Below, one piece after another: positions 1 to 64,000 of a stretch of 64,000 bases of DNA. The translations under genes were made by a program, and so were the position numbers. This DNA is from Chromera velia (taxonomy: Eukaryota; Sar; Chromeraceae), in the NCBI GenBank assembly GCA_018398765.1, contig JAHBMJ010003194.1, positions 28,132 through 92,131 on the forward strand. Reading direction: 5' to 3'. Below the pieces are notes generated by a model that had not been told where the DNA came from, did no database searches, and saw nothing but the letters and a program-made list of their open reading frames with translations. The stretch's first letter is position 1; every line of letters starts with the position of its first letter.

Positions 1-3000
1 CTACGCCCACGATTTCCACTTTCTGTTTGAACTCGTCCAAAACGCAGATGACAACAGGTCAGACGGCAGGACAGGGCAGACCAGACATGATGATGCAGGC
101 AGGCAACTTCCCAGTCTCCCTTTGGTCTATCTCAACTGGCAGTACCACTGTTGTCGATCCCTCTTCCTCTGTCTCTTTCTTCTTCTACCTGCAGATACGA
201 TCTTGGTGTCCAACCGACCCTGGACATCGTGGTCTCCCCCCACGCCCTCGACTTGCTGAACAATGAGCTAGGGTTCAGGGAGGAGGACGTGCGGGCTCTG
301 TGCTCAGTCGGGAGGTCCACAAAGACGCAGGAGAGAAAGGAGGGCTTGCACATCGGTCGCAAGGGCATTGGGTTCAAGGCGACCTTTGCGGTTACTTCAG
401 AGCCTCATGTGCTCTCTGCAGGGTTCAGATTCCGTTTCGACGCCCAGGGCCCTCAAGGGAGCTACGTGCTGCCCCACTGGATCGACCGTGAAGATGTGCC
501 GTCTCTTCCTCATGCAGAGTGTGCGGCCCTTTGCGAGGCTACCTCCGAAGTTGAGAACGTGACACGCATCCACTTGCCCTTCTCGGTTGGTAAGAGGAGC
601 GCGCTGTTCGCGCGATCAGTGCGGGAGGTGCGTGCCCTTCCCGCGACGCTTCTTCTCTTTCTGAACCGACTGACAAGAATTGCAGTCCATGTGCGGGAAT
701 TGAAAACATCCGTTCCCGATGTCTCAGTGGCTAGTTACACAGGGGACCGAACAGCCAGGGAATTCTCAACCCGACTGATGGAGAGGGAAGACAGGGGGGA
801 GGTCATGGTCCCAGATGACCTCCTTGTGGAAGTTGAGGAGACGGGGGGTGGGCTAGCGACTGCGTCTCTGATATCTCTCCAAGAGTTCTCCACAGATGTC
901 CAAAACAGATCATCGAGTCAGAACGACTCGCTCTGGCTGGTGGTCAGGCGGCGACTGGAACCTCCCGTTCTCCATGTAGTCGAGAATGCGGCGGCAGGCA
1001 CAGCAGGAGAAGGGGGAAAGAAGGAGAGGGGACCTACTCTCCTTCAAGTCGCATTCCACCTCCCTGCCCTAGTCGACCCACAGAACCTCAACTCCGATTG
1101 TGACGTCCCTGAAAGACAACCTGTGTGTGCCTATCTTCCCCTCGGCCGTTGCGGCCTCCGTTTCGTTCTTCAGGCAGATTGGGAAGTTGTGGCAGCGCGT
1201 GATCGGGTAAAGGAGGATAGTGGGTGGAATCAGTGGTTGAGGGAGAGGGCTGCCGAGCTAATTGTTTCGGCCTTATCGTTGATGCGATTGAAGATGGCAG
1301 GAATGTCTGCACAGAAGGGTTTGGACAGTGAACTTCCCCGCGTTCCTCTTTCGTTTTTGTTCCACATCCTTCCCCTTCCGTCTGAAATCTCTTCCGACTG
1401 GTTTGTGCCTGTTGCCAAGAGACTGCTGAAGTTGATGCGCCGTCAAAGGTGTGTGCCAACCACCGAAGGGGGATGGGAGCTTCCAGATAGATGTCTTTGG
1501 GCAGATGCATCTCTGCTTCGCGAGGTTGCGGCCCTGTTTCCATCGGGAAGCGGGGGGATGTCTCTAGTGTTGCCGTCCCTAGTGGAAAGCCTAGAGAGGA
1601 GCGGGAGGACAGAGGCTCTCGAGGAGTTGATTGGCCCCCCTTTTTCAGAGCACTATGTGTTGAAGCTGCTCCAGAATATGGACGCAAGCGGGGAGCTAGA
1701 GACGAAGCCTGCCCGCTGGTGTCAGCAGGTCCTCCTCCTTCTTGTTCGTCTCGGCCGTTCGAGGCCCCAGGTGCGATCACGGAGGGAAAGTGGGGGGGCA
1801 AAGAGGGACAGGGGAAAGGTGAGTGTGACGGAGGTTCTGCAGAGTCTCCCTCTTTTGCCCCTTCGTGACGGTACGAGGGCAGCGTCGTCCTCTGGAGGGC
1901 TGTTTGTGGAGGGTGTGACAAACCTCCAGCAGCAGGGAGGCACTACAGACCTGGAGGGGCTCGATGGGAGTCCAGTCGCCTCTGGAGGGCACCAGAAGGG
2001 AGGGATGGGGGGAAATTCTTCAAGAGACTCTGCGGCTGCGTGGAGGTCCATGGAGGGTCGAGAGGGACTCCAGCTGTGTCGGCTGGTGCGTGTGGTAGAC
2101 AGCAGCCTGTTTGAGGGTCTCGCTCTGGATGAGCTTGTTGTGCTGCGGATGAGTCTGAGTACTGCGTTTTGGTCTGCATGTTTCATACCTCTGGTGGCTT
2201 CTCGATCTCTTTTCTTTCTCCGCTTGTGTTTGTTGGAGTTTTTCTGCTCATTTGCTGTTTTACACTTTGAAAGTTTGCTTCAGTGTTTGTGGAGGCGGCG
2301 TTGTCGGCCTTGTGCATGCTTTGACGGTCGTTGTCGTAGCATTTTCATGCATGGGAAAATGTGAAGGAAAGTATACTGGAATGGAGTAAGACTTTTTATC
2401 ACATAATGTGTTGGTGCTTCTTTGGGTATTGTTTGTTGATTCGTGTACTTTTCGAATTCGCTTCTATGTGCAGGAAATGCTCTTAAACGATTTGGGAGTG
2501 CGTGAGCTGACTGATGAGAGCGTCACGCTGAGACTGACGACCGTCTTCTTCCCTGACGACCACAAAAGCGGCAGTGGAAATGAAAGGGAAAAGGGGAGAG
2601 CAAAAGAAGAGGCGCAGTTGCTTCTCTCAGATGCCCCTCTTGTGATTGACGCTTTCAGATTTCTTGTCGAACAGACGGTGCGAGGAAGAGGAAAGGAGAA
2701 GAGTGTTAGAACTCTCCTCACGAGACTTCCCCTCCCCTGCATTGTCTCTGTTCCTCCCGGTGGGATCAGTGAAGACAGACGGCTGTCCACACTCACAGGT
2801 CGAGACCTTCCTGAGAGTTTCTCTCTCAAATTTGGCCTCTCTGTTCTCGCCTGTGTGGGAGGAGGAGAAACAACGAGGGGATCTTCCTTTAATGCAGATC
2901 CTCCTGTGTCAGCATCTGTCCTTATGGACAGGCTGATGTGGAACTGTGCCGTTGTTCTCGTCTCCCCTACGGAGCAGCCGGTCCTCTTCCCTCGCCTCTC

Positions 3001-6000
3001 GTCTGCAGCAGTCTCCTCCCATATCCCTGCAGCCTCATGCATGGGCTCTGCTGACTTGTCCTCTCTGAATCCCCTGAGCCTGGATGTTCTTGGAGACCTC
3101 GGAGATCTCCCCTCTGTCCCCTCACACACGTGGCCCTGGGCTGTGGTGCATCCCGCCCTTTTCTTCCTTCCCCTTGCGGCAGTAGAAGAGAAGGAGAAGC
3201 AAATGGTCGAGCTGCAACGGCTCGCTGCCTCTGCTCAGAGATCCAAGTCCGACGAGGCCCAACACTGGTTGGACAAGAGGCTGCAAGAGGAGGAGGGGGA
3301 GAGATCTCTCTCTGCTCGAGCACAGAGAAGGACTCTAGAGGCATGGATTACAGCCCTGCGTACTGCAGGAGTGAGTCACTTCTTCTCCCTACGACAGCAA
3401 ACCTTGCACATTCCTTCATATCCGATGGACGTCAACTGCCGCATGCTCCCGCCTGAGGGCGTGGCTCTGATGCCGTTCGAGAGATACGCCCAGCTCTGGA
3501 TGCATCAGATCTTCTGTCCCCCCACAGCAGCAGCAGCAGTCGAGCAGGGTGAAGGAGAGGAAAACAGACAGATCCCCCCCCCCCAATGGCCGAAAGAAAC
3601 TGTGACTTTGGAGGACTTCGTTTGCCCCCCCTTCGAAAAAGCCCTCCTCCAGCTGGTCCCCTTTGCCCTCTCAGGATCCTCAGATGCGTCTTCCAAACTC
3701 TTGAAGCTCCTCAAGGCCTTCGTGCAGGCGCAGGCCGAGTGGCAGAGATACACGCCCCCCCGCCGTGTGCTTGGAATGATGGGCGCCTCCTTTGCGGTGT
3801 CAGAGGAGGTTGCCGAGTTCCAACGACGGCAGAGAACAGCAAGCGCAGGTATGAAGCAAGAGGCTCCTCAGCCATCGCCCCTGCAGTCCTCCTTCATGTA
3901 TTTCGCCCAGACCTGGTATTGGATTCCGAAGGCTGACGGTAGCGGATTGGCACCCCCGCCTTTCTTCTGGCTCCGTCATGATGCGATTCTCAGAGTTCTG
4001 CCTCGGTCCGTCATGCAGCCGTTCGTTCTCTCCGGAGAATTTGACGGTGCGGACCATGCAACTGAGACCGGTCTGGGGACTCAGAAGGGTCTGGGTGTAA
4101 GTGGTTTGAGGAGCCTGTCAGAGGGGGCCAGACTGGTACGGCTCCTTGACGATTGGTCCTCCCGTCCCCCCGGGACGTTTTTTGCCAGTCTGGAAACAAT
4201 GGACTCATTCTACAGTCTGTTTCTGCATCTGTCAGAAGACGAGAAGAGAACCGCAACGGACCTGCTGAAGAATTTGACTGATACAGGTCGACCTTTGATT
4301 TGGACCCCCCCCCGCCCCTCTTGGGGTATGTGGCAGACCCTCGACCGCACAACAGAAGTTGAGGGCATTTGGTGGGCAAGTGGAAGGTGTGGGGTGAAAT
4401 CGTGGGCACGTCCGGTGACTGAGCTGCCAGGGGTGGCTACGGAACCCCAGATGGGCTTTCTCGATGCTGCCATTCCCGCAGACGCCCTCTACCTCTTGCT
4501 GGATACTGTTTACAGCAAGGACACGTGCAGGGCTCTGGGAGAATCTGTGAGCCTTTGCAGCCAGCACCCGCCTATCGAGGCAGTGGTGGTGGCAATGGAA
4601 ACTGTTCGAAAGTCGCCTCTGCTGAGGCCTGAAGAGATGACCAAGCTCTTCCTCCGGTGCTGCGCGCACCTGAGAGACTCTCTGACAGAAGACACGAACA
4701 CCATCACCCTCGAGTGTGTGAGAGGTCTAGTATCTCGCCGTCTGTGGCCCGCAATTTTGCCCGACGGGACCTCCGAGAGCGTCAGTCTGTCCGAATTCAC
4801 CGTGATAGATCCCGTCTCTGCGAAGGACTCAGGACTCTACGGGGACTCTGGTGGTGGTCCCAAAAGACAGGTCGTGTTCCTGCAACAGGAGGGGGGGGTG
4901 TCCTTTCCGGTCGTTCTCCTGTCGTCTGTGAAAGCTCACCTCGAGACTAGAAAAAGATTTGCCCCAAGCGGTGTGAATGGGGACAGAATTTCTCCGGAGG
5001 ATGAGCTGATTGACGTGATCGCGTCTCTCCGACGGATTCTCTCCTCTGCTGCTGGAGAGAGCCTGACTGTGGGGGATTCAGGCTGCGAGGCAGAAATTCG
5101 ACTTGTCGACCGGCTTCCCCTCAGCCTCACGGACCCTCAGAGGTGCCAGAGAGTGGCACGAGTAGACGAAGCCCGGTGTCCGTCCCCCTTCGCATCAGAG
5201 AGGGGGGCACTCAAGGCGTTTGCGGGCTGTCAGCACTTGTTGCTCTCCTGTGTCTGTGCCCTTTTTCGCAGACTGTCCAGCATCAGAGCAGCAAAGGGAA
5301 AAGGGCAGCAGCCAAATCCATATCCAATGCATCACCAAAAGCTCTGGGGTGCTGCGTGTGCCCTCGAGGACTTTTTCTCTTCGCAGGATGGACAGGAGGG
5401 AGAAAGCGGGGTTGCTCTTATTTTCCCTCAGCTGATTGAAGGAGGCGCTGAGTGTCGTGTGGGGGCGCTGAGGGTTCAGTACGCAGTTGGGGGGGTACCC
5501 TTTGCAGACACGGTGGTGGAAGTCGAATACAATGAGAATGCTCACCAGATTCTGTGGCAAGAGTCACAGAGAGAAACTCAGAGTAATCGAGAAACGTCGA
5601 CTTTCGACGACTCAGGTGATGTGGACGACTTTTTGAAGAGACAATTGAAGGCGCTGTTGACCTTGCAAGCGCCAGGGAAAGATTTCCTCTCTCCTTCTGA
5701 GACTCATGGCGAATCGTCAGACAGTCTCCGAGAGTTACAGAGAGTAGTCGTGGAGACCGTGCGCAGTCTGACCACTCTTTTGGTGAGTGAGTGGAGGGAC
5801 TGCAACGACCGCGTGTCCGAAGTTGAGCGTCTCGCAGTTGCCCTTCCCATGCAGTCTGACGTGACGGGGGCGGCTCAGAGGGAGAGCCAGCCTGAACCTT
5901 CCACCGTGCTGAAGAGAAAGCTTGAGTGGTGCAGACAGTTGGTCGAGCAGCAGTGTCTCTCAGCAGGTGAGGGGACGGGGGCACAGGCAGGGGTAGCGGA

Positions 6001-8521
6001 TGAGGGTGGGATTGTGAGGAATGCCTGCCTTCAGGCATGGGAGCTATTGAGCGCAAAGGTACCGAGCTATCTCCTCGGGGAGAGATGGAAGCTCGCTCAG
6101 CAGGGTGACAGGCGTCTGTTTGGAATTGTTGAGGATTCACACCCCCTCCTCCAGGTGGCAGCAGAACATATCCAGACAGTGTGCCAGCAGGGTGCTCGAC
6201 CTGGTGTGGAGGCAGTGGCGGTGTACATGAGGGACGCGATCAGAAATTTCCGTCGCGCTGTTGCTGAGCGTGCCTGTGACGCCATTGAGAGGCTGGAGGC
6301 ACAAGTGCGTGAGGCTGAAGAGAGGGAGGAGGAAGAACGGAGACGGGAAGAGGAAGAGCGGAAGAGGAGGGAGGAGGAAGAAAGACGAAAAAGAGAAGAA
6401 GAAGAAGAAGAAAGACGATTAAGAGAAGAGGAAGAGAGGCGAAAGAAAGAGGAGGAAGAACGAAGAGAAAGGGAAGCTGCGGAAAAAGAAAAGAGAAGAA
6501 AGGCCGAGGAAGACAGACTCCTTTCCATCATGAAGCAAGAAGAAGAGGCAGCAAAGTTGAAGGCCGGAAAAGGAGACAAATCAACTGAGAATGCCACAAG
6601 GCCCCCAAGAAAACGAGGGCCCCCCCAGTTGAACTTTGCTGCTATGGGGGATGCGCTACTCACCTCCACTCCTTCCATCACCCTCCCCCCCCGTGCCGAC
6701 CCTCCCACAACCACAGCACACGAGCCCCCACCCGATCATCTGGTTACCATGGACATGACACGCCAGCTAGTCCTCAGAGAAGGTCCTCGTTCCCCTTCCC
6801 CGTCCCGCCCCCACCCCGAATCCAACCGCAACCTCATCCAGGAACCTCAACAGATTCCAAGAGGGGCTGCACAGGGCACTGTGCAGGCGGACTCTCTGCA
6901 GTACTCCACAAACCCGTCAGCTGCTACCAGTTCCATCCGCCCTGCCACTACGCCTTGTACCTCTTCTACCCCACCCAACGTCACCCAGGACGCCAACAGA
7001 GGGGCACAGCCTCCTGGTCACTCTGTCGGAGTTCCCGCCGCCCATCCCCACCGCCAACCCGACGCAGCAGCAGCAGCAGCAGACGAGAGAACGTCTTCCA
7101 AGAGTGTGCCTGCAGAGGTGTCTGAAGAGAGAGAAAGAGGCAAAGAGGCCGGCACCTCTGCAGTCTCATGCAACCCCTCTCCAAGTGACTCAGAGCGCCG
7201 CACAGCAGCAGACTCCCGTCCTCCCTCTCCCCCTGAGAAGGCGCATCTACCTGTGTCAGAACCGGAGGGTCCGATTCCCTCTTCGGCTGTCGAAGCTTCG
7301 GCTGAAGACGACACCACAAGCAGAGCAAGAGAGGAGGAAGGGGAATCAGCAGCTGCAGCTGTGGGCGTCTGCTGTACCTCTTCAGAAACAGAGGCTGCAG
7401 TACAGGGTGTGCATGGGGCGTCGGGAGACATTCTGCCGTTGTCTGAGCACGGGCAGGAGATAGCGGTGGAGAAGTTACGGTTTGTTATCCATACAGACGG
7501 CCCTCCTGCCGGTTCAGGAAGGGGGCAAGCATCGTATCATGAGGTAACGGCCACCAACGGCATCCCGTCTGTCACCGCAGTCGGGGGCCGTCCGCGTGGA
7601 GGACGAGGCGACGCCGGGTGGACAGAGTCGGACCCGAAAGGCCGAGTTGTGCACAGCAGCAACGAGTGGCAGGAAGAGGATGACGGGGCGTTCCGGGTGT
7701 ACCTGACAGACCCAGAAAGGCTGCGCGTAATGCGAGGACAGGAATCCCCGGATGCGCGTGCACGGGGGGGGCGTGGAGATCACCTTTTGGGTCTGGAGTT
7801 AGGGCGCACGGTGGGTGAATTCCTCAGATGGCAGGACAACCAAGAGGGAGGGGGTGTCACGGACTCGGCCTCAGTCTCGGGGACTGTGACAAGACTCACA
7901 GGCACAGGGGGTTGGGCCAGCCGGGCACAGATCAAACATGTCGGGCGGGTGGCTGAAGGGTGGGTGCGGGAACGCATGGAAGAAATCTTTTTTGGTCGAA
8001 GGGTTGTGTGGGTGAACGAACGGGCCGAGCAGAGCCTTCCGTTTGACCTCATCGTTCTCCCAAAGGGGGGGCATAATTCTGGGTTGGTCCCAGAAGGCTC
8101 CAATTGGGGGGGGGATGACCTCACAGAGCTCCTGAAAGACTTGAGAGACGCTCTGACGGAGAGACATGGGAGATCGGAGAGCACTCGGGCGCTTCCACTT
8201 GATGAGTGTCTGTTCGTTGAAGTCAAGGGCTCTGTTCGCCCTGCCCAGCGGAAGCCGTTTGTTGAAGTATCGTTACAGGAGTTGAGGTGGGCAGACCGCC
8301 TAGGCGACAGGTATGAGATCTGGAGAGTGACCGGACTCTGTCGGCAGGAACCAGAAGGGGAAGAAGGAAGATCGTCTGAGGGACAATTGGAGGGGGAGAT
8401 CGAGCGTGTGAGGGTGAAACAGGCTTGCATGACTGGGAAGGTTCATCTGCTCCTCTGCTTCCCTGCCGCAACTGCTGCGGCTACTGGTGCTGCAGCTGTT
8501 TCTTCTTCATCTATGGGCTAA
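1..8521 (+). CDS. NO VEIN-like protein: GHKL/HSP90-type ATPase fold plus C-terminal DUF3883 (5' partial)
   Basis: The first exon is cut by the window edge (frame from base 2) and ends at 57. An intron runs 58-194 (GT..AG), and the join restores one frame: an N-box ELVQNADDN, a G1-like LLNNELGF and a glycine-rich GRKGIGFK. These are the nucleotide-binding motifs of the GHKL fold, in the variant form seen in plant NO VEIN. Exon 2 runs 195 to about 2140 (exact donor unresolved). The last exon starts at 2474 after a clear acceptor and is open for 6 kb. It holds a Glu/Arg coiled coil (about 6270-6590), a disordered Pro/Ser region (about 6600-7600) and a DUF3883 domain (about 7930-8340; motifs LPFDLIVLPK, ECLFVEVKGS, YEIWRVTG). 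NO VEIN is a nuclear factor needed for auxin-dependent vascular patterning in Arabidopsis; its role in protists is unknown. The stop codon (8519-8521) lies in a transposon terminal repeat. Confidence 0.8.
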
Positions 8522-8523
8522 AA
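8508..8523 (+). repeat. Left terminal inverted repeat of the 7.5-kb transposon
   Basis: CATCTATGGGCTAAAA, the exact reverse complement of 16038-16053. It overlaps the last codons (Ser-Met-Gly) and TAA stop of the NO VEIN-like gene. Confidence 0.75.
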
Positions 8524-8750
8524 TTATAGTGGAATAGTCCACTATTTCTATCCCCTAATAGTCAATAGTGGGAATAGTGACTATTCCCTATTCCAATTAT
8601 AAAAAATAGTAGACTATTCCGACTATTCTGACATTTATGAACCTTATTTGAAAATAGTGACTATTCTCACTATTCCTGCCGACGCTTTAGTGACTATTCT
8701 CACTATTCCTGCCAAAACGAAGGTGACTATTCTCACTATTTAAAATACAG
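8524..8750. repeat. Left subterminal repeats (ACTATTCC/GGAATAGT)
   Basis: About fifteen degenerate copies of an 8-base word in both orientations, including two copies of GTGACTATTCTCACTATTCC. This is the typical layout of transposase-binding subterminal repeats in CACTA-type elements. No coding sequence was seen. Confidence 0.7.
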
Positions 8751-8853
8751 TCAACAAAAGATTCGACCCAGAGGAGACATCCGAGTGATGATGAAGAGAC
8801 TTCAAAGTTGGATTCGGAACTGTCCCTCCCCAAACCGTGAACACTGGCACCGC

Positions 8854-11802
8854 TTAAAGATCCGTCTCCAGCATTGCCTCCCCGTCAGAGGACCCATCTA
8901 CCTTGGAGTTGCCCTCCCCCGCACCCTCCACGTCATCAATGTCCCCCCCCTCTTCGTTCTGGTTTCCCCTACTTCCACTCTTCGCAAGAGAGAGGACACT
9001 AGGAAGAACAACTCCGCAACGACCAAGACAGTCGAGAGTGAAGTCTCTTATGTCTGCAAAAAGAGATGCGATTCTCGGATCAATTTTCTTTTCGGTTCAC
9101 ATCTGTCGGATCTGTTTCTGCACTTCCTCCCTCGGCATCTTTGTTTTCAAACTATAGGTCCGCAGACCCCTGCTCGTGATCTCTGCCCCATTAGCATAAT
9201 AAAACTCAACAATGGGGATATATGCCTTTGTCCGGCGGCAAACTGCAGAGGGGGAAAAGGTTTCGTTCTTGCTTGCGATGAATTCAAACACAGCAAGAAA
9301 AAAAGCAAGCTCTTGCAAGATCATGTACGGGAAGACGGGGTCGAAGACGTCTACTGCTGTGAGTGTGAATTCTCCTGATGCCTCACCCTCAGCGGGCCTG
9401 GCCTGCACAAACCCTGCAGAGTCCCCTTTTTTCGAATACCATGTCCCCTTTTTCTTTTAGGTCTCTGCAGCAGCTTCCCCAACAAACACTTCTGCTGCAT
9501 CTTTTCTGTCACTTGCGAAGACAGGTCGAAGGGCGGGGGCGAGCGCTACTGCAGAGCAGAGGGTAGAGAGCTCAAGGAGAGAGGGGTTCCGGAGAAACAC
9601 AAAAGTGAAAAACTCCATGGGTGCTCCCTCTCCTTCATCGAGATCGCGGGGCAGTCGACCCCCGCTCTGCAGTGTCTGCACTTTCTGCAAGACAAAAATA
9701 CGTGAACATTTGTATGTTAAAGACAATTCTGGATAAAATAAAAAAAAATACAATGGGGGACATTCAGGAGAAAAAATGAAAGCAAACGCGCTCAGTCTCT
9801 CACAGAAAGAACGAAAAAGAACACAGCTTCAAACAGTCTGAAAGTTGAGGAGAAGAAACGAAAATGAGGGGAAAAGAGAAGAAAAAGAAACAACTACTCC
9901 GAAGTAGTACCTGCGCATCAGCGGGGGCCAAAAGACTCTTCGTCCTTTCCTGTGCAAGGGCGGGGTGGGCGCGCAAAGGGGTGAAGATCTTTCGGTTCTT
10001 CGTATCCGTCGTCTGTGTCACCTCCCACTTAATTTGCCCACTGCCTTTCGCCCTGCCCGGATGTGCAGGTGGAACACCGAGGAGGTCAAAGGTCAGGTTC
10101 TTGTAGGGGCTGATGCGCTGCGCTGTAACATTTGAACCCTTTGACCACCCCGTCCCCCCAACTGCCTTCGAGTACAGATCTCCTGCCCTCAGCCAGAAAC
10201 GTTCATACAGCTTGTCTGGGGTTTTGTCCACCGTGTCAAAGCTCTGGAGGCCGCAGATCACGGCAGCCCAGTACCACGGATAAGATGGACCCTCCTCCGT
10301 CATATCCCCCAGAGTAATGCTGCAGCATCAAAAGAGGAAAGGGGGATAAGAAATAAAGAGGGTGACTCGGAGGAAGGAGTGAAAAGAGCGAAAAGGAGAA
10401 ATAAACGGAAAAAAAAAGCGGACAGAAATGGACAGAAGACCGGAGGAGACAGAAAAAAAATAAAAGGAGAAAGCAAGAGGAGAGAACCGAGTCTAGAATT
10501 AAGTGAGGACAAAGAGTGGAAGCGAGACGGACCGATTGACAAACCCCACTAACAGGTGAAGCCTGTCCAGAGGAACTTTGTCAATCGAGGCATCTGTTTC
10601 GTTTTCCTTCTGTTCCCCGTCTCCTGCCTTCCCTTTCTTCCTTCCCTTCTCAGCACCATCCTCGAGTGCCTTGATGCGTTGTCGTACTTAGCGGCAAAGG
10701 CACTCGAGGACGGTGCTGAGAAGGGAAGGAAGAAAGGGAAGGCAGGAGACGGGGAAGGAAGAAAGGGAAGGCAGAGAGGGAATGCCTTCACAAGCTTACG
10801 CTCAAACCCTGTATTCCCTATGAGGGAGGCCCACTCATCAAGCGTCTGTTTCGTTTTCCTTCTGTTCCCCGTCTCCTGCCTTCCCTTTCTTCCTTCCCTT
10901 CTCAGCACCGTCCTCGAGTGCCTTGATGCGTTGTCGTACTTGGCGGCAAAGGCACTCGAGGACGGTGCTGAGAAGGGAAGGAAGAAAGGGAAGGCAAGAG
11001 ACGGGGAAGGAAGAAAGGGAAGGCAGAGAGGGAATGCCTTCACAAGCTTATGCTCGAACCCTGTGTTCCCTATGAGGGAGGCCTACTCATCAAGCATCTC
11101 CTCCTCATCACTCTCCGTCTTCTTCTCTTTTTCTGTTTCTTTCTCCTGGCTGCTACTGGCAGCGCTTCTCTTTTCCCTCTTCTCTTCCTGTGAGGTCTTC
11201 TCTTTGTTCCCTCCCTCCTCTTTTTCTTTCTTTTCCTTCCTTTCCTTCCTCCCCTCTTCCTTTCCTTTTTTTTCTTTATCTTTGCACTCTTCTTCCTCTT
11301 TTCCCCCCCTTTTTTTTTCGCCTATTCTGGCACTCTTTCTCCTTCTTTTGACAGGTTCTTCCTCTTTTTCATCCTCCTCATCTTCTGACTCGGACTCGGG
11401 GGGACGCTTTTTGAGTTTCCCCTTCCCGTTCCCTCTGCCTCTGGGGATATCGTCTTCTTTGAAAGACTTTTCGTCATCCTCATCATCGTCCTTTGGAGTT
11501 TTCACACCTGCAGGAAGCAAGCCATGAACAGCAACAAGCAAAGATCACTTGCTGTACACAGTGGAAAAATTGTGGAGAGACCAGGAGAGACTGCAACAAC
11601 GAATTTTTATAGAGAGATGCGAGTGTATCCAAATCCGTCACCAACCTTTCAATGCTTTGAGTGCTTCAGGAGTACCCATCTCCTCGTCATCTTCCTCACT
11701 TGCACCCTTCTTTGCATTTTTGGGCTTCTTCTCAGCCTTTGACTCGGCCTTCTCTTTTGGGGGGCGCCTACGGTGGCCCTTGCCCTTCTTTTCGTCACCC
11801 AT
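8854..11802 (-). CDS. Transposon accessory protein: charged N-terminus, unknown globular C-terminus; probably defective
   Basis: The start codon is at 11802. Exon 11646-11802 (Lys/Glu-rich, begins MGDEKKGKGH) joins in phase to 11087-11507, a highly acidic and basic segment. An exon at 9911-10319 (WYWAAVICGLQSFDTVDKTP and following) joins in phase to one beginning at 9684 (KVQTLQSGGRLPRD). A further segment runs from about 9370 to 9100 and continues to a stop at 8854, but it is crossed by an in-frame TGA after IRQM near 9097. The middle is complicated by two near-identical 252-bp units at 10594-11093, which may have duplicated an exon. No known domain was recognised. It is transcribed away from the transposase, so it may play the role of a TnpA-like second protein, but that is only positional inference. 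Confidence 0.45.
10594..11093. repeat. Two tandem 252-bp units, each containing a 58-bp-arm hairpin
   Basis: Units start at 10594 and 10846. In each, a left arm (10615-10672; 10867-10924) is followed after about 24 bases by its reverse complement (10697-10754; 10949-11006), with one mismatch per hairpin. The arms are Pu/Py-skewed (CCTTCC/GGAAGG). On the minus strand the left part reads as a polypyrimidine tract ending in a CTCAG acceptor, and the unit ends with a GATGA|GT donor-like site, so the duplication could be an exon plus its splice signals. Confidence 0.85.
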
Positions 11803-12338
11803 TGAGAGAGAAACCCACAACACTGACACCTGAAAGTCAAAGAAGTGATAAAAACAGAACTTCCAATCCAGTACAAACAAGTCTCTGTGTGCTTTTGTGA
11901 CCCTTTTGAGTGAAAACAAGTTGTCGCTGTCCCTATTTTGTTCAAACAAGAACCTTTACAGTGCTTCACTTCCCGAGTCGCCATCACAGAAGCCAAGGCA
12001 GCGGTCGAAATTTTGTTTCAAAAGTGAGATGGCACGCATGCATGCATGGAGGCCCCAGCATGGCCCCGGCATGCTTGTATTACTCAATCCCGGCCATCTG
12101 AGCCGTCTCCCGCCGTCTCCCTAGCCGTCTCCAGGAGACGTGGATCTGTTGCAGCAACCAGATGTGTGAGAAGAGGATTCACAACATCCAAGGCGCTTCT
12201 GTGACAAGAAAGTTAAGCGAATGAACCAAGCGGTGGAAACTTTGAGACACAGTGGGCAAAGATATTCTCATAAACGCAATCTTTTCCCCATAGCCCGATC
12301 TTGCCCAATCTTCACATCCTTTCTCTCATTCTAGCAGT
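11803..12338. promoter_or_regulatory. Divergent intergenic region between the two transposon genes
   Basis: This 536-bp spacer separates the minus-strand ATG at 11802 from the plus-strand ATG at 12339, so it should hold both promoters. A run of GCATGCATGCATG lies near 12036-12050. No TATA box was convincingly identified. Confidence 0.4.
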
Positions 12339-12755
12339 ATGGTGAAGCAGAAACTGGGTTGGAGATGTGCAATATGCCAAAAAGTCTTGAAGGATGATGT
12401 TGCCACTAAGTATAAACACTTTGCGCACATAAGAGACCACCCCCGAATCCCAGTCGGAAAAGTAGAGCGTCTCGAAGCTTTTTCCCACAAAGATTCACCT
12501 CGAGGGAGCCATATGGAAGCACAGGCTGGATTGGCCGGAGAACCAGCTTTTCAGGGAGAGGTGGGGGCAATTGATGTAGGTGAAGAGGGAGAGATGGAGG
12601 CAGTTGTTGAAGGTGAAGAGGGGGGAGAGGCAGCGCCATTCGCAGGCGAGGATTTCATTATGGTCGAACCAGAGAGCACTGAGTCCCTCCTGAACACTGC
12701 AGAGAAGCTCTCTGCTTCCGAGCTCATTTTCCTTCATGCGCTCACATCAACCTAA
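12339..12755 (+). CDS. Transposase N-terminal segment with a CCHH zinc-finger-like motif
   Basis: The ATG at 12339 opens a 138-codon segment beginning MVKQKLGWRCAICQKVL. CxxC followed by paired histidines (KHFAHIRDH) resembles a zinc finger of the kind found at the N-terminus of DNA transposases. The rest is acidic (Glu/Gly-rich). It ends at TAA 12753-12755, but the same frame continues directly into the next transposase segment (MKHPSFDPATLPRG at 12792). The stop is therefore probably a disabling mutation or is spliced out. Confidence 0.55.
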   Translation: MVKQKLGWRCAICQKVLKDDVATKYKHFAHIRDHPRIPVGKVERLEAFSHKDSPRGSHMEAQAGLAGEPAFQGEVGAIDVGEEGEMEAVVEGEEGGEAAPFAGEDFIMVEPESTESLLNTAEKLSASELIFLHALTST

Positions 12756-12791
12756 ACAAATAACCGGAAGGGTTCTATCTTTCTGAAAGTA

Positions 12792-15662
12792 ATGAAGCAC
12801 CCCTCTTTTGACCCAGCAACTCTCCCTCGGGGAGAGTCCCCTTCGACAATCAAATATTTGCAGCAAAGATTTTTGTTGCAGTATGGTATGTGGGAGGAGG
12901 AACAGAGATTGCCAAGCTTTCCAAAGTTCGAACGGAAAGTATTTTCTGATCCAAGCATTCCAGACGGGGCTCATCCCGGTGCTCCGCCAGCGAATTTCCA
13001 TTTCTTCTATGATATCGCGACCCAATAGTCGTTGCAAAGCGTTTGCTCACACAGCTAGCCGGCCGAAAGCATACCATTCATCTCAAAAAGCAGTTAACAG
13101 AGGGAGGCCCCCTTAGAATGGGAAGGAAAGTGGGCCCCCACTTCTGCACCGGCAAGTACTTTAGGGATGCGTATGCTGAGTTGATTGAAGGGGCAGGGCT
13201 TGATGCAGAGGAGCACGGTATGATTGGAATTGGCCTTTTGGCTGATACTACAGCAACCTTCATCATACCCGTCTACCTTTTCCTCACTTCGACCACCCGA
13301 AAAACCATTGAGTCGAATGAAGGAAAGATGCTTGTGGGGTTTCTTCCCAGGTGGAAATTATTCAGCAACCAGGATGCGACTGAAAAGCAGGTATAAGAAG
13401 TCTTTCTTCCTCCTTCCACTCATTTCATTCTCATTCATTCCCGATTTCCCGTACTGCCTTTCTTTTTCATTCTTCCCCTTTTTCCATTCCCCCATTTCTT
13501 CTTTGCTTCACCTGCCTCCCTCATATGCACTTCACCATCCCTCTATACTGGATTCCAGTGGCACTCGTTTTCTTTCTGCTTCCCTTCGTGCGTTGCAGAC
13601 TGCGGCACTCCGAAAGATGAAGATGGATTGTTTGAGGGTCATTTTGGGTAGCATTTCGAAGGCGGAGAAGAAGCACCCGACTCCAGCTTTCAAACTGGTG
13701 ATTCACGCGCAGTCCACAGGTGTGGGGGAACGTGGATCGAGCTGCGAATGGAAGCTGCATTTTTTTTTTCACCTTTACTTGTCTGACCGACCGTTTGCGC
13801 AGTTTGCGGCGGGAGTGTTTGAAAAAGCAAGCGCACTACTCGAATCTCCTTGTCGGTTTTGTTGGGTGAAGGGGTCTCAACTCAACAAATTTGGGAAAGG
13901 AACGTCGCCATGGGGTCGTTTTCCCAGAAAAACGAAGAAGCAAATGCAGAAAGGACTTGCTGTCCTTTAGGCAGAAAAGAAAAAACAGAAGAGACGGGAG
14001 CGAAATGAGTATGCAGCAAAGAAGAAGCTGTTCTCGATGCACCACTACGATAAGCCCAACCCCTTTTTCTCTCTTCGTTTCTTTCAGCCTTTATATTTTC
14101 CCTTTTGTCTTTTGCACGACTGGGACCTCGGGGTTGCAAAAAGATGTGTTGACATGTTGTCGACGCACTTTTTTCATGAAGACAATGAATCTCGCTTTGG
14201 TACAAAGGCACAACTAGTAGCGTGCAAAGCCTACTGCAAAGAGCTTGTGCTTCCCTCTCAGATGGCGCATCTCTCATCGAGCGGGTTCTTAAAAGTCCCC
14301 AAAATGACAGGCACCCAGTTTCGACATGCATTGTAGGTGCTTCCTTTTGCCTTTGCTTGCAACCGCGTTGACCCAAAGTTGATCGACTTGTTCGCTGACG
14401 TTGCATACGTTGGCTGTCTTCTTCGCCGAGAGTTCTGGGGGTTAAGAATGTTGCTCCGTGGAGCTGCTGGATCGGATGAAAATGTGGCAAATAATACTCT
14501 TCGCATTTTAATTTGTGAAACAATCAAGAAGTTTGTTGGGGTGTTGGAAGGATGTGGGCGGAAATGCTCAAATTTCATGAAAACACATGAAATTTCTGAG
14601 CATTCAATCGGGCAAATCATAGAACACGGGTCTTTGATTGGAACTTCCACTGAGCCTTTTGAGAGAGCGCACAAAGCAGTGAATGCCCTTCTGTCGTGCA
14701 TCACGCGCCGTTTTTTTTTGCGGTCACTGACTCTTCGTCTTGAAGAAATGGAGAGAATCGCAGCAGTTTTTGAGGAAGGGAGAAGGGTGGAAGAGAAGAA
14801 ACAAGTGATAAGGTTTTGTGAGAAACTCCAGAAGAAGTTTGATAGTTTTGTCAGAACTGTGAAACTTTCAGAGGTACAGAATGGAGACAAATTGACTGAG
14901 ATCCGCTTCTCCAGTCGTCTGTTAAATGAGCTTGTTTAGCTTTTGTATATGCGTGTACATTCGTATGACGACGACCGCAATGTGCCTGGTGTAGCGACTG
15001 AGAAACAGAATTCGATTCGTGATGCACTTTTTCAGCATGGAGAAGTCTTTGTTTACAAAAGAATGTATATTTCCTTTGTTAACAAAAAAAGAAAGCTCAT
15101 GCTGCAGGAGAGTGACTTCCGTGATGAGTCTGAGCAGTCCAATATGGAGGACTCTTCCCTTTTTGTTGTGTATGCATGGCCGCAGGGGGGGGATAGACGG
15201 GTGGCAGGCTCTCCTCCACATGAGCATGGGAACTTCCATGCTTTTTCTCCTGTCCGTGCGCAGTGGAGGGACGGTGAGTATAATCGTCCTCGCTCTGCAG
15301 ATATTCAAATGTCTGTAGACGACTTCGAGGCCGAGAAGAAGGTCTGTTTTGGCGTTGTATCTTTGTTTTTTTCTTTAAATCTGCGTGACTCTGCCCCTCC
15401 TGCGTTACGCCAGAGGTGGACAAATGTGTTGTCCGAAAAGCTTGTTTTGGTTGAGGAATTGGAGGAAGCAGGAGACAACGCTTACCCTTCATATAGCGAG
15501 AATCTTCATGCAAAGTATGTTTTTTACAATCGTAAATCCCAAGTGATCTTTGCCCGTCACGTTGTTGATCGAATTTTGTTGATGCCAGATGTGATTTATA
15601 ACTGGAAGGAGTCGCGAAGGCGTGAAGAGCCCCAGCGTGATACCGTTGAATATCGTTTCTGA
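12792..15662 (+). pseudogene. CACTA/Plavaka-like transposase core, disrupted
   Basis: The 12792-13029 segment (W-x-EEE, FERKVFSDPSIP) runs into a one-base frameshift near 13022, after which IVVAKRLLTQLAGRK continues. At about 13220-13360 comes LLADTTATFIIPVYLF followed by TRKTI and LVGFLPRWKLFSN. This matches the conserved transposase segment with a catalytic-type Asp, PVYL, and a G-[FY]-L-P stretch. An intron from about 13390 (CAG|GTATAAG) to 13598 leads to DCLRVILGSISKAEK and a FHLYLSDRPF...PCRFC segment. Next come LLHDWDLGVAKRCVDML and MTGTQFRHAL, the usual downstream motifs. The frame stays the same from 13599 to 15662 and is crossed only by TAG at 13968, 14334 and 14937. The family call rests on motif order recalled from Plavaka proteins. 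Confidence 0.6.
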
Positions 15663-15777
15663 GTCAATTGGTACATCACTTGATAAACCTGGTATTCAAC
15701 GCCGGCGCTGAGTTGATCTATTTGCATAATGTGCCAGTGGACTGATCGACTTCGATGCTATATGATTTATGAAGTAA

Positions 15778-16032
15778 CCTCGGAATAGTCAGAATAGTGA
15801 ATAGTCTACTATTTTGACTATTCTCAACTGGAATAGTTAGAACAGTGAGGTTTGACTAATAAAATAGTGGGAATAGTGGATTTTTACTAGAAGAATAGTG
15901 GGAATAGTGGATTTTCACTAGAAAAATAGTGGGAATAGTGGGTTTTTACTAGTAGAATAGTGGGAATAGTGGGTTTTTGCTAGTGGAATAGTGGGAATAG
16001 TGGACTATTCTTACTATTCCAACTATTTTACT
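15778..16032. repeat. Right subterminal repeats (GGAATAGTGG units)
   Basis: This is a ladder of AATAGTGGGAATAGTGG followed by TTTTTACTAG spacers, with a period of about 33 bases from 15870 to 16000. It then gives way to inverted ACTATTCC words. It mirrors the left subterminal field at 8524-8750 and lies just inside the right terminal repeat. Confidence 0.75.
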
Positions 16033-16037
16033 CCAAC

Positions 16038-16053
16038 TTTTAGCCCATAGATG
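16038..16053 (-). repeat. Right terminal inverted repeat of the 7.5-kb transposon
   Basis: TTTTAGCCCATAGATG, the exact reverse complement of 8508-8523. Confidence 0.75.
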
Positions 16054-16613
16054 TTAAATTCATTTTTAAAGGCATTTCTTTGTGTGCAGCGTCTGCTGTG
16101 ACTGCAGCTTGAGTTGTATCGCTGAGCTGGAGTTTGGCTAGGTTTGTTGATATGACAGTGTTTTTTTTTGCTCTGTGGTCAATAATGACCGTCAATTGAC
16201 TACTGAAATATTCTTAGAAATATTTAAACTATTTCAGACTGCTTAAATTACGTTTAGAATTATATTATATATTTCAAGGTTTTTAGTCATGCTTCAGTCT
16301 GAGTAACTGTTTGGTACCCGGCCCGGGGAGCTAGCTGGCGAGTTTGATAGTGACTGAAATAGCGCCATTATGGTGGTTATGCTTAAACAATTAACCAGAA
16401 TGCTTATATATGAATGAATGAATGAAGTTGGCTTTGCTAGAGTGGAGCCGTGCTCCCAGCAGCCCATATTCATGCAAGAAATCGTCAATCACTCAACTCT
16501 AGAGATAAGGCCAAGCGCGAGATCCCCTGAAGTGCTCGCTTGGTGAGCTCACGAGCAGCATGCGCGTTGTAGGTGGTAATATAAGACTCGAACAGAAGAA
16601 GAAAAGGTCGCGT
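16054..16613. other. Non-coding AT-rich interval
   Basis: AT-rich sequence with a short (TGAA)n run near 16411-16426. It may include the 3' tail of the minus-strand LINE that ends upstream. No gene was seen. Confidence 0.5.
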
Positions 16614-17549
16614 TCACACAAAGACAGGCATGCACAGTGAGTGACAAAGATCGTAAACGGCTCTGCATGCTTCATACGGATCGACTTGTAAAGCCAAAAG
16701 CAGCATCTTTCTCGCTTCTGTTTCGGCTGTATCCGATCCCTCAATTCCTTCTCTCTGAATCCTTTGCTTCACTTTCTTTCTCTCTATCACTTTGTTTAGT
16801 TTATTTCTTGCTTCTACCCAATTGGAGCATACTGAAAGCCGGTGCCAGAGATCATCAATTTTTCTTCCATTTGAACAACCCTCTACCAGATAAAACACCT
16901 CTCCCGGAGAGTTGGCCCCCCCCGTTAAACCCTTCCGATTTAGTGTCAATGTCCTTAGGAGTGGCTCAATCTTCTCATATAAGGCACTTCTTGGCAGACA
17001 GGATATCCGTAGCTTGGGGCCATTCTTTGAAGGCAAAAGAAATAGAGAAGAACGTAAAGAAGACGGAAGAGCTCTCTGTAGTCCTGATAAAGAGGCAGAC
17101 AGGGAGAAGTTGCCCCTTTCTTCCCTGTCTCCCCTTTTGATGCATTCCATTCCCCAGACATCCTTAATTCTGGCAGAAACAAACAAATTCCCCTTCAAGG
17201 CCCGTCTTTCTGAGCTCCGGACAGGGAGAGACGTCAAAAAGTCAAGGCTTGCCCATCTGAACAGACCATTGACAGCTCGTCTTTGCTTCTGCCCCGCTGG
17301 TCCCTTCCATAAATTCAAAAGAGCCTGAGGAATACGGAGATACGAACGGCTAAGTGCAATCTAGAATGAAGCAAAACGAGTACACAAGAGCGCGCGAGCA
17401 GACATTAAATTAACAGACAAAAGAGAGGGTACATGCAAACTCCTGACCGGAAGTCGGGCCGCCCATTGAACAAACCGAAGCCGCAAGTTGTCAATCGCCT
17501 CCCAGTCTCCCTGTTTTATCGGAAAGCACTCCAGGCTATAGAGTGCCAC
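16614..17549 (-). pseudogene. LINE copy 1 C-terminal region
   Basis: Continues the reverse transcriptase: VALYSLECFPIKQGDWEAID (17361-17549), then a second segment (16614-17318). The second segment contains LFRWASLDFL and GEVFYLVEGCSN, which aligns by eye with DEVYVLMECKD in copy 2 near 61790. Copy 2 retains a CDKC pair before this motif; copy 1 does not. Confidence 0.6.
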
Positions 17550-17573
17550 CGGCTCCCAGCACGCCTTCAGCAG

Positions 17574-19301
17574 CTACATCTTTCCCCCAAGAGGCAACCC
17601 CGACAGACTTACAGCCAGACCAATCACCGCCCCCATTGCACGCTCTGCACTGTGTAGGCGTACTTCAATCGACCGAGTCAAATCCCCTCCCTCAAACAGA
17701 AGGCAACCCAAATATTTGTACCGATCACACCAGTCTACTTCCTTCCCTTGGTATAAAATCATGCCGTTACAGCCCTCGCGGTATTCACAAAGGCGCAGGA
17801 CCTTGGTTTTCTTCAGATTGACATTCAACCCCCACTTTTTGCAATACCCCTCCAGGGCATCGAATTTTGCTTGGAGGTCGGCTGCTGAGTATGCAAACAA
17901 GACAAGATCATCAGCATAGCCTATACTTCCCAAACCGGCCCCAGCAAGGTGAACCCCCTCCGTTTCCTTTCCATCTCCCCGTTTTCTTTTCTGAATCTCA
18001 TCATGCAGGTCATTAATGAATAATAGAAAAAGCGATGGGGATAACGCATCACCTTGCTTAACCCCTGCCCCCTCCGGGAATAGAGCCGAGTCTCCATCAA
18101 CTCTCGCTTTCACGCCTCTATACATTGATGCAATCATCAATAGATCTCTCTTCTCTATTCCCTCAGCCTGCAGCTTTGCCAGAAGCTTCAGCCGAGGGAT
18201 AGAGTCAAACGCCTTTGAGAAGTCGACAAATCCGCCCAAGAGCCCCTTCTTGCCTCTTCTATATTCTTATCCCAAGTCTACCACTGCTCCGATCCCCTCT
18301 CTTGTGCCCACCCCTTTCCTAAACCCAATCTGTCTGTCATCAAAACAAGCTTGCTGACGGATTCTATCATCCATAAGGAGACCAAAGAGCTTTGCAAGGG
18401 GGTTAACGACATGGACTAGACGCCAGTCATTCGGCTGTGGCGAAGAGGGACCTTTCGGAACGGGTACAATTCTCAACAAATTCCAGTTATCAGGCCAACA
18501 CGCATATGCATGCATTAAATTAAAGAAAACAAACAAAAAGAAGCGAGAGATGGGAGAGTGACAAAAGCAAAGGTTGAGTTGTTGAGAAGAGATACCATCG
18601 AGCCCTGCCGCTTTCTTTCTATCCATTCCTTTCAGACGATCAGTCACCTGCTTATACGAGAAAATGAATTGCTTCGGGGGCTCCGGCTCCGGATCAGGCT
18701 CTGGCAATTCTTCGCCCTCCCCCAAAACCCGTGCCCAATGGTTTGAGAAGTCTCTTGCCCCTGGTCTTAGACCGTCTTTCGACAACTTTCTCCTTTTTTT
18801 CCAAAGGAAGAGGGGGTCATTAAGCAAATGTGTCTTCGCTTTTTCAGTTTCTGCTCTCTCAAATCTCTTCCTTTTCTGCCGGAAGATCTCTCTCCTTTTC
18901 TTTAAGATGTCTTCCACCCTTTCCTGCTTTAACTCTCTCTCCACCCCACTTGCACAGTCCTCAACTTCTTTCCTTACTTTCTTCAAGTATTCCTGCAGCT
19001 CTTTACATTCCTCATCCTACCACCCTTCCTTCTCTCTAAACAACGTTTTGAAGGTAGGAGGCTGTTGCTTCTCTATCGCTTTCGCTATTACTTCCTTCAC
19101 CGGCCCAACCAAAACCCGACACCAGGCTGTGGCCAAGGCTTTCATCCGGTCTTTCTTATCTTGAGGGCTCACTGGGGAGGAGGTCAAAGAAGAGGGCAAA
19201 AAGGCTGTCGAGGAGGGTGGGGAGGAAGACACAGGAGGGGGTGGGGGAAGGGGAGGCTCTTCGAATGGTTCAACTTCTCTATAATGCTCCCAAATCCTCA
19301 T
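17574..19301 (-). pseudogene. LINE copy 1 reverse transcriptase, with in-frame stops
   Basis: In order on the minus strand: a Lys/Arg-rich linker; KKAAGLDGISSQQLN (RT motif 1); PVPKGPSSPQPNDWR; QIGFRKGVGTREG; FVDFSKAFDSIP (motif A); KQGDALSPSLFLLFINDL (motif B); GYADDLVLFA (catalytic YADD); and LNVNLKKTKV. In-frame TAG near 19018 and TAA near 18267 break the segment, and TAG near 17574 ends it. All are within one reading frame, so the copy died by point mutation as well as by the endonuclease frameshift. Confidence 0.85.
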
Positions 19302-20879
19302 CTTTCACCGCTGCTTTTCTGATAGATCTGTAAAGCGGGGGGCACTGCTGCAGGGATGGGGCATCCGTCCGCTTTCCCGCAGCCTCAAGCGAAGAAGAGA
19401 GGAGAGAAAAACAGATAGATGCATGGTCATGATCGGAGCTAATCAGTCCATTGAAAGCGATTTCCCAGTCTGTGCAAGAGGAGAGAAGGAAAGGGTCAAC
19501 CAATGCATAATCGACAACGGATGCCTCTTTTTTTATGTTCTTTGATTTACAGGTATAAGCACCCGAAAAGCGGAAGTCTTTACCCCCACACTTCCCTTGC
19601 AGACCATTCAGGATGAGTAGGTTGCTTTTACCGCAAAGACGCACCAATTCACGGCCCATGGGGTCGACTGACTGCTTGCATTCTGAATGCCGGATGAAAG
19701 AGGGAGCCGACTCGTCAGAGCCGGTAGATTCGTCCTGTTCGAACAGTTGCTCACGATTCCATTTGAGACCTTCTGGACAGAGCGATGCCGTGTGAGAGTT
19801 GAGGTCCCCCAGGACCACTCTCGGCTCTCCCAAGGGGACAGAGCACAGGGAATCAGACAGGATCTCTTTCGTGTCATCTTTCTTATGATTCGACCAACCC
19901 CCCGGCAAATACACCCCAAACGCATGCAGTTTTCTACCCGACGAGTGGATGGCCACCCTGGCGATGCTCGGCCCTACCAGCTCAAACTCCGGTCTGAGTT
20001 CCCCCCAACGGTCCGATTTGACTAAAAATTAATGCATACGCCTCCAGACCGGATTTCTTTGTCTGCACAAGCGGAATGGACCTTTGTCTTTCTCCTTCTC
20101 CATTCCCTATGTGACCAATTTACTCCTTTCCAACCCCCCAGTTCTAGATCGCAGGACAGGTGTTGTGTTTCAACCAGAACCATAACATCTGCATCCGTTT
20201 CAATGAGCCATGAACGAATGTCCCCATTTTTTATCTTCCGCTGCAATCCTCCCATATTGATGTAGGCAAAGCGCAGACGGTCCCGTGGGTGAGACACCGT
20301 CAAGTCCTGGTAGTAAGCATTCCCTCGCTTCTTGAACTTGCCTCTTCTCACCTTCCAATACTCTTTCACGGCTTTCTGTATGATTATTCTCTCATCCTCC
20401 GACCTTTCTTTCATCAAGTCCCTTTCCTTTACCCATTTGAGACTAGAATCAGGAGAGCGCCTGATTTCAAACCATCTCTCACCACCGTGTAACCTTTTAT
20501 GCCCTAATACAAGTAGAGGAGGAGAAAAAAAAGAAAAAGAAGAAGAAGAAGAAGAAGAAGAAGAAGAGGAAGAGGGGGAAGAGGGGGGAGAAGAAGAATC
20601 CGAAAAAGAAGAAAAAGAAGAAGAGGACGATTTGGGAGGAGCATGCGAGGCAGCAGAGCAAAAGGAAGAAGAATCATCCAGAATATCACGATCTCTCCTT
20701 CGTTTCTTTCTCCTCCTTCTCTTGCTGCGTGGGACGAGGAGTGTCAAGGCTGGCACAAAAGAGGAAGGTCGATAAATAGGAGGGAGATCGCCCCGCGGGG
20801 AAGAGAACTCAGAGTTAGAAAGGCGTGGCGATCCAGAAAAAGGGGACGGAAGGCCCTGTCCCCTCAAGCGAGAAAGCAC
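19279..20879 (-). pseudogene. LINE copy 1 endonuclease (APE-type), frameshifted
   Basis: The upstream part (20022-20879) reaches RFAYINMGGLQRK and DADVMVLVETQHL, which are the N-terminal strands of the endonuclease/exonuclease/phosphatase fold. It ends in a stop. The downstream part (19279-19956, with the frame extending back to about 20010) has RVVLGDLNSH (catalytic D-x-N) and SSDHDHASI (the SDH motif), so all diagnostic motifs are present but in two frames. One missing or extra base in the T run near 20024-20030 would explain the break. The enzyme nicks target DNA to prime reverse transcription. Confidence 0.75.
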
Positions 20880-21101
20880 GTTAGAAGACGGCGAAGGTCA
20901 TGAAAGCAAAACTTCACTCGAGCTGCGATTCAGTGCAGGATCAGATCCTCCGTCGAGTCCCAGCTCACTCTCATCATAAGCAAACAACAAGGAAGAGGAA
21001 GAAGACGAAAAATGCGAAGATGCAGAGAGAAAAGGTTCTTCGGCCATAGCAGATCCAGAAAGAGGAGAAAAAGAGGAGAGAGAAAGAGAGTTCACAGGAT
21101 T

Positions 21102-21279
21102 TTAAACCTGCATGCATGCATTCAACGGGTCGATCAGGCCGGGATGGGGGAGAGGTCCAGCTGGATGGCCCCCCTCCTTCCCAGCACAACCTGACAAATC
21201 TCGTACGGCCCTATGTCCGTTAATCCCTCCCCCCCTTCCTTCTTTCCCCCCACTGCCTGCCGCCGAGGAAGAAGAAGAA

Positions 21280-21340
<61 letters not shown>

Positions 21341-21381
21341 GAGAAGAAGAAGAAGAAGACGAAGAAGAAGAAGAAGAAGAA

Positions 21382-21413
<32 letters not shown>

Positions 21414-23351
21414 AAAAGAAGAAGAAGAAGAAGAAGGAGAAGAAGAAGAAGAAGAAGAAGAAGAAGAAGAAAAAGAAGAAGAAGGGTCCATCTGGTGGCC
21501 TGGCCTCTCCCCCCCCTCCCCTCCCTGTCCGTTGCCCACCTCGTTCCTTCCCTTGCAAGGTCCAGCGGAAGAGGAAGAAAAGAAAAGAGCAGACGAAGAA
21601 GAAGAAGAAGAAGAAGCAGGAGCAGCAGTAGCAGCAGCAGAAAAAGAAGAAGAAGAAGCAGCAGTAGCAGAAGAAGAAGAAGAAGAGGGAGAAGAAGAAA
21701 AAGACAAAGAGGAAGCGGAAGGAGAAGGGGAGGGAGAAGAAGAGGAAGAAGAAGAAGAAGACGAAGAAAAAGAAGAAGCAAAGGGGGAAGAATTTCCAAA
21801 AGGATTCTGACAATTGCCCTGTCTTCCTAGAGAACAGTTCCAGCAAGCCCTTTTGAGCTTAGTGCATCTATAGCGGCTGCAGGTGCTATTTACAGCACAA
21901 CTACATTTGCAGCACTGGGTCCCCTCCTTCTTCGACTTCTTTCTCCCCAAGGCATCCGGAGGACCCGGGCCGTCACCCCCTCTTTTGTCTTTTCTTTTTT
22001 CATTTTCTCCATTCCCTTTGAAGCTTCTTCCGTTATCCTCCTTTCCTTTCTCCCCTCGTCTATCTGTTCCTTTCTTTGTCTCTTCATTTCCTTTCCCTCC
22101 TGTCTTCCCCGTTGGTTGGTTCTTCCCCCCTCCCCCCACTCCAGTGAGAGAGAGAGGAAGAGGAAGTGAAAGAAAAGGAAAAGAAACATCGCATACATCT
22201 GTCACCTTCCATTCGATACCTTCTGCACTCATGTGTTCTTCTTTATCCAAAGAGATGACATTGTCAGCTACTCTGAGAGGAGAGTGGCGTGTATCGAGAG
22301 TCGATGCATCCGAGAGAGGCGAAGGTGTCCTACCTGTGTGAATGTCATATGTGATCGCTGGAGAAGATGACGTTCTATCATACGTTCTATGTCTGAAGTC
22401 TACCGAGAAGGCCTCTCTTCTATACATGCACGAGCCGAGCTTACTGTGATCGCATACTTCATTCCCTCCCTGCCCGCCCAGAAAGTCCTCTTCTATGTCC
22501 TCCCCTCCAAGTTGCTGCTTCCCCTCCCCTCCCTTCAACCCCCCACCCTGACTCTTTGGAGTTCCCGTCTCCAACAAATCCGGAGGTCTTTGGCCCCACT
22601 TCTTTCCAGAAGGCCATCCGCGAGTCCCTTTCCGTGCCCCCCTGAAGTGTCTCCTTGTCCATCTCCCTCCGCCCTGCCGTGACCTGCACATAGGGGGAGG
22701 GGGGGGAAACTGTGTCTTCTCAGAAAAAGCATGAAGGGGAGCGCGATCAAAAACCATCTCTGCCCCACTGACCGGCATCGGATAGACCGTGGTTCCCCCC
22801 GGCCTATCCGTCCCCCCCTCCTCCAGTCGGTCACTGGGGTCTACGGGCTCGTCGCAGGGTGTCGTCAGTCTAATGGTGTGATCATTTCCATCGGAGGTTT
22901 CAACAACACAATGTGACAGAGGGAATGCCGTTTTTTGGAAAGAGATTTGAGACCGAAAGGAAAACATCTTTACACAATTTTCAAGGAGCGCAAACCGGTT
23001 CGTAACCGAGACAGGGGAACGTTCCTTCTCTCCCCAAAATACCCCTTCGCAACGCTTTCCTACCCCCCCTTCAGTCCCTGATCTCAACCACCCCAACAGC
23101 CCAACTTCTTCCACAGCCTGGAGGATATAATTCACAGCTCGCTCTCTGCCCTCAATTTTCTTTCTCTCATTGATTCTGTCTATTTCTTCCTCAAGAGTCT
23201 GAATCGCCACTGCTCGTTTCTCCTTCTCATACACCAACGCCCTTCTCCTCGTCAGCAAACGACTCAACTTCACACAACCTGCCTCATCGCCTCCGAAGGA
23301 TCCGTTATGTGCCGGCACAGAAGGGGTTCGGATCCTTTCCCCCTCCCCCAA
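21102..23351 (-). pseudogene. LINE copy 1 ORF1-like protein with Cys-rich CXC-like motif and long poly-Ser tract
   Basis: This is a 749-codon open stretch without an ATG at its upstream end. A short helical region rich in Arg/Glu (about 23150-23300) is followed by a long low-complexity part. A Cys cluster follows at about 21808-21920 (CCKCSC, then C-x4-RC, then CWNC and GNCQNP). After that come uninterrupted serines encoded by the TTC/TCT microsatellite. Spacing resembles CRC/CXC DNA- or RNA-binding motifs found in some retroelement proteins; LINE ORF1 proteins bind RNA. It ends at TAA near 21102, and the same frame resumes immediately (NSLSLSSFSPLSG). Confidence 0.65.
21268..21487. repeat. 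(GAA)n/(TTC)n triplet microsatellite, about 220 bp
   Basis: Nearly pure GAA repeats with GAG/GAC/AAA interruptions. A second shorter run lies at 20534-20630 and more at 21597-21780. On the minus strand they encode the poly-Ser of LINE ORF1. Such mirror-symmetric Pu/Py tracts can form triplex DNA. Confidence 0.95.
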
Positions 23352-24012
23352 CTTCTTTCAGGCCCGAGGGCCCGGAGGGCCATCACCCTCCTCTTCCCTC
23401 GGAGAATCGGGCTCCTCCTATATAAAAAAATACTTATTTTTAAACTATATAATTCTAAAAGAGAGAGTTGGTACTATAAAAGGAAATCTAGAAGAGAGGC
23501 TGGCAGAGAGGATAAGAAAACTAGTAGGAAAACATTGAATGAATTTGTCCGCCTATAGAAGTCTGCTCATATAAAATATTATGTTAAAGACTCAAGCAAT
23601 TAATGTAACAAATTGATGTTTATTGAGCCAATTAAGTATAATCTAAAACTAAATAATTTTCTAAATAATTTTTCTCCTTTCAAGTTCATGATTTAAAAAA
23701 GTTATAGTTGAAATGGAATCAGGCTAAGAATGAGGTCTTAATATTGTCTTAATTATTAATTAGTTCTAAAGTTGGTATTATTCTATAAGCATATAATTGC
23801 TAGCATCATATATTATAAAGCATCATAAACTATGGTTTGCATGCTTAGAGACTGGGAATGCCCTTGTTGGCAAGTTGTTGCACCACTACAACACTGCCGG
23901 ATTTAATGGCGGATTATGTCAAACTATCAATGATCACCATTATTATATAGTATATACGCGTTCTATGCAGATAAAAAAACATTAATACAAACATGATACA
24001 TATATACATACA
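23352..24012. other. AT-rich interval, no gene seen
   Basis: Mostly A/T with a few short open stretches that look random. The sequence around 23400-23440 may be the insertion junction of the LINE. Confidence 0.5.
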
Positions 24013-24025
24013 TAGAGAGAGAGAG

Positions 24026-24056
<31 letters not shown>

Positions 24057-24177
24057 NACACACATACACACACACATACACACACACATATATACATACA
24101 TACATACATATACACACACAGACATACAGACCTAGATAGATATACACACACACACACACACATACACACACAGAGAG

Positions 24178-24231
<54 letters not shown>

Positions 24232-24234
24232 CTT
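24013..24234. repeat. Composite (GA)n/(CA)n microsatellite
   Basis: (GA)n, then (CA/TACA)n, then (GA)n. A single N at 24057 marks uncertain sequence. Confidence 0.95.
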
Positions 24235-24346
24235 TATTTTTTTTAAAAAAAAAATTATCTTGTTTGAAGTGCTAAAATAAACATAAGAATCACTTTTGAG
24301 TAGCTCAGTACATGTCAAACCCTCAAGCCAACCCCTGCTAACCCCT

Positions 24347-24673
24347 TCAGGCACTGCATCTGAATCCCAGATATGTGTATCCCCTGTCTTCCCCCATAAT
24401 TCCCACGATCAGGTTGTCCCTGTAGTTTACGTTGTCCATGCAGCCCCTGGTTAATCTTAATTCCAGTCTGATTTTTAGCTCTTCTTTGGTCCATCTTCCG
24501 ACAGGCAAACGAAAGTGTGCGAGCTCCCACATTTTGTGAATGTGTGTATTGTAGAATCCCTCCATCACAAAGACCCTCACCTCGGTCTTGGTGGTGCTTG
24601 GATTTTTAAAATTACCGTTTTCATGTAGGACAGCCTTAGTTGCAGAGAGATTCCTCCTACAGACAACCCACAT
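24347..24673 (-). pseudogene. Unidentified coding remnant, unit 1 of a tandem duplication
   Basis: The minus strand reads VCRRNLSATKAVLHENGN and then VRVFVMEGFYNTHIHKMWEL, ending ...NVNYRDNLIVGIMGEDRG. The same pattern recurs at 25218-25790, so the two are duplicates. No family was recognised. Regularly conserved words (VMEGFYN, KxWELA, YRDNLxVGIxGED) show that the sequence was once under protein-level constraint. Confidence 0.45.
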
Positions 24674-24689
24674 GGACGTTTCGTCCTAT

Positions 24690-25214
24690 TCAATTAAAGC
24701 GAAAGAGAGAGCAATCTTCTCTGAGGATCCCTGGATGCCCCTTAACAGGTCTCTTTCTGTGTCTGTCCGTATATGTTTGTATATTGTGCGGAGAGGATAG
24801 ATGCATTGGTTGCTGGGTAGGAATCAGAATGGGAGATTCTCCCTTTATGCACTTGTTGCACTTCTGTTTGAGGCAGTGGGTCACTCGCATGAAGAAATCC
24901 TCCTTAGAGATGTACTCCCCGGGCCGCCCCCTTTGGCCATCAGCCTTGAACAGTCTGATCTGGGGAAACATCCTCTTGGCGTAGTTCTGGAGCTTGTATA
25001 CGTTCATGCTGTTGATATGGACGAGGTCGGCATACGACGAGCACCTCACTTTAGGCGCCATCACCCTGTCGTGCTGCCCATGGGCTGTCGGCGCCCCCCA
25101 CTTTTTTTTTGTGAGACGGACAATCTCGTTCATCATCATATACATGAAGCCCGCCTTTGCAAGGCCATACCCAACGTCCTTCACAACCACAAACACCCTC
25201 AAACCCATCCCCAT
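24690..25214 (-). CDS. Unidentified 174-residue open frame with CxxxxCxxC
   Basis: The ATG at 25214 (MGMGLRVFVVVKDVGYGLAK) is open to a stop at 24690. It contains THCLKQKCNKCIKG and several basic patches. The beginning (RVFVVVKD) resembles the VRVFVMEG start of the flanking units, which suggests a diverged third unit. It may be one exon of a decayed gene. Function unknown. Confidence 0.35.
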   Translation of the reverse strand: MGMGLRVFVVVKDVGYGLAKAGFMYMMMNEIVRLTKKKWGAPTAHGQHDRVMAPKVRCSSYADLVHINSMNVYKLQNYAKRMFPQIRLFKADGQRGRPGEYISKEDFFMRVTHCLKQKCNKCIKGESPILIPTQQPMHLSSPHNIQTYTDRHRKRPVKGHPGILREDCSLFRFN

Positions 25215-25217
25215 CAG

Positions 25218-25790
25218 TCACTGTACCTGATGCGTATATCCATGATCTTCCCCTACAATTCCTACTGTGAGGTTGTCCCTGTATTCTATGTTGTCGAGCC
25301 ACTTGTTTATTCTTCTGTTAGAGTTGTGGCTATTCTGGGGGCCGTCCTTCGAAAGGCAGACGAAGGTATCGTCCCGATTGGCAAGCTCCCATATTTTTTC
25401 AATGTTAGAGTTATAGAACCCCTCCATCACCACAATCCTTATCTTGACCTGTACTGTGCTGGGGTTTCTTAAGATGCCGTGACCTTTCTGAACCTAACTA
25501 CCACTTGAAAGTTTAAGCCGCATTTTTGGATAAGCTTAAAAGTCCGCGCCATAGGCGCGGATCATTTACGGTGTCTTGAAAGCTAAAGCCGCATATCTGG
25601 ACGGTGTCTTGACCATCTATGCCGCAGGCGTGGACGGTCTCTTGAAAAACGATGCCATAGATAGAGATCATCTTGATTATATTTTTTTAAGTGAGACTTA
25701 GGTTCAGGGAGGTGGATGCCATTCTCTCAAAGCACTGCCTTCGTCACAGTGAGGAAGGCATCCATTTGCATGTTCCTCGGTTCTCGAAGA
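25218..25790 (-). pseudogene. Unidentified coding remnant, unit 2, split by a MITE
   Basis: The minus strand reads MQMDAFLTVTKAVL, a TGA, then ENGI up to about 25715. After skipping the 234-bp insertion at 25481-25714 and one copy of its target duplication it continues LRNPSTVQVKIRIVVMEG to NIEYRDNLTVGIVGEDHG. This matches unit 1 across the junction (TKAVLHENGNFKNPST), so the insertion interrupted a real coding sequence. Confidence 0.5.
25481..25714. mobile_element. 234-bp hAT-like MITE
   Basis: Imperfect terminal inverted repeats (GACCTTTCTGAACCTAA left; CACCTCCCTGAACCTAA as the reverse complement of the right). It is flanked by 8-bp direct repeats GATGCCGT (25473-25480) and GATGCCAT (25715-25722). 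An 8-bp duplication is typical of hAT elements. The interior has repeats of GGTGTCTTGAAA and CCGCAGGCG words, shared with the larger element at 35163-36535. Confidence 0.75.
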
Positions 25791-26192
25791 TTTTCGCGGT
25801 CCCAAATGAGAAGAACTCTCTCGGGTTTTGGGGGTGGAGGAACTATTATAGGCATAGTATACTGTGGCATCTGCCAAGTGCATGAATGCTGTGCCCTACG
25901 CAACGAGCTAGGGGGGAGGGAGCCCCAGTACGGGCGTTCCCTCAGTTTCCCTGCATATTTTGGTGCTAAGTGGGATAAATCATGAGGAAAAGCTTGAACA
26001 ACACTTATTTGGAGGGAGGGTAAACAAGATACCTTACTGTATAAAATAGGCAGGGCAACGATCTGTTTTCAAGAAGCAGATTTTGACTCACAACAGCAGC
26101 CACGAACCAGAACAATGAAAACCTTTGCGAGGTTTAGACTCTTCAGCTGTCAATGATCAAGAGTTTGTGCGGAGCTAAACAAAAACAGATAC
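25791..26192. other. No gene seen
   Basis: Short random open stretches only. Confidence 0.4.
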
Positions 26193-26382
26193 ATTATCAC
26201 AGACAGTGAGGATGAGATAATTCTGTTTGCAAAAGTCTGTATGTAAAAGCCGCATGCAAAAGTTTTTGAAGTAAAATTTACTGTTCGCGTGCGCGGATTT
26301 CTCACTAAAAAACTTTTGCACGCGGCTTTTGCGCACGGACTTTTGCAGACGGAATTATCTCATCCTCACTGTCTGTGATAAT
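26193..26382. mobile_element. 190-bp fold-back (MITE-like) element
   Basis: About 75-bp arms in inverted orientation, beginning ATTATCACAGACAGTGAGG and ending with its complement. Arms include TTTGCAAAAGTC and GCAAAAGTTTTT words with several mismatches, and the loop is about 35 bases. Ends at TATCACAG/CTGTGATA would leave AT on both sides as a possible short target duplication. Confidence 0.7.
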
Positions 26383-26472
26383 ATAACATCAGACAATGGA
26401 ACACAGGTTCAGCATGTTTCAGCTAGCAGAGACGGCAAGATATGCATGGCACTACTGCATACGCGGCATATA

Positions 26473-26512
26473 CGCGGCGACGATGCGGCGACGCGGTGGC
26501 ATCGTCGCCGCG
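26473..26512. repeat. GC-rich hairpin with 14-bp perfect arms
   Basis: CGCGGCGACGATGC at 26473-26486 and its exact complement at 26499-26512, with a 12-base loop. It is followed by TGCATG-rich sequence (26513-26552). It lies about 340 bp upstream of the DUF1997 start and could be regulatory; that is inference from position. Confidence 0.6.
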
Positions 26513-26847
26513 GTGCATGATGCATGATCGGCCCTGCATGCGCATGCATGGGCCGCCGCCCCCGCCGCCTCCCCCGGCCCACTCCTTGACACTTCTCGTG
26601 TCGTGTTTCCTAGCTCGACGTCCATGTCAGATTCCTGAATGGATCCATGAAACAAACTAAAGGGCGTGGAATGACGTAGACGGATACAGACAGTAGGTTC
26701 ATAGCGGAATGGATGGTTCTCTTGCAAACCACTTGATTGTCTTCGAAAAAGGCTCTACAAGCCATTTCCAAACTTCAGTTGGAAGTCAGTCTGACAGTTC
26801 GCTGTCTCCAGAGTTCTGTGTCGCACATTGTCGGTCACGGCTTCGTC

Positions 26848-27687
26848 ATGTTTGCATTATGGGTTCTTGCGGTTTGTGTTGGAAGCTCTCTGATTGCTTC
26901 GGGAAGGAGACACAGCGGATTTCTCTCCTTTCCTCTGGGGAGACGGGGAGGAAGGTTCTTTTCGCGGCGAGGGGAGGAAGAGACGGGTGTTTTAGTTGGA
27001 GACAGGGGAAGAAGGCCTTCGCGTAATTCGACTGTGCTCTGGAAGATGGCCGACGTATTCAGGGAGAGCTTTTCCATGGAGGGCAAGAGGGTAGAGTTCG
27101 GCTGTTCTAAGGGGTTCTCAATCGACATGGGGGAATCGAGTGACGCACAGGTGGACGCTTACTTTTCAGATCCTGGGCGCTTTTTGCGTTCCATGTGGAC
27201 CCATGAGATTGTATCAAAGCCGGGGGGGGAGCAGTTCGAGTTGGGGTTTCCCTCTGTGATGCTTTTGAAATGGGAAATCCCGTCTCCGAGAGTAGAGGTC
27301 CGTCTCCATAGACCCAACTCCACGTGTCTGGAGATGCGATCGACAGGGTTTCGATTTCCCGGGAAGTCTCTTTTGAAGGAGTTTGAACTGCAGGTGAATG
27401 GAACTATACTGGCAGTGGAGAAGGGAGTGGACAGGAAAGAAACCAGTGCCGCGGAAAGACAGGATGATGCTGCAGAGTCTGAGAGGGAAAGGCCGAAACA
27501 TGTTGTTTTCGAGTCTGGATTAGGTTTCAATGTGGGGGCCACGTTGCCGTCTCTGATTGCACTGGCAACATCCGAGACCATTCTTCGGTATTCTGCGAAA
27601 TTGACGTCGAAGCAGATTTTGAAGTATGCGACTGCGAAGTTTGAGAGAGACGTTGCAAGCGATTTTCGTAACTTTCGACAGGGATGA
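26848..27687 (+). CDS. DUF1997 family protein with bipartite plastid-targeting leader
   Basis: I chose the ATG at 26848 because it opens directly into a signal peptide (MFALWVLAVCVGSSLIASG). This is followed by a basic, acid-poor stretch with GFLSFPLGRRGGRFFSRR, which looks like a transit peptide. The 279-residue product then has DAYFSDPGRFLRSMW, a LKWEIPSPRVEVRL strand pair, and GFRFPG/FELQVNGTI before a C-terminal helical segment ending FERDVASDFRNF. This order resembles DUF1997 proteins of cyanobacteria and plastids, whose biochemical role is not established. The frame is open further upstream, but no ATG occurs there before 26848. It appears to be a single exon. A complex plastid with an ER-routed import path is the natural reading. 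Confidence 0.65.
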   Translation: MFALWVLAVCVGSSLIASGRRHSGFLSFPLGRRGGRFFSRRGEEETGVLVGDRGRRPSRNSTVLWKMADVFRESFSMEGKRVEFGCSKGFSIDMGESSDAQVDAYFSDPGRFLRSMWTHEIVSKPGGEQFELGFPSVMLLKWEIPSPRVEVRLHRPNSTCLEMRSTGFRFPGKSLLKEFELQVNGTILAVEKGVDRKETSAAERQDDAAESERERPKHVVFESGLGFNVGATLPSLIALATSETILRYSAKLTSKQILKYATAKFERDVASDFRNFRQG

Positions 27688-27912
27688 GGTATCGTTCTCA
27701 GAACGACAGGCACCACAAGAGTACGGCTGAGGTGTCTAGTGTGAACACACAGACTGCAAGGTGATTACAGACTGCATGACAGTGAAAAGGCTCAAGTGCA
27801 AGAGAGAAGCCTCCTTGCCTGCACCCAGAGAGGTGGAGAAGGAAGTCAAGCACGAAAAGAGAAAGGCGAGGCGACGAGAAAAGCCGCTAGGGGGGAGGGG
27901 GGGTGGGGTGGG

Positions 27913-27952
<40 letters not shown>

Positions 27953-28124
27953 ATTAGCTTTTGATGCATATTGTGTGCTTCCTTTCTCCCTGCCTTCTTT
28001 CATGAAAAGAAAAGTTTTAAAAACAGAAATACTGGACGAAAGACGAAAAAGAACGAAATGGTGACTCAGACAACGAGGGCAGGTAGCCCGAAAGGTGAAG
28101 AGTGAAACGCCCCCCCCCCCCCCC
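27688..28124. other. Low-complexity interval ending at an assembly gap
   Basis: Contains a GA microsatellite (27915-27950) and a C homopolymer leading into the gap. No gene was seen. Confidence 0.6.
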
Positions 28125-28152
28125 NNNNNNNNNNNNNNNNNNNNNNNNNNNN
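28125..28152. other. Assembly gap (28 N)
   Basis: A run of 28 N flanked by poly-C on both sides. The gap length is probably nominal. Confidence 0.99.
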
Positions 28153-28233
28153 CCCCCCAACACCTCCTGACAGGCTTTTTCGTGATGCACAGGCAGAAAG
28201 ATGGGTAGAGTGGTAGACAGGTACACACAAAGT

Positions 28234-28276
<43 letters not shown>

Positions 28277-28705
28277 AAACAAAAAATTAATAAATAAATG
28301 AAAGAAAGGAAGAAAGGAAGGAAGAAAGAAAGAAAGAAAGAAAGAAAGGAAAGAAGGAGGGAAGGAAGGAAGGAAGAAAGGAAGGACGAGAGCAAGGATG
28401 CCCGGAAACAAAGGGAAGAAATGAGTGAAGGCAGGTAGGAAGGAATGGAGAAGAAAGGACAGATAGAAGGGAAGCAAGAGAGATGGAAAATTGGAAAGAA
28501 AAAAAGGAACGAACAATCGATCGAAGAAACAAAAGAATGCATGAAAAAATGAATGAATGAAAGAAAGGAAAGAAGGGAGAGAAAGAGAGAGAGAGCGAGA
28601 GAGAGGGAGGGGGAGGAACAAAGGAGGGAAAGAGGAAAGGAAGCCAGGAAGGAAGGAAGGAAGGAACTTAGGAAAGAAGGAAAAGGAGAAAAAAAAGAGT
28701 AACTT
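28153..28705. repeat. Purine-rich GAAA/GGAA tract
   Basis: (GA)n at 28244-28274 followed by about 400 bp of GGAA/GAAA repeats on the plus strand. Every open frame here is a by-product of the repeat. Confidence 0.9.
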
Positions 28706-29788
28706 AAAAGTTCATATTTTATGCATAAATATATATGTATGCATGGGCAGAGCTTGACTAGGAGCAGCTAAGGAGCTTAAACGGTTGGAGGCTAATGGAG
28801 GCTATAGTTCGCAACTTTGAATCGCGAGTGCCACTTCATATATGTTACATAATTATATATAATACGTGGTGTAAGGGGCGGCGGCCCCCACTTCAAAGTA
28901 ACGTCTGACTGAAGTATATAGTACTCCCCAAATGGTTGGACCAAAGCGTCTAGCAAACCGTACATACCAAAACACACACCCATTCAACAATTAACAAATT
29001 AACGACTAGACTAACTATAATTGATTGATTGATTGATTACTATATAATTAAACTATATTACTAATTATTCTAGTAATCATTTGATTCATTTCTCCAAAAT
29101 TCACTTAAAAATCATTAATTACATGGTTTTAAATCATTTTCATTACTAGTTTCATTCAAAAAAAGTTATCATGCATGATATCCTCTATATATATAAAGTA
29201 ACCTTACAAAACCGCCTTCAAGTTAACGTTTTAAAACCTTTTTTTTATAGACGTTATATAATGATCTGCACTAGGATCTGCATATTAATTATGTTATATA
29301 ATGATCTGCACTAGGATCTGCATATTAATTATGCTAGTGAACTAAGTCTAGAACTAAGTTCAACTAACTTGTATGATACTATATAATAATAATAAACGAC
29401 TAGATACTAGTAAACGACTGTATACAGTTACCTCCGATACCTAATCTCGGGAGGGTAGTAGTCCGATACTATCTGATACTATCAATTCTCCAAAATCTAC
29501 TCGCATTTACTTGCATTAATTGTATTTATGGGGCCTAGCATAGGGCTTAATCGGGCTACCTCTAGGGCTACATCGGGTTATCCATCGGACCACAATGATA
29601 CGTTAATCAACATCAACTTTGTGAGATTCTTACGATCCTTTAGATGACGCACCTGAGGCTGCTCGAGACGGAGTTCGACAAGTCTGGCGATTGAGACTCT
29701 TTCCTAAACTCTTTCTATCACCCTTTCCCGTCTGAGCTACTCCCTGCCAATTTCCCTGCACGAATCGATGCATCCATCCATCCATCAA
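28706..29788. other. AT-rich intergenic region with a 40-bp tandem duplication
   Basis: No gene was seen. At 29253-29292 and 29293-29332 a 40-bp unit (GTTATATAATGATCTGCACT and following) is repeated exactly. Confidence 0.7.
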
Positions 29789-34129
<4,341 letters not shown>

Positions 34130-34365
34130 TGAGCCAGTGAGAGGAAGAATTAACGTACGGAACGTCGAATTCAAAAGCAATCCAAAACAACAGTACAGAG
34201 AGGTGCCGATCCAGGTGTTTAATACAACGTCAAAAAGGAGGCACACAGATCACGTAGCACAGACAGACGGAGAAGAAGGGCAGCATATGTAATAACCGCA
34301 GTGGGTCTGTCGCTGTGCGTTCGATGTGAAGTCTGAACGTTCTGCAGAAAGATGCAGAAAGTGTA

Positions 34366-35150
34366 TCTACTATACTTAAGGCAGGGACGCTTTTATTTTT
34401 AGCCACACGCGCCTGCATGCGTTTTTTTAGACACACGCGCGGGGGACGCGGGGGCCCCGGAAAGCCACCGCCAAAAATGGTCCCGCAAGCGAAAAATTGG
34501 CCAAACGCTACGGGTGAGTGCCTTGCGCGCGCCGCGCCATATATGACTCGCCCCCGCGAAAAGGGTGAGTGCCTTGGAATTCAAATTATCCGGCTGGGGA
34601 CATTTGACGGGCCATAAATGTTTGACGGGCCAGGAATATTTGACGGGCCAGAGATATTTCACGGGCCAGGCTATTGTTTAACGGTCCAGGGATATTTGAT
34701 GAGCCTGGCAGTCTTGACCGGCTTTTTTTTTTTGACAGGCCAGGTTAGTCTACTATACTTAAGGCAGGGACGCTTTTATTTTTAGTTATACGCATCTGCA
34801 TACGTTTTTTTAGACACACGCACGGGGGATGCGGGGGCCCCGGAATACCCCGGAAAGCCACCGCCAAAAATGGTTCCGCAAGCGAAAAATTAACCAAACG
34901 CTACGGGTGACTCCCCCGGGTGAGTGTCTTGCGCGCGCCGCGCCATATGACTCGTGCCCGCGAAAAAGGTGAGTGCCTTGGAATTGAAATTATCTGGCTG
35001 GGGATATTTGATGGGCCATAAATGTTTGACAAGCCAGGGATTTTTGGTGAGCCTGCCAGCCGAGCTCACTAACCAGCCTACGCCAGGCTATTTTGACAGG
35101 CCATGTACACGCTATTTTGACGGGAGTAACAGCCGGTATGCTAGGACGTG
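34366..35150. repeat. Two direct copies of a repeat starting TCTACTATACTTAAGG, with GACGGGCCAG tandem units
   Basis: Copies start at 34366 and 34749. Both run TCTACTATACTTAAGGCAGG, then GACACACGC, GCCACCGCCAAAAATGG, GAAAAATT and CTACGGGTGA. Each ends in degenerate units of about 18 bases of the type ATATTTGACGGGCCAGG. The tail type continues at 36551-36630, beyond an inserted element. The TC start and orientation recall Helitron 5' ends, but no 3' hairpin with CTRR was found. Confidence 0.6.
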
Positions 35151-35162
35151 CTATGTATCCAC

Positions 35163-36535
35163 TACCTCCCTGAACCTAATGTCCACTTTAAAAAAAAATA
35201 TTAAGATCGTCCGCGCCTGCGGCATGGCCAATCAACTCTATTCAAATTTGCGGCCTAGTAAATCTCATTCAAAGAATATAAAAAAAATTAAAAAATAATA
35301 ACGTATAAATAAATTGATATATTGCCTTTAAAATACTATTCATGCCTAGGTTTTCTACATTTCATCATATATAATCATACAATATCAATATTACATCCTA
35401 GATTACATTATACATAGCTCAGTGCCAGTATATGGTCATATATAACATCCCTATTCATTCATCTTCTGAATCAGAATCAGTAAGATTGCTCAACCTGCAG
35501 ATTTCATGGGCGTGTACCTGCGTTTAGCGAGCTTGCACTCTGAGACCACGCGCTTAACAAAGAGCAAGCCTCTTTTGTTGCTCTTGTCTCTCTGCCTCTC
35601 TCTGCTGGGCCCCACTTTGTTCCTCCCCAGCTGCTGCCAGAAAATTCAAAGACGAAGAAGCTTGGGCAGAGCCTGCAAGCGGAGAGGCAACTTAATTGTT
35701 GTGATGAAGACATAAGAAAGAGGGAAGGTGCGGAGACCGTTCGCGAAAATCTGTATTCAAAATTTGTCTGCAGTGTCTCTCCTAAGCGGGGAGACCACTG
35801 CTGTCTCGCATCTGCGTACAAGTCAAACACAATAATTGCCCTTCCCACTTCCTCAACAGGATTTCTTCCCTTAGTGAAGGCGAGAGAGCGGGTACAAAGC
35901 TTATTTTTGGCCTTCTGCTTGCCCAGTGAAGACAGGCCGTTCACTGAAATTGCTCTCTGTCTCTCTCGCCTTCTTTGCCTCACTGCGTTGGACTGCTGAG
36001 TGCGTGCTACAAATTGATCTCCCCATGAGACCATATGAGAGCGAAGTTTGAAATTGAAGAACAAAGATGCAGGCTTGAACGCCCCCCCTCCCACTTCTTA
36101 ATTGAATTTCACGATGCACCCTCCCCGAAACTCAACAGCACAACCAAAGTCTGACAGAGAGACGAGGCCCATGCAGTGCGCGACTCCATGGTCGAGGAAG
36201 AACTTCCCGTCTCCATCTCTTCCAAGAGGTGTGATTACAGCTTATCCTTTCTCAACATCTGATTTTTTGATTGACTGTCTGCGATACAGTCTTCCTGCTG
36301 ATGACCCTTCCTGGTGTGCGATACAGAGCTCTTCAACATAAGCGAACATACAATGCACTGCTGTTTTTTTTCCGTCTGTGAGTTCGATTGACATCAACCT
36401 GCACTGCCTTTCAAGACACCGCCCGCGCCTGCGGCGCTGCTTTTCAAGACACCGCCCGAGCCTGCGGTGCGGGTGTTCAAGCCTATCTAAAAATGCGGCC
36501 CCACCATTTAAGTGGACATTAGGTTCAGGGAGGTA
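35163..36535. mobile_element. 1.37-kb hAT-like non-autonomous element
   Basis: Perfect 26-bp terminal inverted repeats beginning TACCTCCCTGAACCTAATG. It is flanked by GTATCCAC (35155-35162) and GCATCCAC (36536-36543), an 8-bp target duplication with one mismatch. Subterminal words CGCCTGCGGC and TTTCAAGACACCGCCC are shared with the 234-bp MITE at 25481-25714. It is inserted into the GACGGGCCAG repeat field. Confidence 0.8.
35504..36390 (-). pseudogene. Unidentified coding remnants inside the hAT-like element
   Basis: The minus strand gives MSIELTDGKKTAVHCMFAY, then AVITPLGRDGDGKFFLDHGV, then an open stretch with GRAIIVFDLYADARQQW. Stops separate them. No transposase motif was recognised. These could be a degraded transposase or a captured host sequence. 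Confidence 0.3.
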
Positions 36536-36543
36536 GCATCCAC

Positions 36544-37748
36544 GAACCCTCAAGAAATTTTTTGACAGGCAAGGGATATTTGACGGGCCTGATGATCTTC
36601 ACCAGCTTACTTTTTTGACAGGCCAGGCTAGTATTCATACAACTTCATATAAGCTATAGTGAATCTGGCAGTACATATAGTATATTTTGAGATGGCCTGT
36701 TTCGTTTTTGCTTGATTTGTTCATGTCTGCAGTCCATCGAACTGGTGATGATGGTCTTCGTTCTCTTTGGAAGGCGCGTTTGTCCTTTCTTTGTTTTGTT
36801 CTAAAATAATCTACATAGGACTAATTTTCAACGTTACGGCCTTTTGTTGTCGTTTGCTTCCGCAAGTGCACCTGAGAACTGTCAGCGATAGATAAAAGAC
36901 AGCGGTAGGGATACGGAGGGGCGTCACGTGTGGGACACTGCGTGTGTTCTCTAATCATGCCTACGGTCTATCCATCGGCTTGCAAGGATCGACGTGATAC
37001 TGCGATTAATTGGCATGCTGATTTCGAGCTATTAATGTTTAGCTCGGCGTGTATGCGAAGCGTCATCCTCCGATGGTTTTTTGCATGCATGCGTTTTTTG
37101 TATGTCGTATAATTAGCATGTATTCGATAAATTCCAATTGAATCAGACAGCAGCCTGTTGGATTGTACTGGATTATGGTAGATTGACCGTGTGCTCCTAC
37201 CGACACATTTGTGCACAGACAACATAGGATCTCAGCTGTTGGAAGAGACTTTCAATTTCGTAGAATCTCCATTATAGCTTTCAACATCGGCTCCGGCGGC
37301 GGCGCGGCGCGGCCTTGAATCGTGTCGCGGAGCCCGCCGCCCGGGCCGGGGGGGGGGCCGTGCCCGCCGCCGCGCGTGCTTTCTAACCAATCAGCCGTCT
37401 CCTTTGAAAAGAGCCCTCTCGTAGGTACCGCCTCGAGATCTATTTCTATCATGTCAGTCAAAAGCAAGGCAAAGAAAGAGCTCAACAGTGTTTCCAGAAC
37501 ATCTCACTGTCGAGTTGCCATCTTGCTTGTTCTGAGAAGAGCACGCCAAAAGTTTGTGAGTTACTTCCTCAGCTTGAAGTGTTCGGCTCCTTCTTTCTTT
37601 CAGTCTGACCTAAGTGGAGCGCTTGGCCGTTGTACTCCCCTTCGCTCAGTAAGACTGCCAATAAGGAATCCTTGACACGGTTGACTTCCCAAACCCTCAC
37701 CACAAGGTGTGGGGCAGCTGAGAAGAGGTTTTGTGCAGTAGCGTTTTG
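36544..37748. other. Repeat remnant, then no confident gene
   Basis: 36551-36630 continues the GACGGGCC/GACAGGCC repeat. The rest is non-coding as far as I can see. A minus-strand open stretch at 37252-37485 (IEIDLEAVPTRGLFSKET) could be an exon but is unsupported. Confidence 0.4.
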
Positions 37749-38510
37749 ATGCTGCGAAGGTTCTTTCGGGGAGACGGGGGGAGCGAAGGGGAGGGTGGAA
37801 GCCCGCCCCCACCCAGCAGGATGCTTACAGGAGACCCCCACAAGGACTTTGAGAACTCCCCTCTCTCTAAGGAGGGGGCTTTCAAGATGCTGAGGACATT
37901 CGTGCTGGCAGATTTCATTACGTTCCTCAATGCATGCTGTGGAACTGCGTGTATATTTCTCTGTATTAACAGTCTGGTCAATCCGGATCGGGCGAACCTT
38001 TACATCTGCATGGCTTTGATTCTTCCTTATGCAAGTCTGTTCTTTGATGTGATGGATGGCGAGGTAGCAAGGTGGAGACAGACACAGTCAATTTTGGGAA
38101 AGGACCTTGACAGTCTCTCGGACATCGTGTCCTTTGCCGTGGCTCCCTCTGTAATTGGGTACACTTTGGGCATGCGGGGGTTGGCCGACGCTTTGTCCAT
38201 GCTGTTCTTTGTGGCCTGCGCAATCGCACGGTTAGCGCGGTATAATGCCACAGCACCTGTGCTTGCCAAGCAGGATGGCAAGGTGCCGTATTATGAGGGA
38301 TTTCCGGTCCCTACAAGTTTGTCCTTGGTGCTTGGATTGGGTGTGTGTTGGTGGATGGGTGCGATCGAAGACCATCTGCCTTTGGGTAAATATCTGACGC
38401 CGGGGGGGTGGACGTGGCATCCTTTGAGTCTCGTTTACTTTTTGTGGGGGGTCCTGATGACGACATCACGATTGCGAATCCCAAAACCGGATATCGGAAA
38501 ACGAATTTGA
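37749..38510 (+). CDS. PSS: CDP-diacylglycerol--serine O-phosphatidyltransferase
   Basis: The ATG at 37749 (MLRRFFRGDGG) opens a 253-residue intronless frame. The CDP-alcohol phosphatidyltransferase signature D-x2-D-G-x2-A-R-x8-G-x3-D-x3-D is complete: DVMDGEVAR, eight residues, then GKDLDSLSD. Several hydrophobic helices surround it (LADFITFLNACCGTACIFLC; LSMLFFVACAIARLARY; LSLVLGLGVCWWMGAI). YYEGFPVPTSL is a usual downstream word of the PssA subfamily. The enzyme transfers phosphatidate from CDP-diacylglycerol to L-serine, giving phosphatidylserine, at an ER-type membrane. The N-terminal 40 residues are low-complexity and charged. There is no obvious signal peptide. Confidence 0.85.
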   Translation: MLRRFFRGDGGSEGEGGSPPPPSRMLTGDPHKDFENSPLSKEGAFKMLRTFVLADFITFLNACCGTACIFLCINSLVNPDRANLYICMALILPYASLFFDVMDGEVARWRQTQSILGKDLDSLSDIVSFAVAPSVIGYTLGMRGLADALSMLFFVACAIARLARYNATAPVLAKQDGKVPYYEGFPVPTSLSLVLGLGVCWWMGAIEDHLPLGKYLTPGGWTWHPLSLVYFLWGVLMTTSRLRIPKPDIGKRI

Positions 38511-38940
38511 CGGTAGCGACTGAAGGCGAAGGCGGGGGCCGGGCATGATTTTTGATTGTCTTGTTCTTGTGGTGACTTGTTCCAGATGCCATTTCTGTGT
38601 GAATAGCTGCATGGATGTGTGAGAGACAGAAAATACAACAGGAATTGATTCAATGCATCTGACCGAGACAGGTTTTGGGTGGAGGTAGACGGTTTAAGAC
38701 TGTGGGGTGGAATTGTATTCTCAAATACGCTCCTTCATGTACCCTCTGTATGATATCCATGTGGGGCGACAGGTTCAAAGATTAATCGATAAAAGTAGAT
38801 CGGGGGTCGGCAAGACAAAACTGCTGCGCGGTTGCTTGCACGACGTAGAAGGATTGACCGAGAGACGGCGAAGATGCCCTGAAAAGAGCAGACTTGAATG
38901 AATCGGATAGAGCGTCCTTCGAAGCTTCAATGATGTGATT
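38511..38940. other. No gene seen
   Basis: Downstream flank of the phosphatidylserine synthase gene, without a convincing open frame. Confidence 0.5.
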
Positions 38941-38971
<31 letters not shown>

Positions 38972-39008
38972 GTATGTCTGTGTGTGCGTGTATGTCTGTG
39001 TGTGCGTG

Positions 39009-39070
<62 letters not shown>

Positions 39071-39079
39071 TGCCTTTGC

Positions 39080-39125
<46 letters not shown>

Positions 39126-39146
39126 GTTTGTGTGTCTTTGCGTGTG

Positions 39147-39235
<89 letters not shown>

Positions 39236-39239
39236 CGCT
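38941..39239. repeat. Composite (TG)n(TA)n(TG)n(CG)n(TG)n(CT)n microsatellite
   Basis: About 300 bp of alternating purine-pyrimidine repeats including (TA)n at 39013-39038 and (CG)n at 39079-39094, then (CT)n to 39232. Confidence 0.97.
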
Positions 39240-39602
39240 CACTCGCTCCCTTGTGTGTGCTTTCGTTAGCTTTTGTGCGTGCCTGCGTGCTTGCAAGCCT
39301 AGTGACGGCCCCTAGTCGTTACTAGAGTCGCTAGCAGGTCATGGTAGAGCTTTGCTTACTAGTAGGCTAGTAGTAGCTAGAATGATTGTTAAGTCATAAG
39401 CGTATAGCTTTAAGCAATTGATATCATGATGTAAGTTAATGATAATTTAATCAATATCGTAGGTTTCTTAAATTAACGTATGTGCGTTTAATACTAGGCT
39501 CGGATTCAATATATATTATATTTCAGGCAAAACGCTAATATGATATAATGTAATATAAACTTAATGTAATATGGGAGGATGAAGATCAGGTTGAAGACCA
39601 GG

Positions 39603-39851
39603 TGTTGTATGCTACAACTTGTGCACCCGCGGCCCCACCCGCGCATGCACCACGCCGACGGCGCCCGACGCAAGCCCTGCCGCGCCCTGCCAATCTAATT
39701 GAACACATTGGACTCAGAAATGCCCGAATAGAACAAATCAGTCTGAATTCATCTGCTGATCGAGTGGAAAAGTCTATGAACAAACCTCTTGCATACTCCT
39801 ACGAGTGAGTAGAACGGACCCGTGAATGCTGCTTCACTGTGGTCTATGTCA
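39603..39851 (+). repeat. 5' LTR
   Basis: Begins TGTTGTATGC, ends CTATGTCA. Same length as the 3' LTR, with 17 differences, all transitions. Confidence 0.93.
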
Positions 39852-39866
39852 TGGTAGCAGATGTGG
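39852..39866 (+). other. Primer-binding site
   Basis: TGGTAGCAGATGTGG directly follows the LTR. The TGGTA-x-CAGA start resembles sites primed by initiator-tRNA-Met. Confidence 0.7.
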
Positions 39867-39953
39867 TTTAAACCGTTTGATCCGCTTCTTACTGCGCAGT
39901 GGTAGAGGACTCTTCTTCGTTTGATCGAGTGGTGCCCTCTCGGCATCTACATA

Positions 39954-41168
39954 ATGGAGTCGACGTCGTCCTCCCCTCGCTACGACCTCTCCTCACTGGT
40001 CAGCCAGCCAGTGTCTGTTGCCTCACTTAACAAAATTCTTGATGCTACGATTGCTCCAGGCAAAGTCTATCCGAAAATCTGCTCGCGCAACAGCACCGAG
40101 ACCGCCATCTCCGGTTGCTCTTCCTCATTTTCCTCGTTGCTTGTTTTGCAAAACCCTGAGAAGGTCACCCCGAACGCTTGCTCTGACCTCTCCAGCATCT
40201 CCACTGTCTTGGATGGTCTCCCTGCAGATGTCCGCGCAGCTGTGAACAGTGCTTTGGCAGCTTTGCGTGCCGCACAGCATTCCGCACTCCTCTCCTTTGC
40301 CTTTCATGGATTCTTTGCGATCCTGGACATTGGAGCCAGCCGCACCTGCTGCACTCGTGGGTGGCTGCGCAAGCGGAAAGAGGAGGACGGGCTCACATGG
40401 ACCGAGCGCCGCTTGCCCCGACCTTCCACCTCCTTGACTGCCAACGGTCAGGTGCCTGTGGAGCTAAAGGCCATTATCCTATGTCGAAGCCCCTCCGGTG
40501 ATCTCTCTCTCGAGGCAGACATCCTGGAAACCAACGCGATCACTCCGGTCTTGATCAGAAATGCGGTATTGATTCCCCTCAAGGCGTTATTTGAGTATGC
40601 CACAGGCATTCTTTCCTTTCCCCATCGCCCCTCTCTGCACTTCCAACGCTCCCCAAACAACTTGTTCTTCCTTGCGTTGTCTCAGCCCCCAGAGCTTCGC
40701 ACAAATGACACCGTCTCTGCCTCCGAACCCACAGAGCCCCGTACCCTCACCATGGCGTCTTCACATTCAGCGCCAACTTTATCCTCTGTTGTGCTCTCAG
40801 AGGACAATGGACGCTATACACCTCTTCCCTGCCCATCCAACTCGAGTCATGCCGAACCGAATGTAGACCCACCCCAGCCGCAGACTGCCGGGCCCTCCCC
40901 GACTGCTCAGTCGGTCGTCTCCAGCCAACCACCCTTGACGATGGTCGTGAGCCCCCGTCTCCTTACCGGACCAGGTCAGCCGTGCTCATGCTGCCACACA
41001 GCTTTTACGACTGATTCAGAAGCTGCAGCATGCCCCGCGTTGCACATCAAGGGTGTGACTGCTGAAAAGAAGAAGCGAAAGCACCGTCTGCGCAAGCGCC
41101 GCCCCCAAAAGGGCAGCCGCTCCCCCGCACTCCCCTCCAGCCTTCGAGTTGGAGGCCATCAGTTTTGA
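39954..41168 (+). pseudogene. Copia gag/protease region
   Basis: The ATG at 39954 opens a 404-codon frame. FAILDIGASRTCC (about 40312-40350) is an aspartic-protease motif of the DTGAS type with Ile in place of Thr/Ser. A CCHC knuckle is not evident; CSCCHTAF near 40984 is a weaker Cys-His cluster. A basic tail (KKKRKHRLRKRR) precedes the end. The integrase frame begins about 20 bases before the stop, in another frame, so either a programmed shift or an indel separates them. Confidence 0.65.
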
Positions 41169-42858
41169 GATGGTCGATGAATTGATTCGTGCCCACCACG
41201 TTGAGATTGGGCATGCAGGCATCACGAAGACCTGGATTTCCCTCCGTCGGGCACTGAAAGGGCACCCCAAAGCCCCCCCTTACGGTATTTCGCGACGAGC
41301 TGTGCAGCGTGCCCTTCAGCCATGCATCAAGGGGGGGACCTGCGCACATGTGAAACCTTGTAATGTTTCTGACGGTTGCACATCTCCCTTGAAGGTCACA
41401 AGTCCCAGGCAGCGCCTGCAAGCTGACCTAGTGTACGGAAAGGCCAACCGCCCTAACGCACGCTATTACCTCACTCTGAAAGACGAGTGGGAAGACAACC
41501 TGCACTATATTGCTGTGCCAGACAGGTGTGCTGCCACCCTTCATGAAGCCTACAAGGGGTGGGCAGCAACCTCAGCGGGGTACTATCCCAATGAGGTTAT
41601 CACGGATTTAGGAAAGGAATTTCAGGGGGACTGGGCAGACTTCTTGTCTCAGATAGAAGTCGGGCATACGCTTGCCCCTATCAGTTGGTACCGGACCCTC
41701 GGGTGCCTCGAGCGCGCCCACATTGAGGTCGATGTAATTCGGCGGGCGATCGTCCACGACAACGGACTGCCCGTTGAGTCATGGCCTGACGTGGTTCAAC
41801 TGGCTGTCGAACGCTACAACCGCCGTCCGGGTCGAGGGGACATTTCTCCTGCGGAACGTTGACACGGTCAGCCCATTGTTTTCCCGAGCATTCAGGCAAT
41901 GCTTGACCTCCTTTCAGCAGAAGAGTTAAAGAATGACCCTTCTTTGCGCACTTTTTCTGTGGGGGATCGGGTGTTGTTCAATCATCCAGAAAAGCAGAGG
42001 GACAAGAGAGAGGATTTGTGGGAAGATACAATCATCAAACAGAGACATGGGGGGCATGTATACACCATTCAGCTGTCTCGCACCCAGCGCTCCACGCTTG
42101 CACACATTCGGTGTCTTCGTCCATCCTCAGAGACCCCCCCTCCCGCCTTCCGTTCTTCCCTGCCGCACCCTTTGAATCCGCCGCACCCCCCCTCCAGCTC
42201 TCCTTCAGATAGTCAGCCCTCCCCGCCTTCACCACCCCATGCTTCATCCCCTATCCCTTCGGCACCGTCTGAGCCCAGCCTCGGTGAGTTGCCTTCCATT
42301 CACGATTTTCATCAGGGAGAAATGATCATCTGGGAGGTCCCCGAGACACAGAAGCGCTTCCTGAGGAAGGTGGCTGAGATTGACGAGAAGACAGAACTCC
42401 CTGAAGTCCATGCGTGGGGCTCTCTCAGGCACGGTACCCTGAAGAACCGCACGTTTGCTCCCATGTGGCGCCGTCCCATGGGGCACCATGTCCGATACCA
42501 GCACCAGCAGCCCCCTTCCCACAACCCTGACATCTGTATCATTGCCTTAGATGAGATTCGAGAGCGTCACATCTCCCTTTCCCCTGAGGGCCGACTCCCC
42601 CATTCTACCGTCTCTACGCATGCCTTCGCATTCTCTGTCGCCCGCACTCCCACCCCCGACTCCCTCTGGAGCATCCCAATCCTTACCGAGATTGTTGCCC
42701 TCTCCGTAACCACTGCTGAATCGGAGTCCCGCCCCTCTCCTGACCCCTCCGTTTGCCCTGCTGCCTTTGCTGCCTCTGCGACCGCCTCCGATCCCTGCAG
42801 CAACGCCACTACACACATCCCGGTCCGCGTTCATGACCTGAAGGACCCTGAGGAATAG
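41149..42858 (+). pseudogene. Copia integrase with C-terminal extension
   Basis: An HHCC-type zinc site (ELIRAHHVEIGHAG, then GGTCAHVKPC) is followed by the DDE core. The first Asp is in LQADLVYG, the second in VITDLGKEF, and the Glu in LGCLERAH. An in-frame TGA at 41860-41862 interrupts HGQPIVFPS, after which the frame continues to VGDRVLFNH and YTIQLSRT, an SH3-like C-terminal domain. A Pro/Ser linker then runs to a TAG at 42856. Integrase joins cDNA ends to target DNA. Confidence 0.8.
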
Positions 42859-44495
42859 GCACAGCACCAAGCGGGGAGGAAGAAGGAGTTAGGGAAGTTT
42901 GAGACTTATGGTGTGAAGGAGAGCATTCCAATCGATGCACTTCCTCCCTCAGCCCATCGCACCGCCATCTCCTTGATCTGGAGGGACACATTGAAGCGCA
43001 TTTTCAAGTTCCGTCTCTGTGCTAACGGCTCCCCCCGCTTCGACCGCCGGTCGGACATTCCCGTTTCCAACGTCACAGCAGCCCAATGGGGTCTCCGCAT
43101 TGCGCTGTGCATTGCTTTCGCCTTTCCTAAATTCAACCCCCCCACTTCCTTCCTCCTTGCCGACATCGAAAATGCCCACTTCATAGCTCCCCGCCCTGAC
43201 TCCCCAAGCGGAGAGCCCACGTATGTGCGGCCCCCTCCTGACCATCCCGAGTACCGTACTCACCTCTGGCTATCTCTGGCTCCTCTTGAAAGCCGTCTAC
43301 GGCCTCAAGGACAGACGGCTTCATCTTTGACCGCCATAGAGACCGTGCGCTCCTCGAGGCAGGGTGGGTGAAGAGCGGGGTTCCGGGCTTGTGGTAGAAA
43401 TGGTCCGGCCAGCCAGGAGCAGAGTCCTCTCGACTGCTTGGCCTATGCGCGACTTTCGTCGACGACCTGGCCGTGATTGGCATTGGGGCATCTCCATCCA
43501 ACCTTGTCGACGAGATTGCATCCAAAGGCCCTTTCACCATCACTAAAGTGAAAACGGATACAAACGGCTGCGCCCGGTGGGCTGGGGTAGACATTGAACT
43601 CCGAGAAGACGAGATCCGTTTGAGTCAGGCAGAGTATAACATTATGCAGTCTCTCTTGCAGACCGTCCCGCCCGGACCCATCCCAAACACTCCGCTTCCC
43701 CCCGATTCTCGCGACCGTCCAGACGACTCCCCCGCTTTGCCTGCTTCCCAGGCCCGCTCATTCCGCTCTCTCTTGGGCGGCCTTGCTTGGGTCGCTCAAG
43801 ACACCCGACCGGACCTTGTTGAGGCCTGCAACGAGCTCAGTCGCTCCGTTGCCTGTCTGACCGAGCGCAGCCTCTCGTATCTCCACGGCGCCGTCCACTA
43901 TGCAGCCGCAACCAAACACCGTACTCTCTACATTCGCAGAGATGATACCCCTAAGCGTTCAGAGCCGTTGGACGTGACTGGGTGGGGGGATGCGGCACTC
44001 GGAACTGCGGGGTGTGCCCACCCCCACCCACACACCGGGTGGTTGATTGCGATCAGAAACTCCCTGATTCATTGGAGGTCCTTTCGACAGCCCCGCATTG
44101 CTCGAAGCAGTGCTCGTGCTGAGCTGTACGCCTTGCACGACTTGGTGGATTTTATGGAGTTTGTTCTTCCCTGCCTGTGGGTCGTCTGGGGAGAGGAAGT
44201 GTCCGACACAGTGCACACTGACGCGCAGGACGTGCTGCACTTAGTTGCCGCAGACCACCCACATCCACGTGAGTGGTCTGTTACCAAGGTTATCGAATCC
44301 CTCCAAGAAAAGCTCCTGGAGCGGTCTTTGTCTACCCTTGTGATACAGTCTCTTGCGTTGCGCGACGCTCTGGATGTATGCTGCATCTGTCTGTATCATA
44401 TTTCAACCGACCTCAACCGCGCTGACCCTTTGACCAAAAACATGGCCCCCACGTTTCTTCTCCCATTCTTTAGCCAACACATCCCCGATGAGTGA
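42859..44495 (+). pseudogene. Copia reverse transcriptase and RNase H
   Basis: The frame continuing past the TAG at 42856 has KFETYGVKESIP, RLCANGSPRFDRRSDIPVS and FLLADIENAHF, as in RVT_2 domains. After a frameshift near 43370 it resumes with LLGLCATFVDDLAVIG, a [YF]VDD catalytic motif. Then come GGLAWVAQDTRPDLVEA and the RNase H part (DVTGWGDAALG, SARAELYALHD, VHTDAQ and HISTDLNRADPLTK). It ends at 44495, just before the polypurine tract. Confidence 0.85.
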
Positions 44496-44511
44496 TCAGA
44501 AGCAAAGTTGT

Positions 44512-44530
44512 AAAAGGAAAGAAAAGAGGA
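44512..44530 (+). other. Polypurine tract
   Basis: AAAAGGAAAGAAAAGAGGA, four bases before the 3' LTR; primes plus-strand synthesis. Confidence 0.85.
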
Positions 44531-44534
44531 TTTG

Positions 44535-44783
44535 TGTTGTATGCCACAACTTGTGCATCCGCGGCCCCGCCTGCGCATGCACCACGCCGACGGCGCCCGA
44601 CACAAGCCCCGCCGCGCCCTGCCGATCTGATTGAACACATTGGACTTAGAGATGTCCGAATAGAACAAATCAGTCTGAATTTATCTACTGATTGAGTGGA
44701 AAAGTCTATGAACAAACCTCTTGCATACTCCTACGAGTGAGTAGAACAGACCCATGAATGCTGCTTCACTGTGGTCTACGTCA
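44535..44783 (+). repeat. 3' LTR
   Basis: Begins TGTTGTATGC, ends CTACGTCA; followed by the CCAGG target duplication. Confidence 0.93.
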
Positions 44784-44788
44784 CCAGG

Positions 44789-45358
44789 GATGAGTCAGAG
44801 AATAAAGATCCGTCCTGCAAAATCTAATGATGACGCGTCTCTTTGGTTGATGCATTTTGAGACGGTTTTTGAAAAGGATTCAGAGGCAAGTTGCTCTTTT
44901 CAGATGAATTAAGAAGGGAAAAAAGACAAACACGGGCCTAGACATAGACGGATTTATATAGATATTATATCATATTATATTATATTTATATTATTATATT
45001 AGGGGAACCCTAAAGATATATATATGTATATATTGAATCCAAGCCTAGGTTTAATATTATTAGTAATGTCACAACCTAGGTCACAACGACTTCAACATGT
45101 AAGAGACGCCACCAAAGTTGATCCAAATTTGATTACAGGATTACATTGTGTAACTCAGTTAAATTTGTGTTCGGGGCTTGAGCCCTAGACCTGCGTGCCA
45201 GTTATCTGACGTCCGCCTTGCACCATATATTCATGCACAAACACCTGATCGACCAAACACCTAGCCTTAGACCTAGCCAAACATACACTCTTTTAATTAA
45301 GTCTCTTTATATAACTCTAATCTAAGCCTATTGAATCCTTCACTCCTATTGAGTCGTA
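44789..45358. other. AT-rich intergenic, no gene seen
   Basis: Contains a TATATT-rich stretch (44950-45000). No supported feature. Confidence 0.5.
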
Positions 45359-46111
45359 CCCTGCAAAAATAAGTGAATTTATAAATGAATTTAAGTGAAT
45401 TTAGGTCTAGAGGTATTTTTTTTTTTTTTTAAAAAAAGCCATTTCCACTTTTTTGTTTTTTGTTTTTTTTAATTCTGATGTCAAACTAAAAAATATGTTA
45501 TTTATTACAATGTTTAAGTGTTGTTGATGTGTTAACAGTGTTGCAAGAATTAACAAGTGTTGTTTCAAACTTTAAGTGTTATTATATTATTGTTTCTTTG
45601 TTATAATGATAAATAAATGTTGTTGCACTGTTATACAACTGCTGCTTATATGTTACAAAGTGTTGCATATGCTTGTCGTGTCTTGACGGAGGTCATCATC
45701 GAAAAGCAAAAAAAAAAAAAAAATGTCCTGGAGACCGTTTTTTTTTTTTTTTTAAATTACCCTTAGATTTAGGGGAATTTACATGAATTTAAGCACTGAA
45801 TTTAGATGAATTTATATGAATTTAAGTAAATTTACAAGTGAATTTTGAAGCTAAATTCACTATGAATTTAGATTTCTAAATTTATTTCGAAATGAATTTA
45901 CAGCTTTTTACATAGGAATTAATTAATGTAAATTCACTTAAATTCATTTCATAGTGAATTTAAAACTAAATTCATTAGTGAATTTGTACTCAGAATTCAA
46001 TTGTAAATTGACTTATATTCATCTAAATTCATCTAAATTTACGGCTTAAATTCACGTAAAATCATCTAAATTCACTTAAATTCATTTGTAAATTCACTCC
46101 TTTTTGCAGGG
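45359..46111. mobile_element. 753-bp inverted-repeat element flanked by TA
   Basis: The left end CCCTGCAAAAATAAGTGAAT and the reverse complement of the right end CCCTGCAAAAAGGAGTGAAT match over about 45 bases with few differences. TA lies on both sides (45357-45358; 46112-46113). Both arms consist of AATTTA/TAAATTCACT words. The core carries long A and T runs (45420-45440; 45705-45755). No transposase is present. The TA duplication fits Tc1/mariner-type mobilisation. Confidence 0.7.
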
Positions 46112-47095
46112 TAGTATTGACTTCAAATTGTCAAGTTAAGCTAGTTATTATGTAAGACTAGTCTAAATGATTGAAAGTATATAGAATTAAGTAATGATTA
46201 TAGCGTTTATACAACTAGGCTCTGCACTTTATAAATAATAATAATAATAAAGAAATAAAAGAAAGTTTCCAATCTTTTAGTCACACACGAATTTAAATGC
46301 CTCATATGCTAGCCAACATCATTCAATTCCTGTAATTCATCAAACAAGCTTTATAATCTAAATTAATTAGAAAAAAAGAACCATGCAGTACCTGAACTGA
46401 GTTCTTTTAGTGCATGTCTGCCGTTCCCTAGATATGTTCCTCATGTTTATGATATCATTGATATATCATGATCCGGCCTAGTGCTCATCTCAATTTCAAT
46501 TGACCGACTAGTTGACATATCAAACATTTTTTCCAGAGAAGTTTTCCGGAGTAAAATCATACCTGACAAGGTCTTAACAAACATCCAGACTGACTCGGTG
46601 GAGCGTACATAAGGCGCGCCGCACTAGAAAAAAAGGGGAGCAGTCCCTGAGTAAAAAATACACAGGCCCGCGTTTACAGAAGATAAGAGAAGTACAAAGG
46701 CATGCATAAAAGCAGTAACCCACGCTCGTGACTTTTGAAAGGAGCAAAAGTAATCTAAACACTCACAAAACTTCACAAAATTACGCTGCATGACATTACA
46801 ACGCACTGCTGAATCACTCACCCACTTCCTTCTTGGAACGAAACAATTTCTCATGCACCCTGAACATCTCTTTCCTTGTGCTCTCCCTCCCGCTCCCCTC
46901 GAAATCCAGACTCATCTCCGTGATCCTTCTACCCCTGCTATTGCTCCTATACTGCACGCTGCCATTGCCGTCGAGTTGCATGTGTGTGGTATCCACACTT
47001 CTTTCCCCCGGGCCCCCTTTCACCCCCTTCACTCGACCAAACAAATGAAGCGACAGTTTCCCGCTTCCGGACCACACATGAGCATCGGCAAGCCT
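46112..47095. other. No gene seen
   Basis: AT-rich in the first half, with an (AAT)n run near 46233-46250. Confidence 0.5.
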
Positions 47096-48579
47096 TCAGA
47101 CGGCGCCAACTTGGATTGGCACGTGGCAGAATGGGCATCGAGGGGGTTGATCTGGGAACTCATTCTGGCTGTGTACAATCCAATTTTGCAGGCAAACCGC
47201 ATGAAAGACGTGCAGAAGGCTGCAATTCATGCGCGGAACCATACTGTCGTGTTCAAATCGATACGCACAGATCACGCACTCATCAGTCAGATTCTGCACA
47301 GCCTCTTCCCCCAGGTCAGCAGCTACATCCAGCCGGTGCAGCTCGTAGGGTCTGACGTGATCCACTTGCATCACCCCCTGGAGATTGGGAGGCATGGCGG
47401 CCTAGATGGCGGCCTCATCTGCTGCATCGTCACCTCTACCACCATGACGGTCGTGAAGACTTCGGTAGTGTTTCAGGAAAGAATGGATGAAAGCCTTAGG
47501 CAGTGACTCATACAGTGTCACGCTGGCTCCAGTGACAATAGCCTTAAAGTTTGCCACTGAAGGCACCGAAAAGCGAACGACAACTGAGTGGGGAGCTGTG
47601 AGGCTGGAAGGCCCACCAAGAGGCCCTGGAGCGGGCGTGCTGCCAGCGGGGGGAGTGGGAGCGCTCGCAACAGGACGGGCAACGGCAGCAGGAGTGGAAG
47701 GGGCGGCCACCTTGCCACCGGAAGGTGGGGGGGTATTGCTCCCTGTCGGCGTGTCACTGGCGGCGCTCGCAGCTCTTGCAGCTGCAACTGCTCCTGCTGC
47801 TGCTCCTATGCCGGCCCCCAGCAGAGCGCTTCCGATCACCTCCCCTACATCCACCCTCCCGGCGAAATCTGGCTGCGTCACCTGCGACACTGCCGAGCTA
47901 CTCGCACCTCCAACTCCTCCAGCGGCGGCTGAAGTCGAAACTGCAACGAGTTTTCCCGCTGCTGCAGTGACGCCGGGCACGACCACAACAGCCACAACAG
48001 CCCCCGCCTCAACCACCCCCCTAAGTGCAGCTGCACCAGAAGCCCAGCCCAACCGCCGAGCTTCTGGGATGTCATTCCGCGAAGCCGCAATGGCGGACCC
48101 AACACCGGCACCAATCAGGCTCAGCTGCATGTACTTCCCCCATTCCTCCTGCGCAGCCCTTCCCCCCTCGGCCATACAATCGCCGAGAGAGTCTCCGCAC
48201 GTCTTCAACTCTGCGAAGACGGGAAGGTTCGCGCAGATGCCCCCACCCACCAGCATGGAACCACATGCTCGCAGACAGCCCTTTCTGCACACACGCATGC
48301 AGGCAGTAGTCGGAATCAGGATGGAGTCACAAGATCGATCAACTGGGGAGATAGACGACAATTGAATTCAAGTCAAGAGGCACGTCATCATGATATCAGC
48401 AGTGGACAAGACACAATCTCTGCCTGGAGCAGCAGCTTACTTGAACAGTTCCGCTCGTTCTGTTTCTCCTCGTGCCTTGCACTCAAGAAACTTGATGAAT
48501 GAGCCCAGAACACTGTTTTCCGCATAGTCCACGACCCATCGCTCCCGAGCTCTCTTAAAATTCCCTGTGAATAAGTCAC
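47096..48579 (-). CDS. Predicted RING-finger protein with Gly/Ala-rich hydrophobic segments
   Basis: Exon 48441-48579 (GDLFTGNFKRARERWVVDYA, donor GTAAGC) joins in phase to an exon starting at 48284 (KGCLRACGSMLVGGGICANL). This exon has three small-residue hydrophobic stretches (LSLIGAGVGSAIAA; VVEAGAVVAVVVVPGV; VIGSALLGAGIGAAAGAV) that could be membrane segments. A TAG at 47402-47404 is followed in the same frame by DECVICAYRF, C-x3-H-x2-H-x2-C and CPFCHVPI, a RING-H2-type finger, ending at 47096. A short intron ending at the CTCCAG near 47378 may remove the stop. RING proteins act mostly as E3 ubiquitin ligases. The start exon lies upstream and was not found. Confidence 0.55.
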
Positions 48580-49167
48580 CTACACAGGAGATTGAAGCCA
48601 AAAACTCGTGAGCGACAATGAATTTCATCGGAAGACGAGGAGACCAAGAGTTTTGTCGCGGGAGAGCTAAGAGGGCGGGGGGGGGGTCCGACCACCCAAT
48701 GAAACGAGATGCGATCTCCTCACAAGCTCAAGCAAGTTGGGACTCTGTTGCCCCTGGAGCGTATGCCGGGTATATCGATATTTGAGGGAGGAAGCTTGTT
48801 AGAGACTTGTGGCTCAGAATTCAAATAAAAATTTTCCTGAGCCGTCTCCTGCATGCGTTCTGATAGCACGCTTTCCGAGCTATATGGATTGAGCTCGGCC
48901 TTTGCCCGCCCGTCAGGCTTCAGCTCGGCCTTGGCCCGCGCCCCCTCTGGTTTCAAGCATCGATGCATTAACGTTAACTGTTGTCAAGGAGGGAGCAGTA
49001 TGGGAGCAGCATACGAGACCTTAGATACCTTATCAGTGCTTTCACAACTCTCTCTAAATCTACACTCTTGCACTTTGAACCGCAGAGCGTTTGAATCACC
49101 TTCGTGTTTCGCTTCAGTTGAATTGATCGAGTATTACCACAAGAATCGGCTTTGCATTAGCTGAGAG
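48580..49167. other. Intergenic between divergent genes
   Basis: Should hold the promoter of the TerD gene and the upstream part of the RING gene. No motif was identified with confidence. Confidence 0.4.
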
Positions 49168-51215
49168 ATGAATCCGGACTTGCCCCCTCTTTATGCGCCC
49201 GGCTTCGAGCAGACTGGCGGCAGTGCCCCCTCTGCCCCTCTTCTGGACGCGAGCAGTGACCTCTCTGTGCCCAGTGAGGCCTCCCTGTCCTTCGGCTTGA
49301 GTTGGGATTTCAACCCAGGGAAGGTCGTTGACGTCGACATTCAAGGTCAGTCAGACTGGTGGACTCCGGAGTCTTAAAAGCCGAAGAGGCCGAAGTCAAT
49401 CTTGACACCGAACGATGGGCCTTTTGTTTTCTTGTGCAGCTGTGCTGGTCAACGACGAAGGGGTGATCATCGATGCGGCTTACTACAACAACCTGAAGGC
49501 TTCAGGCAGATCTGTCACGCATTCGGGTAAGCTCTCACGCACCCTTCTCGGACCTTGGCTCTGCAATCCTAGACTTCCGGAATTACTGCGTGTGCCAAAC
49601 GCTGGCGAACTGGTCTTCCGTATCTCTTTCCAGCACAACAGCCGCGGGGAGCGTTTCCGTATCCGTACCGTCTCCCAGCACTGTTTAAACTTATCAAACG
49701 CAAATCCCCCCCGTCAAAGATCCCGGTTCCCTCAATCACCCCTTGCCTTCTGTTCTCTTTCTGCTCGGTTTTCTAGTCCACCTGCGCCCCTTCCAGCCTC
49801 ATCGCCTGAAAACAGCAGTAGAGGGGGTGCCACAACTCCTCTCCCACGTCCATCCATCTGTCTGTCCGCTGTCTGTGAATGCGGGAGGGAGGATGAAAAT
49901 GCACGAGAACTCCTTGCCGAAGATCTCCAGGTTTACAATCTGATTGTTTGTTCATTCATTTTCTCTGCAGGTGACGAAATTGACGGGAAGACCGAGGGCA
50001 TTGACGAAAAAGTGACGTGCCACCTGAGTCTCCTGAACAGAAATCACCCAACCACCCGGGCCATCTTCATCGTGGTCGCATGCTATTCTGGAGGCACCTT
50101 TGCGGACGTTAGGGAGGGTGAGTGCTTCTTTGATTGCACGCATGCTCAGGGGGGGTATAGACGGATCACGGAGGAAAGCAACGCACTTCGTGCCGACGTG
50201 TATAATGGTCAAAATACGCATGCAGGGACCGGGTTTCCTGCAACCAACAGAGCGGCATCCCTTTCCTTCCATCGGGCCATTCAACATACATGGAATAGGC
50301 AGCAACAACACCAATTGGTGCAGATAGAAAGGAATGCTGGCTGGTTGACGCAAACAAACGGACGTGTGCTTGCGAGACAAGAAATTCAGGAAGACCAGGT
50401 TTGGGAGGACGGTTCTGAGAACAGGTTGCCTCGCTCACTAGCTGTCTTTTTTTTTGGTTGAGGAGAGGAAGAGGCGCATGGGGCGAGGAGACTGGCGGGA
50501 ATGGCGATCGAATGAAGCTGGTCATGATGGACAGTATCGAACCATGTTTACGAAGACAGAGAAGGAGAGAGAGAGAGGGAGGGGGAGGGGGAGGGAGGGA
50601 GAGGGAAGTGTAACGATTTTGTCTTCTCCCTAAGCAGGTAAATTGGTGATGATGGATGATCTTCAAAGGAGACCGCTTGCGAACTACGTACTGACCTCCA
50701 CAACGGCAGACCGGACCTGCAACATTCTCTGCTGTCTGTACAGGGTGGGTCTGTCTCCCCACACGTTTCTCTCTGTATTTGTTTTTTCTTCCTCTTCTGC
50801 GTCTCACAATCCGTTCCTCCCTCCCCCCTTTTTTTCTCCTTCGCCTTTTTTTCAAAGGTAGGGGAACCTCGCCTTTTGCCTTCAACGTGCGTCGTTTCAA
50901 GTGCCCTCTTGTTTTCTCTTTTCAACTGATTTCTTTCTTCCTGACAAAAAACCCTCTCGATCCATTCACCCATGCACCGCAGAAAACACCGAGGTCAAAC
51001 CAGTGGGCGCTGCGGACCCTCGACCGGCTGACCTCAGGGTCTCATTTCATGGACGCCATCGCGGACCTCCAACTGGCAATCCGGCAAGTGATGCCAGACG
51101 CCCCCGCGGCCTCCCGCCCGGTGCACTTCCAAATGTCCAAAGGTGGGTCGGGTAGGGGCGGGTCCTGGAGGCTTTATTGACGGTTTTCCTTTGGTACCGT
51201 TCCTGAAGTCTGTTC

Positions 51216-51249
<34 letters not shown>

Positions 51250-51498
51250 TCTGATTGCTTTCTCTCTCTCTTTTTTTTTTTCTGGATCTCTCGGGCACTC
51301 GTGTTCCGTGCGTTGTTGCACAGATCAAAGAGGAGTCTGTTACTTTCTACTTCTTCTGTCCCGCTTAGTATTCTCACTTTGCTTGCCTACCTGTCTTTCT
51401 CTGCAGGGCACGTGATGGATTTCGGGAACGATTTGTCGACAATCACTTGTGGCCTGGGTGAGTTGGTGCATTGGTCTCTGTGTCTTTTTGCTTTGTTC

Positions 51499-51529
<31 letters not shown>

Positions 51530-51530
51530 T

Positions 51531-51561
<31 letters not shown>

Positions 51562-53406
51562 CTCTCTGTAGAAGAAGTGTGAGGCCATGGAAAGGAAGAG
51601 AAGTCCAGGTCAAGGGAGAACTTGCTGTCAGATAATCGCGTTTTCAAGCAGGATGTCGCTTGTTTTTATATGATTATCTTGTTGGGGCAGTCATGGAAGA
51701 TGGAGATTGGAGGAAAGGGGGTGTCCACTCTAGCTGTGTGAGAGTTTCCATGTGGGAAAGACGTCCAGTACGCCCAAAACGACAGTCTTCTCTCAAACTT
51801 TGCAACCTCCCTGGGATTTTGCTCCTTTATTCGAGCTCACTCTCAAGCCCCATTCTCAGCTGTATGACGTTTTTACTCCTGTGTCCCCGCAGGTTGGGAC
51901 ACGGACCTTGGCAACATCGACCTTGATGTGTCGTGTGTGATGTATGACATGAATGGCTCCTTCCTTGAGGTACGCCGGCATGTGCTTTTCTTCTTCGGAG
52001 ACCTTTCTTTCAACTGGGTCTTGTTGGCCTGATGCATTAATCCTCACTTTCCGAAAGTTGCGTAAAGCTTTCCTCGAAGGCATGGAAAGGAGTGACTCTG
52101 TTCCATGCTTCCTTCGAGGGGGGGGCCGGGCGACGAGACATCCCAGGACATGTGTGACACAAAATCATCCTTGACAAAAAAGATTCCAACCTATGACAGA
52201 GTTCAGAAGCCCAAGGACTTTGGATGCAAAGCAAACTAGCGCATACATTCCATATTTTTCTCTCCCGGTCGTTCTATCTATCTATCTCTGCAGTCTGTGT
52301 TCTTTGGGAATCTCCAGAGCTGTGGAGCCCATTCGGAGCCTGGCGCAGTCGTTCATTCAGGAGACAACCTGACAGGGGAGGGGGAGGGGGATGATGAGCA
52401 GATCGTGGTGTTCCTCAACAAGGTTGGACCGACGGTGGCTCAAGTGTTCTTCTGTCTGAACATTTACACACAGGTGGGAAGGGAAGAAGCTTGGTGGTTT
52501 TCGCCGTCTTGGCGGTTTCCGCCGGCTTTCTCTCTACTGTCTCCCTCGTGTTTTTCCGTCCCCCTTGGCACGGGTGCCTTTTCCTCTCAAAGTGTCTCCT
52601 GCTGCCTCTTTTCCTCTTCAAGTAACTCTGAAGTATCCAGGCTCTGCGTGTCGAAATAAAGGCAATACAATTGATTGAAAGTCTTGTGATTCCCCACACC
52701 TGCAGGGCAGGACTTTCGGCAATGTGGCCAATCCCTACGTGAGGGTTGTGGACTCTAACCAGAGGGAACTTTGCGTGTACAGACCCAGAGAGGTCCCCAG
52801 TGTGAACGGACTCTTGGTCAGTTCTTTTCACGTGGTCTTTTTACTGAAAGACGCTTGTGCATTCCCATGCAGTCACTCGCTCTCTGCCCTTTCATCCTTC
52901 TCCCCTACTTTGTCCTCTCCTGCCTTTCCATACAGCTGCACTCCATCCATTGTTAAATCTTGTACACTTAACTTTTCAGGAATCAAGAGATCGAGGTAGC
53001 TTCCCGCAAGACTTTAGTCATCGCATCATCGCGTGATCGTCTATCGTCTATTCCACCATGCATGCAGGTGTGCCGCCTGGCGAGGGACCCCCGGACCCGT
53101 CGGTGGGGCTTCCACGCTCTCGGCGTTCCCTCCATGGGCTCCATGTACAAGGACTGCCTTCCCGAGATGAACAAGCTCTTCTTCACAAAGACAAACGCAC
53201 TGCTCTCGAGAATGCCGACGCAGCCTCTAGATGGTCCCGCCCCCTCCCAAGCCCCCACTCCCACTGTTGTGATCATGCAAAATGGGGCAGGTCCCGGGTA
53301 TCCCCCTCAGCAACATCAACAGCCTTATGCAAGCCAGCATACATTTCACTCGCAACACACTTACCACTCTCAGGGACAGGAGAAGAAAAAGTGTGTGATC
53401 ATGTGA
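49168..53406 (+). CDS. Double TerD-domain protein with C-terminal CaaX prenylation box
   Basis: Ten exons: 49168-49345, 49440-49526, 49971-50117, 50638-50744, 50983-51142, 51407-51457, 51893-51969, 52294-52473, 52706-52816 and 53068-53406. All have GT..AG borders and every join is in phase, giving 478 residues. TerD domain 1 (GLSWDFNPG, YYNNLKASGRSVTHSGDEID) is diverged. Domain 2 (GLGWDTDLGNIDLDVSCVMY; VVHSGDNLTGEGEGDDEQI; GRTFGNVANPYVRVVD) is near canonical and keeps the acidic calcium-binding segment. TerD proteins bind calcium and are linked to tellurite and stress responses in bacteria; the Dictyostelium relatives bind cAMP. After a Pro/Gln/His-rich tail the protein ends EKKKCVIM, a farnesylation-type CaaX box with basic residues before it, which suggests membrane anchoring. 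Met at 49168 is the first in frame. Confidence 0.88.
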
Positions 53407-54593
53407 CTGCGTGTGTTCCGTCTGCATTAGTGGCATCGTTTTTAATCGCGGGGTCTGGAAAGGGCTTATGTGTGTGTGTATGTGTGCATGGGTGGGGGGG
53501 GGGATGGGGGTTTGAGTGAACCGAAAATGAGTCATTCACTCCCTCACTCACTCACTGAGTACGTGTCGAAATCATCGACTCAGTTCATAATGGGATTGTA
53601 CATACCGAGGGCGGGTGAGGGAGGGACTGTGCATGCTTGCTTGTGTGAGGTTCGCATGCATAGTGCTTGGGAAGAAATTCTTGCATGGTGTGGTAGTTGT
53701 TTTTTACATGGAGACCAAAAGATGGTCAGATTCATGCAATAATGCGTGTGTTTCTCTAGGTGTTTCTGCTTGCATTAAAAGTGTTGATGAGCGCACCTGC
53801 TCTGCATGCCACCCGATGTATTCTCTCTCTGCAACAAAGACGGACGCCTGGCGTTGTATTCTTTCAAAAATGCTTCCGTCCTTTCTTTATTGCTTGTAAT
53901 GATTTCGTGTGAGAAACTGTACTTGCATGTGGAATAGACTTGAATTTGGCATTTAGTCGTAAAAACTTCCTCCTCATCTGGGAGTTCTTTCTCATGCTTA
54001 TCTGTACTGTACAAATTACTCGACTATACACTGGTGTGGGAAAACGCTTTAAAGGGCAGGACGCCTAAGAGATTTGAAGAGAGGGAACCAATTTCTTATG
54101 ATGGACCCATTGGTAATTGTTATGATGCGCAGTATTAAAATTAGGTTAAATACTAAATTTAATATTAATTTGATAGTGATACACTGGAACTATAGTGTGT
54201 CACAATGAGAATTTCTAAAACCTTTTGTGTCACAATGATTTATGAAACAATAATTGTGATTTTAAGAACTGTTGACTGATTCAATTAAATCACACTTATG
54301 TATGATAAAATTAGTTGTAGATCGCGGCTTGACACGCGTCGAGGGGCTGCGTCATAGCCGCTGCACGGACTGCACGGGGTGGAAACGAGGGAAGGAGAGG
54401 GACATCCGAGTCTGATCAGTGCAGTGACAATATCTTTAAAAGAATGATGTCTAGTAGAGGGGGTAGCAGCGCATCGGCCCCTTCTAGAGGACGCTTGGGC
54501 CGCAGTAGGGGGCTCTCAGGAGCATTGGGTGCACAATGGTACGCAGCAAAAAAGAAAGCACGAAAGTGATGCAGAGGAAGGAGACGATTCTGA
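53407..54593. other. Downstream intergenic, no gene seen
   Basis: Presumed 3' flank of the TerD gene and AT-rich sequence (54100-54320). Confidence 0.5.
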
Positions 54594-54822
54594 TTGAATG
54601 AATGAATGAATGAATGAATGAATAAATGAATGAATGAATTATGAATGACCAAAGCAATGAATGAGTGAGGGAGTGAGTGAGTGAATAAGTGAGTGAGTGA
54701 GGTGAGTGAGGTGAGTGGGGTGGGTGGGTGAGTGAGTAAGTGAGTGAGTAAGTGGGTGAGGTGAGTGAAGGAAGTAAGTGAGTGAGTGAGTGAGTGAGTG
54801 AGTGAATGAATGAATGAATGAG
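54594..54822. repeat. (GAAT)n then (GAGT)n satellite
   Basis: (GAAT)n at 54594-54640, then GAGT/GGGT units to about 54805 and (GAAT)n again. Confidence 0.95.
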
Positions 54823-55182
54823 GTCAGTCTAACCTTCAACGACTCTGAAGATTTCAAGCTAGTGGCTATTAGTCACTTTGAAAGTCTAGGATCACTTCAA
54901 AGTTTGTCTAACAATTTCATCATACCTAACTTACTCAAACTATATTTCATCCCCCCCAGCAGCAATAAACTGCAAGCAAATCCCCCTCTGAGGGACGGGG
55001 GAAGGTAATCAGAAGAAGCAGACGGATACCACTCCCCCCCCCCGTCTATGCGAGTCCCTCTACAGTGCCCCGTCTCTCGCCGCTGGTCCTCCGTCGCCCG
55101 TCTCCGTCCGCCAGTCCCCCCTCCCTCACAAGAACGTCCCGCGCACCTTGAGACCAACGCGTTGCAACCCTCGTTTTTGTAG

Positions 55183-57645
55183 ATGAGTAAAAAGATTGGA
55201 CACCGTGCCCCCCATACAAGAAAGCAGGAAGAAGCGAAGGGGGCGCAGTCTAGGTGCGTCGATCACCCTATGAACAGACGTTTCTCCTCTTCTCCTTCTC
55301 ACTATGAGTATGCGAATCTTCTCGGCAAGACAGCTCTACTCTTTGACCCCCTTGATATGCCAATCCCTTCAACCCCTCCTCTTTTCTCCCTTTTGAATCA
55401 TTCTCTTTCTTCACAATCTCTTGACACCAGCTTTTCCGCCTTGACTTCTCCGAAAACCCCTCCGCTCACTTCTTCCTCCCTCACTTTCTCTGATAACCTA
55501 ACCACTCACACGTCTGCTCCCTATGCTAGGCTTGCGGCCCCTTTGCTCCCTTTGCCTGCAGGCGCGTCTCTGCCCGCTGGGGTGGTGTGTAGAAACAGAT
55601 GGTCTATGCTGGGAGAGGAAGAAGAAGCAGATAAGAGCACCAACGTGAGTAGCCAGTCTACTCAGTCTTCTTCTCACATTTTTCTCCATCTATTGTCTCT
55701 CCCCCCACTTAGCTCCTGCCCTCCCACATGAAGCTCTCATCCGGTTTGGGATGGATTGTCTTCTCTCCTTTCCCCTCCTCTTCCTCATTCTCCAGTCAAG
55801 GAATGCATTCCGCTCTTCTCTGTGATTCCTCCCCCTGGCTTCATCCCGATGAGTGGTTGGGACGGTCTGGGGTTCAAAGGTGAGATGACAAGAAAAAAGA
55901 CAACAAGGAGGAACAGATAAGTAAAAAACAGAAAAAAAGAAGCAAGAAGAGAATTGAGAAGGGTAAAGGGATAGGTGATTTCTGATAGTGCACTGAATAT
56001 AGAATGTTTGGCTTCCCCCTCCCCTTCTTCCTCCCCTTTTCTCTCTCAATCTGGCCCGGGTCCTTTCCCTACCGTCTCTTGTTCGTCTTCAGATTGAATT
56101 TCGTATTCTTTTCCTTCCCCCACCACACCCTCTCCAGCTCACTCTCTCCCGCTTCTTCCCCCCCCCCCTATAAACCGTACGTGTTTGCTGAATGATACAT
56201 CCTTTCCATGTGTTCCTCCATGCCTCTCTCTCCCTGTTGCCTCTCAGTTCGCTTTTGGTCGGTCCTCATCTATTATTCCCCCCCCTTCTTTTGTATTCAT
56301 GAATTCTTATCTTAGTTCCGTTCAACCCCCCGCCCCAACCCTCTGCTTGCTTCCGTTGCTTTCCCCTTCCCCATCTCATTTTCTTCCCCCCCTACCACCT
56401 CCCCCTCTGCCTCCTTCCCCGGAGGCTCCTCGTCCCCCTCCTGAACCTCTTGCTCCTCCTCCTCGGATTTATGGTATATATATTTGTTCTTGTATTGATG
56501 GTGTGGACTCCTTCCTTCCTCTGCCTGTTGACTGGGAAGGAGGATGCGCAAACCGGGGAAAGAAGAAAAACAGGTAGGCTTCTTTTCGCACTCCTCTCCT
56601 ACTTTCACACCTCCTCCCTCTATCCTCACCCCCACCTTCTTCAACTCGCTCTTCTTCCTACTCCGCCCCCGGTTCTGGTATGGGAAAAGAAGGGGAAGCT
56701 AAGGAACGGGAAAGGAGGGGTGGTGAGAGGCCAGGCGGCCGGGAGCACTCGAGTTCTCCTTTGCACGCTTTTCCTCTCCTTTCTTCTTCTTCCCTTTTCT
56801 GTTCAGTCTTCCCTTTGACTCTCCTGGACGAGCCACCGCCTCTCAACTTTGCTGTTCCTGCTCCTTCTCCACCTGTCTCACTTCCATTTCCCCTCACTCC
56901 ACCTCCAGTGGCATCCCCTCCTTTTTGCTCCTCTCTGTCCTCTCTGCTTGTTATTCAAGCGGCCTGCGGACCAAGTTACGGTGTTCCTCATGGTGCTTCT
57001 TTCTTTTCCTCAGCTTCTTCTCTCCCTCTCCCTCCGCCCATCCGTTCTCGTTCTGCTTTTTCCTTTCTACCCCCCCCACAAAGAGAATGTGCAAAAAGGG
57101 AGCAGCAGTCGAACAGACAGGCCTCAGGTAGCAAATTGGGGGACGGAAAGAAAAGTAAAGGGAGAGAGAGATATGATACAAAGGAAAGAAATGAAAAGGG
57201 AGAGAAAAACAAGGAAAAGCCCAACAAGCAGGGCTGCAACAGACGGGAGGGGAATGAAGGGAGATGTTGTAACTGCAAGGCCTCTGCAGGCGGATGTCGT
57301 CTGTCATCTAGATGCTCATGTGCTAGAGGGTTGGAATCTCTCCCAACAAGACCCTGCGTCAATTGCGACTGTCTCGAAAAGGGGTGCTGCAATAACCCCT
57401 TAAATGGAAAGAATCTTAAATCTGCCCCTCGACGAGAGCTGCGTGAAGACAGACAACAAGAATTTAAAGAGAACGCCGTAGGAGGAGACATGAGCATGAT
57501 TTTCTGTCCTTGCCTTCCCCCTCTTCCTCTTCTTCTGTCTCTGATTCTTCCTTCTCTTTTTCTAGATCTTCTAATAACAGGGACGTGGAGGACCGAGCCC
57601 TCATTCATGGAGGCTCATGCTCTTCTGCAAGAATTCGTGCAGTGA
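55183..57645 (+). pseudogene. LINE copy 2 ORF1-like protein
   Basis: The ATG at 55183 (MSKKIGHRAPHTRKQEEAKG). Open pieces 55183-55731, 56185-56577 and 56680-57645 share one frame but are separated by stops. At about 57256-57405 the Cys cluster reads CCNCKASAGGC, SRCSCARG, CVNCDCLEKGCCNNP, which matches the spacing of the copy 1 motif. Pro/Ser-rich elsewhere. Confidence 0.6.
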
Positions 57646-58233
57646 GGGGCGGAAAGGGAAAGAGAAGAGAATATGATTTTTGGAGGAGGGGCGCTTCCGA
57701 CTTCACATGAATAAGCGTAGATCAACTAAAGAAAGACAAAAAGCATTTGGTGTGACACTGTGCCTTCTGAGCCAGTTATAGGGAAGTATGCAGACTCAGA
57801 AAGTGTGAAGACTGACAAAAGCGTCATGCAGGTTCTCCTTCTGACCTTCCTTCCCCTCCGGTTGCAGTATCGTCGTCCCCCTCCTCCTCCTCCTTTTATC
57901 TTTCTTCCTCATCCTCTTTTTCTTCTTCTGCTTCTGTTTCTTTTTCTTCTTCCTCTTCTGTTTCGGCTTCTACATGTGCTTCTGCCTCTGTCCCACCAGT
58001 GCGCCCCTCCACAACCTCTTCAATCCCTCAATAGGTCTTTCAGCCGTCCCTCCCCTCCCTTTTCTTTCCTTCTGCATCCTCACCCTCCCACAATGCTTTC
58101 TCTCCTTCTTACGATGTGAAGTCTAGTTTCATGGCTTCAAAAAGAAGGAAACTCATAATAAAAGCGGTAAATGTGGGGAAGCTGGGGTCATGCATATGAA
58201 GTAAGGCTCTCGAGCGGTGGCTAGCCGCTTGCT

Positions 58234-59632
58234 AGGCAGACATTGTGGTGTTAACTGAAATGAAGTGCCCCTCCATGCCCGTAAGAACATCCACTCACAC
58301 AGGGCATAATTTTGATCACTTTGAGTGGTTGAGAAGGAAAATCAAAACGGAAGGGTCAAGAAGGAAAGCCGCAACCATCGGGGAAGCAAGGATAGGGGGT
58401 ATATGCATCCTAGTCAGGAATTTTTTAGTTTATGAACTGCAGCCAAGGTAGGAGCTGGTGGGTCAAAATCTGGTCCGTCTGTCAGTGAGTATGCCTTCTC
58501 TCTCAGAAGGAAGGGAGTTAGCTACAAGAGTCCTCGATGTTTTCGATGTGTTTTTTTACCTAAAGGGTCTGACCTAAGACAAAAAGACAGGGAGCTAAGA
58601 GACAGAGAGAGAGAGGGCGTGATCGATGCACTGTGTCAGGTACCTCTCTAGGATTTGCGTATCCTGGTTGGGGATATGAACAGCAAACTGGGGACTCAGG
58701 TGCCGGAAGGGCTGACTTGGGAAAGAATGTTATGTCCCACTGATGAAAGAAGAGAAGAGAACGAAGTTGATGCTTATAAGCCCTCTCGATTGTCAGCCTG
58801 CAGCCATGGTAGTCAACCTAACGAGCAAAGGAATTGGCTGATCCGTCTTTGTGAACGCTCTAACTTAATTTTTCTCTACGGCCTGTCCTTGAAATGTGAG
58901 AGGCTGGGTGTTAATGTCTCCTTTCCGGGCCCGTGCACCTTTTTTAAAGCAGGAGAAGAAACAACAGCGATTGATCACTTTTTTGTAGATCCTTTTCTTT
59001 TGATAGCCTGGTCCTCTGCCACTTCAAACCTGGAAGCTGACTTTGCTCCACAACATGTTGTTCTTTCTTTTTCTTTTTTTCTTGATTCATCTCCTCTCCC
59101 TATGTCTTCTGATCCTCCACATGCCCCCACGGGTGAAAAGAATTTCTCTTTTCTACCCTCTCTCCTCACTGTAAATAGAACTTCCCCGGTGACTGATGAC
59201 GAAATGATTCCTCTTGCCAGAGCGGTCCTACCGTTCTCTGAGACGGTTTTTCCCAGCCTGTTCGATAGAGGGGTAAATGAACTGCGTGAAGAAGGTCAAG
59301 TTGTTCCCCCTATCCCACCCACCCCTGACCTACCACCCTCTCCCCTACAACCAGCTCCCCTTCAGAATGCTCCCCCCCCCAACTCTCTCAGCAAGGCTTC
59401 TTATCTTGAGCAATTGGAACAGTTGGGCCTTTCTTGGGAAGAAAGGCTAGCAGACAGCAAAGTGGGTGCAGTGGTAGACGGGAGAAAGGCATCCAAGAAG
59501 AGAAAACAGTCTGGGAGAAAGCAAAGCACCCGTCAGGCTTGGTGGGACCCACAATGCCGCCTGATATATTTGAAGGTGAAGGAGGCAGAGGAAAAGGCAA
59601 GACATGTCCCAAACCCTTCCCACCCTCTGTGA
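58234..59632 (+). pseudogene. LINE copy 2 endonuclease
   Basis: DIVVLTEMKCPSMP (58238-58280) and IGGICILVRNFLV give the N-terminal half. After frame changes, ILVGDMNSKLG (58658-58690) has the catalytic D-x-N and AIDHFFVDPFLL follows. The terminal SDH motif is degraded (APQHVVLSF). The downstream linker is Pro-rich and basic. Confidence 0.7.
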
Positions 59633-59916
59633 AAAGAATGTGTCAAACTGAGAAGGGAAAGAGCTCGACTGTTTGTAGCAAAAAGGAGTAAGCTTGAGCA
59701 ACAGACAGCAGAGAGACTAGCTAGAGAAGCAGCAGTTGACCCCTCGAAAGTTTGGCAATGGAACAGGAAAATCAAAACACAGAGGGGAGGGGATAATAAA
59801 CCCACTGCATCTTCCTTCATTCAGTTCTGGGCAGGGGTCTTCGACGGTCCTGGTCTTCTGCCTGCACCTGTTGGTCTGGCCTTCCCCCTTTCTTCTCAGC
59901 CGCCTTCTCTATATAC

Positions 59917-61248
59917 ATGATTGAGGAAACACTGAAAGGAATTGACCTAAAGAAGGCGTTGGGTTTGGATAGGGTTGGCCTTTGTCACCTCTCGTTATGT
60001 TTTGGTTTTTCTCCTCTCTCTTGCTTGCTGCTCTTTGTCTTTTTCAATTTGTTTCACCTTTTTTCTTTTTGGCCTGAACGGTGGAATGTATTGTGCATTG
60101 CTCCCGTCCCCAAGGGCCCGCCGAGTCTCAACTGTAACGAATGGCACCCGATCCACATTGTGGGGCTTCTGAGTAAGATTTTTGCTTCATTGATGGACTT
60201 AAAGATCAAGAAAGAAGTGAAAATTGACGAAAGGCAGCTCGGCTTCAGACAAAGGGTAGGGACAAGGGAGGCCTTCACTGGTCTGTCTTCATTAATTCTC
60301 AGCTCCAACTTGAAAAAGAAGAAGAGCCCTCTGATTGCCACATTTGTTGATTTCAGCAAGGTGTTTGATACAGTTCCTCAGGTTAAAATGTTAGAAAGGC
60401 TCAGGGAGGAAGGAGTAAGCCAAGCCGATGTTTAGATAATTCATTCAACGTATAGTCAGGTGAAGGCTCGGGTGGATGGGGCAACAGAATGCTTTCTAGA
60501 AGGCAGAGGAGTAAAATAAGGCGATCCTCTCTCTCCTCTCCTCTTTCTTCTTTTCATCAACAATCTGTATAAGTTCGTTAGCTCCGATAATGAAAACAGA
60601 AATCAAAGCTCGGCTGGAGGTACTGATAGAGAGAGTCTGACTCCTGTCAGACTGTCTGATATTTTAATCGAAAGCATCGGATACGCTGATGACCTTGTTC
60701 TGTTTGCTGACAGTGCTTCAGACTTGCAGAAACGCCTGTCTTGCCTCGAGGACTATTGTAAGAAGCACGGCCTGAAGGTGAATTTAAAAAAAACAAAAGT
60801 TATGCGTCTCTCCTCCCCCCACCCCGACCTAGTGCCCTGGACCCCTTTTCTTTATGAAGGCAGACCAGTGAAAGCGGTGAGTAAATATAAGTATTTGGGC
60901 AACTAGGTTTTTGAGGGTGGGGACCTTAACAAGACAGTCGAAGCCCGCATTGAGGCGGCAGAGAAGGCATTGGGGGCTGTGTTTGGTACTCTCTCTTCTT
61001 TAGGCTTTGTTTCTCCCTTTTCTAAAATTACTTTGTTCAAGGCCCTCTGGCTGCCAGTCACGCTATATAGATTAGAAACGATCCTGCTGAGAAAGACAGA
61101 TGTTGTTTGCCTCGATGCATTACAGTTATGTTTTGTTCGATATTGTTTTGATCTCTCTTATCACTCCTTTGTTTCGCCTTCCCTTCTCTCTTTCTCTCTC
61201 GAGCCATTCAGTTCTCTACTTGGTAAATTGAGTGGGGGATTCATCTAA
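59917..61248 (+). pseudogene. LINE copy 2 reverse transcriptase
   Basis: DLKKALGLDRVGLCHLSL, PVPKGPPSLNCNEWHPIH, QLGFRQRVGTREAF, FVDFSKVFDTVPQ, GDPLSPLLFLLFINNLY, GYADDLVLFADS and LKVNLKKTKVM occur in order. Stops: TAG near 60433, TAA near 60518 (at the Gln of K-Q-G-D in copy 1) and TAG near 60903 (at a Leu of copy 1). Confidence 0.85.
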
Positions 61249-61284
61249 TGCATCAAATCGATCGACCGTACTCTACCCCGGGCA

Positions 61285-61890
61285 GTGTGGAATGTCATTG
61301 AGTGCTTGGCTGGCTCGTGTGAACCCTTCGTTAAGACAGTAAAATGGCTGGCCGTTCCATTAGATTGCTCTCTTTTGTGGCCTCCATTGCCAAGCATGGT
61401 AGGGGACAAGTTTAAAAAGAAGGGCAAGGGCAGAAGGAAAAGGGCGCCAAAAAAGATCGTAGAGGATGCCTGGCTATCCGACTGGTTGAAAGAAGAAACT
61501 AGAAACGTTAGAGACAGAGACGGAATTTTCCCCCGCCTTACGAATCTTTCTCCTTTCCAATCAGAGAATCCAACCAGACAGCGTTTGGCCATGCACCTTT
61601 TGAGTGAAAGGAAATGGCGTCCGAGAAGTGAAATGATAGAGTGCAGTGTTGAACTTCTACTAAAGAGTCTGTTGCAGTCCTCCGCAGGCTTCCGTATGCT
61701 TTTCAGGGCTCTCACAGGGAGGGATATAGATAGAACCCAACCGGAATGGCTGTGCGATAAATGTTTGTCCCCCTTGCATGTGATCAAAGATGAGGTTTAT
61801 GTCCTGATGGAATGTAAGGACATAGAAAAGGAACGGAACAGGCTGAAAGAACTGTACGAAATTGCGAAGCGAAAGTGCCCATTGACATAA
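61285..61890 (+). pseudogene. LINE copy 2 C-terminal region with CDKC...C motif
   Basis: WLCDKCLSPLHVIKDEVYVL followed by MEC gives a C-x2-C-x(n)-C zinc-knuckle-like end typical of many LINE proteins. It ends at TAA 61888-61890. Confidence 0.65.
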
Positions 61891-62066
61891 AAATACAGAT
61901 CACACAACACGTTGCAGGTGCAACCAGGAGGGGCACTTCTGATAATAAGAAGAAAATGAAGGATATGGTGTTGCTGTTGTGCACAATCCTGCTTAAAAGC
62001 GGTTCCAAAGCTATAGCCGACTGTCTCAAAAAGGTCCATTCTGTCGATAAGGCAAGTTGAGGCCAA

Positions 62067-62653
62067 TCAATCCGATTGGTATGCAGGCTTCCTCATCCCC
62101 CCCCCCCATGAATGTATGCTTTGTGTTATCCTCAAAACCTTGCTAGTGGTTTAGGATTTGGTGTCGCTAAATCTAGGATTTAACCCTCAATCATTATTAT
62201 CATCATAAGGTATTGTTATTGATCGGTCTATAGGCTATCATGCAATGCATGAGTCTAGAACAATGCTATATTACCCTTTTGCTAGACCTGCATCACTCAT
62301 CGGGGTGGGGCTGCTGTCTGCTAGCTGAAACCCGGTGCCTGAATCATGATGCTTAATCGATTTAAGTGCCGTCCCTCACTATAGAAGGCTGCGACAGTCA
62401 AACCAATCTAAGGTACTGAGAGCAGACAGAGCAAACCAGTGAAGAGGGAGAACAAGGATTGGAATAGATGTACGAAGAAGGCGTTTGAAGGGTCAAAGGG
62501 ATGAACAATTTGGAAAAAGACCGTTTAGTCATTGTGCTCGCGCCTTTTATCTATAAGAGAAGAGGAAAAGGAAATGAAAAGGAAAGAAAAAAAAAACAGA
62601 GAAATAAGAAACAGAACAAACTCCCATTGCTAAGCTTCATACTCAGTCTGCTC
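62067..62653. other. No gene seen
   Basis: May include the LINE 3' untranslated region. Otherwise featureless apart from a purine run near 62560-62620. Confidence 0.45.
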
Positions 62654-63225
62654 TTACAGCCATATTGCAATAAACTTGCCCTTTTGAAGACCAGGTCGGT
62701 CACCGTCTCCTTCTCTTGCTGGATGGTTTTCAAGTGTAACAAAAACCTGCACAGCGCGTGTGACTGATGGGAAAGACATGTCAAAGGAGAGGTTCTCTCT
62801 GCTGGATACTTGTTCTTCCCCCTCTTCGAACTGTTCAAGAAAGCTAATCTCGTCTTGAATCTGATCCCATGCCCTCTGACGCCAAGACTTCTTTGCTGAC
62901 TTGGAAACGACGGCGGGAGTCATCATCTGTGCAGTGAAGCGCAGACGAGGACTCACATGGTCAGAGGGAGGAAGCAGAAAGAAGAGCTGCTGCAAAGAAC
63001 ATTGCACATTGCATTCTTCCTGCTCTGATTCAGAAAGGTGAGATTCTCTGCAGACACGAAGCCGCACCTTACAAGAAGGGAACGCGTCTCCATACCCGCG
63101 AACAGAAAAGAGCGAACGCCCATCCTGGGTGGCAATCACATCGTTGGCATGCTTCTCCATCATGTCATAATGAAAAACTGCTTTCAGGCCCCTTTGCCTA
63201 ACAAAATCTGTGCCATCATAGCAAG
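62654..63225 (-). CDS. Unidentified protein, exon(s) of a minus-strand gene
   Basis: One open stretch from about 63225 (CYDGTDFVRQRGLKAVFHYD) through DGRSLFSVRGYGDAFPSCKV and AWDQIQDEISFLEQFEEGEE to a stop at 62654. Base composition and residue usage look coding. No domain was recognised. The true start lies upstream, probably in the 63269-63454 exon or beyond the window. Confidence 0.4.
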
Positions 63226-63268
63226 ACAGATCCTCTTATACACAAAGGTCAAACAGCTTACGAACAGT

Positions 63269-63540
63269 CTAAGCTGAGAGCCCAAACGGGTTTTCGCTGA
63301 AGTCTCCTTCAAAAAAAAGATGAATGAAGTGCACTGGGGCTTGGGGAACCTCAGGAGGAGTAGGTAGGGAGAGGGGTTTTAAGGAACCAACGTCCATGAT
63401 AGTGGAGTAGACGAGTCCAAGGATTTGGTTGACAGAGTCGCCTTTCAAATTCAAGGAGGAGGATATGGATGCACTGTTGTTGGTAGAGGGCGTGTTGGCA
63501 TCGTTGTGTGGGGAAGGTGAGACGGAGGAGCTTTATGGGG
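63269..63540 (-). CDS. Unidentified exon downstream of the minisatellite
   Basis: The minus strand reads ANTPSTNNSASISSSLNLKG, then QILGLVYSTIMDVGSLKPL and HFIHLFFEGDFSENPFGLSA, then TAG. It is probably the same gene as 62654-63225. In the minisatellite upstream, this frame codes SASVSPSPQSDANT repeats but meets TAA in several units. Confidence 0.35.
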
Positions 63541-64000
63541 GGGGCGTGTTGGCATCGCTTTGTGGGGAGGGCGAGACGGAAGCGCTTTGTGAGGGAAGCG
63601 TGTTGGCATCGCTTTATGGGGAAGGCGAGACGGAAGCGCTTTGTGGGGGGGGCGTGTTGGCATCGCTTTGTGGGGAGGGCGAGACGGAAGCGCTTTGTGA
63701 GGGAAGCGTGTTGGCATCGCTTTATGGGGAAGGCGAGACGGAAGCGCTTTGTGGGGGGGGCGTGTTGGCATCGCTTTGTGGGGAGGGCGAGACGGAAGCG
63801 CTTTGTGAGGGAAGCGTGTTGGCATCGCTTTATGGGGAAGGCGAGACGGAAGCGCTTTGTGGGGGGGGCGTGTTGGCATCGCTTTGTGGGGAGGGCGAGA
63901 CGGAAGCGCTTTGTGGGGGGGGCGTGTTGGCATCGCTGTGTGGGGAGGGCGAGACGGAAGTGCTTTGTGGGGGGTGCGTGTTGGCATCGCTTTGTGGGGA
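63541..64000. repeat. Minisatellite, 108-bp period with two 54-bp halves
   Basis: GGCGTGTTGGCATCGCTTTG recurs at 63543, 63651, 63759 and 63867, with half-period relatives between. On the minus strand one frame is fully open (PHKALPSR / PHKAMPTR, 18 residues per 54 bp). The frame matching the downstream exon is closed by TAA in some units. The array continues past the window end. Confidence 0.95.

Follow-up and report, generated by a model that had tools for sequence, protein, structure and literature searches.

A tandem TerD protein ending in a CaaX box: a candidate farnesylated, calcium-binding adaptor between membrane and cytoskeleton

Here we describe a gene whose predicted product carries two TerD domains and ends in the CaaX box CVIM, and we propose that it encodes a farnesylated, calcium-binding adaptor at the cortical or apical boundary between membrane and cytoskeleton. 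We place the probability of this whole reading at roughly 0.5; the narrower claim, that the protein is farnesylated, is a good deal safer and probably correct. TerD proteins are known as bacterial tellurite and stress proteins, and a tail signal of the CaaX type normally receives a lipid in eukaryotes. Both elements are thus familiar by themselves, and their combination appears to be new. Titles and the beginnings of abstracts in the open-licence PMC literature that pair "TerD" with "prenylation" or "farnesyl" yielded no description of a prenylated TerD protein, in agreement with the initial annotation, which knew of none; the terms "TerD", "prenyl" and "conoid" are likewise absent from the main text of the Chromera assembly paper (PMC4501334).

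Positions given below refer to the window, that is, the whole stretch of 64,000 nt that was analysed. The gene was modelled by enumerating GT/AG sites around each proposed junction and keeping only those combinations that left a single open frame. Its features are as follows.

49168..53406, + strand: TerD gene, predicted, 10 exons and 9 introns, start ATG at 49168
49168..49345, + strand: exon 1, start, DLPPLY N-terminus, beginning of TerD domain 1
49440..49526, + strand: exon 2, TerD domain 1
49971..50117, + strand: exon 3, TerD domain 1 with its divergent loop, GDEIDGKTEGIDE
50638..50744 (or from 50635), + strand: exon 4, TerD domain 1
50983..51142, + strand: exon 5, last part of TerD domain 1, then the stretch between the domains
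51407..51457, + strand: exon 6, beginning of TerD domain 2
51893..51969, + strand: exon 7, TerD domain 2
52294..52473, + strand: exon 8, TerD domain 2 with the full calcium loop, HSGDNLTGEGEGDDE
52706..52816, + strand: exon 9, TerD domain 2
53068..53406, + strand: exon 10, last part of TerD domain 2, then a linker rich in Pro, Gln and His (somewhat fewer than 60 residues), EKKKCVIM, stop
53380..53403, + strand: EKKKCVIM, basic run and CaaX box

Both of the TerD domains named in the initial annotation exceed the curated Pfam cut-off (PF02342, 25.3): domain 1 covers residues 35-185 (65.6 bits, E 5.2e-18) and domain 2 residues 234-386 (107.9 bits, E 5.7e-31). The Pfam scan of the protein returned no family besides TerD and no GTPase domain, and the NCBIfam scan gave one match far under its cut-off (36.6 of 600 bits). 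In the PDB the protein is closest to two bacterial TerD structures, 3ibz (1.1e-18) and 2kxt (4e-18, identical in sequence to 2kxv), both reached through domain 2. Within the protein, domains 1 and 2 share 26% identity.

To compare the calcium loops, the two domains and the TerD domain of a second gene in the genome (the paralogue described below) were aligned with 82 relatives, of which 80 were the best among at least 519 TerD relatives found in at least 593 stretches of prokaryotic contigs, and two came from viral contigs, where 11 stretches with a pattern match resolved into two loci holding a TerD relative. Eleven positions of the loop H.GDN.TG.G.GDDE are invariant in all 82 relatives, and we take these conserved positions to be the calcium-binding ones. 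Domain 2 keeps 11/11, the paralogue 10/11 and domain 1 only 7/11, the changes in domain 1 being N to E, T to D, G to T and D to I. Beyond the loop, a hand count in the same table found 12 more invariant columns (11 kept in domain 2, 7 in domain 1 and 6 in the paralogue), and all three domains retain the aspartates that follow GLGW or belong to the DLD segment. On these grounds domain 1 is, by sequence, a divergent TerD copy. The earlier statement that it had lost part of its acidic segment is an overstatement, because the loops of domain 1 (HSGDEIDGKTEGIDE) and domain 2 (HSGDNLTGEGEGDDE) hold six acidic residues each; its suggestion that the domains differ in role has a real basis in this divergence, but with equal acidic counts a loss of calcium binding in domain 1 does not follow. 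The TerD of Klebsiella is described as binding calcium in the excerpt of PMC8123226.

A tree of the three TerD domains of this genome with 29 of the 82 relatives (the other 53 were too similar and were dropped) left the three ungrouped, in a topology with 12/29 inner branches open and with long branches; kinship with the TerD proteins of parasites considered below is therefore by domain only.

The second gene emerged when the genome (177.8 Mb, 4040 contigs) was searched with domain 2 (E up to 10, best candidates scored): six places were found, five in the TerD gene of the window and one on another contig, C1424, and a search with the TerD family recovered the same two genes only. Assembled from eleven exons (L023 3315-8985), the paralogue encodes 701 residues arranged as an N-terminus rich in proline, a vWA-like stretch that contains DDSGSM, a C2 domain (Pfam E 2.8e-15) and a TerD domain (E 1.8e-25) that is 33% identical to domain 2. 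The vWA-like stretch matches VWA_2 weakly (E 0.051, under the cut-off), and its DDSGSM could, in our own reading, be a metal site; an exon-by-exon search of the genome for the TerF-type vWA (PF10138) gave no match. The order of domains resembles that of a copine fused to a bacterial TerF. The paralogue ends in CQHLGL and carries no CaaX box. With CaaX in the one protein and C2 in the other, each TerD protein of this genome has its own kind of potential membrane-targeting device. The two N-termini also have a PPxY-type motif, DLPP[LA]Y, in common, which lies within the first ten residues and outside the TerD homology (MNPDLPPLY, window 49168-49195; MSDLPPAYD, L023 3315-3345).

We propose the following mechanism. 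The farnesyltransferase of the cell would attach farnesyl to the C-terminal CVIM of the tandem TerD protein, after which an Rce1-type protease would trim the tail and ICMT would methylate it. The farnesyl tail, together with the KKK run, would hold the protein on the cytosolic face of a membrane, from which the Pro/Gln/His-rich linker would allow the TerD domains to reach out. Domain 2 would bind calcium and the diverged domain 1 would probably serve in protein contact. As a whole the protein would be a probable calcium-responsive adaptor from the membrane to the cortical or apical microtubule cytoskeleton, a role it might exercise alongside the vWA-like/C2/TerD protein of the same genome. Among the points that weigh against the adaptor, the paralogue is without a CaaX box, only three lysines precede the box, and TerD may bind other ligands, cAMP being mentioned for a Dictyostelium relative (PMC8123226) and nucleotide derivatives for TerD (PMC7159879).

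Of the competing explanations, the one that holds up best, though we judge it clearly the less probable, accepts a real, farnesylated CaaX end and makes the protein a general calcium-, nucleotide- or stress-responsive component of endomembranes or the plasma membrane, with no link to an apical or flagellar cytoskeleton. The CaaX box and the prenylation enzymes suit this explanation equally, the window holds no pointer to the cytoskeleton, and the excerpt of PMC8123226 connects TerD of bacteria with stress and with the homeostasis of calcium, and a Dictyostelium relative with cAMP. Against it stand the eukaryotic TerD proteins with a reported location, which are placed at the apex of Toxoplasma gondii, in the flagellum attachment zone (FAZ) of kinetoplastids and in a centrosome proteome of Dictyostelium; these are the locations that surfaced in excerpts of open-licence text, and others may sit elsewhere.

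A second explanation bears on the CaaX end itself, which might be a chance C-terminus on a soluble TerD protein without prenylation; we consider this unlikely, slightly more so than the preceding one. All elements of the box are present, with cysteine at -4, an aliphatic pair and an FTase-type last residue directly before the stop. K-Ras4B carries this same CVIM box, a terminal methionine favours farnesylation, and a basic run after a low-complexity linker is usual in prenylated proteins. For comparison, all stop-ended open reading frames of at least 30 residues in the six frames of the window were collected (n=1285). A loose CaaX, C[VILAMT][VILAMT][MSQACTN], ends 2/1285, so that a chance rate of about once per several hundred to a thousand applies; three basic residues before the CaaX cysteine occur in one of the 1285, the TerD gene. 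Estimates calculated from the composition of the two TerD proteins put chance at 9e-4 for such a box alone and at 7e-7 once the basic run is included, figures that are post hoc, the TerD gene having been chosen because it stood out. That choice, made in a hunt for oddities, speaks for a chance end along with the two loose CaaX ends of the window and the paralogue without CaaX. So does composition, which backs the tail weakly, because third-position GC drops from 0.71 in both TerD domains to 0.54 over the final 65 codons, the overall intron GC being 0.49. The opposing evidence consists of a box of the kind FTase prefers, the basic run and the low-complexity linker before them, the two estimates, and a farnesyltransferase beta gene in the genome.

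This last gene, on contig C3693, is a single open frame matching the prenyltransferase beta family (PF00432) with E 1.6e-100 over positions 2-291 of 304, a family found in 0/14 of the prokaryotic controls that were searched for comparison. Against the PDB it scores 320 bits with FTase beta chains and 247 and 225 bits with two further FTase beta chains, compared with 156 bits for a combined FTase/GGTase-1 beta and about 112 for GGTase-1 and GGTase-2 beta. The alignment shows that it retains the RPW...(F/Y)W, LVD.CYSFWQ and D.YH segments, which we take to surround the tryptophan pair of the pocket, the ligands of the zinc and a tyrosine-histidine pair, presumably acting in CaaX recognition and zinc binding. 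Its prediction as a farnesyltransferase beta is clear. The one further prenyltransferase beta locus found (C3465) gave a weak match to GGTase-2 beta (E 0.002, for one of its two pieces). PPTA repeats gave 7 matches on 3 contigs, 4 of them above the cut-off, and may belong to a Rab geranylgeranyltransferase alpha; there were also 3 Rce1-like matches and one ICMT match. Since prokaryotic controls match these families too (2/14 for PPTA, 11/14 for Rce1-like and 5/14 for ICMT), these hits are supportive and not decisive. Taken with the farnesyltransferase beta, they make farnesylation of the TerD protein plausible.

The frame of the tail depends on the gene model. As the initial annotation held, the ten exons are in phase and lead to EKKKCVIM: the rebuilt single open frame encodes 478 residues (479 with the alternative exon 4 acceptor), ends in QEKKKCVIM and stops at 53406. 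The ten introns of that annotation become nine, 94 to 520 bases long, all with GT-AG borders (9/9). An in-frame TGA lies at 49162-49164, upstream of the ATG at 49168. The frame filter left two combinations, which differ by one residue at exon 4 owing to a tandem acceptor (50638/50635). The textbook CVIM end is likewise upheld: residue 367 is the first of exon 10, and the Pfam match of domain 2 extends about 20 residues into this exon in the CVIM frame, so TerD homology fixes the frame and the CaaX end is no frame artefact. On a read-through check, eight of the nine introns contain 1 to 4 in-frame stops and intron 2 contains none; its splicing is supported because TerD homology spans the junction of exons 2 and 3. 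A misplaced last exon or intron, with a different end to the true protein, is very improbable: the frame-open intron 2 and the two acceptors at exon 4 speak for it, the TerD match that enters exon 10 in the CVIM frame and the uniform GT-AG borders against it. If intron 2 (49527-49970, 444 bases) were retained, TerD domain 1 would gain an internal 148 residues and the frame would be unchanged.

Elsewhere in the window, an open frame at 17577-18266 on the minus strand matches the reverse transcriptase family RVT_1 (E 7.3e-25) and is probably part of a retroelement. Frames at 58652-61245 (+ strand) look LINE-like by eye, and 58652-59629 is without a Pfam match at 0.001. A stop-to-stop frame of 2042 codons occupies 2390-8515 (+ strand) and has near its end a marginal match to the 'NO VEIN' family NOV_C (whole-protein E 8.9e-6, with no single stretch passing alone).

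Two further observations concern the genome as a whole. The alveolin family (PF12314) gave 11 matches on 7 contigs, and one of the 14 controls also matches; these hits suggest an alveolate. A superoxide dismutase exon (L114, C2846:48788-49042) matches chain 1 of 9hyu, 'Superoxide dismutase [Fe]', at 97/97 residues (217.6 bits, the next match scoring 85.5), which by alignment is near identity; we take PDB entry 9HYU to be the photosystem I of Chromera velia, which makes this alga the probable source of the genome. Another copy of superoxide dismutase is also present in the genome.

Among known systems, bacterial TerD (PF02342; 3ibz, 2kxt/2kxv) is linked to the window protein by the TerD profile and by domain 2 with all 11 of the invariant loop positions. 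It differs in that the 82 relatives are trimmed open reading frames of 184-271 residues, long enough for a single TerD domain but not for an extended linker as well; to our knowledge, a CaaX end would be meaningless in bacteria. K-Ras4B-type CaaX proteins resemble the window protein in a basic run followed by CVIM; they differ from it in that no GTPase domain was found here by Pfam and that its lysines number three only.

For eukaryotic TerD proteins the comparison is by description, taken from excerpts of the papers cited. Dictyostelium CapA and CapB are likewise eukaryotic TerD proteins, of which CapB was found in a centrosome proteome; they differ in being described as cAMP-binding, with a carboxy-terminal half derived from a tellurium-resistance protein (PMC3188802). 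In kinetoplastids, a distant lineage, FAZ28 and FAZ30 of Trypanosoma brucei contain TerD, and FAZ28/30 of Leishmania is located in the FAZ, on the side of the cell body, and its loss shortens the signal of a FAZ marker (PMC10953051); the likeness is the TerD domain, theirs being at a membrane-cytoskeleton junction. T. gondii 254870 and 295420 are listed as TerD proteins at the apex (PMC7951837, Table 1) and would share with the window protein an alveolate host, if the genome is that of an alveolate. The former is also listed as a putative inner-membrane-complex protein (PMC11219001), and the latter is APR11 of the apical polar ring, whose presence or absence in Chromera is covered in a figure of PMC13387612, its TerD content being taken from PMC7951837. 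The apex location of 295420 is credited to a study with 3'-end gene tagging (PMC7951837), so that a free C-terminus is seemingly unneeded there, a point against the adaptor reading if 295420 is an orthologue at all.

More broadly, one could speculate that eukaryotes early on co-opted a bacterial Ter-type calcium module to tether membranes to the organisers of microtubules (at the flagellum attachment zone, the centrosome and the apical polar ring), and that in this probable relative of apicomplexans it is held at the membrane by a farnesyl tail in the tandem TerD protein and by C2 in the vWA-like/TerD protein, a scenario that we regard as doubtful. The conoid of Toxoplasma moves in response to calcium. 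Should the proposed adaptor reading be true, the gene would offer a molecular handle on how eukaryotic TerD proteins act and a free-living counterpart of the TerD proteins in the apical complex of Toxoplasma, which have received little study.
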